Positions 1 to 64,000 of a stretch of 64,000 nucleotides of DNA are shown here, one piece after another. The translations under genes were made by a program, and so were the position numbers. Under the pieces are notes generated by a model. That model worked only from the letters and a program-made list of their open reading frames with translations, had not been told where the DNA came from and ran no database searches. Each line of letters opens with the position of its first letter. Position 1 is the stretch's first letter. Origin of the DNA: Actinacidiphila bryophytorum (GTDB lineage Bacteria; Actinomycetota; Actinomycetes; Streptomycetales; Streptomycetaceae); NCBI RefSeq assembly GCF_016916835.1, contig NZ_JAFFIX010000002.1, positions 248,001 to 312,000 of the forward strand. The letters are read 5' to 3'.

Positions 1-43
1 AACTGCCCCTTTGCGTCGGAGACGGCCAGCGGGCAGCGGATGT

Positions 44-3000
44 TCAGGGGAGGAAGGTGAAGGTGTGGAGGCGGTGGGCGCCGTGGAGGGTGATGTGGAG
101 GTCGGGGGTGCCCGGCGGGGGCGGGGGGACGGGGGTGGTGACCGTGGTCCAGGCGTACGGGTCGCCGGTGGAAGGAACCGGGATCGAGGCCAGCAGCATC
201 GATCCCGCCCGCACTTCGATGCGCGCGGCCCCCGCCCCCTCCCGGGAGACCTCCGCCGAGAAGGCCCGCGCCCCGTCGAGCGCGACGGCCCGGTACAGCA
301 GTGTGCCGTGGGCACCCCCGTCGCCCACGGCCACCGCCTCCCCCGCCGTCGGCGTGAAGTCGACCAGCGTGACCCCCTCGTAGTCGTCGAAGTCGACCGC
401 GCGGACGCGCCGCCCGACGACTCGCCGCGGCTCGGGAGCCGCACCGTCCACCGTGAGGTCCGCGCCCAGCGGGAGGTCGGCGGCCGAACGCCCCACCAGC
501 ACCTGGTACTTCCCGGCCTCGACGGCGAAGTCGCCTTCGGCCACCGACCAGTGGGCCAGCGCCTCGCCCGCGGCGAGCGGGAAGGAGACGCGGGCGGACG
601 CGCCCGCCGCGAGCCGCACCTTGCGGTAGCCGGCGAGTGTGAGGCGCGGCGCCTGGTAGGAAGCCGCGTCCACCGCCCGTACGTACAGCTGCACCGTCTC
701 GACCCCGTCGCGCGCCCCGGAGTTGGTGACGGTCACCGACGCCGTCAGCTCGCCGTCCTGTGCGATGCGGGTGCGGTCGAGGGCGAGGCCGGTGAGGGTG
801 AAGTCGGTGTAGGACAGGCCGTGTCCGAAGGCGTAGAGCGGCGCGGCCCGGTGGTACTGGTAGGTCCAGCCGGCCTTGATGATGTCGTAGTCGAGCCGCC
901 CGGGCAGTTCGTCGTCGCCGCGGTACCACGTCTGCGGCAGCCGCCCGGTCGCGTCGGCTTCGCCGAGGAGTACGGCGGCGAGCGCCCTGCCGGTCTCCTG
1001 GCCGCCGTGCGAGGTCCACAGCACGGCGGGCACGTGGGCGTCGGCCCAGTCGACGGCGTAGGGGTAGCTGCTCATGACGACGAGCACCGTCTCGGGGCGG
1101 GCGGCGACGACGTCGCGCAGCAGCCGCTCCTGTGCGGGCGCTAGGGCGATGCCTGCCCGGTCCTGGGTCTCGCGGCCGTTGATGAGCGGGTCGTTGCCGA
1201 GGACGAGGACGACGGCGTCGGCGTCCGTGGCCGCCGCGACGGCTTCGGCGACCCCGTCCCTGACGACGGTACGCGTGAAGTGCTCGGCGTCCGCGGCCCG
1301 TTCGGCGGTGACGGCGACGGCGCCGCTGTCCGCGTCCACGACCGCGTACCGCCCGCTGTACACCGAGCGGAGGGCCTCGGTGCCGTCGCCGAGCGGTTCG
1401 AGCCGGAAGGTCTCGTGCACGTCCCAGCCCGCGGGCTGTACGCGGTCGGCGGCGAGCGACTGGTCGGCGTCGACGAGCCCGGCGTACCGGCCGGTGCGGG
1501 CGTTGCGCAGGGTGAGGACGCCGAGGTCCCAGTCGAAGAGGTCGAACTGTGCGGCGTCGTCGCCGGCTTGGGTGTCGGTGACGACGAGGCAGGCGTCCTC
1601 CCCCGCCGCGGTGAGCAGCCCCCCGGTGGAGGCGGCGCGCAGCGTGATGCGGTCGACGCCCTCGACCACGACGGTCGAGCCGCCGCGCGCACCGACGGCC
1701 GTACGCAGCCCGTCGGCGGCGGTGATCCGGTAGGGCATGGTGCCGCTGTACCAGTCCTCGGAGAGGCTGTCGGCGAGCGGCCCGACGACGGCGACCCGCC
1801 GCCCTCCGACGGCCAGCGGCAGCAGCCCGGCAGCGTTTCCGGTGCCGTCGGAGGAGCCACCGGAGGCACCACCGGAGGCACCGCCGGCAGCCCCCGAAGC
1901 CCTGTCACCGACCGCCGAGTTCTTCAGCAGCACGATCGACTCCGTCGCCGCCCGCAGTGCCAGCGCCCGGTGTTCCGGCGAGTCGACCACGTCCCAGCCG
2001 ACGCCGGCGTACGGCCCCTGCCCGGGGTCGAACTCGCCGAGCCTGAAGCGGATCGACAGCTGCCGTCGTACCGCCCTGTCGACGTCGGCGGCGGTGATGA
2101 GCCGCCGTTCGACGGCCTCGGTGAAGCGGCCGAAGGTCGTCTGCGTGTCCTCGCCGTGGTCGGTGAAGGAGTCGATGCCGGCCTTGAGGGCGGCGGCGTG
2201 CGCGGTGGCGTGGTCGTCGAAGTAGTGCTCGGTGTCGACGAGGTTGGAGGGCGCCTCGGCGTCGCTGACGACGAAGAGTTCGTGCCCGGTGGGCCGTGCC
2301 CACCGCCGCAGCTCGCTCTCCAGCAGTGGACTGACGTGGCAAGGGCGGCCGTTGACCAGGTTGTAGGCGGCCATCACGCCGGTGGCCGACCCGCCGGCGA
2401 CGGCGGGCCTGAAGGCGGCGAGGTCGTATTCGTGCAGCACGCGCGGGCGTACGCCGGACGAGGTGGTGGTGCGGTCGTCCTCGTTGTTGTAGGCGAGGAA
2501 GTGCTTGAGGATGGGGGCGGTCCGCAGCTGCTCCGGGTCGTCGCCGGCCATGCCCCGGCAGAAGGCGTCGCCGAGCCGGGCGGACAGCAGGGCGTCCTCG
2601 GAGTAGCCCTCCTCGTTGCGGCCCCAGCGCGGGTCACGCAGCAGGTTGACGACGGGCGCCCAGGTCTGGAGGCTGTGCCGCCCGCTGCCGGTGGCCGGTT
2701 CGCGGTGGTGGTGGAAGGCCCGCACCTCGGTGGCGGTGGCGGTGCCGACCGCCCGGATCAGCTCGTCGTCCCAGGTCGCGCCGAGGCCGACGGCCTGCGG
2801 GAAGGTGGTGGCGGGGCCGAGCCAGGCGACGCCGTGCAGCGCCTCGGTGCCGGTGCGGAAGGGTTCGATGCCGAGCCGGGGGATCGCGGGACCGTACTGG
2901 TGCAGCATCGCGATGCGCTCGTCGGGGGTGAGCCGGGACAGCAGGTCGTCGATGCGCTCGCCCAGCGGGCGGGCCGGGTCGCGGAAGGGCAGCCGGTCCT

Positions 3001-3046
3001 CGGGTGGCTCGGCGGGCAGCTCGGCGGGCACGGAGACGGTACTCAC
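44..3046 (-). CDS. Glycoside hydrolase family 3 enzyme with inserted trefoil-like domain and C-terminal CBM6-like domain
   Basis: This protein of about 1000 aa should release terminal beta-linked glucose or xylose from oligosaccharides. The N-terminal GH3 barrel shows DPRWGRNEEGYSED, a KHF motif and the predicted nucleophile Asp262 in VVSDAEAPSN. The alpha/beta sandwich (LLKNSA, HGGQETGRA) is split by a roughly 120-residue insert resembling a fascin-like trefoil (HETFRLEPL, SGRYAVVDADSG). A fibronectin-III-like domain and a beta-rich CBM6-like tail follow. No signal peptide is seen, so it probably acts in the cytosol. I chose GTG at 3046 because AAGGGG lies 9 nt upstream; an in-frame ATG at 3178 would place a LacI operator inside the coding region. 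The gene faces the transporter operon. Exact substrate is inferred from neighbours. Confidence 0.88.
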   Translation of the reverse strand: MSTVSVPAELPAEPPEDRLPFRDPARPLGERIDDLLSRLTPDERIAMLHQYGPAIPRLGIEPFRTGTEALHGVAWLGPATTFPQAVGLGATWDDELIRAVGTATATEVRAFHHHREPATGSGRHSLQTWAPVVNLLRDPRWGRNEEGYSEDALLSARLGDAFCRGMAGDDPEQLRTAPILKHFLAYNNEDDRTTTSSGVRPRVLHEYDLAAFRPAVAGGSATGVMAAYNLVNGRPCHVSPLLESELRRWARPTGHELFVVSDAEAPSNLVDTEHYFDDHATAHAAALKAGIDSFTDHGEDTQTTFGRFTEAVERRLITAADVDRAVRRQLSIRFRLGEFDPGQGPYAGVGWDVVDSPEHRALALRAATESIVLLKNSAVGDRASGAAGGASGGASGGSSDGTGNAAGLLPLAVGGRRVAVVGPLADSLSEDWYSGTMPYRITAADGLRTAVGARGGSTVVVEGVDRITLRAASTGGLLTAAGEDACLVVTDTQAGDDAAQFDLFDWDLGVLTLRNARTGRYAGLVDADQSLAADRVQPAGWDVHETFRLEPLGDGTEALRSVYSGRYAVVDADSGAVAVTAERAADAEHFTRTVVRDGVAEAVAAATDADAVVLVLGNDPLINGRETQDRAGIALAPAQERLLRDVVAARPETVLVVMSSYPYAVDWADAHVPAVLWTSHGGQETGRALAAVLLGEADATGRLPQTWYRGDDELPGRLDYDIIKAGWTYQYHRAAPLYAFGHGLSYTDFTLTGLALDRTRIAQDGELTASVTVTNSGARDGVETVQLYVRAVDAASYQAPRLTLAGYRKVRLAAGASARVSFPLAAGEALAHWSVAEGDFAVEAGKYQVLVGRSAADLPLGADLTVDGAAPEPRRVVGRRVRAVDFDDYEGVTLVDFTPTAGEAVAVGDGGAHGTLLYRAVALDGARAFSAEVSREGAGAARIEVRAGSMLLASIPVPSTGDPYAWTTVTTPVPPPPPGTPDLHITLHGAHRLHTFTFLP

Positions 3047-3130
3047 AGCGGGAAACCCCTTGCAGAGTGCGGCGTTGGGCCGGCGTTCGGCGCTGACGTG
3101 TCCGGTCCGACAGCAGGCGTAGGCACCGGT

Positions 3131-3146
3131 GGTGAAACGCTTCGAC
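3131..3146. promoter_or_regulatory. LacI-type operator, GH3 side
   Basis: The sequence GGTGAAACGCTTCGAC matches 13 of 16 positions of the perfect palindrome at 3353-3368. It lies about 85 nt upstream of the GH3 start. LacI-family regulators bind such dyads with a central CG, and a lacI gene sits in the facing operon, so this is probably its second binding site. Confidence 0.7.
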
Positions 3147-3314
3147 GCTGACATGTCGATCGTGGCCGTGTCAACCATGCCACCGCGTCAGGTCGTTCGA
3201 CCGGCGAGAACCTCCCCACCGACCCCGGCACCGCCCCCGGCACCCGTACTGGCCAGGTCGAACGCCGGAAAAGCCGCGGTCGGGGCCGTCTCCGAAATCT
3301 TTTTGCGCAACCAC

Positions 3315-3342
3315 TTGTCGAACTGATAGGCCGTGGTTACTC
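3315..3342 (+). promoter_or_regulatory. Candidate promoter of the sugar-uptake operon
   Basis: TTGTCG (3315-3320) and TTACTC (3337-3342), separated by 16 nt, form a plausible vegetative promoter pointing toward the binding-protein gene. The predicted start of transcription falls just before the operator at 3353-3368, a position suited to repression. This is pattern matching only. Confidence 0.4.
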
Positions 3343-3352
3343 TCGCCGCAAC

Positions 3353-3368
3353 GTCGAAGCGCTTCGAC
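3353..3368. promoter_or_regulatory. LacI-type operator, perfect palindrome
   Basis: GTCGAAGCGCTTCGAC is a perfect 16-bp palindrome with the central CG typical of LacI-family operators. It sits about 150 nt upstream of the binding-protein start and just after a candidate promoter. The regulator is most likely the lacI product encoded at 7320-8330. Confidence 0.8.
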
Positions 3369-3440
3369 TCATGCGTGCGGCACCCCTGCGGACGGCATCG
3401 GTGCGCGGCATCCGTCGCTGCGACGCCCAGGACTTCTCCC

Positions 3441-3480
3441 ACCTGCACCCACCTGCACTCACCTGCACCCACCTGCACGA
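3441..3480 (+). repeat. Four tandem 10-bp units in the operon leader
   Basis: Four copies of ACCTGCACCC, with small changes in units 2 and 4, lie head to tail between the operator and the binding-protein start. They fall in the predicted 5' untranslated region. Role unknown; they could vary in number by slippage. Confidence 0.8.
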
Positions 3481-3520
3481 CGCTCGTCACGGAACCTCTC
3501 AGGCGAAGGGCCGCCCCATC

Positions 3521-5218
3521 ATGAGCATCGAGTTGAACCGCAGATCCTTTGTGAACGGCGCGGTCGCCGTCGCCGGCGCCGCGGCCATGTCCCCGCTGAT
3601 CGCGGCGTGCGGCGGTGGCGGCGGCAACAGCGAGACCCGGCGCAAGGGCGGCACGAACAGCAAGAAGGGCGCCGCCGCGGCGCTGCCGGCGTACGTGCCG
3701 AGCACCGCGGTGCAGGCCGACATCCCCTCGACGCAGGGCGCCGGCAGTGCGCTCACCGACCCGGGCTTCCTGAAGTACCCGGCGACGCCGGTGAAGTCGG
3801 TGCCCGAGGTGCCGGGCGCGGGCGGCCACTACACGACGCTGACCCCGCTGTGGGGCACCATCCCGGCCGCGAACAACTCCTTCTACCAGGCCATGAACAA
3901 GGCGCTGGGCGCGACGCTGACGATGAAGCCGGCCAACGGCGTCACGTACAACAACACCATCCCGACGCTGACCGCGGCCCGCAAGCTCCCCGACTGGGTG
4001 CAGCTGCCGGGCTGGTGGAACTCGAACTTCAAGGTCGGCGAGCTGTGCGGGACCCAGCTGGCCGACCTGACGCCCTACCTGGCGGGCGACAAGGTCAAGA
4101 AGTACCCCAACCTTGCCGCTCTGCCGACCGGTGCGTGGTCGTCGTGCCTGTGGCAGGACAAGCTGTACGGCATACCGAGCTTCGCGACCGGGTTCGGGCT
4201 GCCGGGCCAGTACTTCTACCGCGGTGACGTCTTCGAGTCCAAGGGCATCAACCCCGACGACGTGAAGTCCTGCGACGACCTGCTGAACCTGGGCAAGGAA
4301 CTGACCGACGCCAAGGGCGGTGTGTGGGCCTTCGACGACCTGTGGCCGTACATCTTCCAGATGTTCGACTTCTCGCAGAAGTTCACCGTCACCGGCGGCA
4401 AGCTGGTCCACAAGTACGAGCAGCCGGAGTTCATCGAGGCGCTCAACTGGTGCTACAAGGTAGCCAAGTCCGGTTACGTGCACCCCGACGCGCTGGCCGG
4501 CAACAACAACGACGCCAAGACCCGCTTCTACGCAGGCAAGGTGCTGATCACCGCCGACGGCCAGGGCGCCTGGAACGCGGGCGACGCGCTGGCCGGTGTC
4601 GCGGCGAACAAGAACTACCGCAGAGCGTCCTTCAAGCCGTTCTCCGCCGACGGCAGCAAGCCGCCGCGGCTGTTCCTCAGCGCTTCCGCGGGCGAGTTCA
4701 GCTACCTCAACGCCAACCTCAAGCCGGCGCAGATCGAGGAGTGCCTGCGGATCGCCAACTACCTGGCGGCCCCGTACGGCACCGTCGAGTACGCCATGGT
4801 CAACTTCGGTGTCGAGGGCGTCGACTACACCATGGGCGCCGACGGCCCCGCGGCCACCAAGTCGGGTATCGCCAACGTGCAGGCGCAGACGTACCCCTTC
4901 CTCGCCACGCCGGTCAACGTCATCTCCAACCCAGGCTTCCCGCAGGTCACCAAGGACCGCTGCGCCTGGAACTCGGAGGCGGCCAAGTACGCCTACAAGC
5001 CGGTGTTCTGGAACATGAACATCACCGTGCCGAACCGCTACGCCACCGCGGACGCCGGGCAGGCCGTCGAGGACACCATCAAGGACGTCTACCACGGCAT
5101 CAAGCCGGTCTCGGCCTTCCAGGACGCGCTGAGCACCTGGAAGGGCAGCGGCGGCGGCGATGCGCTGGTCGCCTGGTACCAGACCGCCGTCATGGACAAG
5201 CTCGGCACCGGCCAGTAG
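3521..5218 (+). CDS. Sugar ABC transporter substrate-binding lipoprotein
   Basis: This 565-aa protein should bind an oligosaccharide outside the membrane and pass it to the two permeases downstream. The N-terminus carries a twin-arginine motif (NRRSFVNG), a hydrophobic stretch and a lipobox ending at AAC followed by a Gly-rich linker, so it is probably a Tat-exported lipoprotein. Its size and its pairing with LplB/YtcP-like permeases place it in the large-solute binding proteins of the CUT1 class. The ATG at 3521 has GAAGGG about 10 nt upstream; the longer frame from 3371 would run through the leader repeats. First gene of the operon. The ligand is inferred from the adjacent hydrolases. Confidence 0.9.
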   Translation: MSIELNRRSFVNGAVAVAGAAAMSPLIAACGGGGGNSETRRKGGTNSKKGAAAALPAYVPSTAVQADIPSTQGAGSALTDPGFLKYPATPVKSVPEVPGAGGHYTTLTPLWGTIPAANNSFYQAMNKALGATLTMKPANGVTYNNTIPTLTAARKLPDWVQLPGWWNSNFKVGELCGTQLADLTPYLAGDKVKKYPNLAALPTGAWSSCLWQDKLYGIPSFATGFGLPGQYFYRGDVFESKGINPDDVKSCDDLLNLGKELTDAKGGVWAFDDLWPYIFQMFDFSQKFTVTGGKLVHKYEQPEFIEALNWCYKVAKSGYVHPDALAGNNNDAKTRFYAGKVLITADGQGAWNAGDALAGVAANKNYRRASFKPFSADGSKPPRLFLSASAGEFSYLNANLKPAQIEECLRIANYLAAPYGTVEYAMVNFGVEGVDYTMGADGPAATKSGIANVQAQTYPFLATPVNVISNPGFPQVTKDRCAWNSEAAKYAYKPVFWNMNITVPNRYATADAGQAVEDTIKDVYHGIKPVSAFQDALSTWKGSGGGDALVAWYQTAVMDKLGTGQ

Positions 5219-5250
5219 TCCAGGCCCGACGCATCACCGAGGGAGGAACG

Positions 5251-6273
5251 ATGGCGTCGACCGTCGCCGAACAGGGCGAGGACGAGCAGGGCCGCAGCCC
5301 GCAACAGCAACGGCATGCGGGGGCCGAGGGCGGGGCGGAGGCGACGGGCAGGGGGAAGGCCGGGAAACTCACCTGGCGCATCCGGCTGCGCCGCGACAAG
5401 TCGCTGATCTTGATGACGCTGCCCGCGGTGGCGCTCCTGCTGGTCTTCAACTACCTGCCGATGGTCGGCACCATCACCGCTTTCCAGTACTACGACCCGC
5501 TGGACGGCATCGGCAACAGCGAGTGGGCGGGCCTGGCCAACTTCCGCCAGCTGTTCGGGGACCCGCTGTTCTGGCACGCGATGGAGAACACCCTCTACAT
5601 CAGCGCGGTACAGCTGGTGCTGTTCTTCCCGATCCCGATCCTGCTGGCCCTGCTGCTGAACTCGGTGCTCAACTCCCGTATCAGGTCCGTCATCCAGGCC
5701 ATCACCTTCCTGCCGCACTTCTACTCGTGGGTGCTGGTCGTCACGCTCTTCCAGCAGATGATCGGCGGCGCGGGCCTGCTCAACCAGTTCCTGCGCCAGC
5801 ACGACGCGGGCACCTGGGACTTCATGACCAACCCGCACACCTTCTCGCTGCTGGTGACCTCGCAGGTGGTGTGGAAGGACGCCGGCTGGGGGATCATCGT
5901 CTTCCTCGCGGCGCTCTCGGCGATCGACCAGAACCTCTACGAGGCCGCCGCGTCCGACGGTGCGGGCCGCTGGCGGCGGATGTGGCACATCACGCTGCCC
6001 GGCATGCGCAGCGTCATCGTGCTGATGCTCGTGCTGCGGCTCGGCAATGCGCTGTCGGTGGGCTTCGAGCAGCTGCTGATCCAGCGCTACGCCGTCGGCC
6101 ACGACGCGGCCGACGTGCTCGACACCTTCTCCTTCTACTACGGCATCGGCACCCAGAACTACAGCTACGGCGCTGCCGCGGGCATCTTCAAGAGCGTGAT
6201 CTCGCTGCTGCTGATCTGGGGTGCCAACAAGCTGGCCCACCGCTTCGGCGAGGACGGACTGTACCGGAAATGA
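5251..6273 (+). CDS. ABC sugar permease (LplB/UgpA-like)
   Basis: This 340-aa inner-membrane protein forms half of the translocation channel. A charged N-terminal tail of about 45 residues precedes about six hydrophobic segments, starting at LILMTLPAVALLLVFNYLP. The cytoplasmic EAA loop, EAAASDGAGRWRRMWHITLP, contacts the ATPase. The ATG follows a strong GAGGGAGGA. The stop overlaps the next permease start by ATGA, so the two are translationally coupled. No ATPase gene is near; Streptomyces commonly serve such importers with the shared ATPase MsiK, which is the likely partner here. Confidence 0.93.
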   Translation: MASTVAEQGEDEQGRSPQQQRHAGAEGGAEATGRGKAGKLTWRIRLRRDKSLILMTLPAVALLLVFNYLPMVGTITAFQYYDPLDGIGNSEWAGLANFRQLFGDPLFWHAMENTLYISAVQLVLFFPIPILLALLLNSVLNSRIRSVIQAITFLPHFYSWVLVVTLFQQMIGGAGLLNQFLRQHDAGTWDFMTNPHTFSLLVTSQVVWKDAGWGIIVFLAALSAIDQNLYEAAASDGAGRWRRMWHITLPGMRSVIVLMLVLRLGNALSVGFEQLLIQRYAVGHDAADVLDTFSFYYGIGTQNYSYGAAAGIFKSVISLLLIWGANKLAHRFGEDGLYRK

Positions 6274-7220
6274 CCGCACTCACCGCACCTTCCGCCCGCG
6301 GGCGCAGCCGCCCGCGCAACCCCAACCGGCCCGCGTGGGAGGAACCGCCGTCCGCGGTCGGCCAGTCCGCCAAGGGCCTCACGCTGGGCACCGTGGTGCT
6401 GCTGATCGTCTTCCCGGTCTACTGCGTGGTGCTGACCAGCATCTCCACCCCGGGGGCGATCAACAGGGCCGGCGGGCTGGTCATCGTCCCCGACGGGATC
6501 ACCCTGGACGCCTACACCACGATGCTCAGCGACGGCCCCGTACGGCGGGCGCTGGTGGTGACGTTCGCGATCACCGCGGTCGGCACGGCGATCTCGATGG
6601 TGGTGTCGGTGCTGTGCGCGTACGGGCTGTCGCGCTCCCGGTCGCTGGGCCACCGCTTCCTGCTGCTGGTGCTGGTCGTCACGATGTTCGTCAACGGCGG
6701 CCTGATCCCGACCTTCCTGGTGGTCAGCGAGCTGGGCGGCTACGGCAAGTACTGGTCGCTGATCCTGCCCAGCGCGGTGAGCGTCTTCAACATCCTGGTG
6801 CTGCGCAGCTTCTACTCCTCGACCGCGGCCGAACTCATCGACGCGGCACGGATGGACGGCGCGAACGAGTGGCGCATCCTCTGGTCGGTGGTGCTGCCCA
6901 CCTCGCGGGCGGTCACCGCGGTCATCACGCTCTTCTACGCGGTCGGCTACTGGAACACCTTCTTCAACGTGATGCTCTACCTGCCGACCGACAGCCAGAA
7001 GTGGCCGCTGCAGTACGTGCTGTACGAATACGTCAATCTGGGTATGAACATGCCGGGACAGGTGAACTCGGGATTCGGGGTGTCGGGCCACTCGCAGACG
7101 GCCCCGCTGTCCCTGCAGATGGCGGTCGTCGTGCTGACGCTGCTGCCGATCGCGGTCGTCTTCCCGTTCATGCAGAAGCACTTCGCGAAGGGCATGCTTA
7201 CCGGGGCGATCAAGGGCTGA
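6270..7220 (+). CDS. ABC sugar permease (YtcP/UgpE-like)
   Basis: This 316-aa protein is the second permease subunit. About six membrane segments are visible, with the EAA-type loop at DAARMDGANEWRILWSVVLP and the C-terminal FPFMQKHFAKGMLTGAIKG that is typical of this family. It begins at the ATGA overlap with the preceding permease gene. Together with the lipoprotein it makes an importer for products of extracellular glycan cleavage. Confidence 0.93.
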   Translation: MTALTAPSARGRSRPRNPNRPAWEEPPSAVGQSAKGLTLGTVVLLIVFPVYCVVLTSISTPGAINRAGGLVIVPDGITLDAYTTMLSDGPVRRALVVTFAITAVGTAISMVVSVLCAYGLSRSRSLGHRFLLLVLVVTMFVNGGLIPTFLVVSELGGYGKYWSLILPSAVSVFNILVLRSFYSSTAAELIDAARMDGANEWRILWSVVLPTSRAVTAVITLFYAVGYWNTFFNVMLYLPTDSQKWPLQYVLYEYVNLGMNMPGQVNSGFGVSGHSQTAPLSLQMAVVVLTLLPIAVVFPFMQKHFAKGMLTGAIKG

Positions 7221-7319
7221 ACCCACAGACAGGGCCGGTCCCGCACGCCCATCCCCCGCTGCGTGACGGGACCGGCCCCACGAACCAGACCAGCGGCACG
7301 ACACGAAGGGTTCACCAGC

Positions 7320-8330
7320 ATGGTGACACTGGCTGAGGTGGCCAAGCACGCGGGCGTCTCCGCGAGCACTGTGAGCTACGTCCTCAGTGGCAAGCGCTCG
7401 ATCTCGTCCCCGACCCGGGAGCGGGTCGAGCGGGCGATCAGCGAACTGGGCTACCACCCCAACGCCGGCGCCCGCGCCCTGGCGGGGAAGCGGTCGCACA
7501 TCATCGCGCTGGTCGTCCCGCTCAGGACGGACGTCTATGTGCCGGTCATGATGGAGATCGCCATCTCCGTGACGGTCGCGGCCCGTTCGCACGGCTACGA
7601 CGTGCTGCTGATCACCAACGACGAGGGTCCCGAGGGGCTGCGCCGGGTCGCCGCGAGCGGTCTTGCCGACGGGGTGATCCTGATGGACGTCGAGCTGGAC
7701 GACGCGCGCATCCCGGTGCTGCGCGAGACCGGTACGCACGCGGCGCTGATCGGCCTGCCGGCCGACACCCGCGGACTGGCCTGCGTGGACCACGACTTCG
7801 CCGGTGCGGGCGCGCTGTGCGCCGAGCACCTGGCCGACCTCGGGCACCAGGACATCGCCTTCATCGGCTACGCGCCCGGCGTCTACCAGCGGCACGCGGG
7901 CTATGCCGAGCGCACGCTGAGCGGCTTCCGCGAGCGGGCGGCGCAGCGCGGCCTGCGGGTGCTGCACCGCCCCTGCGAGGGCAGTTACGAGAGCACCGCG
8001 GGCGCTCTGTCCCGCATCCTGGCCGACCGCCCGGACACCACCGGCTTCGTGGTCCAGAACGAGGGCGCGATCGGTCCGCTGCTGAGCCTGCTGCGCACCA
8101 GCGGCCGGGTGGTGCCCGAGGACGCCTCGGTCGTCGCGCTGTGCCCCGAACCGCTGGCCGAGCAGTACTCGCCACGGCTGACCGCGGTGACAGGACCCGC
8201 CCACGAACTGGGCCGGCAGGCCGTCGAGCTGGTGATGAACCGGTTGGACGACCGGCCCACCGCCGAGGTCAGCCTGCTCACCCCGGTACTCACCCCGCGG
8301 GAGAGCAGCGGCCCCGCACCCGTCCGCTGA
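7320..8330 (+). CDS. LacI-family transcriptional regulator
   Basis: This 336-aa protein probably represses the locus until an imported sugar binds. Residues 2-50 form the LacI helix-turn-helix (TLAEVAKHAGVSASTVSYVLSG) and hinge helix (NAGARALAGKRS). The rest is a periplasmic-binding-protein-like sensor domain (IIALVVPLRTDVYVPVMMEI, FIGYAPG). It lies between the permease and hydrolase genes in the same orientation, 99 nt after the permease stop. Its likely targets are the dyads at 3131-3146 and 3353-3368. The effector sugar is not deducible. Confidence 0.93.
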   Translation: MVTLAEVAKHAGVSASTVSYVLSGKRSISSPTRERVERAISELGYHPNAGARALAGKRSHIIALVVPLRTDVYVPVMMEIAISVTVAARSHGYDVLLITNDEGPEGLRRVAASGLADGVILMDVELDDARIPVLRETGTHAALIGLPADTRGLACVDHDFAGAGALCAEHLADLGHQDIAFIGYAPGVYQRHAGYAERTLSGFRERAAQRGLRVLHRPCEGSYESTAGALSRILADRPDTTGFVVQNEGAIGPLLSLLRTSGRVVPEDASVVALCPEPLAEQYSPRLTAVTGPAHELGRQAVELVMNRLDDRPTAEVSLLTPVLTPRESSGPAPVR

Positions 8331-8393
8331 CACCGGCCCGCACTCCCTCAACTCCTCCGCGCCACACCACCCTCACCCCCAGGGAGCTTCCGC

Positions 8394-10433
8394 ATGCCCA
8401 CCTTCTTCCGCGACCTCGGCCACGCCCTGGAGTGGCGGGCCAGGGGCGAGACCCTGCGCGTCGAGGCGTGGGGTCCCGACGCCGTACGCGTCCGCGCCGT
8501 CGCGGGCGGCGACCTGCTCGACGGCCTGCCCGGCGCACTGCTGCCCGAGGCCCCCGAGCTGCCCTCGGCCCCCGTGGTGACGCTCGGCGAGCATTCCGCG
8601 ACCCTCGTCAACGGCGCGCTCACGGTACGGATCGACGCCGGCACCGAGGGACGGCTGACCCCCGACCTGCCCGCCGCGGGAGGGCAGTTGACCTTCCTGC
8701 GCACCGCGGACGGCAGCGAGCTGCTGGCCGAGGAGCCGCACCACTTCTGGTGGCCGGGGCCGCGCCTGCACACCGCGACCGGCAACGGCTACCACCGGCT
8801 GGAGCAGCGCTTCCGCGCCTACGACGGCGAGCGGCTCTTCGGCCTGGGCCAGCACACCCACGGCATGCTGGACCAGAAGGGCGCCGTCGTCGAACTGGTG
8901 CAGCGCAACGGCGAGGTCACCATCCCCTACCTGGTCTCCAGCCGCGGCTACGGCCTGCTGTGGAACTCCCCGGCGATCGGCAGGGTCGAGCTGGCCGCGA
9001 CCGGCACCCGCTGGGTCGCCGACAGCGCCCGGCAGATCGACTACTGGGTCACCGCGGGCCAGCCCGCCGACGTCCTGGGCCGCTACGCCGACGCCACCGG
9101 CCACTCGCCCGTGCTGCCCGAGTGGGCGGCCGGCTTCTGGCAGTGCAAGCTGCGCTACCGCACGCAGGACGAACTCCTGGAAGTGGCCCGCGAGTACAAG
9201 CGGCGGGGCCTGCCGCTCGACGTCATCGTCTGCGACTTCTTCCACTGGACGCACCTGGGCGACTGGCGCTTCGACCCCGCCGAGTGGCCCGACCCGCAAG
9301 CCATGGTCGACGAACTCACCGCGATGGGTGTGCGGTTGATGGTCTCGGTATGGCCGTCGGTCAGCCCGGCCAGCGAGAACTTCCACGTGATGGGCGACCG
9401 GGGCCTGCTGATCGGCACCGAGTACGGCCCGCTGGCGCACGCCGACTGGCCCGACAAGGGCCTCGGCGCCTACTCGGCGCAGGTCGCCTTCTACGACGCG
9501 ACCAGCCCCGAGGCGCGCGCGTACGTGTGGGACCGGCTGCGGGACAACTACCTGGCGCACGGCGTGAAGGTCTTCTGGCTCGACGCGTGCGAGCCGGAGC
9601 TGAAGCCCGGCCACCCCGCGAACCTGCGCTACCACGCAGGCCCCGGCCTCGAAGTCGGCAACCTCTACCCGCGGGAGAACGCCCGCATGGTGTGGGACGG
9701 CCTGCACGCGGCGGGCGAGAGCGAGGTCGTCACCCTCAACCGCTCCTCCTGGGCGGGCGCCCAGCGCTACGGCGCCGCCCTGTGGTCCGGTGACATCGCC
9801 ACCACCTTCGAGTCCCTGCGCACCCAGATAGCCGCGGGCCTCAACGTGATGATGTCGGGCATCCCCTGGTGGACCACCGACATCGGCGGCTTCCACGGCG
9901 GCCACCCCGACGACCCGGACTACCGCGAGCTGCTGGTCCGCTGGTTCCAGTACGGCGCCTTCTGCCCGCTCTTCCGCCTGCACGGCTTCCGCGGCCCCGG
10001 GCAGGTGCTGGAACCCGCGATGACCGGGCTGCCCAACGAGGTGTGGTCGTACGGGGAGGAGGCGTACGGGATCCTGCGCGGTTACCTGCTGCTGCGCGAG
10101 CGGCTGCGCCCGTACCTGATGGAGCAGATGCGCACCGCCGCCGACCGCGGGCTGCCGCCCATGCGCCCGCTGTTCGTGGACTTTCCCGCGGACGAGGCGA
10201 GTTGGGCGGCGGCCGACTCCTTCCTGTGCGGCCCCGACCTGCTGGTCGCCCCGGTGGTCGAGGCCGGTGCGCGCGAGCGCGAGGTCTACCTGCCCGCCGG
10301 TGCCCGCTGGTCCGACGCGTGGACGGGCCAGGCCTACGAGGGCGGCACCACCGCCACGGTCGCGGCGCCGCTGGAGCGCATCCCGCTCTTCCTGCGGGAC
10401 GGCGCGCAACTGCCCATCGCGGAGGCGTCATGA
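8394..10433 (+). CDS. Glycoside hydrolase family 31, probable alpha-xylosidase
   Basis: This 679-aa enzyme should remove alpha-linked xylose (or glucose) from the non-reducing end of imported oligosaccharides. A beta-sandwich N-domain precedes the barrel, in which the nucleophile Asp397 lies in FWLDACEPE and the acid/base Asp467 in LWSGDI. The WLDxCEP form is common in YicI-like alpha-xylosidases, while alpha-glucosidases usually show WxDMNE. No signal peptide is visible, so it is cytosolic. The ATG has GGGAG upstream. The stop overlaps the GH42 start by ATGA. An alpha-glucosidase activity cannot be excluded. Confidence 0.85.
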   Translation: MPTFFRDLGHALEWRARGETLRVEAWGPDAVRVRAVAGGDLLDGLPGALLPEAPELPSAPVVTLGEHSATLVNGALTVRIDAGTEGRLTPDLPAAGGQLTFLRTADGSELLAEEPHHFWWPGPRLHTATGNGYHRLEQRFRAYDGERLFGLGQHTHGMLDQKGAVVELVQRNGEVTIPYLVSSRGYGLLWNSPAIGRVELAATGTRWVADSARQIDYWVTAGQPADVLGRYADATGHSPVLPEWAAGFWQCKLRYRTQDELLEVAREYKRRGLPLDVIVCDFFHWTHLGDWRFDPAEWPDPQAMVDELTAMGVRLMVSVWPSVSPASENFHVMGDRGLLIGTEYGPLAHADWPDKGLGAYSAQVAFYDATSPEARAYVWDRLRDNYLAHGVKVFWLDACEPELKPGHPANLRYHAGPGLEVGNLYPRENARMVWDGLHAAGESEVVTLNRSSWAGAQRYGAALWSGDIATTFESLRTQIAAGLNVMMSGIPWWTTDIGGFHGGHPDDPDYRELLVRWFQYGAFCPLFRLHGFRGPGQVLEPAMTGLPNEVWSYGEEAYGILRGYLLLRERLRPYLMEQMRTAADRGLPPMRPLFVDFPADEASWAAADSFLCGPDLLVAPVVEAGAREREVYLPAGARWSDAWTGQAYEGGTTATVAAPLERIPLFLRDGAQLPIAEAS

Positions 10434-12439
10434 CCGAGGGCCTGACCCGCAGGCTCGGCGGGCGGCTCGCCTTCGGCGGCGACTACAACCCCGAGCAGTG
10501 GGACGAGGCCGTCTGGAAGGAGGACGGCCTGCTGATGCGCTGGGCGCACGTCAACCTCGCCACCGTCGGCGTCTTCTCCTGGGCGCTGCTCGAACCCGAG
10601 GAGGGCCGCTACGACTTCGGGTGGCTGGACGCGCACCTGGACCGGCTGCACGCCGCCGGCGTCGCCGTGGACCTGGCCACCCCGACCGCGTCACCGCCCC
10701 CGTGGTTCACCCTCGCGCACCCCGACGCGATGCCCGTCACCGACACCGGTGTGCGGCTCACCCACGGCAGCCGCGACACGTACTGCCTGGCCGCCCCCGC
10801 CTACCGGCAGGCCGCGCTGCGTGTCGCGACGGCGCTGGCGCAGCGCTACGGCGACCACCCGGCGGTGGCGATGTGGCACGTCCACAACGAGTACGCGACC
10901 GTGTGCTGGTGCGACCACACCGCGGACGCCTTCCGCCGCTGGCTGCGCGGACGCCACGGCACCCTGGACGCCCTCAACGAGGCCTGGGGCACGGCCTTCT
11001 GGAGCCAGCGCTACGGCACGTGGGAGGAGATCCTGCCGCCGCGCGCCACCCAGTGGCACCGCAACCCCGCGCTCGCGCTGGACTTCCGCCGCTTCTGGTC
11101 GGACGAGGCGCTGGCCGCCTACCGCGAGCAGCGCGACGCGATCCGCGCGCACACCGCGGCCGACCGGCCCGTGACCACCAACCTGATGGTGCCCGGCTAC
11201 CAGATCCTCGACCTGTGGTCCTTCGGCCGCGAGGTCGACGTCGTCGGCATCGACCACTACCCGGACGCCCCCGGTACGGGCGCCGCCGCCGACATCGCCT
11301 TCGGCGCCGACCGGGCACGCTCCTTCGGCGGCGGCAAGCCCTGGCTGCTGGTCGAGCAGGGCGCCAACACCGTGTACACCGCCGACCGCACACTGCCCAA
11401 GGAGCCGGGCGACATCCTGCGCCACTCGCTGGCCCACATCGCCCACGGCTCGGACGGCGCCATGTTCTTCCAGTGGCGGCAGTCCAAGGCGGGAGCCGAG
11501 ATCTGGCACTCGGCGATGGTCCCGCACGCGGGACCCGACTCGCGGATCTTCCGCGAGGTCGCCGACACCGGCGCGGCGGTGGCCCGGCTCGGCGAGGTCG
11601 CCGGCTCGCTCGTCACCGCGCAGGCCGCGGTCCTGCACGACTCCGACTGCTGGTGGGCGCTGGACGGGCAGGGCCTGCCCTCGGCGTCGTTGGACTACCA
11701 CAGCGAACTGCGGCGCGCGCACCGGGCGTTGTGGGACGCCGGGATCACCGCGGACTTCGCACACCCCGGGGACCCCGGACTGTCCCGCTACCGGCTGCTG
11801 ATCGCCCCCGCCCTGCCGGTACTCTCCGATGCGGCCGCCGAGTCGCTGCGCGACTGGGTCCACGCGGGCGGCACCCTGCTGGTCCAGCACTTCGCCGGGG
11901 TGGTCGACACCAACCACCAGGCCCGGCTCGGCGGTTACCCCGCTCAGGCGCTGCGCACCGCCCTCGGGGTGCGGGTCGAGGAGTTCCGCCCGCTCGCCGC
12001 CGACGCGGCCCTGCGGCTGTCCGACGGTTCGACGTCCACCGCGTGGAGCGAGTCGCTGCGCCTGACCGGGCGGGCCGAGGCCGTCGCCGCCTACACCGGC
12101 GGCATGCTCGCCGACCGGCCCGCCCTGACCCGGCACGCCTACGGAGCCGGCACCGCCTGGTACGCCTCCACCCGCCTGGACGACGCCGGCTACGACGCGC
12201 TGGTCGCCCGCGTCTCGGCCGCCGCGGGCGTCGGTCCCGAACTCCCGCTCCCCACGGGCGTGGAGGCCGTCCGGCGGCACGCCCCGGAAGGCCCGGTGAG
12301 CTGGCTCTTCCTGCTCAACCACACCGACTCCCCGGCGACCGTGGAGGCCGCGGGCCACGACCTGCTGACCGGCCGCCCGGTGCCCGCTGCCGGGCTGACC
12401 CTGCCGCCGGGCGGCGCCGCGGTCCTGCGCCAGGAGTGA
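10430..12439 (+). CDS. Glycoside hydrolase family 42 beta-galactosidase
   Basis: This 669-aa cytosolic enzyme cleaves terminal beta-galactose. The barrel begins FGGDYNPEQW. The acid/base Glu154 is in HVHNEYA and the nucleophile Glu309 in LLVEQGAN. A trimerisation domain (LLIAPALPVLSD) and a small C-terminal beta domain follow, giving the usual length. A CxWC element (VCWCDH) lies close to the acid/base residue, where GH42 enzymes often bind zinc. The start is the ATGA overlap with the GH31 gene. With GH31 and GH3 it completes the side-chain and backbone activities needed for galactosylated xyloglucan fragments; that substrate is an inference. Confidence 0.92.
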   Translation: MTEGLTRRLGGRLAFGGDYNPEQWDEAVWKEDGLLMRWAHVNLATVGVFSWALLEPEEGRYDFGWLDAHLDRLHAAGVAVDLATPTASPPPWFTLAHPDAMPVTDTGVRLTHGSRDTYCLAAPAYRQAALRVATALAQRYGDHPAVAMWHVHNEYATVCWCDHTADAFRRWLRGRHGTLDALNEAWGTAFWSQRYGTWEEILPPRATQWHRNPALALDFRRFWSDEALAAYREQRDAIRAHTAADRPVTTNLMVPGYQILDLWSFGREVDVVGIDHYPDAPGTGAAADIAFGADRARSFGGGKPWLLVEQGANTVYTADRTLPKEPGDILRHSLAHIAHGSDGAMFFQWRQSKAGAEIWHSAMVPHAGPDSRIFREVADTGAAVARLGEVAGSLVTAQAAVLHDSDCWWALDGQGLPSASLDYHSELRRAHRALWDAGITADFAHPGDPGLSRYRLLIAPALPVLSDAAAESLRDWVHAGGTLLVQHFAGVVDTNHQARLGGYPAQALRTALGVRVEEFRPLAADAALRLSDGSTSTAWSESLRLTGRAEAVAAYTGGMLADRPALTRHAYGAGTAWYASTRLDDAGYDALVARVSAAAGVGPELPLPTGVEAVRRHAPEGPVSWLFLLNHTDSPATVEAAGHDLLTGRPVPAAGLTLPPGGAAVLRQE

Positions 12440-12460
12440 GCAGGGCTGTGGAAGGGGGTA

Positions 12461-12509
12461 GGGGCGGGTCAGCGCTGCGGGAGGGGGCGGGGGCGGGTCA
12501 GCGCTGCGG
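12461..12509. repeat. 20-bp direct repeat at the convergent gene ends
   Basis: A 20-bp sequence beginning GGGGCGGGTCAGCGCTG occurs at 12461-12480 and again at 12490-12509, a 29-bp period. The second copy holds the stop codon and last codons of the WD40 gene. It looks like a small tandem duplication. No clear terminator is seen between the two convergent genes. Confidence 0.7.
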
Positions 12510-15500
12510 GCAGGGCGCGGGAAGGTGCTGCTGCGGCAGGTAGCGTGCGGTCTCCTGCTCGGTCGGCGCGCGGTGCACCAGGCCGCAGATCGCGGTGACC
12601 GCCGCCTCGGGGCGCGGCAGGGCCACCTTCCACGCCAGCAGCGTGCCGTCACCTGCGGCCGCGGCCAGCTTCGTACCGTCCGGGCTGAAGGCCACGCTGG
12701 TGATGGCGGAGGGGCCGGTGTTGAGGGTGACCCGGACCTGCCGGGTCTCCACGTCCCACAGCCGCAGCGTGCCGTCGGTGGCCGCGACGGCCAGGGTGCG
12801 GGTGTCGGCGCTGAAGGCGACCGCCGTGGCCGGTGACGTACTGGCGGTCAGCGCCGCCTTCTGGGCGCCGGAGGCCGTGTCCCACAGCCAGGTCGTCCCG
12901 TCGTTGCCGCCCGCGGCGAGCAGCCCGCCGTCCGAGCTGAACGCCACGGTGGGATACCGCGGGTGGCCGGCCAGCGGGCCGTCCGAGGCCTTCACCGGCA
13001 TCGGGAAGCTGCGCAGGACCCTGCCGGTCGCCGTGGACAGCAGGTTCACCCCGTACTTGTCGCCGCGCACGGCCATGGAGCGCCCGTCGGGGCTCAACGC
13101 CATGAACTGGTAGGAGGTGTTGAGCGCGGTCTTCCACTCCACGGGGTCGGCGGCCTGCCCGCCCGCGGTGCCCCACACGTGCACCACGCTGTTCCAGCCG
13201 CCGTTCAGGAGGTAGCCGTCGACGAGGTTGGCCGCCACCGTGCGGCCGTCCGCGCTGAGCGCCGCCGAGCCCACCTTGCGGTCGAGCACCCTGCCCTTGC
13301 CGGTGCCCGCGTCCCACAGCCGCAGCGTGCCGTCGCCCGACAGGCCCAGCACGCCCGCCCCCTGCACGGCGGAGCGCACCTCCTGCACCGGGCGTTTGGC
13401 GTCCGGCGTGCCCAGGGCGCCCGCGCGGCGCCACGGGTCGGGCTTCCACAGGTGGACGGTGCCGTCGGAGGAGCCGGCCGCCAGCACGCGGCCCTGCTCG
13501 GCGAAGGCCACGTCGTAGTCCCGCTCACGCTCCCCCGGCGCGTGGCCCTGCTGGGCCGACGCCAGGACCACGGGGGCGGTGCCGGTCGTGTCGAACAGCC
13601 GGACCGTCCCGTCCGCCATACCGGCCGCCAGCGTGTGGCCGTCCGCGCTGAAGGCCAGCGAAGTGATCGCCCCCGCGAGGTCGTTCAGCAGGGTCTGGCT
13701 GCGGCCTGTTGCGGTGTTCCACAGGTGGACGGCCCCGTCCGTCGACCCGGCCGCGAGCAGCCCGCCGTCCGGGCTCAGCGCGGTCGTGCCGAAGGTGGTG
13801 ACGGTCGCGGCGGTGTCGGGGGCGGAGAAGACCGTCGTCGGGGTGTGCCCCGCCGTCCAGTGCCACACGGCGACACCGCCGGTCTCGCCGCTCAGCGCCA
13901 CGGTGTGGCCGTCCCTGCTGAAGACCGCGGGACCCGCGGAGTGCGCGAAGGTCGTGAGCCGGCGGCCGGTCGCCGTGTCCCACAGGCCGACGCCCTGGGT
14001 GCCCCACGCGGCCACCACCCGCCCGTCGGGGCTGAGGCCTTCCAGGTCCCGCCAGCCCTCGGCGGTGAGGTGCGACCGGCCGGTCGCCGTGTTCCACGTG
14101 ACGAGGCCCTCGCGGTCGTCGGCGGCGTAGGTGACCATCGTGCGGCCGTCGGCGGAGAGTTGGGAGCCGTACGTCGGATAGGGGTTGTACGCGTCGCCGT
14201 CGTAGCCGCCGACCACGGTACGGGTCCTGCCGCTCGCCAGGTCGGTCGTCCGCACGTGGGCGGTGTTCGAACCGCTCACCAGGGAGCGGTCGTCGGCGCT
14301 GAAGGCCAGTGCGAGCGACTTCCGGCCGCCCGGGCCTGCCGGCTCCGTGCCCACGGGCAGGACGGTCCTGGCCCTGCCCGTGGCGACGTCGGCGGCCGTC
14401 ACGGACCCGTCGTCCGTCGTCCACGCCAGGCGGCTGCCGTCATGGCTGAACACCAGGTTGACCACCGGAGCCTGCGCGCCCGCCACCCGGCCCACCATCG
14501 GCACCGCGGCGGCCCGGTAGAGCGCGTCGGTCGCCTCGGGTGTGGGGCTCACCCGGTAGGCCTGTACGGCCAGCAGCATGCCCAGTTCCGTGTCGGTGCT
14601 CATCACCGAGGCGGACTGGGCGGCCAGTTGGCGTGACAGCGTGACCTGCTGGACGGCGACCGCGGCCCGCCTGGCCGCGTCGCTGACCCGGCTCTGCCGC
14701 CAGGCGACCGTCCCCGCGGTGACCGCGAGCACGAGCAGGAACGACAGTGTCAGGGTGAGCGCCCGCAGCCGGCGGGTGGCCCGCGCGGCCATCCTGACCT
14801 CGTACGCCCGCGCCGCGGTGCTGGCGTCCAGGAAGGCCGTCTCCAGCGCGGTGAGCCCCTCCCGGCCCTCCCGTCCTGCCTGCCCTTCCCGGCCCTCCGC
14901 CCCGAAGGCGTCGCCCGCCGCCGCCAGCCGGCTCCCCCGGTACAGCGCCCCCGGGTCGCGCTCCAGCGCCTCCCAGGCCTGTGCGGCCTCCGTCAGGTGC
15001 CGCACCAGGCGGAGCCGTTCCCGCCCCTCCTCCACCCAGCCGCGCAGCCGCGGCCAGGCGGAGATCACCGCCTCGTGCGCGAGGTCGACGACCTCCCCGT
15101 CGGCGGTCACCAGCCGCGCCTGGAGCAGCATCTCCAGGACGGTGTCGACGTCGGTGCGCCGGTCCACGCCGGTGCGCCCGTCATCGTCGGTGCGCCCGTC
15201 CTCCTCCCCTTCCGCGGGCGGCGCCGACGCGGCGAGCTCCGCGCGGGACGTGGGGCGGCGGGTGTCCTGGGCGCCGTCGCCCGGGGTGACCAGGCGCAGC
15301 AGGATGTGCCGGGCGGTCGCGGCCTGCGAGGGGGACAGGCGGGCGTAGAGGGACTCGGCGGTGGCGGCGATGGCCCCGTGGATGCCGCCCGCCGCCTCGT
15401 ACATCTCCTCGGTGAGCGCCCGGCCGCGGCGGCGCCGCCAGGTCTCCAGCAGGGCGTGCGAGACCAGCGGGAGGCTGCCCGGCTCCTTCTCCGCCTCGCG

Positions 15501-16409
15501 GACGATCCGCGCGGTCAAGGAGCGCTCCACGATCAGCCCGGCCGCCGCGGCCGGCTTGACGATGACCTCCCGCAGCGCCGCGGGACCCATCGGCGCGACC
15601 AGCAGCGTGGCGTCCCGCAGCGCCTCGGCCAGGCCCGGGTGCTCGGCGCAGCGGCCGAAGAAGTCGGCCCGCACCGCGATGACGACGCGCAGCCGCCCGC
15701 CGGGCCTGGCCGCGGTCAGCAGCAGGTCGAGGAAGGCGGCGCGTTCCGCACTGCCGGCGCCGAGGGTGAAGACCTCCTCGAACTGGTCGACGATGACGAC
15801 CGCGTCGCCGTCCTGCTCCTCCGCTGGCGGCACCAGCGCCGCCCGGGCGGCGATCTGCGCGGCCGGGTGCGGCCCCGGTGTCAGGATGCGCACGGCGGCG
15901 GGCCGCGCCCCCTGCCCCGAGCGCAGCGCCGGGACCAGCCCCGCGCGCAGCAGCGAGGACTTGCCGCTGCCGGACGCGCCGACGACCGCCACCAGCCGCT
16001 GCCTGCCCAGCGTCTCGACCAGCCGCGCGACCAGGTCCTCGCGCCCGAAGTACAGTTCGCTGTCCTGCGCCTCGAAGCGCCGCAGGCCCCGGTAGGGCAC
16101 GGGGGTGTCAGCGTCGGGCGGCGGCGCGGCCGTCTCCCCGGTGGCGGCCTCGCGCCAGCGCTGCTCCCACTGCTCGACGACCTCGGCGTCGCCGCCGCAC
16201 GCGGTGACGTACGCGCGCAGCGTCGGCAACGACGGCAGCCGGGTGCCGCCCGCGGCCTGCGACAGGGTGCTGGCCCCGCAGCCGGTTGCCGCGGCCATCT
16301 CCCGGTAGGTGGGGCTGCCCGCGTCCACCCGCAGTTTGCGCAGCTCGTACGCCAGTTGCTGCACCGGCCCGTTCGCCGGGTCGAGCCGGCCCTCCGGACG
16401 TCCCGCCAT
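12498..16409 (-). CDS. HTH-STAND NTPase-WD40 repeat protein
   Basis: This 1303-aa protein combines an XRE-like helix-turn-helix (about 17-72, TYREMAAATGCGASTLSQAAGG), the nSTAND1 entry motif PYRGLRRFEAQDSELYFGRE, a Walker A GASGSGKSS (about 144-152) and a Walker B VVIVDQFEEVF. A single predicted membrane segment (LTLSFLLVLAVTAGTVAW) follows, and then at least a dozen WD40 blades (LAFSADG, LWDTATG) fill the second half. STAND proteins act as ligand-triggered switches, and WD40 propellers usually sense the trigger. I chose the ATG at 16409, preceded by GGGGAG. It is transcribed away from the penicillin-binding protein gene. Trigger and target are unknown. Confidence 0.88.
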   Translation of the reverse strand: MAGRPEGRLDPANGPVQQLAYELRKLRVDAGSPTYREMAAATGCGASTLSQAAGGTRLPSLPTLRAYVTACGGDAEVVEQWEQRWREAATGETAAPPPDADTPVPYRGLRRFEAQDSELYFGREDLVARLVETLGRQRLVAVVGASGSGKSSLLRAGLVPALRSGQGARPAAVRILTPGPHPAAQIAARAALVPPAEEQDGDAVVIVDQFEEVFTLGAGSAERAAFLDLLLTAARPGGRLRVVIAVRADFFGRCAEHPGLAEALRDATLLVAPMGPAALREVIVKPAAAAGLIVERSLTARIVREAEKEPGSLPLVSHALLETWRRRRGRALTEEMYEAAGGIHGAIAATAESLYARLSPSQAATARHILLRLVTPGDGAQDTRRPTSRAELAASAPPAEGEEDGRTDDDGRTGVDRRTDVDTVLEMLLQARLVTADGEVVDLAHEAVISAWPRLRGWVEEGRERLRLVRHLTEAAQAWEALERDPGALYRGSRLAAAGDAFGAEGREGQAGREGREGLTALETAFLDASTAARAYEVRMAARATRRLRALTLTLSFLLVLAVTAGTVAWRQSRVSDAARRAAVAVQQVTLSRQLAAQSASVMSTDTELGMLLAVQAYRVSPTPEATDALYRAAAVPMVGRVAGAQAPVVNLVFSHDGSRLAWTTDDGSVTAADVATGRARTVLPVGTEPAGPGGRKSLALAFSADDRSLVSGSNTAHVRTTDLASGRTRTVVGGYDGDAYNPYPTYGSQLSADGRTMVTYAADDREGLVTWNTATGRSHLTAEGWRDLEGLSPDGRVVAAWGTQGVGLWDTATGRRLTTFAHSAGPAVFSRDGHTVALSGETGGVAVWHWTAGHTPTTVFSAPDTAATVTTFGTTALSPDGGLLAAGSTDGAVHLWNTATGRSQTLLNDLAGAITSLAFSADGHTLAAGMADGTVRLFDTTGTAPVVLASAQQGHAPGERERDYDVAFAEQGRVLAAGSSDGTVHLWKPDPWRRAGALGTPDAKRPVQEVRSAVQGAGVLGLSGDGTLRLWDAGTGKGRVLDRKVGSAALSADGRTVAANLVDGYLLNGGWNSVVHVWGTAGGQAADPVEWKTALNTSYQFMALSPDGRSMAVRGDKYGVNLLSTATGRVLRSFPMPVKASDGPLAGHPRYPTVAFSSDGGLLAAGGNDGTTWLWDTASGAQKAALTASTSPATAVAFSADTRTLAVAATDGTLRLWDVETRQVRVTLNTGPSAITSVAFSPDGTKLAAAAGDGTLLAWKVALPRPEAAVTAICGLVHRAPTEQETARYLPQQHLPAPCPQR

Positions 16410-16598
16410 GTGCTCCCCACCCGTATCCGCCGTATCCCGCCCCCCGGCGGCCACATGCGCACGCTACGGGCGGTGCACGCGACCGGCAAGTGACCGGCCG
16501 CCCTGGTCCGGGGATTGATCCGCCCGACGGGACGGGGACGCCATTCAATGGCCGCCCTGGTGGGGTGGCGTGGTCAGCACATGAGGGGGGAGTCGGGC

Positions 16599-18251
16599 GT
16601 GCCCGTCACGAGAAGCGTCAAGATCGGCATCGTCGGTGCGGTGTTCACCGCGATGGTGGGGGTCGCCGGCTTCGGCGCGTACAACATCTACACCGGCCTG
16701 AACGCCGGGGACGGCCTGCGTACGCCCGCCGTCCGCACCCAGGCGTCGGACGCCCCGCCGGCCAGCGCGGCGCCGCTGTCGGCGAAGGAGATCGCCCGCA
16801 CCGCGCAGGAGTTCCTGGCCGCGTGGTCCGCGGGCGACACCACGGGCGCCGCGGCCCTGACGGACGCGCCCTATACGGCGTCCACCGCACTGACGGCATA
16901 CGCCTCGGGCGCCCACGTCGACTCGGTCAAGGCCGTCCCGGGCGCCGCGACACCCGGCGGTGAACGCTTCACCGTCACCGCCCACCTGTCCTACGGCGGC
17001 CAGAACTCCACCTGGACGTACGCCTCCTCGCTCACCGTGACCCGCGACTCCACAGGCGACCCGGCGGTCGCCTGGTCCTCCGCCGTCCTCAACCCCGAGC
17101 TGGGCGACGGCGACGTCCTGCTCACCGGCACGCAGGACACGGCGGACGTGGAGGTCACCGACCGGGCGGGCAACGAGCTGACCGGCGACCGCTACCCCTC
17201 CCTGACCCGCATCATCGCCGACCTCAAGCAGCGCTACGCCGACCAACTACCCAGCGGCACACCGGCGGTGGGCACCTGGGTCCACAAGGCCGACGGCTCC
17301 GACGGGCCGATGCTGCACGTCCTGCGCAAGGGCGCCGGTGTGCGGCTGCGGACGACGCTGGACTCGGCCGTGCAGTCCGCGGCGGAGAAGGCGGTCGCGG
17401 GCAAGGACCAGGCGGGCGTCACCGCGGTCGACACCCGCAGCGGTGCGGTGCTCGCCATCGCCTACAGCCCGGCCGAGGGCGTCGACTGGGCGCTGATGGA
17501 GGACTCGGCGCCGGGCTCCACGTTCAAGATCGTCACGGCCGCCGCGCTGCTCGACTCCGGCATGACGCCGTCCTCGACCGCGCCCTGCAAGGCCGACGAC
17601 AACTACGCGAACGGCCGGATGTACCACAACGACTCACCCACCCTGCACCGCGCGGACGCCACCCTCGCCTGGGACTTCGCCATGTCCTGCAACACCGGTT
17701 TCATCCGGCAGGCGGGCCGGCTCGGCGCGCACGGGCTGAAGACCGCAGCGGCCAGGTTCGGCCTGACCCAGGAGTGGTCGGTCGGCACCCCGACCCTCGA
17801 CGGCCGGCCCACCATGCCCTCCAGCAGCGCGCCCGACGAGCTGACCTCGGAGATGATCGGCCAGGGCGAGCTGCGGATGAGCCCGCTCGTCATGGCCTCG
17901 GTCGCCGCGACCGCCGCGAGCGGCGACTTCCACCAGCCGCTGCTGGTCGACCGGAGCCTGGTCGCGGGGCCCGTCGCGACGGCGCCCGGCCTGTCCTCCC
18001 GGGTCAGCCAGGGCCTGCGGCAGATGATGCGCGACGCGATCACCACCGGTACCGCCCACGGGGTCATGGGCCGCTTCGGCCCCGACTCGGGCGCGAAGAC
18101 CGGCTCCGCCGAGCTGGCGGGCCAGGACACCACCAACGGCTGGTTCACCGCCTACGCGGGCCGCGTCGCCGCGGCGGCCGTCGTCCACGACGCCGGGCAC
18201 GGCAACACCTCCGCGGGGCCGATCGTGGCGGCGGTGCTGGCCGCGGGCTGA
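16599..18251 (+). CDS. Class B penicillin-binding protein, transpeptidase
   Basis: This 550-aa peptidoglycan cross-linking enzyme is anchored by an N-terminal membrane segment (IGIVGAVFTAMVGVAGFGAYNIY). A MecA_N/NTF2-like domain spans about residues 60-160. The transpeptidase domain has SxxK with catalytic Ser307 (STFK), SxN at 363-365 (SCN) and KTG at 500-502. The GTG at 16599 has GAGGGGGGAG about 7 nt upstream; in-frame ATGs at 16549 and 16581 are alternatives. The gene diverges from the STAND gene and shares a short control region with it. It looks like an accessory PBP rather than the division or elongation core enzyme. Confidence 0.88.
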   Translation: MPVTRSVKIGIVGAVFTAMVGVAGFGAYNIYTGLNAGDGLRTPAVRTQASDAPPASAAPLSAKEIARTAQEFLAAWSAGDTTGAAALTDAPYTASTALTAYASGAHVDSVKAVPGAATPGGERFTVTAHLSYGGQNSTWTYASSLTVTRDSTGDPAVAWSSAVLNPELGDGDVLLTGTQDTADVEVTDRAGNELTGDRYPSLTRIIADLKQRYADQLPSGTPAVGTWVHKADGSDGPMLHVLRKGAGVRLRTTLDSAVQSAAEKAVAGKDQAGVTAVDTRSGAVLAIAYSPAEGVDWALMEDSAPGSTFKIVTAAALLDSGMTPSSTAPCKADDNYANGRMYHNDSPTLHRADATLAWDFAMSCNTGFIRQAGRLGAHGLKTAAARFGLTQEWSVGTPTLDGRPTMPSSSAPDELTSEMIGQGELRMSPLVMASVAATAASGDFHQPLLVDRSLVAGPVATAPGLSSRVSQGLRQMMRDAITTGTAHGVMGRFGPDSGAKTGSAELAGQDTTNGWFTAYAGRVAAAAVVHDAGHGNTSAGPIVAAVLAAG

Positions 18252-18362
18252 CGTCAGCGCCGCGGGCCGACCTCAGGAACGGCGGCTGACGCCAGCAACG
18301 GCGGCCGACGCCGCGGAGGGGCGGCCCCCAGGGGCAGGGGCCGCCCTGGGAGCATCGGCCGC

Positions 18363-19244
18363 GTGAACTCCGCCGCCACCGAAGCCCTGCGCGAACTCCT
18401 GGCCCGTGTACCGGAGATCGCCCCCCACGCCACGACGACCGTACTGCTCAACCCGCGCCCCGGTACCCCCGGCAGCCGGGACTCCCACCTGGGCGGCCCG
18501 CTGCTGTGGCCGGCCGCCGAACCCTGGCCGACCTGCGACAGGCACCCCGGCGAGGACCCGTACGACCTGGTGTCCGTCGCCCAACTGCACGCCGCAGAGG
18601 CGCCCGGGCTGCCCTTCCCCGAGGGCACCGACCTGCTCCAGGTCCTGTGGTGCCCGGTCCACCACGACCAGCCGCACCCGGCGGGCTGGGGTCCGGCCGG
18701 GCGCGTCGTGTGGCGGCGCACCGCCGACGTCACCGAGGAGGCGGCAGAACAGCCGGACGGCTGGGCGGAATGGCAGGACGACCCGGAGGGCGTCGTCCCC
18801 CGCCCCTGCGTCGTGCACCCCGAGCAGCTCCCCGACCTCCCGCCGGAGGACGCCCTGCCCGAGCCGCTGCGCAACCGACTCGCCGCGGCCGGTGCGGAGG
18901 ACCTCTACGACCTGATGTCCGCCCACCCCGGCTGCAAGGCGGGCGGCTGCATGGACTGGATGGCCGCCACCCGGCCCGCCGACCTGGACTGCCCCTCCTG
19001 CGGCTCCCCTTACGCCCTCCTGCTGCAGGTCGACAGCTACGAGTACCTGCCGTCCGACACCCGCGGCTACGGCCTGTCCGCCTTCGCCCCGCCCGAGGAG
19101 CAGGGCCTGGCACCCGGCACCGACGCCCACGACCGTGCGTCCCGCCCGACCGCCATGTCCGTCGGCCGCGGCGACTCCCACGGCGGCCTCTTCGTCTGCA
19201 CCGCCGCCCCGTCCGCCCACCCGCCGGCCTTCTTCCCGGGCTAG
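18363..19244 (+). CDS. DUF1963-like protein
   Basis: This 293-aa protein is rich in Trp, Pro and Cys. It resembles the DUF1963/YwqG family, whose role is unknown, through GGPLLWPAAEPWPTC and a C-terminal LLLQVDSYEYLPS. Paired cysteines (CKAGGCMDW, CPSCGSP) suggest a zinc site. It starts at GTG with GGGAG about 10 nt upstream. Its TAG stop lies inside the CTAG that borders the MITE at 19241-19421, so the mobile element begins exactly where the gene ends. Family assignment is moderate. Confidence 0.7.
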   Translation: MNSAATEALRELLARVPEIAPHATTTVLLNPRPGTPGSRDSHLGGPLLWPAAEPWPTCDRHPGEDPYDLVSVAQLHAAEAPGLPFPEGTDLLQVLWCPVHHDQPHPAGWGPAGRVVWRRTADVTEEAAEQPDGWAEWQDDPEGVVPRPCVVHPEQLPDLPPEDALPEPLRNRLAAAGAEDLYDLMSAHPGCKAGGCMDWMAATRPADLDCPSCGSPYALLLQVDSYEYLPSDTRGYGLSAFAPPEEQGLAPGTDAHDRASRPTAMSVGRGDSHGGLFVCTAAPSAHPPAFFPG

Positions 19245-19421
19245 GCCGTGTTTTGGAAGTAGCGCCGTCCGCCCACAGGGCGGGCCCCGCGGCGTCCGGT
19301 GCGTGCGATCGCAAGGCGGAGGGTCGTCCTCGTAGTGGGCCTACCCGGACGACTCCGACAACGCAGCGAGCGTGCGTGCCAGGCGTCGCGGGGCAGGCGG
19401 GACTTCCAAAACCCGGCCTAG
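19241..19421. mobile_element. 181-bp MITE-like element, copy 1
   Basis: Terminal inverted repeats GCCGTGTTTTGGAAGT (19245-19260) and ACTTCCAAAACCCGGC (19402-19417) match at 15 of 16 positions and are flanked on both sides by CTAG. The element codes for nothing obvious. An almost identical copy of equal length lies at 57518-57698. A 4-bp CTAG duplication fits IS5-group transposition (YTAR targets), so a transposase elsewhere in the genome probably moves it. Confidence 0.85.
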
Positions 19422-19527
19422 GACCAGGGGCCAGGGCAGGAACGTACAAGACCCCGGGCGCCGGCGCGGGCAGAGTCGAGGCGGGAGGGGGAGGGCTCCT
19501 TCCGGAGGCGTCGAGGAGGAGAGAGCC

Positions 19528-19899
19528 ATGTCCGATACCGCTGCCGTGGTGAACGTCGCGGAGAAGCTGGCGCAGTTCAGTGAGCTGTGGTCACAGAAGA
19601 CGGTCGCAGCGCTGAACGACTACGAGGTCAAACTCGCCAAGGTCAAGGGCGAGTTCGTCTGGCACACGCACGACGACACCGACGAGCTGTTCCTGGTCGT
19701 CAGCGGGCGGCTGACCATCCGGCTGCGGGACGGCGACGTCGTCGTCGGTCCCGGGGAGCTGTACGTGGTGCCGCGCGGGGTCGAGCACTGCCCGGTGGCG
19801 GACGAGGAGACGGCGATCCTGCTTGTCGAGCCGACCGGGACGCTCAACACCGGCTCTGCGGGCGGGCCGCTGACCAGGGCCGCTGAGGCGCTGGACTGA
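19528..19899 (+). CDS. Cupin-domain protein
   Basis: This 123-aa protein is a single small beta-barrel cupin. The metal ligands are visible in motif 1 (HTHDDTDELFLVVSG: two His and a Glu) and motif 2 (PGELYVVPRGVEHCP: His). Such stand-alone cupins may be isomerases, dioxygenases or binding proteins, and the sequence does not decide which. The ATG at 19528 follows GAGGAGGA. It is the first gene after the MITE and precedes the LLM oxidoreductase on the same strand. Confidence 0.85.
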   Translation: MSDTAAVVNVAEKLAQFSELWSQKTVAALNDYEVKLAKVKGEFVWHTHDDTDELFLVVSGRLTIRLRDGDVVVGPGELYVVPRGVEHCPVADEETAILLVEPTGTLNTGSAGGPLTRAAEALD

Positions 19900-19938
19900 G
19901 CGTTGCCGGGTGCTCGGGGCCGGACATAGGTTCCGGGC

Positions 19939-20805
19939 ATGACGAATGTACGGATCGGCGTGATGTACGACCGCGACTGGGCTCCCGAGGGGCTGCCGGC
20001 CTTCGCGCGGGAGGTCGAGCGGCTCGGGGCCGACGACCTGTGGGTCGTCGAGGATCTCGGCTGGAACGGCGGGGTCTCGGCGGCGGCCGTGGCGCTCGGG
20101 GCGACGCAGCGGCTGCGGGTCGGCATCGGGATCGCCCCGGCGCCGCTGCGCAGCCCCGCCCTGCTGGCGATGGAACTGGCCACCCTGGCGCGGGTCTTCC
20201 CCGGCCGTCTGGTGGCCGGCATCGGCCACGGTGTGGGCGAGTGGATGGCGGGCGTCGGCGTGGCGCCCGCGTCCCCGCTGGCGCTGCTCGAGGAGAGCAT
20301 CGTCGCGGTGCGCGCCCTGCTGCGGGGCCAGAAGGTCACCGTGGACGGGCGCGAAGTACGCATGGACGGCGTGCAGTTGGTGCACCCGGCGACCGAACCG
20401 CCGCCCGTGGTCGCGGGCGTGGTCCGGCCCCGCTCCCTCGAACTGTCGGGCCGGGTCGCCGACGGAACGCTGCTCGCCGAGGGCAACGGGCCGCGCGACC
20501 TGGAGAGCGCCCTCGCCCTCGTCCGCAAGGGCGGCGCCGGCGCCGGCCACACCCTGACGGTGTACGCGTTCGGCGCCCTCGGCGACGACGCCGAGCAGAC
20601 GCTGCGGCCCATGGTCGAGGGCCAGGCGGCCTGGCTGGGCCGCGCCCCCGAGGACGTCTTCACCGTGTCCGGTACGGCCGCGCAGGCCGCGGGCCAGGTA
20701 CGCGACCTGGCCGCGGCGGGCGCGACCACCGTCGTGCTGCGGCTCTTCGGCCCGGAGCCCGCAGGACAGCTCGGCAGCATCCTGGAGGCCCTGCGGTCCG
20801 CCTGA
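19939..20805 (+). CDS. LLM-class F420/FMN-dependent oxidoreductase
   Basis: This 288-aa protein belongs to the luciferase-like monooxygenase family, TIM barrels that use F420 or reduced FMN. Visible features include the opening strand RIGVMYDRD, LGADDLWVVED, the barrel strand LRVGIGIAPAPLRSPALLAMELATL, and GRLVAGIGHGVGEWM. It follows the cupin by 39 nt and could be co-transcribed with it. Actinomycetes have many such paralogues and the substrate cannot be told. The ribosome site is weak, but the start fits the family's N-terminus. Confidence 0.87.
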   Translation: MTNVRIGVMYDRDWAPEGLPAFAREVERLGADDLWVVEDLGWNGGVSAAAVALGATQRLRVGIGIAPAPLRSPALLAMELATLARVFPGRLVAGIGHGVGEWMAGVGVAPASPLALLEESIVAVRALLRGQKVTVDGREVRMDGVQLVHPATEPPPVVAGVVRPRSLELSGRVADGTLLAEGNGPRDLESALALVRKGGAGAGHTLTVYAFGALGDDAEQTLRPMVEGQAAWLGRAPEDVFTVSGTAAQAAGQVRDLAAAGATTVVLRLFGPEPAGQLGSILEALRSA

Positions 20806-20827
20806 GCGTCCGCGCCGGTCCTGGTGG

Positions 20828-21337
20828 TCAGCGCACCGACAGCACCAGGTCGGCGACGCCGCCGCGGACCGACTTCACCCGCACCTGGAGGTCGTTCAGA
20901 CCGGCCGTGCCGCCCGGGCTGACCCCCGACTGGAGGTACGTCCCGCCGGTCCGCGCCTCGACGGTGACCCCGCCGGCGCCGACCTCGGTGATCCGGAAGG
21001 ACGAGAAGCCGAAGCGGTGGCTGTCGACCCGGATCGTCAGCGGTTCCGCCACGCTGATCTCGCACGTCCCGTCGAAGCAGGCGGCGGTGTCCGACCGGGC
21101 GGGCGGCGCGGTGGTCGCCGTACGGGTCGGTACGGGCGGGGTGGTCGCCGGGGCCGCGGGCTCGGTCGCGGGCGGTGTCGTCGGCGCGGGCCGCGCGGTC
21201 GTCGGCGCGGACGTCGTCGGCGGGGGCGTCGGTGCGCCCTGCCGGGCGGTGCCGCCCGAGTCGTGGCCGCAGGCCGCCGCCCCGGCCAGCAGGGCGGCGG
21301 CGGCCGCCGTACCGATACGCAACCTGCGGGTATCCAT
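20828..21337 (-). CDS. Secreted lipoprotein with Pro/Thr-rich linker
   Basis: This 169-aa protein has a signal peptide (RRLRIGTAAAAALLAGAAAC) with a lipobox Cys near residue 23. A Pro/Thr/Ala-rich linker of about 50 residues follows, then a compact beta-rich domain of about 90 residues holding one Cys pair (ACFDGTC). The linker suggests that the domain is displayed through the cell wall. AGGAGGAGC precedes the ATG. I do not recognise the C-terminal domain. It is convergent with the LLM gene. Confidence 0.75.
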   Translation of the reverse strand: MDTRRLRIGTAAAAALLAGAAACGHDSGGTARQGAPTPPPTTSAPTTARPAPTTPPATEPAAPATTPPVPTRTATTAPPARSDTAACFDGTCEISVAEPLTIRVDSHRFGFSSFRITEVGAGGVTVEARTGGTYLQSGVSPGGTAGLNDLQVRVKSVRGGVADLVLSVR

Positions 21338-21567
21338 CGCTCAGCTCCTCCTGCGGGGGGGTCGTCCTGGACTCACCGTTGTAACGATGGCCGCCCGGGA
21401 GGGGTCCCGGGGTCTGATACGCTGATCCAGCGACAACGGCCTGTCAGGCAGTGCTCAACCGGTCACGGAGGGCAAGTCACCGGGAGCGTCGCGGAAAACC
21501 AGTGCAGGAGCATGGCACGTGATGTGTCAGACTTGTCCCGCACGAAGCAGTACACGCAGTACAGCAA

Positions 21568-21642
21568 GGTCCTGTGGAGCAGTTTGGAGTGCTCGCCACC
21601 CTGTCAAGGTGGAGGCCGCGGGTTCAAATCCCGTCAGGACCG
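21568..21642 (+). tRNA. tRNA-Asp (GUC), copy 1
   Basis: A full cloverleaf is visible: acceptor GGTCCTG/CAGGACC, anticodon loop CTGTCAA with anticodon GTC, and T arm GCGGGTTCAAATCCCGT. CCA is not encoded. It lies just upstream of tRNA-Phe, and an identical copy sits at 25908. Confidence 0.97.
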
Positions 21643-21646
21643 CTGC

Positions 21647-21720
21647 GGCTGGGTAGCTCAGTTGGTACGAGCGACCGCCTGAAAAGCGGTAGGTCGCCGG
21701 TTCGACCCCGGCCCCAGCCA
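21647..21720 (+). tRNA. tRNA-Phe (GAA)
   Basis: Acceptor GGCTGGG/CCCAGCC, anticodon loop CTGAAAA with anticodon GAA, and T arm GCCGGTTCGACCCCGGC. It starts 4 nt after tRNA-Asp, so the two are one transcript ending at the terminator that follows. Confidence 0.97.
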
Positions 21721-21726
21721 CCGCAC

Positions 21727-21765
21727 GGAGTAGGCCCCGTCCCCCCGAGGGACGGGGCCTGCTCC
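21727..21765 (+). terminator. Terminator of the tRNA-Asp/Phe unit
   Basis: A 17-bp stem with a single mismatch (GGAGTAGGCCCCGTCCC pairing with GGGACGGGGCCTGCTCC) begins 6 nt after tRNA-Phe and is followed by a short T run. Confidence 0.88.
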
Positions 21766-21856
21766 GTTTGGCCGCCGGAGTGCGGGGGCGCACGGGTGGC
21801 GCCGCGGGGAAATGGGGTCGCACCTCCTGGCGCGCAGGTGCGAGCATGGGTCGCGT

Positions 21857-24800
21857 ATGTCTACTTACCCGACCACCGGTGACATGGCCAAACGCCTGGC
21901 CGGCCTGACCCTGCGCGACGAGCAGCGGCTCGGCCGGCGGCTCGACGGCGCCCGGCGCATCCGCAAGCCGGAGGCCAAGGCGGCGGTGCTCGCGGAGATC
22001 GACGCCGAGATCGAGCGCGGTGAGCAGCGTATAGCGGCCCGCAGGGCCGCCGTGCCGCAGATCACATATCCCGAGGCGCTGCCGGTCAGCCAGAAGAAGG
22101 ACGACATCCTGGCGGCGGTGCGCGACCACCAGGTGGTGATCGTCGCGGGCGAGACCGGCTCGGGCAAGACGACGCAGATCCCGAAGATCTGCCTGGAGCT
22201 GGGCCGCGGGGTCCGCGGCCTGATCGGGCACACGCAGCCGCGCCGCATCGCGGCCCGCACGGTCGCCGAGCGCGTCGCGGAGGAGCTGCGTTCGCCGCTG
22301 GGCGAGGCGGTCGGCTGGAAGGTGCGCTTCACCGACCAGGTCGGGGACTCCACCCTGGTCAAGCTGATGACCGACGGCATCATGCTGGCGGAGATCCAGA
22401 CGGACCGCGAGCTGCGCGCGTACGACACGATCATCATCGACGAGGCGCACGAGCGCAGCCTGAACATCGACTTCATCCTCGGCTACCTGGCCCAGCTGCT
22501 GCCGCGCCGCCCGGACCTGAAGGTGATCATCACCTCGGCGACGATCGACCCGGAGCGCTTCTCGCGGCACTTCGGCGACGCCCCGATCGTGGAGGTCAGC
22601 GGGCGGACGTATCCGGTGGAGGTGCGCTACCGGCCGCTGCTGGAGGAGGGCGGCGACGACACGGACCGGGACCAGGTCACGGCGATCTGCGACGCGGTGG
22701 ACGAACTGCAGGCGGAAGGCCCCGGCGACATCCTGGTCTTCCTGTCCGGTGAGCGGGAGATCCGCGACACCGCGGACGCACTGGTGAAGAAGAACCTCCG
22801 GCACACCGAGGTGCTGCCGCTGTACGCGCGCCTGTCGTCGGCCGAGCAGCACCGGGTCTTCCAGCAGCACGCCGGCCGGCGCATCGTGCTGGCCACGAAC
22901 GTGGCGGAGACCTCGCTGACCGTCCCCGGCATCCGCTACGTGATCGACCCCGGCACGGCGCGGATCTCCCGGTACAGCCACCGCACCAAGGTGCAGCGGC
23001 TGCCGATCGAACCGGTCAGCCAGGCCAGCGCGAACCAGCGCAAGGGGCGCTGCGGGCGTACGTCGGACGGCATCTGCATCCGGCTCTACGACGAGGACGA
23101 CTTCCTGTCCCGGCCGGAGTTCACGGACGCGGAGATCCTGCGTACGAACCTGGCGTCGGTGATCCTGCAGATGACCGCGGCCGGTCTCGGCGACATCGCG
23201 CGCTTCCCCTTCATCGACCCGCCGGACAGCCGCAACATCAAGGACGGCGTCCAACTCCTCGAAGAGCTGGGCGCGCTCGACTCCCCCGCCCGTCGCCCAC
23301 CACCACCCTTGAACGAGTCCGATGGACGCCCCTCTTCTTCACAGGACCCGCGCAAGCGGCTCACGCAGACCGGGCGCAAGCTCGCGCAGCTCCCGGTGGA
23401 CCCGCGGCTGGCCCGCATGGTGCTGGAGGCGGAGCGCAACGGCTGTGTGCGCGAGGTGATGGTGATCGCGGCGGCGCTGTCCATCCAGGACCCGCGCGAG
23501 CGGCCCTCGGACAAGCAGCAGCAGGCCGACCAGAGCCACGCCCGCTTCCGTGACGAGAGCAGCGACTTCCTGGCCTTCCTGCACCTGTGGACGTACGTCA
23601 GGGGCAGGCAGAAGGAGCTGTCGTCCTCGGCCTTCCGCCGGATGTGCCGCTCGGAGTTCCTGAACTACCTGCGCATCCGCGAGTGGCAGGACATCTACAG
23701 CCAGCTGCGCTCGGTCGCGAAGTCGCTGGGCATCACGGTGACCGAGCCGAGGTCGGACGACGACGCGGCCGACCCGGTACGCGTGCACCAGTCGCTGCTC
23801 GCCGGGCTGTTGTCGCACCTGGGGCTCAAAGACACCGACAAGAACGAGTACCTGGGCGCCCGCAGCGCGAAGTTCGCGGTCTTCCCGGGCTCCGCGCTGT
23901 TCAAGAAGCCGCCGCGGTGGATCATGTCGGCCGAGCTGGTGGAGACCTCCCGGCTGTGGGCGCGGGTCAACGCGAAGATCGAACCGGAGTGGGTCGAGCC
24001 GCTGGCCCAGCACCTGGTCAAGCGCAGCTACAGCGAGCCGCACTGGGAGAAGGACCAGGCGGCGGTGATGGCGTACGAGAAGGTGACCCTCTACGGCGTC
24101 CCGCTGGTCGCCCAGCGCAAGGTCAACTACGGGCGGATCGACCCCGAGGTGTCGCGAGAGCTGTTCATCCGCAACGCCCTGGTCGAGGGCGACTGGCGCA
24201 CCCACCACCAGTTCTTCCACGACAACCGCAAGCTGCTCGGCGAGGTCGAGGAGCTGGAGCACCGCGCCAGGCGGCGCGACATCCTGGTCGACGACGAGAC
24301 CCTCTTCGACTTCTACGACCGCAAGCTGCCCGAGCACGTGGTGTCCGGCGCGCACTTCGACTCGTGGTGGAAGCACAGGCGCCGCGAGGAGCCGGAGCTG
24401 CTCAACTTCGAGCACTCCATGCTGATCAACGAGGGCGCCGAGGCCGTCACCAAGGCCGACTACCCCGACTCCTGGCGGCAGGGCGCGCTGAAGTTCCGCG
24501 TCACCTACCAGTTCGAGCCGGGCGCGGACGCCGACGGCGTGACCGTCCACGTACCGCTGCAGGTGCTCAACCAGGCGGTGCCCGACGGCTTCGACTGGCA
24601 GATCCCGGGCCTGCGCGAGCAGGTCGTCACCGAGCTGATCCGCTCGCTGCCCAAACCCATCAGGCGGCACTACGTGCCCGCGCCGAACTACGCCAAGGCC
24701 TTCCTGGAGCGGGCGGTCGCGGGACCCGACCCCCTGCCCGGCGTGCTGGCGCGGGAGTTGCAGCGGATGGTCGGGGTGCCGGTCAGCGCGGAGGACTTCG

Positions 24801-25849
24801 ACCTGGCCAAGGTCCCCGACCACCTCAAGGTCACCTTCCGGGTGACCGACGAGCGGCGGCGTACCGTCGCCGAGGACAAGGACCTGGACGCGCTGAAACT
24901 GCGGCTCAAGCCGAAGACGCGGGAGGCCATCACCAAGGCCTTCGAGCGCGCCTCCGACCCTGCGCTGGCGAGCGTCGAGCAGCGCACCGGGCTCAAGGAC
25001 TGGACGATCGGCACGCTGCCGCGCACCTTCGAGACCAGGAGGGCCGGGCAGCCGGTCAAGGCGTACCCGGCGCTGGTCGACGAGGGCGATTCGGTCGCGG
25101 TGCGGCTGTTCGACACCGAGCCGGAGCAGGCCGCGGCCATGTGGCGCGGGACACGCCGGCTGGTGCTGCTGAACGTGCCGGTCAACCCGGCGAAGTTCGC
25201 CGCCGACCAGCTGTCCAACCAGCAGAAGCTGGCGCTGTCGCGCAATCCGCACGGCAGCGTGCAGGCGCTGTTCGAGGACTGCGCCACCGCGGCGGCCGAC
25301 CGGCTGATCGCCGAGCACGGCGGCCCCGCCTGGGACGAGGAGGCCTACCGCAAGCTCTTCGACGCGGTGCGGGCCGACCTGGTGGAGCTGACCGGCCGCA
25401 GCATCAAGCAGGTCCAGCAGGTGCTGGCCGCCTGGCACTCCTGTGAGCGCCGCCTGAAGGACACCAGGAGCCTGGTGCTGGTGGCCAACCTCCAGGACGT
25501 CAGGGAGCAGCTGGCGGGCCTCGTGCACCCCGGTTTCGTGACGGAGACGGGCCTGAAACGGCTGCCCGACCTGATGCGCTACCTGGTGGCCGCCGACCGC
25601 CGCCTCCAGCAGATGCCCACCGGCGCGCAGCGGGACGCCACGCGCATGGAGAAGGTCCGCGAGATCCAGGCGGAGTACGCCGAGCTGCTGGCCGCCCAGC
25701 CCGCGGGCCGGCCCGTCCCCGCCGCGGTGCGCGACATCCGCTGGATGATCGAGGAGCTGCGCGTCAGCTACTTCGCGCACGCCCTGGGCACGGCCTTCCC
25801 GGTCTCGGACAAGCGCGTCTTCAAGGCCCTGGACGAGGCCTGGTCCTGA
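21857..25849 (+). CDS. hrpA: ATP-dependent RNA helicase HrpA
   Basis: This 1330-aa DEAH-box RNA helicase probably works in RNA processing or ribosome rescue. Walker A GETGSGKTT lies at about 98-106 and DEAH at 195-198, followed by SATIDPERF and the helicase C motif (RKGRCGRTSDGICIRLY). Beyond are a winged-helix/OB region and the long DUF3418 C-terminal domain of HrpA proteins. The ATG at 21857 was chosen over 21812 because the protein then starts like its relatives. A Pro/Ser-rich insert of about 22 residues (23281-23345) with lower GC interrupts the region after GALDSPA. The order hrpA then bldC matches the Streptomyces core. Confidence 0.95.
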   Translation: MSTYPTTGDMAKRLAGLTLRDEQRLGRRLDGARRIRKPEAKAAVLAEIDAEIERGEQRIAARRAAVPQITYPEALPVSQKKDDILAAVRDHQVVIVAGETGSGKTTQIPKICLELGRGVRGLIGHTQPRRIAARTVAERVAEELRSPLGEAVGWKVRFTDQVGDSTLVKLMTDGIMLAEIQTDRELRAYDTIIIDEAHERSLNIDFILGYLAQLLPRRPDLKVIITSATIDPERFSRHFGDAPIVEVSGRTYPVEVRYRPLLEEGGDDTDRDQVTAICDAVDELQAEGPGDILVFLSGEREIRDTADALVKKNLRHTEVLPLYARLSSAEQHRVFQQHAGRRIVLATNVAETSLTVPGIRYVIDPGTARISRYSHRTKVQRLPIEPVSQASANQRKGRCGRTSDGICIRLYDEDDFLSRPEFTDAEILRTNLASVILQMTAAGLGDIARFPFIDPPDSRNIKDGVQLLEELGALDSPARRPPPPLNESDGRPSSSQDPRKRLTQTGRKLAQLPVDPRLARMVLEAERNGCVREVMVIAAALSIQDPRERPSDKQQQADQSHARFRDESSDFLAFLHLWTYVRGRQKELSSSAFRRMCRSEFLNYLRIREWQDIYSQLRSVAKSLGITVTEPRSDDDAADPVRVHQSLLAGLLSHLGLKDTDKNEYLGARSAKFAVFPGSALFKKPPRWIMSAELVETSRLWARVNAKIEPEWVEPLAQHLVKRSYSEPHWEKDQAAVMAYEKVTLYGVPLVAQRKVNYGRIDPEVSRELFIRNALVEGDWRTHHQFFHDNRKLLGEVEELEHRARRRDILVDDETLFDFYDRKLPEHVVSGAHFDSWWKHRRREEPELLNFEHSMLINEGAEAVTKADYPDSWRQGALKFRVTYQFEPGADADGVTVHVPLQVLNQAVPDGFDWQIPGLREQVVTELIRSLPKPIRRHYVPAPNYAKAFLERAVAGPDPLPGVLARELQRMVGVPVSAEDFDLAKVPDHLKVTFRVTDERRRTVAEDKDLDALKLRLKPKTREAITKAFERASDPALASVEQRTGLKDWTIGTLPRTFETRRAGQPVKAYPALVDEGDSVAVRLFDTEPEQAAAMWRGTRRLVLLNVPVNPAKFAADQLSNQQKLALSRNPHGSVQALFEDCATAAADRLIAEHGGPAWDEEAYRKLFDAVRADLVELTGRSIKQVQQVLAAWHSCERRLKDTRSLVLVANLQDVREQLAGLVHPGFVTETGLKRLPDLMRYLVAADRRLQQMPTGAQRDATRMEKVREIQAEYAELLAAQPAGRPVPAAVRDIRWMIEELRVSYFAHALGTAFPVSDKRVFKALDEAWS

Positions 25850-25907
25850 GGTCGCGATCGAGTTCGACCGCACCCCCTGACCTGCTGTACAGTCTGTCTC
25901 GCAGCAA

Positions 25908-25982
25908 GGTCCTGTGGAGCAGTTTGGAGTGCTCGCCACCCTGTCAAGGTGGAGGCCGCGGGTTCAAATCCCGTCAGGACCG
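25908..25982 (+). tRNA. tRNA-Asp (GUC), copy 2
   Basis: Identical in its mature sequence to the copy at 21568, with anticodon GTC in loop CTGTCAA. TACAGT at 25888-25893, 14 nt upstream, is a likely -10 box. Its 3' end is repeated twice downstream in a tandem array. Confidence 0.97.
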
Positions 25983-26225
25983 CACAACATGAACGGCCCG
26001 CGCCCCCACCGGACGCGGGCCGCCGCCATGCCCCGCCACCCACCGAGGCCGCGCCCGCGGCGCCAGCCGCAAAAAGGCCACAGCAAATCCCGTCAGGACC
26101 GCACAACATGAACGGCCCGCGCCCCAGCGGACGCGGGCCGCCGCCATGCCCGGCCACCCACCGAAGCCGCGCCCGCGGCGCCAGCCGCAAAAAGGCCACA
26201 GCAAATCCCGTCAGGACCGCACAAC
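25965..26225 (+). repeat. Tandem array of tRNA-Asp 3'-end copies with spacer
   Basis: A 24-bp segment covering the last 18 nt of tRNA-Asp plus GCAC-type flank occurs at 25965-25988, 26084-26107 and 26202-26225. The two intervening spacers, 95 and 94 bp, are near identical to each other. Each spacer holds a GC hairpin (CGGCCCGCG with CGCGGGCCG). The period is 118-119 bp. The extra copies are only 3' ends and cannot be tRNAs. They look like stacked attachment-site remnants or a slippage duplication. Confidence 0.9.
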
Positions 26226-26254
26226 TTCAGCACGACCCCGCACCGCACCCTCAC

Positions 26255-26287
26255 GACCCGGTACCGCTCTCGCGGGCCGGGTCTTTT
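26255..26287 (+). terminator. Terminator after the tRNA-Asp repeat array
   Basis: GACCCGG (26255-26261) pairs with CCGGGTC (26277-26283) and is followed directly by TTTT. It comes after the last tRNA 3'-end copy, so it is probably the original terminator of tRNA-Asp, pushed downstream by the array. Confidence 0.75.
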
Positions 26288-26496
26288 CGTGTGCGCCGGC
26301 GCACATCCGGTGCGGCCGTCCTCCCCCTCCAGGCGCGGGAGTTCACTACCGCACCGCCCGCAAGATCCACAAGAGCCGCGCATGTGACGGGAGTCACGTA
26401 AAGTCGATTCGCAATCGCGGAACCCAACGCCCTCCGGAGGGCTGTCGATTTAATATGTGCAATGGCACCCCGTCCGGGACGTACACCCAAGGCACG
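26288..26496. other. Non-coding stretch before bldC terminator
   Basis: I see no supported gene here. Short open frames across 26251-26832 lack ribosome sites and recognisable content. The stretch 26390-26460 is relatively AT-rich for this genome. Confidence 0.5.
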
Positions 26497-26537
26497 AAAA
26501 AGGACCGCATCGGACCCGGCGGAGTCCGATGCGATCC
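26497..26537 (-). terminator. Terminator downstream of bldC
   Basis: On the minus strand CGCATCGGAC and GTCCGATGCG form a stem with flanking GGA/TCC pairs, followed by TTTTT (AAAAA on the plus strand). It lies about 200 nt after the bldC stop. The GGTACGGG-rich sequence between is simple in composition and codes for nothing visible. Confidence 0.75.
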
Positions 26538-26734
26538 TGTGGCGCTGCGATGCTGCCGTGGTGTTACGGGCGGATCCGGCGGGATCCGGGTGGTACGGGC
26601 GGTGCGTGGTGGTACGGGGTACTGCGGGTGGATCGGGTGGTGCCGGTGGAGCACAGGCCGCGGGCCGTCCCTGATGGGGGCAGGTGCGCCGTGCGGCCGG
26701 GCGCCGACAAGGGGGGCGGCGCCCAGAAGGGCTG

Positions 26735-26941
26735 TCAGGCCTCGCTGCGCTGCTGCGGAATACCCGCGAGCAGCGCACGGACCTCCGCTTCGCGGTAGCG
26801 GCGGTGCCCGCCCAGCGTGCGGATGGACGTGAGCTTGCCTGCCTTGGCCCAGCGCGTGACCGTCTTGGGGTCGACGCGGAACATGGTCGCGACCTCGGCA
26901 GGGGTTAGCAACGGCTCGGCATCAGGGGTGCGAGCGGTCAT
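26735..26941 (-). CDS. bldC: Developmental regulator BldC
   Basis: This 68-aa MerR-like winged helix-turn-helix protein controls entry into development in Streptomyces. The whole sequence is recognisable: LLTPAEVATMFRVDPKTVTR is the DNA-binding helix pair, and KLTSIRTLGGHRRY the wing. The ATG at 26941 follows AAGGAGG, giving the family length; the longer frame to 27007 has no comparable site. BldC binds head-to-tail on direct repeats in many developmental promoters. A dyad lies just ahead of the start (26958-26979). Confidence 0.97.
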   Translation of the reverse strand: MTARTPDAEPLLTPAEVATMFRVDPKTVTRWAKAGKLTSIRTLGGHRRYREAEVRALLAGIPQQRSEA

Positions 26942-27359
26942 GAGCGGCCTCCTTGAGAGAACCGAACCAACGCGGTTCTTTCCTCTAAATTCTGCACCTT
27001 GACCCACGTTGCCCGAAATGGCAGACGCGGGCCGAGTCGGTAATAGGACGAACGGCTTGTCCTCGGCACTACAACTACACCATCCGTCCAGCCGCGTCGG
27101 CCAAACCGATGGATTTGCCCTCTCAGGTGTTCAAGCTCGACGGAAGACGATGGACCGTGTCATAACGGACAGTCACCCGAGCGTGACGATCAGTCACAGT
27201 ACGATCATCTGCAACATCCCCACCTTCGAGGCGCACCGAGGCGGACCCCGTTGTCCCATTTTGGCATGACACATGGTGATGCAGGCAAGACTCCGGGTAC
27301 GTGCTCTCCGTCACCCTTGGGCCATACATCCAAAATCGTCCGCACCGGAGGGCGCCGGC
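26942..27359. other. bldC upstream region without genes
   Basis: This 418-bp gap must hold the bldC promoter, reading toward lower coordinates. Visible are the dyad AGAACCG-N8-CGGTTCT at 26958-26979 in the leader, and GTCAC-N6-GTGAC at about 27172-27187. GC is lower than in the flanks. Open frames at 27009-27269 and 27123-27329 have no coding character. Confidence 0.6.
26958..26979. promoter_or_regulatory. Dyad in bldC leader
   Basis: AGAACCG and CGGTTCT are exact inverted 7-mers separated by 8 nt, lying 17-38 nt upstream of the bldC start codon, just before its ribosome site. It could be an operator or a small RNA hairpin. Confidence 0.45.
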
Positions 27360-28208
27360 TCAGCTGGAGAACTGGCGTTCCCGTACCGCCCGCCAGCGCT
27401 CGGTCAGGCGTTCGTACGCCACTCCCGCCGCCGCCGAGTCGCCGGCCCGCAGCGCCGCCAGGCCCTCGGCGACGTCGGCGGCCGAGCGGTCCTCGGCCAG
27501 CCGCTCGGGTCCCATCACATGGACCAGGCCGCCGTAGTCCAGTTCGACCAGCGAGCGCGGGTGGAACTCCTCCAGCCAGCGCCCGACGTCGATGAGCCCG
27601 TCGACCAGCGGGCCGCCGTCGTCCAGGGAGTCCTTGAGCACCCGCAGGCCGCGCGCCACCCGGCGCCTGGCCTGCACCATGGGCGTGCGGTAGCGCAGCA
27701 GCGGCTCCTTGGACTCGCCCGCGCCCGCCGGCTCGTACTCCCGCTCGTCGTCGCCGACCAGCACGAACCAGCGCACCGGGACATGCCAGGTGGCGGTGCG
27801 GATCCAGGGCCGCGCGTCGGGGTTGCGCTCGCGCCAGGCCTCGTGGTCGGCGGCGGCCTGCCGGCGGACCACCGGCGGCAGCATCGCGTCGAGCACCGGC
27901 TCGGGGAGCCGGCCGCCGACCCGCTCCAGTGCGAGCCAGCCGCGCAGCCGGGTGCGCCAGGGGCAGACATGGGTCACCCCGCCGACCACGGCGACGAAGG
28001 CGTCGGCGCTCTCATGCACCGGGACGGCGATCGGCGGCACCGGGACGAGGCCCGCGAGCGACTGCCGCAGCTCGTCCTGTGCGGTCCGCCCGTGGCCTGC
28101 CGCGGCATAGCGGTACCAGTGGCTGCGTTCGGGCTCGGGAAAGGCCGCCAGCGGCTCGTAGACCCGCAAATACGCCGCGTACGGGACCACTACCGGTGAA
28201 CCGCCCAC
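27360..28208 (-). CDS. Conserved hypothetical protein between bldC and vdh
   Basis: This protein of about 282 aa begins VGGSPVVVPYAAYLRVYEPLAAF. It has no signal peptide, membrane segment or motif I can assign. It is rich in Trp, Arg and Pro, with a conserved-looking core (WYRYAAAGHGRTAQDELRQSL, WIRTATWHVPVRWFVLVGDDERE). A gene of this type holds the same position between bldC and vdh in Streptomyces as far as I recall. I favour the GTG at 28208 (GAGGGAG 5 nt upstream); GTG at 28190 or ATG at 28262 are possible. It diverges from vdh. Confidence 0.8.
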   Translation of the reverse strand: MGGSPVVVPYAAYLRVYEPLAAFPEPERSHWYRYAAAGHGRTAQDELRQSLAGLVPVPPIAVPVHESADAFVAVVGGVTHVCPWRTRLRGWLALERVGGRLPEPVLDAMLPPVVRRQAAADHEAWRERNPDARPWIRTATWHVPVRWFVLVGDDEREYEPAGAGESKEPLLRYRTPMVQARRRVARGLRVLKDSLDDGGPLVDGLIDVGRWLEEFHPRSLVELDYGGLVHVMGPERLAEDRSAADVAEGLAALRAGDSAAAGVAYERLTERWRAVRERQFSS

Positions 28209-28395
28209 ACCCGCTCCCTCGCGCCACCGTGCCGTCACCCCGATCGTCCCACGCGCCCGCACCGCCCGGACGTGATCCCGGCCACCCGCCCGGTCCCGCA
28301 GGGCCTACGCTGTGGCCATCAACCCCTCCGCCACCCGCACGGGGGGCGCGACAACCCGAAAGCACTGGGCACACTGGACTATGGGAGTCACCACC

Positions 28396-29499
28396 GTGAC
28401 CGACGTACGACAGACCGAGAGTGTCGTCGCCAAGCTGTTCCGATCGGAGCAGGGCGGACACGAGCAGGTCGTTCTCTGCCAGGACCGCGCGTCAGGCCTC
28501 AAGGCCGTCATCGCGCTCCACTCCACCGCGCTGGGCGCCGCACTCGGCGGCACCCGCTTCTTCCCTTACGCCTCGGACGACGAGGCCGTCGAGGACGCGC
28601 TCAACCTCGCCCGCGGCATGTCGTACAAGAACGCCCTCGCCGGGCTCGACCACGGCGGCGGCAAGGCCGTGATCATCGGCGACCCGGACACCGACAAGAC
28701 CGAGCAGCTGCTGCTCGCCTACGGGCGCTTCGTCGCCTCGCTCGGCGGCCGCTACGTCACCGCGTGCGACGTCGGCACGTACGTCTCGGACATGGACGTC
28801 GTCGCCCGCGAGAACCGGTGGACCACCGGCCGCTCGCCGGAGAACGGCGGCGCGGGCGACTCCTCGGTGCTCACCGCGTTCGGTGTCTTCCAGGGCATGC
28901 GCGCCGCCGCCCGCGTCCAGTGGGGCGAGCCGTCGCTGCGCGGCCGCCGGGTCGGCATCGCCGGCGTCGGCAAGGTCGGCAAGCACCTGGTGCAGCACCT
29001 GGTCGACGACGGCGCCGAGGTCGTGGTCACCGACGTGCGGGCCGACGCGGTGGACGCGATCATCGCGCGGCACCCGCAGGTCGGCGCGGTCGGCGACGCC
29101 GAGGTGCTGGTCCGCACCCCCCTCGACGTGTACGCGCCCTGCGCCCTGGGCCACGCCCTGGACGACCCGACGGTGGCGGCGCTGACCGCGACCGTGGTGT
29201 GCGGCGCCGCCAACAACCAGCTGGCGCACCCCGGCGTGGAGAAGGACCTGGCCGACCGCGGCATCCTGTACGCGCCCGACTACGTGGTGAACGCGGGCGG
29301 TGTGATCCAGGTCGCGGACGAACTGCACGGTTTCGATTTCGACCGGGCCAAGGCCAAGGCGACGAAGATCTACGACACGACCCTGGCCATTTTCGACCGG
29401 GCGAAGGCCGACGGGGTGCCGCCCGCGGTCGCCGCCGACCGGCTCGCCGAGCACCGGATGGCCGAACGCACTCCTGCGGCGGAATGGCTGCGTCCTTGA
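28396..29499 (+). CDS. vdh: Valine (leucine/phenylalanine-type) dehydrogenase
   Basis: This 367-aa NAD-dependent enzyme deaminates branched-chain amino acids to 2-oxo acids. In Streptomyces this feeds acyl starter and extender units. The catalytic lysine lies in [11 protein letters not shown], and the Glu/Phe/Leu/Val dehydrogenase fold is clear. The Rossmann motif is [14 protein letters not shown]. The C-terminal part ([19 protein letters not shown]) is highly conserved. I chose GTG at 28396, giving a MTDV-type start; ATG at 28381 is in frame and possible. The position beside bldC and DUF3073 supports the assignment. Confidence 0.95.
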
Positions 29500-29522
29500 G
29501 TGACGCACGTGACCGAACGCAC

Positions 29523-29565
29523 GGCCCGATAGCAAGTTCGCGCTAGAAGAAGGTAAAATCGGGCC
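29523..29565 (+). terminator. Possible hairpin after vdh
   Basis: GGCCCGAT (29523-29530) and ATCGGGCC (29558-29565) are exact inverted 8-mers with a 27-nt loop, 24 nt past the vdh stop. There is no T run. It may end vdh or lie in the leader of the next gene, where a second hairpin GGTCTCTC/GAGAGACC occurs at 29671-29690. Confidence 0.4.
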
Positions 29566-29755
29566 TGACCAGGCAGGACAGGGTCGTGAACGGCCCCTGA
29601 TCCGACGCGCGTCGTGCGGGCGACGTACCGTGCGGCGTCGGAAGCAGGTACCGTTGAGGCCCTACGGACCGGTCTCTCTCCGGAGAGACCGCTCCGCATC
29701 ATGAACGCGTGTCAAGACTCGGGGCCATGAGCCCCGCCGTTAAGGGGGTCGAGCC

Positions 29756-30025
29756 ATGGGGCGCGGCCGGGCCAAGGCCAAGCAGACGAAGGTCGCCCGC
29801 CAGCTGAAGTACAACAGCGGCGGCACGGATCTCTCACGTCTGGCCGACGAGCTGGGCGCATCGCCGTCGAGGCCGGTTAATCCGGAGCCTGTCGAGGACG
29901 ATGACGACGAGTTGGACGACGACGACCCGTACGCTCAGTACGCGGATCTGTACAACGACGACGACGAAGACGAGGACGACCAGTCGTCCGACTCCTCGCC
30001 CTCGTCGCAGCGCCGTCGCGCTTGA
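29756..30025 (+). CDS. DUF3073 protein
   Basis: This 89-aa protein has a basic N-terminus (MGRGRAKAKQTKVARQLKYNSGG) followed by a very acidic Asp/Glu tail and an RRR end. DUF3073 is widespread in actinomycetes and has no settled role; the charge pattern suggests nucleic-acid or ribosome contact. AAGGGGG precedes the ATG. It sits between vdh and purM as in other Streptomyces and is convergent with purM. Confidence 0.93.
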   Translation: MGRGRAKAKQTKVARQLKYNSGGTDLSRLADELGASPSRPVNPEPVEDDDDELDDDDPYAQYADLYNDDDEDEDDQSSDSSPSSQRRRA

Positions 30026-30050
30026 CGCAGCGAAGAGACCGCACACGCTG

Positions 30051-30086
30051 ACCCGGCCGGGGGCGACCAGCCCCGGACCGGGTTTC
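30051..30086. terminator. Terminator between DUF3073 and purM
   Basis: ACCCGGCCGGGG pairs with CCCCGGACCGGGT across an 8-nt loop, followed by TT on the plus strand. It lies between two convergent genes and may serve both. Confidence 0.75.
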
Positions 30087-30157
30087 GTCGTGCCCCGGCG
30101 GCCCCCGTGCCACCGGGTGAGCGTACGAATCCGGCCACCGGCACCCCGGCCACCGGG

Positions 30158-31234
30158 TCAGCCCGCGTAGTCACCGACCAGCTCCACGGCGGCTGCGCCG
30201 CTTTCGCGTGCCGTGATCTCCCCGGCGACCCACGCCTCGGCGCCCCGGTCGGCCAGGGTTCCAAGCCCGACGTCGACCGACTGCTGCGGCACCACGGCGA
30301 TCATGCCGACGCCCATGTTCAGCGTCTTCTCCAGCTCGGCGCGCTCCACCTGTCCCGCGGCGCCGACCAGGCCGAAGATCGGGGCGGGGGTCCAGGTCGA
30401 CCGCTCGACGGTGGCCCGCAGCCCGTCGGGGATGACCCGGGCCAGGTTGTTGGCCAGGCCCCCGCCGGTGATGTGCGAGAAGGCGTGCACCTCGGCGGTG
30501 CGGGTCAGCGCAAGGCAGTCCAGCGAGTAGATCCTGGTCGGTTCCAGCAGCTCCTCGCCGAGCGTCCTGCCCAGCTCGGGAACCTGCCGCTCCAGCTCCC
30601 AGCCGGCCCGGTCGAAGAGCACGTGCCGCACCAGGCTGTACCCGTTCGAGTGAAGCCCGGAGGACTCGATGGCGATCACCGCGTCACCGTTGCGGATACG
30701 GTCGGCGCCCAGCAGGCGGTCCGCCTCGACCACTCCGGTGCCGGCGCCCGCGACGTCGAACTCGTCGGCGCCCAGCAGCCCGGGGTGCTCGGCGGTCTCG
30801 CCGCCGACCAGGGCGCAGCCGGCCAGTACGCAGCCCTCGGCGATGCCCTTGACGATGGCGGCGACCCGCTCGGGGTGGACCTTGCCGACGCAGATGTAGT
30901 CGGTCATGAACAGCGGCTCGGCCCCGCACACCACCAGGTCGTCCACGACCATGCCGACCAGGTCGTGCCCGATCGTGTCGTAGACGCCCATGCGGCGGGC
31001 GATGTCCACCTTGGTGCCGACGCCGTCGGTCGCGGAGGCGAGCAGCGGGCGCTCGTAGCGCTTCAGCGCGGAGGCGTCGAAGAGGCCCGCGAAGCCGCCG
31101 ATGCCGCCGACGACCTCGGGGCGGGTGGCCTTGCGCACCCACTCCTTCATCAGCGTGACGGCACGGTCGCCGGCCTCGATGTCGACGCCCGCGGCGGCGT
31201 AGCTGGCACCGGTCGCTCCGGTTGTCTCAGGCAT
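30158..31234 (-). CDS. purM: Phosphoribosylformylglycinamidine cyclo-ligase PurM
   Basis: This 358-aa enzyme closes the imidazole ring in step 5 of purine synthesis, making AIR from FGAM with ATP. Typical sequences are visible: SYAAAGVDIEAGDRAV, ASATDGVGTKVDIA, HDLVGMVVDDLVVCGAEPLFMTDY, GCALVGGETAEHPG and HITGGGLANNL. It begins 35 nt after the purF stop on the same strand, so the two form an operon. The ribosome site is weak, which may mean coupling to purF. Confidence 0.97.
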   Translation of the reverse strand: MPETTGATGASYAAAGVDIEAGDRAVTLMKEWVRKATRPEVVGGIGGFAGLFDASALKRYERPLLASATDGVGTKVDIARRMGVYDTIGHDLVGMVVDDLVVCGAEPLFMTDYICVGKVHPERVAAIVKGIAEGCVLAGCALVGGETAEHPGLLGADEFDVAGAGTGVVEADRLLGADRIRNGDAVIAIESSGLHSNGYSLVRHVLFDRAGWELERQVPELGRTLGEELLEPTRIYSLDCLALTRTAEVHAFSHITGGGLANNLARVIPDGLRATVERSTWTPAPIFGLVGAAGQVERAELEKTLNMGVGMIAVVPQQSVDVGLGTLADRGAEAWVAGEITARESGAAAVELVGDYAG

Positions 31235-31269
31235 TGCTGGCACTTTCGTGTCGGGTGGCAGGGCGGAGG

Positions 31270-32787
31270 TCACGGCCTGCGCAGGGCGTCGGCGGCGTCC
31301 GCGCCGCCGGCCAGCTCGACTTCGAGCAGCTGCTTGCCGAGCAGCTCGGGGTCGGGCAGGTCCATGGGGTACTCGCCGTCGAAGCAGGCGCGGCACAGGT
31401 TGGGCTTGGCGATGGTGGTCGCCTCGACCATGGCGTCGATCGAGATGTACGCGAGCGAGTCGGCGCCCAGCGAGGTGCCGATCTCCTCGACCGACATGCC
31501 GTTGGCGATCAGCTCGGCGCGGGTGGCGAAGTCGATGCCGAAGAAGCACGGCCACTTCACCGGTGGCGAGGAGATCCGCACGTGCACCTCGGCGGCGCCG
31601 GCCTCGCGCAGCATCCGCACCAGGGCGCGCTGGGTGTTGCCGCGGACGATCGAGTCGTCCACCACGACCAGCCGCTTGCCGCGGATGACTTCCTTGAGCG
31701 GGTTGAGCTTGAGCCGGATGCCGAGCTGTCTGATGGTCTGCGAGGGCTGGATGAAGGTCCGGCCGACGTAGCTGTTCTTGACCAGGCCCGAGCCGTACGG
31801 GATGCCGCTCTCCTCGGCGTATCCGACGGCGGCCGGGGTGCCCGACTCCGGCGTCGGTATGACCAGGTCGGCCTCGACGGGCGCCTCCCTGGCCAGCCTG
31901 CGGCCCATCTCGACCCGGGACAGGTAGACGTTGCGGCCCGCGATGTCGGTGTCGGGCCTGGCGAGGTAGACGTACTCGAAGACGCAGCCCTTGGGGCGGG
32001 CCTCGGCGAAGCGGGAGGTGCGCAGGCCCTGTTCGTCGATCGCGACCAGCTCGCCGGGCTCGATCTCCCGTACGAAGCTGGCGCCGCAGATGTCCAGCGC
32101 CGCGCTCTCCGAGGCGACGACCCAGCCGCGCTCCAGGCGGCCCAGCACCAGCGGGCGGATGCCCTGCGGGTCGCGGGCCGCGTACAGGGTGTGCTCGTCC
32201 ATGTAGACGAGGCTGAAAGCGCCCTTGATCTTCGGCAGCACTTGGTGTGCGGCCTGCTCGACCGACAGCGGGGTGCCGTCGTCGGCGGTCTGCCCGGCGA
32301 GCAGCGCGGTGATGAGGTCGGTGTCGTTGGTCGCCGCGACCCGGTTGGTACGCCCGGGGGTCTGCGGCAGGTCGGCGACCAGTTCGGCCAGCTCGGCGGT
32401 GTTGACCAGGTTGCCGTTGTGGCCGAGGGCGATGGAGCCATGGGCGGTGGCCCGGAAGGTGGGCTGCGCGTTCTCCCACACCGAGGCGCCGGTGGTCGAG
32501 TAGCGGGCGTGGCCGACGGCGATGTGGCCGGTCAGCGAGCCGAGCGAGGTCTCGTCGAAGACCTGGGAGACCAGGCCCATGTCCTTGAAGACCAGGATCT
32601 GGGAGCCGTTGCTCACTGCGATTCCCGCGGACTCCTGTCCGCGGTGCTGCAGGGCGTACAGCCCGAAATAGGTGAGTTTGGCGACCTCTTCGCCGGGGGC
32701 CCAGACACCGAAGACGCCACACGCGTCCTGGGGGCCCTTCTCGCCGGGGAGCAGGTCGTGGCTGAGTCGTCCGTCACCACGAGGCAC
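31270..32787 (-). CDS. purF: Amidophosphoribosyltransferase PurF
   Basis: This 505-aa enzyme commits PRPP to purine synthesis, using glutamine to make phosphoribosylamine. The N-terminal nucleophile Cys follows a short propeptide (GPQDACGVFGVW). The glutaminase domain shows ALQHRGQESAGIA and LGHNGNLVN, and the PRPP-binding loop is VVVDDSIVRGNT. Cys residues near the C-terminus (LCRACFDGEYP) fit the iron-sulfur type. GTG at 32787 gives the usual Streptomyces start. The upstream leader holds several hairpins. Confidence 0.97.
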   Translation of the reverse strand: MPRGDGRLSHDLLPGEKGPQDACGVFGVWAPGEEVAKLTYFGLYALQHRGQESAGIAVSNGSQILVFKDMGLVSQVFDETSLGSLTGHIAVGHARYSTTGASVWENAQPTFRATAHGSIALGHNGNLVNTAELAELVADLPQTPGRTNRVAATNDTDLITALLAGQTADDGTPLSVEQAAHQVLPKIKGAFSLVYMDEHTLYAARDPQGIRPLVLGRLERGWVVASESAALDICGASFVREIEPGELVAIDEQGLRTSRFAEARPKGCVFEYVYLARPDTDIAGRNVYLSRVEMGRRLAREAPVEADLVIPTPESGTPAAVGYAEESGIPYGSGLVKNSYVGRTFIQPSQTIRQLGIRLKLNPLKEVIRGKRLVVVDDSIVRGNTQRALVRMLREAGAAEVHVRISSPPVKWPCFFGIDFATRAELIANGMSVEEIGTSLGADSLAYISIDAMVEATTIAKPNLCRACFDGEYPMDLPDPELLGKQLLEVELAGGADAADALRRP

Positions 32788-32863
32788 GTCTCCGAGTCTA
32801 GGGCAGGTTCGCCCGTCGTCCGAACGGGGGACGTACGCGATCAGCACTTCTATGCGCGTAGCG

Positions 32864-32900
32864 CCTTGGGGGGCACGGGGGTGTGACGTGCCCCCCAAGG
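32864..32900 (-). promoter_or_regulatory. Strong hairpin ahead of purF
   Basis: CCTTGGGGGGCACG and CGTGCCCCCCAAGG are exact inverted 14-mers with a 9-nt loop, 77-113 nt upstream of the purF start. There is no T tract. It may be a leader hairpin or an insulating terminator. Confidence 0.6.
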
Positions 32901-32997
32901 AAGGTGCGAGCCGGCCGGTAAGGGGGTTGGCGTCCGGCCGGCGGCGCTCGCGACCCGCATCATAGGGTCGCCGCGCGCCCGGCGACCGCCCGAACAC

Positions 32998-33039
32998 GGA
33001 AACGCCCGCCGGTACGGGGGTTCCGGCGGGCGTGTTTCC
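32998..33039 (-). terminator. Hairpin after the SCP-like gene
   Basis: GGAAACGCCCGCCGG pairs with CCGGCGGGCGTGTTTCC, with a 2-nt bulge and a 10-nt loop. It lies about 170 nt past the stop of the minus-strand gene at 33212 and ahead of purF, so it probably separates the two transcripts. Confidence 0.65.
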
Positions 33040-33137
33040 GAACGGGTCCCGTGACCGGAATTCGGCATTCCCGTCCGTCCCCGTTGTGGAAATTCTAGGA
33101 GCGGCCGACAGGGCGGCATATACCGAATGCGATTACC

Positions 33138-33151
33138 GGCGTAATTACGCC
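33138..33151. promoter_or_regulatory. 14-bp perfect palindrome
   Basis: GGCGTAATTACGCC is a perfect palindrome in a locally AT-rich stretch, between the stop of the SCP-like gene and the purF leader. It resembles an operator, but no partner is known. Confidence 0.35.
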
Positions 33152-33211
33152 AAGATCGACGGGGTATTTGTCCGGACATATCGGATGACCCGGTGCGGCT
33201 CCGCCCATGGC

Positions 33212-34021
33212 TCAGCGCATGACCGGGAGGTACGGCGAGAGGTCCGCGCGCTCACCGCTGGCGGCCACCGCCGCCGACTCCAGCGCCTCGGGCCAGCCGG
33301 TGCGGCCGGTGGCCAGCCGCAGCCAGGTGACCGGGTCGGTCTCCACGACGTTCGGCGGCGTGCCGCGGGTGTGCCGCGGCCCCTCGACGCACTGCACCGC
33401 GGCGAAGGGCGGCACCCGCACCTCCACCGCATTGCCCGGCGCCTTCGCGGCGAGCCCGTCGGCCAGCACCCGCACCGCCGCCGCCAACGCCTGGCGCTCC
33501 AGCGGCACGTCACGGCCCGTCGCCCTGGCCAGGTCGTCGCTGTGCACGACCAGCTCCACCAGCCGGGTCACCGTGAAGTCCAGGGCGCGCATCCCGCCGA
33601 AGGGCTCGGGGAGCAGCCTGCCGGGCCGCAGCGCCTCGGCCCGCAGGCCCGCGAGCCCGTCGACCGCCGCCTCGACCGCGGCGACCGGGCCGCCCGCCAT
33701 CGCGGCTGCCGCCTCACGCGTCGACCCGTCCAGCCGGGCGGCGATCGGGCCGGTCTCCTGCGTCCAGGCGTCCAGGCCGGTCAGCCGCCCCCCGGGCAGC
33801 GGCTCCGGTTCGGCCAGCAGCAGCCCGAGGACGTCCACCTGCCGCACGATGTGCGCGACCAGCAGCGTCACGTCCCAGCCGGGCAGCCCGGACGGCAGCG
33901 CGAACTCCTGCGCGTCCAGCCCGCGCACCGCGTCCCGCACCCGCCCGGCCTGCGCGACCAGCGCGTCCCACGTCCGGTCGGGGTCGTAACTGCGCGCACG
34001 GCGGCGGCTGGCAGGCGGCAT
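33212..34021 (-). CDS. Maleylpyruvate isomerase/sterol carrier-like protein
   Basis: This 269-aa protein resembles the mycothiol-dependent DinB-fold (MDMPI) proteins joined to an SCP2-like tail. The N-terminal helical half contains GWDVTLLVAHIVRQVDVL, with a candidate metal His, and VTRLVELVVHSDDLARATG with a second His. The C-terminal half (VEVRVPPFAAVQCVEGPRHT) looks SCP-like. Such proteins use mycothiol in detoxification, but the substrate here is unknown. Proteins annotated this way commonly lie beside purF in Streptomyces. Confidence 0.8.
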   Translation of the reverse strand: MPPASRRRARSYDPDRTWDALVAQAGRVRDAVRGLDAQEFALPSGLPGWDVTLLVAHIVRQVDVLGLLLAEPEPLPGGRLTGLDAWTQETGPIAARLDGSTREAAAAMAGGPVAAVEAAVDGLAGLRAEALRPGRLLPEPFGGMRALDFTVTRLVELVVHSDDLARATGRDVPLERQALAAAVRVLADGLAAKAPGNAVEVRVPPFAAVQCVEGPRHTRGTPPNVVETDPVTWLRLATGRTGWPEALESAAVAASGERADLSPYLPVMR

Positions 34022-34070
34022 ACCGGCAGCGTAACCGCTGCCTGTGACAACGCCGGGTCTGCGGCGTGCG

Positions 34071-34100
34071 CGGTCAGTGCGGTCAGTGCGGTCAGTGCAG

Positions 34101-34106
<6 letters not shown>
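34071..34106. repeat. Four tandem 9-bp units with in-frame stops
   Basis: CGGTCAGTG occurs four times head to tail (one base changed in the last unit). Read on the minus strand each unit carries a TGA in the frame of the sigma-factor gene, whose stop codon at 34101-34103 is the first of them. Confidence 0.85.
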
Positions 34107-35108
<1,002 letters not shown>

Positions 35109-35200
35109 GGCCACTCCTCCCTGCCGGGTCCGGGTTCGGGTGCGTGTCCGGGGTGCGGGGCGCAGCTGCGCCCTCGCCGGGTGTAGACCCGCGCGGCACC

Positions 35201-35244
35201 CCGATCTCATCGGTGGCGGCCCCGCCCGCCGCCGATGAGATCGG
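35201..35244. promoter_or_regulatory. Double dyad between ECF sigma and MFS genes
   Basis: Two 19-bp arms, CCGATCTCATCGGTGGCGG and CCGCCGCCGATGAGATCGG, are inverted with one mismatch and a 6-nt loop. Each arm also contains its own dyad (CCGAT-N3-ATCGG). This layout suggests an operator for a dimeric or tetrameric regulator acting on both divergent genes, or a strong RNA hairpin in the MFS leader. Confidence 0.6.
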
Positions 35245-35305
35245 CGGGTCGGCCGTATCGGTACCGGGCGACGAGACACACCCGTTCGTACGGAAGGAGA
35301 GCGAC

Positions 35306-36766
35306 ATGGCCGGTCCCGACCTCACCGCGCGCACCGCGGGCAGCCCCGCGGCGGCGCCCCCGCAGGAGGTGCGGCGGCCGTGGCTGATGCTGTCCGTGCT
35401 GCTGCTCGGGCAGTTCATGGGCCTGCTCGACGTCACCATCGTCAATGTGGCGATGCCCACCATCGGCGCCGACCTGCACGCCTCGGGCGCCTCGCTGCAG
35501 ATGGTCGTCGGCGGCTACACCGTCGCGTACGCGATGCTGCTGATCACCGGCGCCCGGCTCGGCGACCTCTACGGGCGGCGCCGCATGTACCTGCTCGGCG
35601 CCTGCGTCTTCACCCTCACCTCGCTGCTGTGCGGGCTCGCCCCGGACACCGGGACCCTGGTCGCCGCGCGGCTCGTGCAGGGCGCGGGGGCGGCCGTGAT
35701 GGCGCCGCAGATCATCAGCGTGATCCAGATGCGCTTCACCGGCCCCGCCCGCGCCAAGGCGCTGTCCGCCTACGGCGCCGTCCTGTCGGTCGGCGCGGTC
35801 GCCGGACTGGTCCTGGGCGGCGTCCTGGTCGACGCGGACCTGCTCGACGCCGCCTGGCGGCCGGTCTTCCTGGTCAACGTGCCGCTCGGCGCCCTGCTCG
35901 TGGCGCTGGTCCCCCGCCTGGTCCCCGCCGACGAGCCGCGTGCCAGCCGGCGGCTGGACGTCACGGGGCTGGCTGTCGCGATACCCGCGGTCTTCCTGGT
36001 GGTGCTGCCGCTGGTGCTGGGCCACGAGACCGGCTGGCCCGCCTGGACCTACGCCTGCATCGCCGCGGGCCTGGTGCTCGCCGCGGTCTTCTACGCCGTC
36101 GAGCGGCGGGCCGCGGCCCGCGGCGGCGATCCGCTGCTGAAGCTCAGCGTGCTGCGCGCCCCCGGGATGGCGGCCGGCATCGGCACCCTGACCTGCATGC
36201 AGATCGCCTACGGCGGCTTCCTGTTCACCTTCGCGCTGCACCTGCAGTCGGGCCTGGGCGACAGCGCGCTGCGCGCCGGGCTCGCCTTCGTACCGATGGC
36301 GGCGGTCTTCGGCCTGGTCGGCTTCTTCTGGCGCTCGCTGCCGGCCCGCACCCACGCGCTGCTGCCGGCCGCGGGCCTGGTGCTGTGCGCGGCCGGCTAC
36401 CTCGCCGTGGCCGCGGGCCTGCACGGCGGTACGCAGACCGGCCCGCTGCTGTGGGCGGGCCTGGTCGTGTGCGGGGCGGGCACCGGGCTGTCGCTCAGCC
36501 CGCTGCTGGCGCTGGCCCTGGTCGGGGTGCGGCCCGCGGAGGCGCCGGACGCCAGCGGGCTGCTCACGACCACGATGCAGCTGGGCCAGGTCGTCGGCGT
36601 GGCCGCCTTCGGCACCGTCTTCCTCTCGCTGGCGCAGTCCCGTCCTTCGGGCCATGCCATCGCCACGACGGCGGAGTGGATGGCGGCGCTGTCGGCGGTC
36701 GGCGCCGTCGGCGGCCTGTCGCTGGCCCGGACCGTACGCAAGGTGGCCGCCGCCGCGGGCAGGTGA
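35306..36766 (+). CDS. MFS drug-efflux transporter, 14-TM (DHA2) type
   Basis: This 486-aa membrane pump exports drugs or metabolites using the proton gradient. Motif C-like GAVLSVGAVAGLVLGGVL and motif A-like GARLGDLYGRRRMYL are visible, with LDVTIVNVAMPTIGADL in helix 1 typical of DHA2 members. About 14 hydrophobic segments fit its length. The ATG follows AAGGAG. The shared gap with the ECF sigma gene holds a double dyad, so the two may be controlled together. No TetR or MarR gene lies beside it. Confidence 0.9.
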   Translation: MAGPDLTARTAGSPAAAPPQEVRRPWLMLSVLLLGQFMGLLDVTIVNVAMPTIGADLHASGASLQMVVGGYTVAYAMLLITGARLGDLYGRRRMYLLGACVFTLTSLLCGLAPDTGTLVAARLVQGAGAAVMAPQIISVIQMRFTGPARAKALSAYGAVLSVGAVAGLVLGGVLVDADLLDAAWRPVFLVNVPLGALLVALVPRLVPADEPRASRRLDVTGLAVAIPAVFLVVLPLVLGHETGWPAWTYACIAAGLVLAAVFYAVERRAAARGGDPLLKLSVLRAPGMAAGIGTLTCMQIAYGGFLFTFALHLQSGLGDSALRAGLAFVPMAAVFGLVGFFWRSLPARTHALLPAAGLVLCAAGYLAVAAGLHGGTQTGPLLWAGLVVCGAGTGLSLSPLLALALVGVRPAEAPDASGLLTTTMQLGQVVGVAAFGTVFLSLAQSRPSGHAIATTAEWMAALSAVGAVGGLSLARTVRKVAAAAGR

Positions 36767-36827
36767 GCCGCGGGCCGACGGGCCGCGGCCGGACGAGCCG
36801 CGGCCGGGCGGTCGGCCCTGGCGGGGA

Positions 36828-37031
36828 TCAGCCCTGGCGGGGGCGCTCGAAGGTGAGGAGGAGGCCCTCGACGGCGCCGGGGCCTATGCGGCCCTTCACG
36901 TCGGCGGCGGTGATGGACTTCAGCGCCCAGCCGTCGGCGGCGTGCTTGTTGAGGGTCTTCTCCAGCTTGTCCCCGTCGAGCGCGTCGCCGATCAGGGACT
37001 CGCGGAAGGAGACGACCTTGTACTCGTACAT
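36828..37031 (-). CDS. DUF4177 protein
   Basis: This 67-aa protein starts MYEYKVVSF and contains LEKTLNKHAADGWALKSI, which matches the DUF4177 pattern of small alpha/beta proteins of unknown role. The ATG at 37031 follows GAGGA; the frame extends to 37073 without a better start. It is downstream of, and on the same strand as, the MFS gene at 37116, separated by 84 nt. Confidence 0.82.
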   Translation of the reverse strand: MYEYKVVSFRESLIGDALDGDKLEKTLNKHAADGWALKSITAADVKGRIGPGAVEGLLLTFERPRQG

Positions 37032-37115
37032 GTTCTGGTCCTCGCATCGATCGGTTGCGGTCGGCACAGCCAACCACGAACGGCCGTACGCCGTCAGGCC
37101 CCTCCCCTCCCGGGC

Positions 37116-38390
37116 TCAGGCCGCCCCGGCGGCCGGCAGCGGTCCCGAAAGGCGGCCCAGCGGGATGTCGCGCATCCGCCGCAGCGGCGAGAACAGCAGC
37201 CACAGGCCGGCGCAGCAGCCGCCCGCCACCGCGATCCACAGCGTCGCCCGCACCCCGAGCGCGGCGGCGAGCGCCCCGCCGGCCAGGCCGCCCAGCGGAA
37301 GAGTGCCCCAGGTGATCCAGCGGGCGGCGGCGCTGACCCGGCCCAGCAGTTCCGGCGGGCAGGTGGCCTGGCGGTAGCTGGTCAGCGAGATGCCGGTCAC
37401 GGTGGAGGCGAAGGTCCAGGAGATCCAGCCGGCGCCGAAGAGCAGCACCGCCCAGCCGCGCCCGGCCAGCGGGATCAGCAGCCCGGGCAGCGACAGCACC
37501 GTCATCGCGACCCAGCTGATCCGGGCCGAGCCCACCCGCCGGGCCAGCGGTGCCGCCGCCACCCCGCCCGCGACCCCGCCGGCCGCGCCCAGCGCCAGCA
37601 GCAGCCCGACCAGGCCGGGACGCAGGTCGAGGCTGCGGATCAGGAAGACCGGGCCGAGCGTCTCGACCATGATCACGAAGAAGTTGGCGGTGCCGTTGAA
37701 CGCGACCGCATTGCGCAGGATCGGGTCGCGCAGCACATGGTTCAGGCCCGCGCCGATCTGCGCCCGCAGCGTGGGCCGTGCCGCGGCCTCGGCCTTTTCC
37801 GGCTCCCTGGCGCGTATCGCGGCGAGCGACAGCGCGGACACCGCGAAGGACAGCGCGTCAGCGGTCACCGCCGCCGCGGCGCCCACCAGCGAGACCAGCC
37901 CGGCGCCCGCGCCGGGTCCTGCGATCTGGGCGGCGGACTGCGAGGCGGCGAGCTTGCCGTTGCCGTCCATCAGCTGCTCGCGCTCCAGCAGCGCGGGCAG
38001 ATAGCTCTGGTAGGCGACCGAGAAGAACACCGACAGCACACCGGAGGCGAGCGCGACACCGTAGAGCTGCCCGAGGGTCAGCACCCCGGCCGCGTGCGCG
38101 GCGGGCACCGAGCCGACGACGGCCAGCAGCCCCAGGTTGCAGCCGATCATCAGCCGCCGCTTGGCCACCCGGTCCACGACCGCCCCCGCGGGCAGCGCCA
38201 CCAGCAGGTACGCACTGGTGCCCGCCGCGGACAGCAGCCCCACCTGGAAGGCGCTCGCGTGCAGCACGACGACCGCGACCAGCGGCAGCGCCAGCACGGA
38301 AATCTGCGAACCGATCTCGCTGACCGTCTGCCCGCCCCACAGCAGCAGGAAGTCCCGTCGGCGGTGCGGTGGTTGTCTCGTGGTGCCCAT
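37116..38390 (-). CDS. MFS transporter, EntS-like (MFS_3)
   Basis: This protein of about 424 aa is a 12-TM exporter of the enterobactin-exporter/MFS_3 type. It starts with DFLLLWGGQTVSEIGSQISVLALPL, the hallmark of this group, and includes LPAGAVVDRVAKRRLMIGCN and an SYRQATCPPELLGRVSAAARW loop. A close paralogue is encoded at 43693. The ATG at 38390 is preferred for the family start, though ATG 38414 and GTG 38426 are in frame. Substrate unknown. Confidence 0.88.
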   Translation of the reverse strand: MGTTRQPPHRRRDFLLLWGGQTVSEIGSQISVLALPLVAVVVLHASAFQVGLLSAAGTSAYLLVALPAGAVVDRVAKRRLMIGCNLGLLAVVGSVPAAHAAGVLTLGQLYGVALASGVLSVFFSVAYQSYLPALLEREQLMDGNGKLAASQSAAQIAGPGAGAGLVSLVGAAAAVTADALSFAVSALSLAAIRAREPEKAEAAARPTLRAQIGAGLNHVLRDPILRNAVAFNGTANFFVIMVETLGPVFLIRSLDLRPGLVGLLLALGAAGGVAGGVAAAPLARRVGSARISWVAMTVLSLPGLLIPLAGRGWAVLLFGAGWISWTFASTVTGISLTSYRQATCPPELLGRVSAAARWITWGTLPLGGLAGGALAAALGVRATLWIAVAGGCCAGLWLLFSPLRRMRDIPLGRLSGPLPAAGAA

Positions 38391-38527
38391 CGACCGATGC
38401 TCGCACCGCCCCATGCCGGTGTCCACGCCGCCCGCGCGGAACGCAACCGTCCGCCCCCGACGGCACCGCCGCCCTCGCGTTCCTCACGGCGGCGGGGGCG
38501 GCGGCGACGGGCCTGGTTGTTGCTGGG

Positions 38528-38557
38528 CTGAGCCCCGTCGTCTGTGGGCGGGGCTCA
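38528..38557 (-). terminator. Hairpin at the end of the M15 peptidase gene
   Basis: CTGAGCCCCG and CGGGGCTCAG are exact inverted 10-mers that overlap the peptidase stop codon. No T run follows on the minus strand. It may act as a terminator for this gene. Confidence 0.45.
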
Positions 38558-39304
38558 GATGGTGCCGTCCTGCCACCACCAGGCGCGGCCGAGGTCCGCG
38601 CGGCTGTCCACGTGCTGGTGGTCCTCGGTGTAGGTCTCAAGACCGGAGAAGCCGCAGGTCTCCGCCTTGCGGTAGACCGTCTGGTTGGAGACGCCGGGCA
38701 CGTCGAGGTCGGCGGCGGTGCCGTACAGGTGCATGCTGTCGCTCGCCCCGCCCACGTCGGCGTTGTGCGCGATGCTGCGGAAGCCGGAGTTGACGGTGAT
38801 CGGCACATTGCCGAGCTTCTTGCGCAGCGCTTCGAGCTTGTACATCGCCCGGCGGACGTTCTCCTTGGCGGCGGCGGCACTGACCTTGCCGCCGTCGAAG
38901 GTGCCGCTCACCCGGTCGGTGAACTCGCTGAAGTCGAAGTGCACGGTCGAACCGTCCGACTGCTGCAGGGCGTTGAGCTGCGCCTGGGTGGCGGGGCCGG
39001 CGACGCCGTCGGACGACAGGCCGTACGCCGACTGGAAGAGCCGCACCGCCGCGGCCGTCCCGGGCCCGAAGTCCCCGTCGATCGCCACCCGTACGTGCCC
39101 GGCACTGGCCGTCGGCCAGCCCGCGACCCTGATCTGCAACTCGGTGACGTCCGCGCCGGTCATCCCCTGCGACAGGGTGCGCGACCAGGAGTACGCGTAC
39201 GCGGAGGACGACAGCAGCAGCGGCCCGAGGGCTGCCCCGGCACCGGCGGCCAGGCTGCCGCGCAGCAGAGTGCGGCGGTTGAACGGGGCTGAGAACGAGG
39301 TCAT
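38555..39304 (-). CDS. Secreted D-Ala-D-Ala carboxypeptidase-like M15 peptidase
   Basis: This 249-aa protein should trim peptidoglycan peptides outside the cell. It has a twin-arginine signal (NRRTLLRGSLAAGAGAALGPLLL), a peptidoglycan-binding domain at about 45-115 (QGMTGADVTELQIRVAGW, GDFGPGTAAAVRLFQSAYGL), and an M15A domain. The zinc ligands are visible in SGFRSIAHN, SMHLYGTAADLDV and HQHVDS. Overall it is close to Streptomyces albus G-type zinc carboxypeptidases. The ATG at 39304 is preceded by GGGA. It stands alone on the minus strand. Confidence 0.92.
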   Translation of the reverse strand: MTSFSAPFNRRTLLRGSLAAGAGAALGPLLLSSSAYAYSWSRTLSQGMTGADVTELQIRVAGWPTASAGHVRVAIDGDFGPGTAAAVRLFQSAYGLSSDGVAGPATQAQLNALQQSDGSTVHFDFSEFTDRVSGTFDGGKVSAAAAKENVRRAMYKLEALRKKLGNVPITVNSGFRSIAHNADVGGASDSMHLYGTAADLDVPGVSNQTVYRKAETCGFSGLETYTEDHQHVDSRADLGRAWWWQDGTI

Positions 39305-39432
39305 CGCTGTCCCTTTCGGTAACCGTACGGGTGCCAGCCGCGGTTGCGGCGGACCCAGGATGGCTGCCGGTACGGGAGGTGCCAAGGGGTGCGGCTGTTG
39401 TCCGGGAGGCGGCCTACAGGCCGCCGGTCTGC

Positions 39433-39951
39433 CTACGGTACGGCCGGTGCGCTCGGCCGTACGGCGAACTCGGCGAGGCTGCGGTGGAAGGTCAGCCCCG
39501 GCCGCCCGCCGAACTCGCTTTCCCCGACGACCTCGAACCCCGACCTGGCCAGCACCGCCCGCGACGCCTTGTTGTCCAGCGTCGTGGCCGCCCGCAGGTC
39601 GGTGAGCCCGTAGCTGTTGGCGGCGATCCCGCACAGCTCCCGTACGGCCCAGCTCGCCAGCCCGGCCCCCGCGGCCCGCTCGGCGATCCGGTACCCCAGC
39701 TCGGCCTCGCCGTCCGCCGCGTCCACGAGGTTCACCCGCCCCAGGATCTCCCCCTTCGGCCCGGCGATCACATGGAAGTAGCAGATCCCCGCATCCTGCT
39801 CGGCGAGCAGCGCATGAAGCCGCTCGTCGAAGTGGGCGAAGTAGTCGTCCCCCCGATCCGAGATCGACGCGGCGAAGTAGGCCCGGTTCTCCAGCTCGAA
39901 GTCGAGCAGGGCGGGAATGTGACCGGGGCGGAGGAGCTGAATCTCTGGCAT
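39433..39951 (-). CDS. GNAT acetyltransferase, RimJ-like
   Basis: This 172-aa protein is a GCN5-type N-acetyltransferase of the RimJ/RimL group. Visible elements include GEAELGYRIAERAAGAGLASWAVRELC, with the acetyl-CoA loop in a slightly unusual form (AAGAGLA instead of xxGxGxA), and LRAATTLDNKASRAVLARSGFEVVGE. Its acceptor could be a protein N-terminus or a small amine. The start is ATG 39951; ATG 39981 is also in frame. Neither has a strong ribosome site. Confidence 0.85.
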   Translation of the reverse strand: MPEIQLLRPGHIPALLDFELENRAYFAASISDRGDDYFAHFDERLHALLAEQDAGICYFHVIAGPKGEILGRVNLVDAADGEAELGYRIAERAAGAGLASWAVRELCGIAANSYGLTDLRAATTLDNKASRAVLARSGFEVVGESEFGGRPGLTFHRSLAEFAVRPSAPAVP

Positions 39952-40019
39952 GGCCAGGAATATAGAAAAGCGGGTGCGCATCGGGCCAACCCGCTGATGA
40001 GAGGCCTCCCGCCGGGCCT

Positions 40020-40451
40020 TCACAGCGCTTTGAGCCCGAGCGCGAACCAGACAACCTTGCCCACGTGCTGCCGCGGATACGTCCCCCAGTCCGCGGCAAG
40101 CGCCGCCACCAGAACCAGCCCCCGCCCTCCTTCCGCCTCCGGCGCCGCGCCCGCCTTCACGACCGGCGGTACGTCGGAGGCGTCCGCGACCTCCACCCGC
40201 AGCAGCCGGCCCGGGTCCATCTCCGCACCGACCGCGATCAGCCGCCCCGTCGGACGGCACGCATGCCGCACGGAGTTCGTCACCAGCTCGCTGACCAGCA
40301 GTTCCGCCACGTCCCGTACGTCCCCACCCACCCCCCACTCCTCCATCTGCTCCCGCAGCAGCCGCCGCGCCCTGCCCGGGGCCTTCGCGCTCCGGGTGAA
40401 GCTCCACCCCGCGCTCACACCCCGGCCGTACAGAGTCTCCATCCGTCCCAC
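40020..40451 (-). CDS. ATP-binding anti-sigma-like regulatory protein
   Basis: This protein of 143 aa has a HATPase_c_2 fold like that of serine-kinase anti-sigma factors. Motif N (ELLVSELVTNSVRHA) and the G box (GGRGLVLVAALAADWG) are visible. It is coded divergently from the HTH/DUF5753 gene at 40566, with DUF397 following, the standard WhiJ-like trio of Streptomyces. In such clusters the ATPase probably modulates the HTH regulator. The start is GTG 40451, with ATG 40442 possible. Confidence 0.87.
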   Translation of the reverse strand: MGRMETLYGRGVSAGWSFTRSAKAPGRARRLLREQMEEWGVGGDVRDVAELLVSELVTNSVRHACRPTGRLIAVGAEMDPGRLLRVEVADASDVPPVVKAGAAPEAEGGRGLVLVAALAADWGTYPRQHVGKVVWFALGLKAL

Positions 40452-40565
40452 ACCACTCTCTCGTCACACGACAATTACCGTCCGTCGTACAAGCGTTGCC
40501 GTATGCAGTTAGGCTCGGCAATGGAGTGGCACCCAGCTCCCGCACTGTCAGGAAGGCCGCACGCC

Positions 40566-41435
40566 GTGGTTCAGCCCAAGGAACTCAACCCCTTCGACTC
40601 CCCCCAGTCCTTCTACGGCGCAGAATTGCGCCGCTTACGCGAGAAGGCGGGCCTCTCCCAAGAAGCCCTCGGCGAACGCGTCTTTTGCTCCGGCGCGTAT
40701 GTCGGCCAGATCGAATCCGCCAACCGCCGCCCGCAGCTGGACCTTTCCCAGCGGATGGACTCCGTGCTGAACACGGGCGGCCACCTGGAGCGGCTGTGCC
40801 GGATGGTGCTGAAGACGACGAAGCATGCGGAGTATTTCGCGCACGTCGCGGAGTTGATGACGCAGGCGGCTGCGATCTGCGAGTTCGCGGCGCAGATACT
40901 GCCCGGCCTGCTGCAGAGCGAGGCGTATGCGCGAGCCCTGATCCGGGCGACCAGCCCGCTGCTGGCCGACAGACAGGTCGAGGAGCGGGTGCACGCCCGT
41001 ATCGAGCGAGCTGTCCTCTTCGACGACCCAACAACGCCGCAGTATTGGGCCATCCTGCACGAGGCCGCCCTGCGGACGGGCGTCTGCGATCGCGCGGGTA
41101 TGCGGGAGCAACTGCTGCACATCGCCGAACTCGCCCGCAGTAGGCGGATCATGGTGCAGATCGTCCCGTTCAGTGCGGGAGCCCATCCGCTCGCCGGAAG
41201 CGCCCTCACCCTGATGACCTTCGAGGACGCACCACCCGCCGTCTACCTGGAAGGTGCTCACTCAGGTCACTTGCTGGACTCACCAGCAATCGTCAGCGAG
41301 TACCAGCGGTCATACGATTGCGCCAGGGCCGTCGCACTGTCACCGGGGGCGTCCCTGACGCTGATGGAGTCGGTGGCAGAGGAGTACGGCAGACATGAGC
41401 ACAGCGCGGGACCTGGGCACGGCTCAGTGGCGTAA
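40566..41435 (+). CDS. XRE-family regulator with DUF5753 (WhiJ-like)
   Basis: This 289-aa protein begins VVQPKELNPFDSPQSFYGAEL. A Cro/C1-type helix-turn-helix (RRLREKAGLSQEALGERVFCSGAYVGQIE) is followed by the DUF5753 sensor-like domain (EFAAQILPGLLQSEAYARAL, VPFSAGAHPLAGSALTLMTFEDAP). WhiJ-type proteins control sporulation or antibiotic genes together with DUF397 partners. GTG at 40566 has GGAAGG 9 nt upstream; ATGs at 40503 and 40521 are alternatives. The 3' end overlaps the DUF397 gene by 41 nt, which implies coupled translation. Confidence 0.92.
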   Translation: MVQPKELNPFDSPQSFYGAELRRLREKAGLSQEALGERVFCSGAYVGQIESANRRPQLDLSQRMDSVLNTGGHLERLCRMVLKTTKHAEYFAHVAELMTQAAAICEFAAQILPGLLQSEAYARALIRATSPLLADRQVEERVHARIERAVLFDDPTTPQYWAILHEAALRTGVCDRAGMREQLLHIAELARSRRIMVQIVPFSAGAHPLAGSALTLMTFEDAPPAVYLEGAHSGHLLDSPAIVSEYQRSYDCARAVALSPGASLTLMESVAEEYGRHEHSAGPGHGSVA

Positions 41436-41649
41436 GTCGTCGTACAGCAACGGAGACGGCGGCAACTGCGTAGAGGTCGCGGACGGCATACCCGGCGTGC
41501 GCCCCGTCCGCGACTCGAAGGACCCCGAGGGTCCAACCCTCCTCTTCCCCCACCCCGCCTGGTCCGCCTTCATCACCGCCATAAAGTCCGGCGACCTCCC
41601 CCTGGCGCCCCTGACCGCCCCAGCCGGGGGTCAGCTCGCCCGACGGTGA
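41395..41649 (+). CDS. DUF397 protein
   Basis: This 84-aa protein has the DUF397 signature WRKSSYSNGDGGNCVEVADG and VRDSKDPEGPTLLFPHPAWSAFI. DUF397 proteins partner the upstream HTH/DUF5753 regulator in WhiJ-like clusters and probably antagonise it. It starts within the regulator gene. The C-terminal tail (LPLAPLTAPAGGQLARR) is longer than usual and may reflect the rearrangement just downstream. Confidence 0.92.
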   Translation: MSTARDLGTAQWRKSSYSNGDGGNCVEVADGIPGVRPVRDSKDPEGPTLLFPHPAWSAFITAIKSGDLPLAPLTAPAGGQLARR

Positions 41650-42328
41650 TTAACGACATCCTGGCGGCACATCGTCCGGACGAGGGCTTCGCCCGCGATG
41701 TATACGCGACCCGCGAACTGCTCACGGATGGGCCAAGTGCGTCATGGCCCGACGCCTGATCCTCGACACGGGAATCTTCGTCGCTAGATGTGGCGGTCGA
41801 GTACCTATGCCGCGAACTGTAGCGGGGGCGGGACGCGAGGTACTTGCGGCGGGCCTCGATCGTCCGGGTCAGGTCGGTGAGCGGGGTGAAGGCCAGGTCG
41901 CCGGTGGGGCCGCGGCCGGAGGCCAGGAGGTGGTGGGAGCCGAGGTCGACGCGCAGCGCCCAGGCGCCGGCGGGGTGCCGTTGGAGCGCCCCGGGGTGCG
42001 GGGTGCCGTCGATGTCGACCGTGACGTCTTCGAGGGGTACGGCGGCGAGTTCGGCCGGGATGTCGTCGACGGTGTTCTGGTCGAGCAGGTCCCGCCAGGT
42101 CGTCACCCTGACGTGTGGCTGCCCGGTGTCCCACGGGCCGTACGCGAGGGTCAGCGACTGCAGCGAGCCGTCGACGGTGTGGCTCTCGGCCAGCGTGCAC
42201 GGCTCGAACCACGCCGTCCGCAGCCGGTAGACGGGTTCCGGGCTGTCCCGGAAGGACCTGGCGAGCGTCTCGTACGTCGCGTCCCGTAAGGCGGCGCGCA
42301 CCTGGTCGTTGGCATCGCGGCGATCCAT
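41573..42328 (-). CDS. Hypothetical protein with a probably replaced C-terminus
   Basis: This frame of 251 aa starts MDRRDANDQVRAALRDATYETLARSF. The first roughly 165 residues look like a genuine soluble protein (WFEPCTLAESHTVDGSLQSLTLAYGPWDTGQPHVRVTTWRDLLD). The last roughly 85 residues (from about 41830 downward) are low-complexity Ser/Arg sequence antisense to a toxin-antitoxin scar and overlap DUF397. I infer that the true 3' end was lost by rearrangement. Family not recognised. It may be co-transcribed with the DinB gene upstream (40 nt gap). Confidence 0.6.
   Translation of the reverse strand: MDRRDANDQVRAALRDATYETLARSFRDSPEPVYRLRTAWFEPCTLAESHTVDGSLQSLTLAYGPWDTGQPHVRVTTWRDLLDQNTVDDIPAELAAVPLEDVTVDIDGTPHPGALQRHPAGAWALRVDLGSHHLLASGRGPTGDLAFTPLTDLTRTIEARRKYLASRPRYSSRHRYSTATSSDEDSRVEDQASGHDALGPSVSSSRVAYTSRAKPSSGRCAARMSLITVGRADPRLGRSGAPGGGRRTLWR
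41646..41790 (+). pseudogene. Remnant of a toxin-antitoxin pair (antitoxin tail plus PIN toxin head)
   Basis: The frame from 41646 reads VINDILAAHRPDEGFARDVY and ends SWPDA-stop at 41759, like the tail of a small antitoxin. ATG 41744 overlaps it by 16 nt in another frame and reads MARRLILDTGIFVAR, the usual first strand of a PIN-domain VapC toxin with its catalytic Asp. Homology is lost after that. Overlap and order are typical of a VapBC-like operon, now truncated on both sides. Confidence 0.5.
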
Positions 42329-42368
42329 GCCACCAGGTTGCCACGCGGCGCGCACCGGCAGAAGTACG

Positions 42369-42875
42369 TCACTCCCCGACCGTGCCGTCGATGGCCTCGC
42401 GGAGGAGGTCGGCGTGGCCGTTGTGGCGACCGTATTCGAGGATGACGTGGAGCATCACCGTGCGCAGGGAGAGGTCTTCCGGGCCGCGGGAGTTGTGGAC
42501 GACCGCGTCCAGGGTGGGGGCTGCGGCCTCGATGCGGCGGGCGTGGGCGATCTCGGACTGCCAGGCCGTGAAGGCCTCCTCGCGGGTCGCGGTGGCGGCG
42601 TCGTAGGCGACCTGGAAGTCCAGGGAGTCGGACCAGACCAGGGGGATGTCCTCGGCGGCGACGACCCGGCGGAACCAGGCGCGTTCGACCTCGGCCATGT
42701 GCCGTACGAGGCCGAGCAGGCTCAGCGTCGAGGGCGGCATCGACTGCCGCCGCAACTCCTCGTCGGTGAGCCCGTCGCATTTGAGGGCGAGCGTCGCCCG
42801 GTGGTGGTCGAGGAAGCCGCGCAGCGTCTCGCGCTCACCGGCGACGTTGGGAGGCCAGGGCCGTTCCGTGGTCAC
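42369..42875 (-). CDS. DinB-family protein (DUF664)
   Basis: This 168-aa four-helix protein resembles the DinB/DUF664 superfamily, which includes mycothiol- and bacillithiol-dependent enzymes. The metal His pattern is visible in SLLGLVRHMAEVERAWF and LRTVMLHVILEYGRHNGHADLLRE. It lies 16 nt after the Uma2 gene and probably shares its transcript. Substrate unknown. Confidence 0.88.
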   Translation of the reverse strand: MTTERPWPPNVAGERETLRGFLDHHRATLALKCDGLTDEELRRQSMPPSTLSLLGLVRHMAEVERAWFRRVVAAEDIPLVWSDSLDFQVAYDAATATREEAFTAWQSEIAHARRIEAAAPTLDAVVHNSRGPEDLSLRTVMLHVILEYGRHNGHADLLREAIDGTVGE

Positions 42876-42891
42876 CGGGCCATTGTCCCGC

Positions 42892-43509
42892 TCAGGCGCC
42901 CTCGCCCTGCACCCAGGTCAGCAACTGCTCGGTGTCCAGGTCGATGGAGACGGGCTCGGGGAGGCTGACGGTCTTCCCGAAGGGCACGATGACCCGCTTC
43001 TGGTAGACACCGCCGTCCGGCTCGCTGTGGACGGTGACCTCACGGGTGTCGCGGTCGATGAGCAGGTACACGGGAATCGCCGACTCGGCATATGCGCGAG
43101 GCTTTTCGATACGGTCGCGCTGCGTGGTGTCACGGTCGAACGACGTGACCTCCACCGTCATGAGCACACCGTCCGGTTCGGCCCACTCGCCGCGGGACGT
43201 TTCGACGAGGTGGTTGACCGGGGCGAGGACGCCGTCCGGGATCGCGCGGCCGTTGAGGTAGGTCTCGATCTTGAGGCCCTGCCCGACGCTCAGCTCCCAT
43301 TCCGGCCGCTGCTGGATGCACTGCCGCACCAGCCACATCGTCATCGCCGTGTGAATCACATCTGGCACGGCTTTGGCCCCCAGCTTTCCGCCTATGAGCT
43401 CAAGCCGGAGCCCCTCGGTCTCTCGTGCCGCGAGGGAGGCCAGGTGCTCGAAAGCCTCGGGCTCCAGCGCCTGGTTACGCGCCTGCGGCCGGTCGTCCAC
43501 AGCGGTCAC
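42892..43509 (-). CDS. Uma2-family (DUF820) putative restriction-endonuclease-fold protein
   Basis: This 205-aa protein has the DUF820/Uma2 pattern: LRLELIGGKL, a PDG motif (AIPDGVLAPVNHL), then VEVTSFDRDTTQRDRIEKPRAYAESAIPVYLLIDRDTREV. The Asp, Glu and Lys residues fit a PD-(D/E)xK nuclease fold. Streptomyces genomes hold many paralogues whose role is unknown. First of three minus-strand genes. Confidence 0.9.
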   Translation of the reverse strand: MTAVDDRPQARNQALEPEAFEHLASLAARETEGLRLELIGGKLGAKAVPDVIHTAMTMWLVRQCIQQRPEWELSVGQGLKIETYLNGRAIPDGVLAPVNHLVETSRGEWAEPDGVLMTVEVTSFDRDTTQRDRIEKPRAYAESAIPVYLLIDRDTREVTVHSEPDGGVYQKRVIVPFGKTVSLPEPVSIDLDTEQLLTWVQGEGA

Positions 43510-43692
43510 CCCGTACCTCCCTGTGTCCGGGTATTCACGCTCGGTTCATCACTCTATCGGATCAACGAACCGTCCGTGACCGGATGATCACACTCGACGC
43601 CTCGATGCGCTTCCGCGCCCAGGAATCGAGCGTAGCCGTCGGCAAGTCGGTCCGCCGGGTCCGCGTGGCCCGAGCCGCCTAGACTCGGGCGG

Positions 43693-44958
43693 ATGTGGTG
43701 GCGGGGGAAGAGGGAAAAGCTCGGGCGGGACTTCGGGCTGGTGTGGGGCGGGCAGCTGGTCGACCAGTTCGGGTCGCAGGTGAGCCGGCTGGCGCTGCCG
43801 CTCGTGGCGATCGTGACCCTGCACGCCTCGGACTTCGAGGTGGCCGCGCTCGGCGCGGCGGGGGCGCTGCCCGTGCTGCTGGTGTCGCTGCCCGCCGGGG
43901 CCGTCGTGGACCGGGTGCGGCGGCGGCCGGTGATGATCTGGTGCGCGGCGGGGTGCGCGCTCGCGATGGGGTCGGTGCCGCTCGCGAACGCCCTGTGGCA
44001 CCTGACGCTCGCGCAGCTCTACGCCGTCGCCCTCGTCGTCGGCTCGCTGACGGTGGTCTTCGACGCCGCCGCCGGGTCGCTGCCGCTGCTGCTGGTGGGG
44101 CGGGAGCGGCTGGTGGAGGCGACCGGGCGGATGAACACCGGGCGCGGGCTCGCCGAGATGGCGGGCCCGAGCGCGGGCGGCTTCCTGGTCGGGGCGCTGG
44201 GCGCGGCCCGCGCGGTGAGCGTCGACGCGGCCTCGTACGTCCTGAGCGCGGGCATGCTCGCGCTGATGCGCTTCCGTGAGCCGGCCCCGAAGCCGCGGGC
44301 GGCGGGCACGCGGCTGCGGCACGAGATACGCGAGGGCCTGCGCCTGGTGCTGCGGCACCCGCTGCTGCGGGTCATGGTGCTGGCCGACGCGGTGACGACC
44401 TTCCTGCTGGCCGGGGTCAGCGCCTTCTGGCTGCTGTACGTGATCAGGGAGCTGCACTGGAGCGTGCGCGCGGCGGGCCTGGTGTACGGGCTGAGCCTGA
44501 TCGGCGGCGTCCTGGGCGGCATGGCGGCCCGCCGGGTCGTCGAACGGGTGGGGATGAGCCGGACGATGGTGCTGGGCACCCTGCTGTCGGCGCCGCTGGA
44601 GACGGTGACGCCACTGGTGGGCCGCGGCCCGGCGGGGCAGTGGACGGTGGCGCTGGCCTTCACCGCGCTGACCGCGACGGGCATGGTCGCGGTGACGGCG
44701 ACGGGGTCGGTACGCCAGCTGGTCTGCCCGCCGGACATGCTCGGCCGGATGACGGCGACCACCCGCTTCCTGGCGCAGGGCCTGCGCTTCCTCGGCCCGC
44801 TGGCGGCGGGCGCCCTGGCCACCTGGGCGGGGCTGCGCCCGGCGCTGCTGGTCCTGGCCGGGGCGACGCTGCTGCCCGGGCTGATCCTGCTGGCCTCGCC
44901 GATACGTTCGATGCGCGAGGTCCCGGTGCACGAGGCGTACGCGGCCGGCCCCGCGTAA
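43693..44958 (+). CDS. MFS transporter, EntS-like (MFS_3)
   Basis: This 421-aa protein is a 12-TM exporter with the group's opening DFGLVWGGQLVDQFGSQVSRLALPL, followed by LPAGAVVDRVRRRPVMIWCA and a late loop VRQLVCPPDMLGRMTATTRF. It is a clear paralogue of the pump encoded at 37116 on the other strand. The gene ends 65 nt before the NLR module, on the same strand, but there is no evidence that they are linked in function. Confidence 0.9.
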   Translation: MWWRGKREKLGRDFGLVWGGQLVDQFGSQVSRLALPLVAIVTLHASDFEVAALGAAGALPVLLVSLPAGAVVDRVRRRPVMIWCAAGCALAMGSVPLANALWHLTLAQLYAVALVVGSLTVVFDAAAGSLPLLLVGRERLVEATGRMNTGRGLAEMAGPSAGGFLVGALGAARAVSVDAASYVLSAGMLALMRFREPAPKPRAAGTRLRHEIREGLRLVLRHPLLRVMVLADAVTTFLLAGVSAFWLLYVIRELHWSVRAAGLVYGLSLIGGVLGGMAARRVVERVGMSRTMVLGTLLSAPLETVTPLVGRGPAGQWTVALAFTALTATGMVAVTATGSVRQLVCPPDMLGRMTATTRFLAQGLRFLGPLAAGALATWAGLRPALLVLAGATLLPGLILLASPIRSMREVPVHEAYAAGPA

Positions 44959-45023
44959 AGCGTGTCCCGCGGGTGGGTCGTCCCTACGATGGGGGGACGG
45001 ATCGTTCGCGCCGGAGGGGGACC

Positions 45024-45440
45024 ATGCCCGAGGTCGAGGTGTTGGTGGGACAGGTGGTGCCCGCGATCAGTGCGGCCGTCGGGGCGTACGGGGTCGGGGT
45101 GCTCAGCCGGGTGCAGGACGCGGCGGCGCAGGGCACGGTCGGGCTGGGGCGGCGGCTGCTGGCGCGGCTGCTGGGTGTGGCGGCGGAACCCGGGCGGTTG
45201 GAGGGCGCCGTCGAGGACCTCGCGGCGGCCGAGGAGGACGACCCGGACGCGGTGGCCGCACTGCGGTTGCAGGTCCGGCGGATCCTGCTGGAGCACCCGG
45301 AGCTGGCGGCCGAGCTGGCCGGGATGTTCCCCGCGGGGCCGCAGGCGCATGCGACCGGCACCCGGTCGGTGGCCGTCGCGGGCGACAACACGGGGCCGAT
45401 CACGACGGGCGACAACTCCCCGGTGAGGGACGGCGGTTGA
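45024..45440 (+). CDS. Small helical protein with C-terminal amyloid-like signalling motif (candidate effector)
   Basis: This 138-aa protein is alpha-helical over about residues 1-105, with a hydrophobic first helix (VEVLVGQVVPAISAAVGAYGVGVL). It ends in a short beta-prone tail, RSVAVAGDNTGPITTGDNSP (114-133). The next protein carries RSVTVGAANHAPVTTGDHSP at 41-60, identical at 12 of 20 positions. In bacterial amyloid-signalling pairs a helical effector and an adjacent NLR share such a motif, which nucleates the effector when the NLR oligomerises. GGAGGGGG precedes the ATG. Its stop overlaps the downstream TTG start (TTGA). Effector function is inferred, not shown. Confidence 0.75.
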   Translation: MPEVEVLVGQVVPAISAAVGAYGVGVLSRVQDAAAQGTVGLGRRLLARLLGVAAEPGRLEGAVEDLAAAEEDDPDAVAALRLQVRRILLEHPELAAELAGMFPAGPQAHATGTRSVAVAGDNTGPITTGDNSPVRDGG

Positions 45441-47800
45441 GCACCGAACCGCAGGCAGGCGGCCCCCCGGGCGCGGGCGCGCAGCCCGAAGCCGCACACA
45501 CCGCACCCCCGGGCGCCCGGCCCGGAGCCGTTCTCCCCCAACCCCCCGGCGGCGAGCGCTCCGTCACCGTCGGCGCCGCCAACCACGCCCCGGTCACCAC
45601 CGGCGACCACTCCCCGATCACCGCCGTGACGGTCGGCTCCCTCCCCCCGGTCGCGGACGTCCCGCCCGCCGCAGGCCCCGTCGGCCTCGACGCGCAGGCC
45701 CGCCAGTTCGTGGGCCGCACACGGGAGTTGGCCGTGCTGGAGCAGGCCCTGTCCGGCGGCAGGGGAGCCGTGGTCCAGGCCGTGCACGGCCTGGGCGGCA
45801 TCGGCAAGAGCGCTCTGGCGGCGCAGTACGTGGCCCTGCACGCCCGGGAGTTCACCCAGGTCGTGTGGCTCACCGCGGAGGACGGCGCCGGCGTCGAGGC
45901 GGGCCTGCGCCGGCTGGCGATCGCGCTGGAACCGCAGCTCGACCGCTTCCTGTCCTCCGAGGCGCTGGCGGAACGCGCGGTCGCCTGGCTGGCCGCGCAC
46001 GACGGCTGGCTGCTGGTCCTGGACAACGTCACCGCGATGCGCGACATCAGCGCCCTGCTGGAGCGGCTGGGCGGGGGCGGCGGACGCTTCCTGGCCACGA
46101 GCCGCCGCGCGGTCGGCTGGCAGCGGATCGGCGCGACGCCCGTACGCCTGGACGTCCTCGCGCCGGACGAGGCGCTGGCCCTGCTGGGCAGGACCGTCGG
46201 GGCGGCGGCGCAAACCCTCGACGGGGGCGACGAGTTGTGCGCGCAGCTCGGCCACCTCCCGCTGGCCATCGTGCAGGCCGGCGGCTACATCGCGCAGAAC
46301 GGCCTGACGGCACGGGCGTATCTGGCCCTGCTGGCCGAGCAGTCGGCGCACCTTTACGCGACCGGCGACGAGGACACCGACCCCGGCCGCACCATCGCCA
46401 GGACCTGGCGGCTGATCCTGGACCGGCTGGCCGCCGACGACCCGCTGCCGGGGCGGATCCTGCGGGTCCTGGCCTGGTTCGCCCCGGACGGCATCCCGGC
46501 CGGCCTGCTGAACGGCCTGGCCCCGCAGCCGGGCCTGGGCGAGGCGCTGGGGAAGCTGGCCGCGTACAACATGCTCACCCGCGGCGGCGACCCGGAAGAA
46601 CCGCTGCTCGCCGTCCACCGCCTGGTCCAGGCGGTCTCCCGCACCTCTGACCCGGCGGACCCGCACCGCACACCGGAGCTGGTCGACGAGGCCCGCGCCA
46701 GGGCGACCAGGCTGCTGATCGACGCCGCCCCCCGGCAGCCGGGCAGCCCGGCGACCTGGCCGGTGTGGCGCCGCCTGCTCCCGCACGTCCTCGCACTCGC
46801 CGACCACACCTCCCCGGAGACCGACACCCTCACGACCTGCCGGCTGCTGGGCCTCACCGGTGAATTCCTGCAGGACCAGGGGGACTTGCCGCGCGCGATC
46901 GACCAGCTGAGCCGCACCTACGACAGCGACCGGCGCCTGCAGGGCGCCGACAGCCCCAGCACGATGATCTCGCTGAACAACCTCGCGCTCGCCCACGAAG
47001 GCGCGGGCCATCTCCAGCGGGCGATCGAGCTGCACGAGCGGAACCTCGCCGACCGGCTGCGCATCCTCGGCCCCGACCACCCCAACACCCTGACCAGCCG
47101 CAACAATCTCGGCTACACCTACCGGGAGGCCGGGGACCTGGACCGGGCGCTCCCGCTGCTTGAGCAGAACCTCGAAGACCGGCTGCGCATCCTCGGCCCC
47201 GACCACGCCAACACCCTGGTCTCCCGCAACAACCTCGCCCTCGCCTACCGTTCTGCGGGCGACCTCGACCGCTCCATCGCACTGCACGAGCACAACCTGG
47301 CCGAGCGCGTACGCGTCCTCGGCCCCGACCACCCCAACACCCTGGGCTCGCGCACCAACCTCGCCGACGCGTACCACGCGAAGCGGGACCTCGACCGGGC
47401 GATCCCGCAGCACGAGCAGCTGGTCGCCGACTCCGAACGCGTCCTCGGCCCGGACCACCCCACCACCCTGATCGCCCGCAACAACCTCGCCACCGCCTAC
47501 CGTTCTGCGGGGCAGGTGGACCGGGCACTGGCCATGCACGAGCAGATCCTCGCGGCCCGGCTGCGCATCCTCGGCCCCGACCACCCCAACACCCTGAATT
47601 CGCGCAACAACCTCGCCAGCACCGTCAGGGCGACCGGGGACGTCGCACGGGCCGCCGCGCTGTTCGAACCCCTGCTCGCCGACGTGGAGCGAGCCCTCGG
47701 CGCGGACCACCCGCAGACCCGCACGGTCCGCGACAACCTCGACAGCGCCCGCCGGCGCCTCGCCGACCTCGCGCGACGGGCGCAGGACCCGCCCGCCTGA
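45437..47800 (+). CDS. NB-ARC/TPR NLR-like protein with N-terminal amyloid-like motif
   Basis: This 787-aa protein starts with a disordered Pro/Ala segment and the GD/N-rich motif at 41-60. The NB-ARC ATPase follows: Walker A GLGGIGKSAL (about 119-128), Walker B WLLVLDNV, sensor RFLATSRR and LGHLPLAIVQAGGYIAQ (GxP motif). A winged-helix region precedes about seven kinesin-light-chain-type TPRs of 42 aa (NLAxRLRILGPDHPNTLxSRNNLAxAYR). NLRs use the repeats to sense a trigger and the NB-ARC to oligomerise. The TTG start overlaps the stop of the small gene, so the two are made together. The repeats are very alike, which suggests recent expansion. Confidence 0.9.
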   Translation: MSTEPQAGGPPGAGAQPEAAHTAPPGARPGAVLPQPPGGERSVTVGAANHAPVTTGDHSPITAVTVGSLPPVADVPPAAGPVGLDAQARQFVGRTRELAVLEQALSGGRGAVVQAVHGLGGIGKSALAAQYVALHAREFTQVVWLTAEDGAGVEAGLRRLAIALEPQLDRFLSSEALAERAVAWLAAHDGWLLVLDNVTAMRDISALLERLGGGGGRFLATSRRAVGWQRIGATPVRLDVLAPDEALALLGRTVGAAAQTLDGGDELCAQLGHLPLAIVQAGGYIAQNGLTARAYLALLAEQSAHLYATGDEDTDPGRTIARTWRLILDRLAADDPLPGRILRVLAWFAPDGIPAGLLNGLAPQPGLGEALGKLAAYNMLTRGGDPEEPLLAVHRLVQAVSRTSDPADPHRTPELVDEARARATRLLIDAAPRQPGSPATWPVWRRLLPHVLALADHTSPETDTLTTCRLLGLTGEFLQDQGDLPRAIDQLSRTYDSDRRLQGADSPSTMISLNNLALAHEGAGHLQRAIELHERNLADRLRILGPDHPNTLTSRNNLGYTYREAGDLDRALPLLEQNLEDRLRILGPDHANTLVSRNNLALAYRSAGDLDRSIALHEHNLAERVRVLGPDHPNTLGSRTNLADAYHAKRDLDRAIPQHEQLVADSERVLGPDHPTTLIARNNLATAYRSAGQVDRALAMHEQILAARLRILGPDHPNTLNSRNNLASTVRATGDVARAAALFEPLLADVERALGADHPQTRTVRDNLDSARRRLADLARRAQDPPA
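46928..47740 (+). repeat. 126-bp coding repeats (TPR units)
   Basis: About six to seven in-frame 126-bp units encode the 42-residue TPRs of the NLR protein. The sequence CGGCTGCGCATCCTCGG, for example, recurs at 47054 and 47180. High nucleotide identity indicates recent duplication or ongoing homogenisation. Confidence 0.85.
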
Positions 47801-47910
47801 CCCCCTGTGACCGGCGTCACGGCCGCGGTTGTCACGCCCGCCCGCACCCGCCCGTCCTCCCCGCGTCAAGGAAGTACGCGAGGGAAGTACGCACAGGCAG
47901 GGGAGTCATC

Positions 47911-48855
47911 ATGCGAGTAGTCGTCGCGGGCGCGACCGGGGTCGTCGGGCGGCAGGTCGTGCCGCTGCTCACCGCCGCGGGGCACGAGGTCGTCGCGCTG
48001 TCGCGCAGGCCGGGACCGCAGCGGGCCGCAGGGGTGCGGGCCGTCGGCGTGGACGCCCTGGACCAGGCCGCACTGGCCGCGAGCGTGCGGGACGCGCAGC
48101 CGGACGCCGTCGTGCACCTGCTCACCGCGATCCCCGCGCGGATCGACCCGCGCCGGATGGAACGGGACTTCGCGCTGACCAACCGGCTGCGCACCGAGTC
48201 CGCACGGACACTGGCCTCGGCCGCGGGCGACGCCGGCGCCCGCTTCCTCGCGCAGGGCCTGGCCTACGCCTACGACCCGGCGCCCGGCGCGGCCGACGAG
48301 GACGCGCCGTTCTGGAACCGGCCGCCCAAGCAGTGGGCGACGACCCTGGAGGCGCTGCGGACGCTGGAGCGGATCACCGCGGAGGCCGGCGGCCTGGTGC
48401 TGCGCTTCGGGCACCTCTACGGACCCGGCACCGCCTTCGGGCGCGGCGGGTCGGGCCTGGCGCAGATCAGCGCCCGCAAGATGCCGGTCGTCGGCGACGG
48501 CAGCGGCACCTTCTCCTTCACCCACACCCGGGACGCGGCCTCCGCGGTGGTCGCCGCGCTGGACCACCCGCAGGTGACCGGGGCGCTCAACATCGTGGAC
48601 GACGAGCCCGCGCTGCTGCGCGACTGGCTGCCCGGGGTGGCCGCGCTGCTCGGCGCCCCGGCGCCGCAGAAGGTCCCCACGGCGATGGCCCGGCTCGCCG
48701 CCGGCGCATGGGGCGCCGCCTTCATGACCAGGCTGCGCGGCGCCGACAACTCCCGGGCCAGGCAGGCCCTGGAGTGGGCGCCGCGCTACCCGACCTGGCG
48801 CGAGGGCTTTACGGCCGAGCACCTGGGGAGCGAGCAGGCGGCGCGAAAGGCGTGA
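47911..48855 (+). CDS. NAD-dependent epimerase/dehydratase-family protein
   Basis: This 314-aa protein has an extended SDR fold. The cofactor loop is VVVAGATGVVGRQVV at the N-terminus, and the substrate domain includes LRFGHLYGPGTAFGRGGSG and FSFTHTRDAASAVVAAL. The usual YxxxK motif is not obvious; the region near residue 150 reads PPKQWATTLEAL, so catalysis may be atypical. GCAGGGGAG precedes the ATG. It stands 110 nt after the NLR gene and is convergent with a GNAT gene. Confidence 0.87.
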   Translation: MRVVVAGATGVVGRQVVPLLTAAGHEVVALSRRPGPQRAAGVRAVGVDALDQAALAASVRDAQPDAVVHLLTAIPARIDPRRMERDFALTNRLRTESARTLASAAGDAGARFLAQGLAYAYDPAPGAADEDAPFWNRPPKQWATTLEALRTLERITAEAGGLVLRFGHLYGPGTAFGRGGSGLAQISARKMPVVGDGSGTFSFTHTRDAASAVVAALDHPQVTGALNIVDDEPALLRDWLPGVAALLGAPAPQKVPTAMARLAAGAWGAAFMTRLRGADNSRARQALEWAPRYPTWREGFTAEHLGSEQAARKA

Positions 48856-48876
48856 AGAGACGGGACGGCGTGCCGG

Positions 48877-49308
48877 CTACTGCTCGCCGAGCGCCATCCA
48901 CTTGCCCGGGTCCGCGAGCGGTTCGAACCCCACCTGGGCGTAGACGCCGTGCGCGTCGGCGGTGGCCAGCATGATGCGGCGCAGGCCGTAGGGGGCGAGG
49001 TGGTCGCGCACGGCGGCCACCAGCGCCGTCCCGAGGCCCTTGCCGCGGGCGGCGGGATCGACGTAGACGTCGCAGAGCCAGGCGAAGGTGGACAGGTCGG
49101 TGACGATCCGCGCGTACGCGGACTGGGCGCCCGACGCGCTGTCGTAGACCCCGAAGTTGAGGGATCCGGCGATCGCCGCGTCCTGCTTGTCCCGCGGACG
49201 CCCGAGCGCCCAGTACGCGTCCTGTGACAGCCACCGGTGGATGAGCGCCGCGTCGAGCCGCGCGGGGTCGGTGGACAACTCGTAGCCGTCGGGCAGTTCG
49301 TGCGTCAT
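48877..49308 (-). CDS. GNAT-family acetyltransferase
   Basis: This 143-aa protein is a compact GCN5-like acetyltransferase with the acetyl-CoA loop VDPAARGKGLGTALVAAV and the final strand GVYAQVGFEPLADPGKWM. The LSxDAYWALGRPRDK opening is common in a Streptomyces subgroup. ATG 49308 is taken; a GTG at 49320 is in frame. Substrate unknown. Confidence 0.9.
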   Translation of the reverse strand: MTHELPDGYELSTDPARLDAALIHRWLSQDAYWALGRPRDKQDAAIAGSLNFGVYDSASGAQSAYARIVTDLSTFAWLCDVYVDPAARGKGLGTALVAAVRDHLAPYGLRRIMLATADAHGVYAQVGFEPLADPGKWMALGEQ

Positions 49309-49354
49309 GCCCGCACCCAACCAGCCCGCGCAGCGCCCCTGCCAGCCAATTTCG

Positions 49355-49900
49355 CTACGCGGACGGGCAGTACGTGAGGGCCGCCACCCCCGGTCCCATC
49401 ACGGTGGCCTCGGCGAGCGTGAGGTCCACCCGGCGCGAGCCCGGCTCGAAGAGCCGGGGTCCCGCCTTGCCCAGCAGCACCGGCGAGACCAGCACCCGGT
49501 ATTGGTCCACCAGGCCGGCTTCCAGCAGCGCCGCGGTCAAGGACTCGCCGCCGTAGGCGACCAGGTCGCCGCCGGGCTGTTCCTTGAGCTTGCAGGTGGC
49601 CGCGACCGCGTCCCCTTCGAGCAGCTGCGAGTTCTGCCACGGCAGTTCGGTGAGGGTGGTCGAAGCCACGTGCTTGGGGAGGCTGTTGAGCTTGTCGACG
49701 TAGGCGAGCCCGGACCTGCCCGGCCAGATGGCGGCGAAGAGCTGGTAGGTCCTGCGGCCCAGCAGCAGCCCGTCGCAGTTCTTCAGCAGACTCCCGTGGT
49801 AGCGGGCCGTCGCCTCGTGGTCGAAGGGCAGCCCCCAGTCCTGCAGGTCCCCCACGTGCCCGTCCAGCGTCGCGTACGTCGTCACGATCAGCTTGCGCAT
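49355..49900 (-). CDS. RibD C-terminal/dihydrofolate reductase-like protein
   Basis: This 181-aa protein has the DHFR-like fold of the RibD C-terminal family: MRKLIVTTYATLDGHV, GLLLGRRTYQLFAAIWP and a pyridine-nucleotide loop GGDLVAYGGESLTAALLEAGLVDQYRVLVSPVLLG. Such proteins are NADPH-dependent reductases of unknown substrate. ATG 49900 has GAGG 5 nt upstream. It lies downstream of purL, beyond a strong terminator, so it is its own unit. Confidence 0.92.
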   Translation of the reverse strand: MRKLIVTTYATLDGHVGDLQDWGLPFDHEATARYHGSLLKNCDGLLLGRRTYQLFAAIWPGRSGLAYVDKLNSLPKHVASTTLTELPWQNSQLLEGDAVAATCKLKEQPGGDLVAYGGESLTAALLEAGLVDQYRVLVSPVLLGKAGPRLFEPGSRRVDLTLAEATVMGPGVAALTYCPSA

Positions 49901-49990
49901 CACTGCCTCTTTCCCGCGGTCCGTGTCCCCGGTTCGTGTCCGGCAGGGGTGCAGACACCGGGGCGGGGCCGAAGTGGGCGGTGACGCACC

Positions 49991-50046
49991 GGGGGGCGTA
50001 CGCGGCGGGCCCGGCTGAAGCGCCGGGCCGCCGCGTACGCCCCCCA
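49991..50046 (-). terminator. purL terminator
   Basis: A very long stem: GGGGGGCGTACGCGGCGGG at the left pairs with CCGCCGCGTACGCCCCCC at the right around a TGAA loop region. It lies 13 nt past the purL stop and ends the purS-purQ-purL unit. Confidence 0.85.
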
Positions 50047-50059
50047 GGGGTCGCGCGAT

Positions 50060-52309
50060 TCAGGCCAGCAGCCCCGGAATCGTGCCCTCGTGCACCGCAC
50101 CCAGCTCGGCCAGCGGGATCGCGAACTCGCCCTGGACCTCCACCGCGTCGCCGTCGATCACGCCGATCCGGGTGACCGGCAGACCGCGCGCACCGCACAT
50201 GTCGGTGAAGCGCAGCTCCTCCGAGCGCGGCACCGCGACGATCGCGCGGCCCGCGGACTCCGAGAAGAGGAAGGTGAAGGCGTCGAGCCCGTCCGGCACG
50301 ACGAGCCGGGCACCGTGGCCGCCGCGCAGGCAGGACTCGGTGACCGCCTGGATCAGGCCACCGTCGGACAGGTCGTGGGCGGCGTCGATCATGCCGTCGC
50401 GCGAGCCGGAGATCAGGATCTCGGCGAGCAGCTTCTCCCGCTCCAGGTCCACTGCGGGCGGCATGCCGCCGAGGTGGTCGTGGACGACCTGGGACCAGGC
50501 CGAGCCGCCGAACTCCTCGCGGGTCTCGCCCAGCAGCAGGATCAGCTGGCCCTGCTCGCCGAACGCCATCGGCGTACGCCGGTTGACGTCGTCGATCACG
50601 CCGAGCACCGCGACCACCGGGGTCGGGTGGATGGCCGCGTCCCCGGTCTGGTTGTACAGCGAGACGTTGCCGCCGGTCACCGGGGTGCCCAGGGCCAGGC
50701 AGCCGTCGGCGAGACCGCGGGTGGCCTCGGCGAACTGCCACATGACCGCCGGGTCCTCGGGGGAGCCGAAGTTCAGGCAGTCGGAGACGGCCAGCGGCTT
50801 CGCACCGGTCGCGGCGACGTTGCGGTACGCCTCCGCCAGCGCGAGCTGCGCACCCGTGTAGGGGTCGAGCTTGGCGTAGCGCCCGTTGCCGTCGGTGGCC
50901 AGCGCCACGCCGAGGTCGGTGTCGGCGTCGATGCGTACGACACCGGAGTCCTCGGGCTGGGCCAGCACCGTGTTGCCCTGCACGAAACGGTCGTACTGGT
51001 CGGTGACCCAGGACTTGGACGCCTGGTTGGGCGAGCCGACCAGCGTGAGCACCTGGGCGCGCAGCTCCGCGGAGTCCGCGGGCCGCGGCAGCCGGCCCGC
51101 GTCGTCGGCCTGCAGCGTGTCCTGCCAGTCGGGGCGGGCGTAGGGGCGGTGGTACGTCGGCCCCTCGTGCGCCACGGAACGCGGCGGCACGTCCACGATC
51201 TGCTCGCCGTGCCAGAAGATCTCCAGCCGCGAACCCTCGGTGACCTCACCGATGACGGTCGCGATGACATCCCACTTCTCGCAGATCTCCAGGAAGCGGT
51301 CGACCTTGTCCGGCTCGACGATCGCGCACATCCGCTCCTGCGACTCGCTCATGAGGATCTCCTCGGGCGAGAGCGTCGCGTCGCGCAGCGGCACGGTGTC
51401 CAGCTCGACCCGCATGCCGCCGGAGCCGGCCGAGGCCAGCTCGGAGGTGGCGCAGGACAGGCCGGCGCCGCCGAGGTCCTGGATGCCCGCGACCAGCTGC
51501 TCGCGGAAGATCTCCAGGGTGCACTCGATGAGCAGCTTCTCCTGGAAGGGGTCGCCGACCTGGACGGCGGGCCGCCGGGAGGGTCCTGTGGAGTCGAAGG
51601 TCTCGCTGGCCAGCACCGACACACCGCCGATGCCGTCGCCGCCGGTCCTGGCGCCGTACAGGATCACCTTGTTGCCGGCGCCCGAGGCCTGCGCGAGGTG
51701 GATGTCCTCGTGCTTCATGACGCCCACGCACAGCGCGTTGACCAGCGGGTTGCCCTGGTAGCAGGGGTCGAAGACGACCTCGCCGCCGATGTTGGGCAGG
51801 CCCAGGCAGTTGCCGTAGCCGCCGACGCCGGCGACGACGCCGGGCAGTACGCGCTTGGTGTCGGGGTGGTCGGCGGCGCCGAAGCGCAGCGGGTCCATGA
51901 CCGCGACCGGGCGCGCGCCCATGGCCAGGATGTCCCGCACGATGCCGCCGACACCGGTGGCCGCGCCCTGGTAGGGCTCGATGTACGAGGGGTGGTTGTG
52001 CGACTCGATCTTGAAGGTGACCGCGTAGCCCTGGCCGACGTCGACCACTCCGGCGTTCTCACCGATGCCGACCAGCAGCGCGTCGGTCTGCGGCGCCTTC
52101 TCGCCGAACTGCTTCAGGTGCACCTTGCTGGACTTGTACGAGCAGTGCTCGGACCACATGACCGAGTACATGGCCAGCTCGGCGCCGGTCGGGCGGCGGC
52201 CCAGGATCTCCCTGATCCGGGCGTACTCGTCCTCCTTGAGGCCGAGTTCCTTCCAGGGCTGCCCCGACTCGGGGGTCTCGGCGGCGTGCTTGACGGTATC
52301 CAGGGTCAC
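50060..52309 (-). CDS. purL: Phosphoribosylformylglycinamidine synthase subunit PurL
   Basis: This 749-aa enzyme uses ATP and ammonia to turn FGAR into FGAM, step 4 of purine synthesis. It is the small PurL form that works with PurQ (glutaminase) and PurS. Visible are [62 protein letters not shown] and [27 protein letters not shown]. It follows purQ by 85 nt on the same strand. Confidence 0.98.
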
Positions 52310-52394
52310 GCTCGGTCGCTCCTTCGCGCGATGTGGTGCTGACGTCGCTGGCTGGGGCGCTCAGTCGCTCCCTCGGCGGCTCCGGTATCGAGAC

Positions 52395-53075
52395 TCATGC
52401 GGAGACCAGCTTCTTGATGACCGAGGTGAAGAAGGCGAGGCCGTCGGTGCGGCCGGTGCCGATCAGCGGCTCGACCGCGTGCTCGGGATGCGGCATGAGG
52501 CCGACGACGTTGCCCGCCGCGTTGCTGATGCCGGCGATGTCGCGCAGCGACCCGTTCGGGTTGACGTCCCGGTAGCGGAAGACGACCCGGCCCTCGGCCT
52601 CCAGGTCGTCGAGGGTGCGCTCGTCGGCGGTGTAGCGGCCGTCGATGTTCTTCAGCGGGATGGAGATCTCCTCGCCGGCCGCGTAGTCCGCGGTCCAGGC
52701 GGTGGCTGCCGTCTCGACCCGCAGCTTCTGGTCGCGGCACACGAAGTGGAGCCCGGTGTTCCTGAGCATCGCACCCGGCAGCAGATGCGCTTCGCACAGC
52801 ACCTGGAAACCGTTGCAGATGCCGAGCACGGGCATTCCTGCGTTCGCCTGTTCGACAATCGATCCCATCACGGGCGAGAAGCGGGAGATCGCGCCGGCCC
52901 GCAGATAGTCGCCGTAGGAGAAGCCGCCGGGCAGAACGACCGCGTCGACCTGCTTGAGGTCCTTGTCGCGGTGCCAGAGCGGAACCGCTTCCGCGCCCGC
53001 GATGCCGATCGCCCGCTGCGTGTCGCGGTCGTCCAGCGTGCCGGGAAATGTGACGACACCAATGCGGGCAGTCAC
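52395..53075 (-). CDS. purQ: Phosphoribosylformylglycinamidine synthase glutaminase PurQ
   Basis: This 226-aa class I glutaminase supplies ammonia to PurL. The nucleophile Cys lies in [10 protein letters not shown], and the His-Glu pair in [11 protein letters not shown]. The opening [19 protein letters not shown] and [15 protein letters not shown] are typical. Its ATG overlaps the purS stop (ATGA), so the two are coupled. Confidence 0.98.
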
Positions 53076-53317
53076 GACTCGACCTTTACGTCGAAGTCCT
53101 CGATCACGGTGTTGGCGAGAAAGGTTTCCGCCATCTCCCGAATGCGGGCGAGGGCGGCGTCGTCGACCGGCCCCTCGACCTCGAGTTCAAAGCGCTTTCC
53201 CTGGCGGACGTCGGAGATCCCGGCGAAGCCGAGGCGCGGCAGCGCACGCTGTACTGCCTGGCCCTGGGGGTCGAGGATCTCCGGCTTGAGCATGACGTCG
53301 ACTACGACGCGTGCCAC
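53072..53317 (-). CDS. purS: Phosphoribosylformylglycinamidine synthase subunit PurS
   Basis: This 81-aa protein bridges PurL and PurQ in the FGAM synthase complex. It starts [19 protein letters not shown] and contains [16 protein letters not shown] 53317 is preferred because GGGAG lies 5 nt upstream; the GTG at 53323 overlaps that site. First gene of the purSQL operon, with a 4-nt overlap into purQ. Confidence 0.97.
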
Positions 53318-53748
53318 TGGCACTCCCGGTGGTGTGGTGCGTGAGGTGGCTCCAGCGTACCCGGTGCGAAATTCTACGCGAGTAGATATGGGATGTACGT
53401 CCGATCAGCGGCAGATCATGCATCACGTTTATGTATCGGCTGTCAAAATACCTGGGGAAACCCGGCGGAAAATCATAGGGTCCCGATGGCGTACAAGGCT
53501 TGGGATGACGCGCGGCCGGGAATTATCAGTAACATCTGCCGTCCCATTCCGTGACACCGCACAAGCACCGCCCTGAATGCACATTTGTCGACACCTGCGC
53601 GTCGGCGTGCCCGCGACACCACAGCCGGGCCGTACCCGTACCGCACCGGGCCGCGAGGCCACGGCGGCACGGCGCGGCCGCCGGCCCCGGCGACACCGGC
53701 CGGTCACCGCGGGGGCATGCCGACGGCGTACGAAAGGACCGATTCCCC
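53318..53748. other. Divergent control region of purSQL and lsr2
   Basis: This 431-bp gap holds promoters for both directions. Toward purS a TAGAAT box (53371-53376 on the minus strand) lies about 55 nt ahead of the start and overlaps a small dyad TCTACGCGAGTAGA. TTGACA occurs on the same strand at 53441-53446. The 53360-53490 stretch is AT-rich for this genome, as expected near an Lsr2-bound promoter. No gene is supported here. Confidence 0.5.
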
Positions 53749-54066
53749 ATGGCGCAACGCGTACTGGTCACCCTCGCCGATGATCTCGACGGCGGCGAGG
53801 CCGCGGAAACGATCGCATTCGGCGTCGACGGGCAGTGGTACGAGATCGACCTCTCGTCCGAGAACGCGGACAAACTGCGCCACGAGCTGGCGCCCTACGT
53901 CGAAGCCGGCCGCCGCCGCACGCTTTCCGGCCGCGCCTACAAGCGCACCCCCATCGCCCCCACCCCGGCCACCGTCCGCGCGTGGGCGCAGTCCAACGGA
54001 TTCGAGGTGCCGGCCCGCGGCCGCATTCCCAAGAAGGTCTACGAGGCGTTCAACAAGGCGGGCTGA
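53749..54066 (+). CDS. lsr2: Lsr2-type nucleoid-associated protein
   Basis: This 105-aa H-NS-like protein silences AT-rich, often acquired, DNA and bridges chromosome segments. The N-terminal dimerisation domain (MAQRVLVTLADDLDGGEAAETIAFGVDGQWYEIDLS) and the C-terminal DNA-binding domain with the RGR minor-groove hook (GFEVPARGRIPKKVYEAF) are both intact. GAAAGGA precedes the ATG. It diverges from purS. Streptomyces usually has more than one Lsr2 paralogue, and I cannot tell which this is. Confidence 0.95.
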   Translation: MAQRVLVTLADDLDGGEAAETIAFGVDGQWYEIDLSSENADKLRHELAPYVEAGRRRTLSGRAYKRTPIAPTPATVRAWAQSNGFEVPARGRIPKKVYEAFNKAG

Positions 54067-54232
54067 ACGCAGGGCAGTTGGGGGTGCGACCGACCGGTCA
54101 GCAGCCGGCCGCACCCCCGGCTCCGACCGCGACACGGCGGGCAGGGGCCGACTGGACAGCCACCCCCATCCGTCCGCTAGTGTGTGGAGCACGCCGAGGG
54201 CAGGACCGAAAGGCCAGGTCAGCGGACATCAT

Positions 54233-54304
54233 GCGGGTGTAGCTCAGTAGTAGAGCGCCCCCCTTCCAGGGGGGAGGCGCAGTGTGCAATTCCTGTCGCC
54301 CGCT
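54233..54304 (+). tRNA. tRNA-Gly (UCC)
   Basis: Acceptor GCGGGTG/CGCCCGC, anticodon TCC in the loop between CCCCC and GGGGG stems, and a T arm ending CAATTCCTGTCG. The D loop is short. CCA is not encoded. Read alone, about 85 nt before the next tRNA. Confidence 0.93.
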
Positions 54305-54387
54305 CCGATCGCCGACGCGAAAGCGCCACGGCCGATGACTCCGGTCATTGACATGTGGCGCATCGGGTAGAGTGGTCAGCACGACCT

Positions 54388-54460
54388 GCGGACGTGGCTC
54401 AGTTGGTAGAGCATCACCTTGCCAAGGTGAGGGTCGCGAGTTCGAATCTCGTCGTCCGCT
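54388..54460 (+). tRNA. tRNA-Gly (GCC), copy 1
   Basis: Acceptor GCGGACG/CGTCCGC, anticodon GCC in loop TTGCCAA, T arm CGCGAGTTCGAATCTCGTCG. CCA follows at 54461-54463. TAGAGT at 54368-54373 is a possible -10 box. Confidence 0.97.
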
Positions 54461-54470
54461 CCAGCAGGAA

Positions 54471-54502
54471 CGAAGGCCCCGGTCACATGACCGGGGCCTT
54501 CG
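54471..54502 (+). terminator. Terminator after tRNA-Gly copy 1
   Basis: CGAAGGCCCCGGTCA pairs with TGACCGGGGCCTTCG around a short loop, just after the tRNA. There is no T run, as is common in Streptomyces. Confidence 0.85.
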
Positions 54503-54591
54503 CCATGTGCCCGTCGTGTGTCGGGTCTCACACCCGGCGGAAAGCAGTTTCCGGTGCGCTGGGCCGATCGGGTACAGTATCTGCACGACCT

Positions 54592-54664
54592 GCGGACGTG
54601 GCTCAGTTGGTAGAGCATCACCTTGCCAAGGTGAGGGTCGCGAGTTCGAATCTCGTCGTCCGCT
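54592..54664 (+). tRNA. tRNA-Gly (GCC), copy 2
   Basis: Identical to copy 1, with CCA at 54665-54667. TACAGT at 54573-54578 is a likely -10 box. The flank just before the tRNA (CACGACCT) is shared with copy 1, pointing to a local tandem duplication. Confidence 0.97.
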
Positions 54665-54674
54665 CCAGGAAGAA

Positions 54675-54707
54675 CGAAGGCCCCGGTCACCCGACCGGGG
54701 CCTTCGC
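54675..54707 (+). terminator. Terminator after tRNA-Gly copy 2
   Basis: CGAAGGCCCCGGTC pairs with GACCGGGGCCTTCG around ACCC. It is a near copy of the hairpin after the first tRNA-Gly and may also end convergent purC transcripts. Confidence 0.87.
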
Positions 54708-54724
54708 CGTTCCTACCGTCCGGG

Positions 54725-55627
54725 CTACGACCAGGGGGTGCCGGTCAGCCGCTCGTACGCCTCCACGTAGCGCGCCCTGGACTGCTCCACGACCTCCGGC
54801 GGCAGCTCGGGCGGGGGGGCGTCGCCGCTGCGGTCCCAGCCCGAGGCGTCGGACGTCAGCCAGTCGCGGATGAACTGCTTGTCGAAGGCCGGCTGCGCGT
54901 GCCCCGGCTCCCACAGGTCGGCCGGCCAGTAGCGCGACGAGTCCGGCGTCAGCACCTCGTCGGCGATCACCAGCCCGCCCCGGTCGTCATGGCCGAACTC
55001 GAACTTCGTGTCCGCCAGGATCAGCCCGCGCTCCCTGGCCACGTCCCGCGCCCGCCCGTAGACCGCCAGCGTCGTCTGCCGCAGCTGCGCCGCCGTCTCC
55101 GCGCCGACCTGGCGGGCGACCTCCTCGTACGACACGTTCTCGTCGTGGTCGCCGACCGCGGCCTTCGTCGCCGGGGTGAAGATCGGCGCCGGCAGCTCCG
55201 AGCCGTCCACCAGGCCCTCGGGCAGCGCGAGACCGCACACCGTACGGTGCTCGTCGTACTCCAGCAGCCCCGAGCCGGTCAGATAGCCGCGTGCCACGCA
55301 CTCCACCGGCACCATCCGCAGCGACCTGCACACCATCGTCCGGCCCGCCCAGTCCGCGGGCGCACCCTCGGGCACCTCGGTCGAGACCACGTGGTTGGGC
55401 ACCAGGTCGGCCAGCTGGTCGAACCACCACAGCGACAGCCGGGTCAGCACCCGCCCCTTGTCCGGGATGTCGGTGGGCAGCACCCAGTCGTACGCCGAGG
55501 TGCGGTCACTGGCCACCATCACCAGGTCCCCGGCCTCGTTGCGGTACAGCTCGCGCACCTTGCCGGTGTGCAGATGGACCAGTCCCGGCACCTGCACCGG
55601 CTCCGGTTTGTCGACGAATCCGGGCAT
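54725..55627 (-). CDS. purC: SAICAR synthetase PurC
   Basis: This 300-aa enzyme joins aspartate to CAIR with ATP, step 7 of purine synthesis. Visible are HTGKVRELYR, VASDRTSAYDWVLPTDIPDKG, VECVARGYLTGSG, and ADTKFEFGHDDRGGLVIADEVLTPDSSRYWP. Its length is that of the longer yeast/actinobacterial form. GGGAGGACGACC precedes the ATG. It stands alone, convergent with the tRNA-Gly genes. Confidence 0.97.
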   Translation of the reverse strand: MPGFVDKPEPVQVPGLVHLHTGKVRELYRNEAGDLVMVASDRTSAYDWVLPTDIPDKGRVLTRLSLWWFDQLADLVPNHVVSTEVPEGAPADWAGRTMVCRSLRMVPVECVARGYLTGSGLLEYDEHRTVCGLALPEGLVDGSELPAPIFTPATKAAVGDHDENVSYEEVARQVGAETAAQLRQTTLAVYGRARDVARERGLILADTKFEFGHDDRGGLVIADEVLTPDSSRYWPADLWEPGHAQPAFDKQFIRDWLTSDASGWDRSGDAPPPELPPEVVEQSRARYVEAYERLTGTPWS

Positions 55628-55729
55628 CGGTCGTCCTCCCCAATCGGTGGTTCAGCCCCTGATTCTCGCGTACCGGGAGGGATGCGGCGCGCGCAGGTCG
55701 CGGCGCCCGGGCCGGATGCGCCTGTGGAC

Positions 55730-57217
55730 TCAGCAGTGCTTGCAGATACGATCCAGCAGATTGGCGGTCGCACGCTGGATGCGCGCATCCACATGCCCGG
55801 GCCGGTCCAGCGCCGGCGACCAGGCGAAGGTCCCCGACGCGAAGACGTACGCACCGCTCGGCGCCCGGTAGAGCGACGTCTCCTGGTGGCAGCGGCGCCC
55901 GTCCGCCGCCTCGTACGGCGAGTGCGCCAGCAGGATGCGCTCGGTCGACTCCGGCAGCGGCGTCCGCGGGAAGTAACGGTCCGCCTCACCCGCCACCAGG
56001 CCCTCCACCGCGTCACCCTCCGCCGCGCCCGTCGCCTCCCACAGCCAGTGCCCCGCATTGCGCACCACCAGCGGCGACGGCTGCGGCACCCGGCCCGCGT
56101 ACTGAACCCCCAGCAGCAGCTGCTCCGGCTCCCCCAGCTCCCGCCACAGGCTGCCGCGGCCCTTGGTGTCCCCGCGCGGCTTGCGGCAGCTCAGCAGCCG
56201 GTCCGCGTCACCGGCAGGCGACGGCGCCAGCTCCACCTGCCAGTACATGGTGTTCGCCGACAGGAACACCAGCGAGGTGCCCGAGTCCCTGGCCGCCTCC
56301 GCCGCCCGGCGCATCGGCACCGACCAGTACTCGTCGTGCCCGGGGAAGACCATGCCCCGGTACAGCCCCGGATCCACCCGGCCCGCATGCAGGTCGCGGG
56401 CGTCCGCATAGGCCAGGTCGTAGCCGTACCGCTCGGCGAACCGCACGAAGTCGTAGGCGTGCCCGATGTGCAGCGGCAGGCCCGCACCCGCGTACGGCCG
56501 GTCGAAGGACACCGTCCCGGCCGCCTCCTCCTCACCCAGCAGCCGGCCCTCCTCGTCCCACGCGTGATACAGGCTCGCCCCCGTCCTGCCGTCCTCCGGG
56601 TACAGGTTGTACGCCTGCCACGTCACATCCGGCAGCAGCAGAAGCAGGTCGGCGCGGGCCGCCGGGTCCCGCACCGTGAACGGCACATGGCTGCGGTAGC
56701 CGTCCACCGTCGTCAGCACCGCCACATAGGCGCCGGTGCGCCAGTGCGGCGGGACCTGCAACCGCCAGGACTGCCACCAGTGGTGGCAGGAAATCGTCCT
56801 TCCCGCCGCCAGCGGGGCCGGCTGCACGATGCCCGACAGCCGCGGGCTCGCACTCACCTGCGCGGCGCCGTCACCCCCGTAGTGCCCGATCCGGTACACG
56901 TCGACGGTGAACTCCTGCGGCGGGTCCACGGTGATCCGGAAGTCCACGGCCTCGCCCGGGGCCACCGCCCCGGCCGACGCGAAGCCCTTGATCTGCCGCC
57001 GCACGTCGTCCGCCATCCGCGGCCCCGGCAGATGCGGGCGCCGCGGCGCCTCACCGCTGCTCGCGGCCAGGTCCACGTACCAGGGCACCGGCTGGCCGTC
57101 GTCCCCCGGGTAGTCCGACTCCCCCCGCAGCCACGGCAACGGCCCCTGCCCGAACGGATCCGACACCCCGTGCGCCAGCGCGCCCGACTCCCACCGCCTG
57201 ATGCGATCCGCGGCCAT
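55730..57217 (-). CDS. N,N-dimethylformamidase large-subunit-like protein
   Basis: This 495-aa protein resembles the beta subunit of N,N-dimethylformamidase. A beta-sandwich N-domain (YVDLAASSGEAPRRPHLPGPRMADDVRRQIKGFASAG, VDVYRIGHYGGDGAAQV) precedes a core with VTWQAYNLYPEDGRTGASLYH, MVFPGHDEYWS and LSANTMYWQVEL. Tyr and Glu residues at YNLYPEDG and HDEYW are good candidates for the iron ligands of that family. No small alpha subunit is coded nearby, so its substrate may differ. GAGGGG precedes ATG 57217. Two 25-bp direct repeats lie upstream. Confidence 0.85.
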   Translation of the reverse strand: MAADRIRRWESGALAHGVSDPFGQGPLPWLRGESDYPGDDGQPVPWYVDLAASSGEAPRRPHLPGPRMADDVRRQIKGFASAGAVAPGEAVDFRITVDPPQEFTVDVYRIGHYGGDGAAQVSASPRLSGIVQPAPLAAGRTISCHHWWQSWRLQVPPHWRTGAYVAVLTTVDGYRSHVPFTVRDPAARADLLLLLPDVTWQAYNLYPEDGRTGASLYHAWDEEGRLLGEEEAAGTVSFDRPYAGAGLPLHIGHAYDFVRFAERYGYDLAYADARDLHAGRVDPGLYRGMVFPGHDEYWSVPMRRAAEAARDSGTSLVFLSANTMYWQVELAPSPAGDADRLLSCRKPRGDTKGRGSLWRELGEPEQLLLGVQYAGRVPQPSPLVVRNAGHWLWEATGAAEGDAVEGLVAGEADRYFPRTPLPESTERILLAHSPYEAADGRRCHQETSLYRAPSGAYVFASGTFAWSPALDRPGHVDARIQRATANLLDRICKHC

Positions 57218-57383
57218 CACCCATCCCCTCCGTCCCCACCGCACCGCCCGCGACTGCCGCCGCAGGCGGCGGGGGCACTATTGCGGTACGCGCCCAGCAC
57301 ATCACAGTTCGCGGCCCCGCCGTCACGGTTCGTGGCGAAAATCTTCCCGCCCGAGCCACCCTTTCCGGCCACACGGAAGGGGG

Positions 57384-57452
57384 GTGCCACGTGCTGTGGC
57401 GCCGCCACGATCCGGGCGGGCCGGTGAGTGCCACGTGCTGTGGCGCCGCCAC
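57384..57452. repeat. Two 25-bp direct repeats upstream of the DMFase-like gene
   Basis: A 25-bp unit beginning GTGCCACGTGCTGTGGCGCC and ending GCCAC lies at 57384-57408 and 57428-57452 without mismatch, 44 bp apart. Each contains CACGTG and a GTGGCGCCGCCAC near-dyad. They are 167-235 nt upstream of the minus-strand gene start and may be regulator sites. Confidence 0.75.
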
Positions 57453-57517
57453 ATGCCGGTGCGCGGGGGCTTGTCGCAAGGGGCAGGGCCGGGGCGCCGG
57501 GGGGGCGCGGGGAGGGG

Positions 57518-57698
57518 CTAGGCCGTGTTTTGGAAGTAGCGCCGTCCGCCCACAGGGCGGGCCCCGCGGCGTCTGGTGCGTGCGATCGCAAGGCGCAGGG
57601 TCGTCCTCGTAGTGGGCCTACTCGGACGACTCCGACAACGCAGCGAGCGTGCGTGCCAGGCGTCGCGGGGCAGGCGGGACTTCCAAAACACGGCCTAG
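57518..57698. mobile_element. 181-bp MITE-like element, copy 2
   Basis: The terminal 16-bp inverted repeats GCCGTGTTTTGGAAGT and ACTTCCAAAACACGGC are perfect, flanked by CTAG on both sides. It differs from the copy at 19241-19421 at only a few positions. The right-hand CTAG contains the TAG stop codon of the minus-strand gene at 57695. Confidence 0.87.
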
Positions 57699-59323
57699 GC
57701 GAGGCGGACGGACTTTTCCGGGTGGACGCCCAGGGCGGAAAGCCATGCGCGGAGCGGCGCGGCGTCCCCGTTCTCGACGAGTCGAAGAACGGGAAAGCTG
57801 AGGTCACCCCGCCTGGTGCCGTCGACCACGAGGGCGGGGCCGTCGAGCCAGTCGAGCCCGGCCCCGGCGCCGGCCGTGTCGACGGCCGCACAGCACACCA
57901 TCGCGGTGACGTGGTCGGCGAGCAGTTCCCGCCCGGTGCGCGGCGGCAGCAACTGGTAGACGGGCGTGGCGGACGCCTCCACGGCCACGGCCGCCGTGGC
58001 CTCGTCCTGCGCGACGAGCGCCCCGATCCGCGCCGCCAACTCCTCGCTGCCACCGGCGGCGAGCCGGTCGATGACGCGGCCCAGCGTCGCGCGCCCGGCC
58101 TCGTCCCGCAGCAGCAGTCCGCGGTCGCGCGGCCCGCGGGCGGTCGCGGCTTCCGCGGCCCGGGCGCGGGCGCCAGGGCGTACTTCGTCCAGGACCTGCA
58201 CCAGCCGTGCGGCCTCCGCGCGCCAGATGCGGTCCACGACCTCCTCGGGGTAGCGCGCCCAGCTCACCGGCGCGAACTCGGGGCCGATGCGGCACGGGCC
58301 GCCGTGGAAGAGCCGGGCCGCGAGCAGGGACACCGCCTCGTCCACCACGCCCGGCTCTTCGAGCAGGTCGCAGGCGGGCCGTTCGCCGAGCCTGGTCTCG
58401 AAGCCGTCGGCGAGCCGGTCGCGCCGGGACAGTTCGGTGAGTGCGGCGACGACGCCGGCGTCCAGCCGGGACGGCCAGCGTCCCATCCGCCAGGCTGGCA
58501 GTGCGACCCGGGTCAGCAGCCGGTCCCACCCGGCGTAGGCGAGCCCGACCTGTTCCTGGGCGACGATCCGCAGGCCGTAGTCGACGGCCTGCGCCCGTTC
58601 GGACGCGGCTGCGGCCACCCCCCGCTCCATCTCCGCGACATGCGGACTGCACCCGCGCAGCAGCAGGCGGCCTGCCCAGCCGAGGAAGCCGTACGCGGGG
58701 CGCAGCAGCACGGAACGCCGCTGCCTGCCCTGGGCGGCGACGCCCACCGCGGCGTCCAGGCCGCGGACGAAGCGCCGGGCCGCGTATATCTCGGGGTCGG
58801 CCGCCGCACCTGTGCCCGCGACCACCGGGGCCAGCAGGGCACGCAGCTCGGCGACGCGCATCCACCACAGGAAGGGCGAGCCGATCACCAGCACGGGGGC
58901 GGGCCGGCGCTCCTGCTCGCCGGCCTCCGGCCTGCGGTCCTCCAGCCAGCTGTCGCAGTCGGGGGTCAGCTCTATCCCCGACGGGAGCGGGACCTGCAGC
59001 TTGTCGGCCAGGTCCTGCACCATGCGGTGCAGGTCGGGTGCGGCGCTCTCCGGGACGGGTACGGCGGGGCTCACGGCGGGGCGCGCCCGCGTGATGACCG
59101 CGGCCACCGCCGCGGCCACGGCGAGCAGGACGGCCGCGGCGGCCGTCACACCCCAGCGCACGCCGTCCCACGCGGGGCCGTCGATCCGGCCGGTCGACCC
59201 GGCCACGTGCAGGACCACCGCGGCGGCGGCCGGGAGCAGGGCCGCGCCGAGCGCGGCGCCGCGGACGCGCAGCACCGCCAGCGCGCGGGTCCGCGCCACT
59301 GCCTCGCCTGCTTCTCCAGCCAT
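57695..59323 (-). CDS. Membrane protein, probably a degenerate M48-like peptidase
   Basis: This 542-aa protein has two N-terminal membrane segments (about 20-40 and 55-80). The next part, VLVIGSPFLWWMRVAELRALLAPVVAG, matches the position and style of the M48 strand-helix that normally reads ELRAVLAHEhxH. Here HExxH is replaced by PVVAG, so catalytic zinc binding is lost. The remaining 350 residues (EMERGVAAAASERAQAVDYGL, RDRGLLLRDEAGRATLGRVI) are helical and unrecognised. ATG 59323 has AGGGGG upstream. The stop lies in the MITE border. Role may be regulatory; M48 relation is inferred. Confidence 0.65.
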   Translation of the reverse strand: MAGEAGEAVARTRALAVLRVRGAALGAALLPAAAAVVLHVAGSTGRIDGPAWDGVRWGVTAAAAVLLAVAAAVAAVITRARPAVSPAVPVPESAAPDLHRMVQDLADKLQVPLPSGIELTPDCDSWLEDRRPEAGEQERRPAPVLVIGSPFLWWMRVAELRALLAPVVAGTGAAADPEIYAARRFVRGLDAAVGVAAQGRQRRSVLLRPAYGFLGWAGRLLLRGCSPHVAEMERGVAAAASERAQAVDYGLRIVAQEQVGLAYAGWDRLLTRVALPAWRMGRWPSRLDAGVVAALTELSRRDRLADGFETRLGERPACDLLEEPGVVDEAVSLLAARLFHGGPCRIGPEFAPVSWARYPEEVVDRIWRAEAARLVQVLDEVRPGARARAAEAATARGPRDRGLLLRDEAGRATLGRVIDRLAAGGSEELAARIGALVAQDEATAAVAVEASATPVYQLLPPRTGRELLADHVTAMVCCAAVDTAGAGAGLDWLDGPALVVDGTRRGDLSFPVLRLVENGDAAPLRAWLSALGVHPEKSVRLA

Positions 59324-59537
59324 CGGGCGGCTCACCCCCTGCGCTGTGGCGACCGCCCCGGTGACGGCCTCCCCCCACTGTCGCACCGCCCACCGACATC
59401 GCAATGGCCGTACGGCTGTTTGCCGCAATGTCTCGCAGTGCGCCTCGGCGGCACCCTAGTTCGCCCCCCGCGAACCAGTCATCCATACGGCCGACCCATC
59501 ACTCCTTGGAGTGGCTTCCCCCCGAACATCCCCCTCC

Positions 59538-59900
59538 GGGCCGCCCCGGGACCTTCCGCCCGGTGATGGGCTGGGCGCGCAGTTCCCCGCGCCCCTGAAA
59601 AACGCTCACCCTCTTGCACAGAGGGCAACACCCAGGGGCGCGGGGAACTGCGCGCCCGATCACTCACCCACCGAAAGGTGCAAGCCCACCGCAAGCGGCA
59701 ATCACCCAGGAGGCGCTGGGGGTACCCCCAGGCGAAGCTCTGGGGGCGGAACTGCGCGACAAGCCCCCACGCAGCCGCAGGCAAGCAACGCACCGCAGGG
59801 GGCAGGACCTCAGGAGGCGCTGGGGGTGCCCCCAGGCGAAGCTCTGGGGGCGGAGCTGCGCGCGCAACCCACCGCCGGGCGGAAGGTCCCGGGGCGGCCC
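59538..59900. repeat. Nested extragenic inverted-repeat element
   Basis: The outer arms at 59538-59563 and 59875-59900 are perfect 26-bp inverted repeats (core CCGCCCCGGGACCTTCCGCC). An inner pair at 59575-59597 and 59633-59655 is a perfect 23-bp inverted repeat (core AGTTCCCCGCGCCCCTG). Two direct units of about 52 bp with CCCCCAG-N8-CTGGGGG hairpins lie at about 59710-59760 and 59813-59863. No frame here looks coding. Similar GC hairpin elements are scattered through Streptomyces genomes. Confidence 0.8.
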
Positions 59901-59929
59901 GGGAAGGCAGGGCGAGGGGGGCGCGGGGG

Positions 59930-61183
59930 CTACACCGCGGAGGCGATGTCCCGGCGGTGGTGGCCTCCCTCAAGCGCGACGCAGTCGACGGCCGCGTACG
60001 CCCGCTCCCGGGCGGCAGCCACGTCCGCCCCGGTCGCGGTCACGGAAAGGACGCGACCGCCGGCGCTGACGACCCGCCCGTCGTCCTCACGCCGCGTCCC
60101 GGCGTGCAGGACGTACGCGTCGCCCCCGAGGGACGCGACCGCGTCGAGCCCGGTGATGGGGTCGCCGGTCCGCGGCGTGTCGGGGTAGTTGTACGACGCG
60201 ATGACGACCGTCACCGCGGCGCCTTCGCTCCACCGCAGCGCGGGGTACGCGGCGAGCTGCCCGGTGGCGGCGGCGCGCAGGAGCCCGGCCAGCGGGGTCC
60301 TGAGCCGGGCGAGGACGACCTGTGTCTCGGGGTCGCCGAAGCGCGCGTTGAACTCGATGACCCGCACACCGCGCGAGGTGATGGCGAGGCCGGCGTAGAG
60401 CAGGCCCGCGAAGGGCGTACCGCGGCGGCGCAGTTCGTCGACGGTCGGCTGGAGCACGGTTCGCTCGACCTCGTCGACGAGTTTCGGGTCGGCCCAGGGC
60501 AGCGGCGAGTACGCACCCATGCCGCCGGTGTTGGGGCCTTCGTCGCCGTCGAGGGCGCGTTTGAAGTCCTGGGCGGGCTGGAGGGGCACGACGGTCTCGC
60601 CGTCGGTGACGGCGAACAGCGACACCTCGGGGCCGTCGAGGTACTCCTCGATGACCACCCGGCCGGGCGCGGCCACGCAGGCGAGCGCGTGGGCGCGCGC
60701 ACTGGCGACGTCGCCGGTGACGACGACGCCCTTGCCCGCGGCGAGCCCGTCGTCCTTGACGACGTAAGGCGCACCGAAGGCGTCGAGGGCGCGGTCGATC
60801 TCCTCCTCCGTGGTGCACACGTAGGAGCGGGCGGTCGGTACGCCGGCAGCGGCCATGACGTCCTTGGCGAAGGCCTTGGAACCCTCCAGCTGCGCGGCCT
60901 CCTTGCTGGGGCCGAAGCAGTCGATGCCGCGTGCGCGTACCGCGTCGGCGACGCCCGCCACGAGCGGCGCCTCGGGGCCGACGATGACGAATTCGGCTCC
61001 GAGGGACGCGGCGAGGTCGGCGACCGCCGCACCGTCGAGCGCGTCGACCTGGTGCAGTTCGGCCACCTCGGCGATTCCGGCGTTGCCGGGAGCGCAGTGC
61101 AGCGACGTCACGTCGGGGTCGAGGGACAGGGAGCGGCACAGGGCGTGTTCGCGGGCGCCGCCGCCGATGACAAGGACCTTCAC
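59930..61183 (-). CDS. purD: Phosphoribosylamine-glycine ligase PurD
   Basis: This 417-aa ATP-grasp enzyme makes GAR from phosphoribosylamine and glycine, step 2 of purine synthesis. Visible are VLVIGGGAREHAL, GPEAPLVAGVADAVRARGI, VVKDDGLAAGKGVVV, QDFKRALDGDEGPNTGGMGAYSP and VIEFNARFGDPETQ. GTG 61183 gives the usual KVLVIGGG start; the frame to 61213 has no ribosome site. It is not linked to the other pur genes. Confidence 0.97.
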   Translation of the reverse strand: MKVLVIGGGAREHALCRSLSLDPDVTSLHCAPGNAGIAEVAELHQVDALDGAAVADLAASLGAEFVIVGPEAPLVAGVADAVRARGIDCFGPSKEAAQLEGSKAFAKDVMAAAGVPTARSYVCTTEEEIDRALDAFGAPYVVKDDGLAAGKGVVVTGDVASARAHALACVAAPGRVVIEEYLDGPEVSLFAVTDGETVVPLQPAQDFKRALDGDEGPNTGGMGAYSPLPWADPKLVDEVERTVLQPTVDELRRRGTPFAGLLYAGLAITSRGVRVIEFNARFGDPETQVVLARLRTPLAGLLRAAATGQLAAYPALRWSEGAAVTVVIASYNYPDTPRTGDPITGLDAVASLGGDAYVLHAGTRREDDGRVVSAGGRVLSVTATGADVAAARERAYAAVDCVALEGGHHRRDIASAV

Positions 61184-61380
61184 GCGCACCAGGGTAGTGG
61201 CCCGTACCGGCACCGGCCGCCCTCACTCTTTCGGGTGACCGCATTCCGCGGCCTATACCTGATCACGCAGCCCGTACGGGCGGAATTCCCGCACTCCCCA
61301 TCCCACGCTCAGCCGTTCGGCGCTAAGAAGAGACCTTCATCACTGCCGGGAAGCACCGGCAGCCGTCGAGGGAGCGTGCA

Positions 61381-62136
61381 GTGAGCCAGCCGGACATGTT
61401 TCCCGAGGAGGCCCCTCGGGAGGAGCCCGAGCGGCGGGCGCTGCACCAGCAGCACGAGGACCTGCGGGCGCTGCCCTTCCCGCTGGGCGACTGGGGCGAG
61501 CCCGCCGAGCGCCTGGAGGAGCTGTACCGCTGGGCGGAGTCGGGCGCGCTGCTCACGGCGGACTGGTATCTGCGGGACCGGGTGTGGAAGCGCAGGGGCG
61601 CGCGGGCCTTGCGCTGCGGTGCCGCGCTGTTCGCCGCGGTGGGTGCGGCGCTGCCGCTGGTGGAGCTGACCGGCACCGGCGGGTCGACGGTGGCCTGGGG
61701 GTATCTGGCGCTGCTGATGGCGACGGTGTGCGTGGTGCTGGACCGGGTGCTGGGTCTGACGGCGGGCTGGATGCGGGACGTGGGCACCGCGCAGGGCGTG
61801 GAGCGGCGCCTTGAGCAGCTGCGCTTCGACTGGGCGTCGGAGAGCGTGCGGGAGGTGCTCGGCCCGACGGAGGGCACCGCGTCGGAGGCGGCGGAGCGGT
61901 GTCTGGCGATCCTGCGCCGCTTCTGCGACGACGTCGCCGACCTGGTGCGGATGGAGACCGCGGACTGGATGCTGGACTTCGGTTCCCGTACGGCGGCCGG
62001 CACCCTGTTGCGCACCCAGTACCCGGGCTGGACCCCTGTCCGCCCGGAGGCCCCGCCTGCCCCCCGCCTCCCGCACCCGAGCACGCGCCCGAACATGCCG
62101 CGCCAGCGCCCCCCGGAGAACCCCCGGCAGGGATGA
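61381..62136 (+). CDS. SLATT-domain membrane protein
   Basis: This 251-aa protein has a soluble N-terminus, then a paired hydrophobic hairpin (RCGAALFAAVGAALPLVEL, VAWGYLALLMATVCVVLDRVLGL) followed by the helical VERRLEQLRFDWASE segment, and a Pro-rich tail. This layout matches SLATT proteins, 2-TM proteins proposed to form pores in nucleotide-signalling conflict systems. No nucleotidyltransferase lies beside it. It is GTG-started. A SLATT gene beside purD may be part of the Streptomyces core. Function is inferred. Confidence 0.7.
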   Translation: MSQPDMFPEEAPREEPERRALHQQHEDLRALPFPLGDWGEPAERLEELYRWAESGALLTADWYLRDRVWKRRGARALRCGAALFAAVGAALPLVELTGTGGSTVAWGYLALLMATVCVVLDRVLGLTAGWMRDVGTAQGVERRLEQLRFDWASESVREVLGPTEGTASEAAERCLAILRRFCDDVADLVRMETADWMLDFGSRTAAGTLLRTQYPGWTPVRPEAPPAPRLPHPSTRPNMPRQRPPENPRQG

Positions 62137-62146
62137 CCGCCGGGGG
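62121..62146. terminator. Hairpin between the SLATT gene and the next gene
   Basis: CCCCCGGC and GCCGGGGG pair across a 10-nt loop that contains the SLATT stop codon. It lies between convergent genes and may serve both. Confidence 0.65.
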
Positions 62147-62159
62147 CGCTCGCGGAAAT

Positions 62160-62825
62160 TCAGCTGAAGACGATCATCGACCCCTGGCCGAGCGAGCGGG
62201 TCGCGGCCGCGTGCAGGCCGAGCCAGACGTGGTGTTCGCGGGCGAAGGGGCCGTCGAAGGCGGTCGGCGGCTGAAGGGCGGGCTCTTCGAGGGTGGTGTG
62301 GCGTTCCGGCGGGGCCGGCGGCAGCGGCGGGTTGGCCGGGTCGATGCCGAGGGCGGGGGCGACGAACTCCAGCTCGCGCAGCAGGCCGTGGCTGGAGCCG
62401 AGCGGGCCGCCGCCTTCGAGGAGTTCGTCGTTGACGACGGGGTGCGGGAAGTCCAGCGGCACATATGCGCCGGCGTGGTCGTAGTGCCACACCAGGTGCG
62501 ATGCCTGGGCGGTGGTCTCGAACATCTCCAGCAGCTGCTCGTAGTCGCCGCCGAGCGCGTCGACGGGGGAGACCTCCAGGCCCTGGAGGCGCAGCAGGTA
62601 GGCGCGGCGCAGGAAGTGCAGGGCGTCGTAGTCGAAGCAGGCCACGGGGCCGACGTCGCCGGACAGGCCGGGCATGTAGGAGTAGACGGGTACGGGCGGC
62701 TGTCCGGCGTCGCTGAGGGCCTTGTCGTAGCGGGCGAGTTCCTCGGAGAACGGGTTTTCCGGGCTGTGGCAGAGCACATCCACCAGCGGCACCAGCCACA
62801 GGTCGCAGGCCAACGAACACTCCAT
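62160..62825 (-). CDS. Hypothetical protein
   Basis: This 221-aa protein starts MECSLACDLWLVPLVDVLCHSPENPFSEELARYD. It is soluble, with many Pro, Leu and aromatic residues, and a mid part DYDALHFLRRAYLLRLQGLEV and LVWHYDHAGAYVPLDFPHPVV. I do not recognise a family or catalytic motif. It lies between the SLATT and GntR genes, 43 nt after the latter's stop on the same strand. Confidence 0.7.
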   Translation of the reverse strand: MECSLACDLWLVPLVDVLCHSPENPFSEELARYDKALSDAGQPPVPVYSYMPGLSGDVGPVACFDYDALHFLRRAYLLRLQGLEVSPVDALGGDYEQLLEMFETTAQASHLVWHYDHAGAYVPLDFPHPVVNDELLEGGGPLGSSHGLLRELEFVAPALGIDPANPPLPPAPPERHTTLEEPALQPPTAFDGPFAREHHVWLGLHAAATRSLGQGSMIVFS

Positions 62826-62867
62826 CCGGTCGGAGGCGTACAGCGTAAGTCGGCGGTGCCTGCCGCG

Positions 62868-63560
62868 TCAGGAGCGTGCGGGTGCCAGCTTCTCGACGAG
62901 GGCGCGGGTGTGGGCGTCGGCCTGTGTGGTCAGGGCGTGGGCGGCCGCGGTGTCGCGGGCGGCGACCGCGTCGACCAGGGCGACGTGGCCGGCCCAGCAC
63001 ACCCCCGCGGGGTCGCGGAGCGCGCGCAGGTGCGGGACGGCGTACACCCAGGTCTGGGTGCGGATGCGGTCGAGGAACTCGCAGATGTGCGGGTTGCCGC
63101 CGATGGCGGTCAGCTCACGCCAGAAGCGCAGGTCGCAGCCGACGAGGACGTCGAGGCTGCCGGCCTGGGCGGCGCCGGCCGCGGCTTCGGCCCGGCGGCG
63201 TACGGAGGCGATGGCGTCGGCGGGCAGGTCGCCCATGCCGTGCTCGGCCATCTGCCGGAAGGCGGCGTCGACGATGAAGAGCCGCGCCTCGCTGAGCGAG
63301 CGGAAGTCGGCAGCGGTGAGCCGGCGCACCTGGAAGCCGCGGTGCTGCTCGACGTCGAGCAGGCCCTGTGCGGCCAGGTCGACCAGCGCTTCGCGGACGG
63401 GCGTGGCCGAGACGCCGTACAGCTCGGCGATCTCCTTGACGGTGAAGTGCCGCCCGGCCTGCAGCCTGCCGGTGAGCACCTCGTCGCGCAGGGCGTCGGC
63501 TATCTGCTGGCGCAGGCTGCTGCGCCGCACCGGTGTGGCAGGCCCTGCGGCCTCCGGCAT
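62868..63560 (-). CDS. GntR-family regulator with FCD-type domain
   Basis: This 230-aa protein has a winged helix-turn-helix (SLRQQIADALRDEVLTGRLQAGRHFTVKEIAELYGVSATPVREAL) and a helical FCD ligand domain (LRFWRELTAIGGNPHICEFLDRI, AGHVALVDAVAARDTAAAHALTTQADAH). The metal His residues of FCD sensors are visible. The ligand is probably a small carboxylate. ATG 63560 follows AAGGAG. It is the gene after the aminotransferase and may control it. Confidence 0.92.
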   Translation of the reverse strand: MPEAAGPATPVRRSSLRQQIADALRDEVLTGRLQAGRHFTVKEIAELYGVSATPVREALVDLAAQGLLDVEQHRGFQVRRLTAADFRSLSEARLFIVDAAFRQMAEHGMGDLPADAIASVRRRAEAAAGAAQAGSLDVLVGCDLRFWRELTAIGGNPHICEFLDRIRTQTWVYAVPHLRALRDPAGVCWAGHVALVDAVAARDTAAAHALTTQADAHTRALVEKLAPARS

Positions 63561-63684
63561 GGCGTCACTCCTTGTCGCGTCGCGGCTGCGGGTGGCTTCC
63601 GGCCGCGCACCCGCCCGCACACGATACGGCGGCGGGCCGCCGGGTGCGGCCCGGTCGGCCGGTGGCCGCGGCCCGCCGGCCGGG

Positions 63685-64000
63685 TCAGCCCGCGGCTGCG
63701 GCGGTGTGCCGGTCGGCGACGCTCAAGGCCTCGTCCAGCAGGCCGAGGCCTTCCTTCGCCTCGGACTCGGTGATCGTGCAGGGCGGCACGACGTGGGTGC
63801 GGTTCATGTTGACGAAGGGCCACAGCCCCGAGCGCTTGCAGGCGGCGGCGAAGTCGGCCATCGGGGCGTTGTCGGCGCCTGCCGCGTTGTACGGCACCAG
63901 CGGCTCACGGGTGATCTTGTCCTTGACCAGGTCGAGCGCCCAGAAGACACCCATGCCGCGGACCTCGCCGACGCTCGGGTGGCGCTCGGCGATGTCGCGC
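63685..64000 (-). CDS. Class III aminotransferase, C-terminal part (cut by window end)
   Basis: Only about 105 C-terminal residues are in the window; the reading frame is open to position 64000 (RDIAERHPSVGEVRGMGVFWALDLVKDK). HPSVGEVRGMGVFWALDLV and the tail RTHVVPPCTITESEAKEGLGLLDEAL are typical of PLP-dependent class III aminotransferases (omega-amino acid or acetylornithine types). The catalytic Lys lies outside. The gene precedes the GntR/FCD regulator on the same strand, with a 124-nt gap. Confidence 0.88.
   Translation of the reverse strand, partial: RDIAERHPSVGEVRGMGVFWALDLVKDKITREPLVPYNAAGADNAPMADFAAACKRSGLWPFVNMNRTHVVPPCTITESEAKEGLGLLDEALSVADRHTAAAAG

Follow-up and report, generated by a model that had tools for sequence, protein, structure and literature searches.

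Copies of a short non-coding transposable element in the genome of Actinacidiphila bryophytorum lie on stop codons far more often than other CTAG sequences of that genome do. Of 82 elements with both ends readable, 66 were located on a TAG stop, 15 were intergenic and 1 was in a gene, as compared with 27 stops, 85 intergenic positions and 12 positions in genes for 124 unoccupied CTAGs in a 1.004-Mb sample (66/82 vs 27/124 on stops, Fisher p = 3e-17). We consider it probable that this is a non-autonomous IS5-type element that inserted at CTAG and has been accumulating where a CTAG stop closes a transcription unit. Two copies are present in the window, the whole 64,000-nucleotide stretch analysed here, and the features needed below are as follows.

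57518..57698, + strand (AGTAGCG end at left): MITE copy 2 in full, 181 bp including the CTAG at each end
57518..57521, unstranded: left CTAG of copy 2, putative target duplication copy
57695..57698, unstranded: right CTAG of copy 2, putative target duplication copy; TAG stop of the minus-strand gene
57521..57537, + strand: left terminal inverted repeat of copy 2, GGCCGTGTTTTGGAAGT
57679..57695, − strand: right terminal inverted repeat of copy 2, the same 17 bases as the left
57539..57678, + strand: core of copy 2, a long imperfect hairpin common to Streptomycetaceae, the ends being variable
57546..57560, + strand: small side hairpin CCGCCC/GGGCGG within the core of copy 2
19241..19421, + strand: MITE copy 1, 181 bp, 4 differences from copy 2
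57695..59428, − strand: conserved protein without an assigned function, longest ORF 577 aa, ending at the right CTAG of copy 2
18363..19244, + strand: gene stopped by the left CTAG of copy 1 (TAG 19242-19244), no Pfam match

The original prediction described copy 2 as having perfect ends, the same length as copy 1 and very few differences from it. This was confirmed: the outermost 20 bases of the element recurred inverted at the other end at 20/20 positions in copy 2 (19/20 in copy 1), the boundaries 57518-57698 were exact, and the two 181-bp copies differed at element positions 57, 79, 105 and 173. The right CTAG does supply the TAG stop of the minus-strand ORF, for which our home-made gene caller placed the start at 59299 (the longest ORF begins at 59428). 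The 'M48-like' label attached to that gene was not supported: Pfam at E ≤ 0.01 returned nothing for either gene stopped by the window copies, and NCBIfam gave the minus-strand protein beta-lactamase matches alone (11.9–14.5 bits against cut-offs of ≥570). The 80 relatives retained for this protein were titled Streptomyces, Actinacidiphila and, in one case, [Kitasatospora].

A DNA search of the genome listed at least 40 copies of the element, and 167 end sites with ≤2 mismatches were found, from which come the 82 elements with both ends readable and four additional ends cut at contig ends. Exactly 181 bp was the length of 67 of the 82, with 0–7 bases off the consensus, which supports the recent movement that had been proposed for the two window copies; eight were shorter than 120 bp. 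CTAG was present at both ends of 66/82 elements and CTGA at either end of none (0/82). Being short, devoid of transposase and bounded by terminal inverted repeats, and occurring in many near-identical copies, the element fits the description of a MITE. Five contig ends are inside or at an element (L040, L057, L067, L068 and L069); one of these, L057, is among the 82, with its right flank unseen, and was scored as off-stop. The element count in this draft assembly is probably too low. Across the 67 full-length copies, 25 combinations of six variable positions are seen, a pattern suggestive of sequence exchange among copies by gene conversion.

Stop assignments were made with the home-made codon-score caller, for which 1.004 Mb of this genome served as the training set and which was run on the joined flanks (empty sites) of the elements and on the unoccupied CTAGs, each gene being scored against the CTAG copy on its own side. 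With the left CTAG copy only and a model trained on 204 kb, 58/82 elements were on stops. In three cases a single element stopped two convergent genes at once. More G/C adjoined CTAG at occupied sites, and the stop effect persisted given flanking A/T (log-odds 2.11, s.e. 0.42; 81 occupied, 124 unoccupied). The original prediction judged two copies of two at stops to be unlikely by chance; taken alone, two copies make a weak case (~5%, 27/124 squared), and it is the genome-wide 66/82 that makes it strong, so the association is not a two-copy fluke. Elsewhere in the genus, related elements were on stops in 37/54 cases, a count of occupied sites only, and mostly had other terminal repeats. This set consisted of the best matches (59 loci, 5 without clean ends left out), and two of its elements, both in G034, carry the ends found in our genome. 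Among six annotated plasmid copies, two were at stops, both with CTAG at each end (PLSDB-distributed annotation, whose gene table is incomplete).

The ends of the element point to its parentage. Streptomyces plasmids carry IS5-family transposases between ends such as GGCCGTGTTTTAGAAGT, identical to the MITE ends at 16/17 bases and adjoined by CTAG, so that ends shared with an autonomous IS5-type element were found on plasmids; the plasmid transposase scored 249.7 bits against NF033580 (IS5 family, cut-off 110). CTAG is also the commonest target duplication of E. coli IS5, at 15/24, in the excerpted text of PMC5493358. A parent IS with the MITE ends was not found in the element's own genome. 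The only near-full-length relative there, an IS5-family transposase (L098, G000:C10:95439-96310), has two overlapping frames and CTAG flanks, and its terminal repeats are unlike those of the MITE; the helper IS may have been lost, or may be absent from the 96-contig assembly. No match to the element was found in phages. From its anatomy, the element would be a non-autonomous IS5-family MITE that duplicates CTAG; the duplication is inferred, because a same-species empty site was not found. Twenty-four IS loci were examined (23 on plasmids, 1 in the own genome), and 2 of the 18 with readable ends were on stops. On plasmids, 2/17 IS and 2/6 MITEs were on stops (p = 0.27). Use of the IS-versus-MITE comparison as proof that the transposase ignores stops was dropped, since it is confounded by replicon.

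As judged from this anatomy and the relatives, the DDE transposase of an IS5-family IS would recognise the 17-bp ends in trans, and insertion at CTAG would duplicate those 4 bp. Because CTAG is palindromic and would be left on both sides, a gene ending in ...C-TAG would retain its TAG from the CTAG copy on its own side and its protein would be unchanged; its mRNA would gain a hairpin after the stop if transcription runs on. With the own-side TAG retained, elements could build up on those CTAG stops that close transcription units. The presumed cause has two parts, a preference of insertion for CTAG within the GC-rich DNA of gene ends and the loss of insertions that fall inside genes, between close tandem genes or in upstream regions.

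The genomic context of the occupied sites bears on how much each part contributes. A tandem gene less than 50 bp downstream was found at 0/68 occupied stops vs 6/27 unoccupied ones, a convergent setting at 42/68 vs 9/27, and positions within genes made up 1/82 of the elements vs 12/124 of the unoccupied CTAGs. At nearly all sites read, the sequence past the occupied stop was poorly conserved in relatives. The occupied stops are ends of transcription units, and the pattern is that expected from selection. All of this would follow if insertion occurred at any CTAG and selection then removed nearly everything except what sits on stops at transcription-unit ends, a purely survival-based account that nevertheless seems to us rather unlikely. 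Between convergent genes, occupied CTAGs (whole genome) were on stops in 42 cases and off stops in 3, whereas unoccupied CTAGs (1.0 Mb sampled) were on stops in 9 cases and off stops in 20. The odds ratio of 31 for off-stop avoidance relative to stops is left unexplained by survival, and neutrality alone is therefore insufficient. An age trend is also lacking among the copies: full-length copies without a private change (a base present in ≤2 copies) were already on stops in 27/36 cases, and the remaining ones in 27/31 (p = 0.24).

The avoidance of these presumably equally harmless off-stop sites and the position of the copies without a private change favour a bias at insertion, in which the transposase, or a host process acting at gene ends (transcription or translation termination, or local DNA structure), targets stop CTAGs and selection plays a minor part. 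The recurrence of the association in other genomes, mostly with other terminal repeats, speaks for it as well. Against it stand the avoidance of close tandem genes, which points to selection, and the scarcity of IS5-family IS copies on stops, subject to the replicon confounding noted above and to the few plasmid MITEs on stops. We hold a dominant insertion bias to be quite possible, if short of probable. Considering the convergent off-stop avoidance together with the copies that lack a private change and are already on stops, we think that insertion preference and survival both act, and this combination is what we propose under the preferred reading of an IS5-type element accumulating on CTAG stops.

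We asked what the stops had been before insertion. Orthologous gene ends were sought for 26 occupied sites in three relatives (G012, G009 and G031, of which G012 is the closest by match identity), and unoccupied CTAG stops and other TAG stops served as controls in the same three. Rows were obtained for 22/26 occupied sites and, even after 40 loci had been added, for 20/26 and 17/28 of the two control sets. A stop was present at the same place in 41/46 rows. In G012, TAG was found at 16/19 occupied stops vs 29/33 controls, no difference, and we therefore take it that the element usually duplicates a pre-existing stop. CTAG was read in 11, TAG in 16 and TGA in 3 of the 21 occupied-site rows of G012. 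In G009 and G031 taken together, TAG was at the stop in 5/24 occupied rows vs 42/56 controls. Restriction to unconserved flanks gave 5/23 vs 20/33 (p = 0.006), and further restriction to identity below 93% gave 4/18 vs 11/23 (p = 0.11). From these alignments, the stop appears usually to predate the insertion, though often by no great interval.

The TAG deficit in G009 and G031 could also be read as a sign that the element lands on TGA and replaces that stop with its own CTAG. TGA was present in 18/46 occupied-site rows, and at one locus with conserved flanks (L065) CTGA stood in place of CTAG in both relatives read; this locus and the TAG deficit tell against the preferred reading as well. Such TGA-to-TAG rewriting looked strong against the first controls (TAG in 52/55 rows), because these comprised the best-matching loci only, and it weakened once 40 more control loci were added; with the fuller controls, occupied and control stops of G012 are alike. 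Moreover, no element of this genome has CTGA at an end, although one related element elsewhere (L207) does. We regard rewriting of the stop as very improbable. For the gene stopped by copy 2, empty sites lacking CTAG in relatives, which the original prediction had named as evidence against itself, gave a mixed picture: the stop is TGA in G012, a CTAG precedes CCCCT in G031 just as in the window, and CTAG was found in 2/80 loci of other species. Orthologues of site 1 had no match among loci L135-L163.

The inner part of the element had been suggested as a possible RNA fold acting as a 3'-end hairpin for the host genes. The fold was borne out by a folding check, with −134.8 kcal/mol (z −11.9) for the plus strand and −117.5 kcal/mol (z −10.0) for the minus strand, and 0/200 shuffles as good in either case. 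Strand-specific selection on the RNA did not emerge clearly: among the pairs common to both strands' folds, G-U was seen in 13 and A-C in 6, and 13 further pairs are specific to the plus strand. When 23 elements, drawn from many genomes, were aligned, the hairpin was paired in 97.8% of cells, a value favoured by the derivation of the structure from the same alignment. Changes on both sides were seen in 32/70 pairs and 18/50 inner pairs, as against at most 7 and 4 in slid controls. Mean identity was 66% in the ends and 82% in the core; as far as the alignment goes, one core is surrounded by differing terminal repeats. A related element was matched in 33/35 genomes of the genus and the core in 154/197 genomes of the order (both at E ≤ 0.001 and with the own genome counted, the weakest matches perhaps being due to chance). 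A second small palindrome, of the GGGGGCACCCCC...TGGGGGA type, is nested in relatives, inside the core of L222 and near the right end of L216.

The two-sided changes suggest that the folded form is under selection, although transposition itself could require pairing. No intrinsic (Rho-independent) terminator with a G+C stem and a T run was detected at 57201-58000, and the orientation of the element relative to the gene showed no bias (39/69, p = 0.34). Rfam at 57400-57800, searched up to E = 1, gave mir-1397 as its sole match (18.7 bits vs 70 needed). Positive selection for a hairpin that terminates or shields the transcript would suit the very stable fold on both strands, the two-sided changes and the location at transcription-unit ends; given the missing U-tract, the indifferent orientation and a conserved pairing that could equally serve transposition, we find it doubtful. 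Comparable doubt attaches to a broader picture, a mobile structured-RNA module whose core would be selected as a nucleic-acid structure, would move in Streptomycetaceae by borrowing terminal repeats from the IS5 transposon active at the time, and would be placed or retained on stops as a portable 3' end.

Other repeats were seen in the window. A tRNA-Asp gene (25908-25983) has its 3' end repeated three times, in steps of 118–119 bp, within 25902-26243, and these repeats resemble attachment sites left behind by integrated elements; a second tRNA-Asp gene, identical to the first, is at 21568-21643. Tandem units of 126 bp (42 codons each), about 70% alike, occupy 46933-47688 within ORF 45437-47800. 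At 54376-54708 a 129-bp unit is duplicated, with two tRNA-Gly(gcc) genes, 96% identical, and direct and inverted repeats, with CCCCCAG/CTGGGGG hairpins among them, are clustered at 59536-59902.

If the preferred reading of accumulation on CTAG stops is true, the element offers a clear example, in countable form, of a bacterial transposon that settles where insertion does almost no harm, at the palindromic CTAG of stop codons. Should an insertion bias be real, gene ends must bear some mark that the transposase follows; should there be a benefit, dozens of genes get their 3' ends from elements. The core matches in genomes of the order mean that the matter bears on gene 3' ends in an antibiotic-rich group. 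Among the titles and abstract openings listed, which cover few subscription journals, we found no account of this element family or of stop-codon MITEs, and the excerpted main text of a MITE review (PMC10969869) contains neither 'Streptomyces' nor 'stop codon'.

With IS5-family MITEs the present element shares its shortness, non-coding sequence, terminal inverted repeats, many copies, IS5-like ends and CTAG flanks. It differs from them in having four in five copies on stops and a structured core that is kept in Streptomycetaceae while the terminal repeats vary. IS5-family IS (NF033580; Pfam DUF4096 and DDE_Tnp_1) share the 17-bp ends, at 16/17 bases in the plasmid examples, and the adjoining CTAG; unlike them, the MITE has no transposase, and those IS copies that were read are on stops in 2/18 cases only. 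Extragenic palindromes of the REP, RUP, BOX and SPRITE type (see also PMC10969869) are likewise multi-copy hairpins between or after genes; what sets the present element apart from them is its exact CTAG junction on a stop codon.
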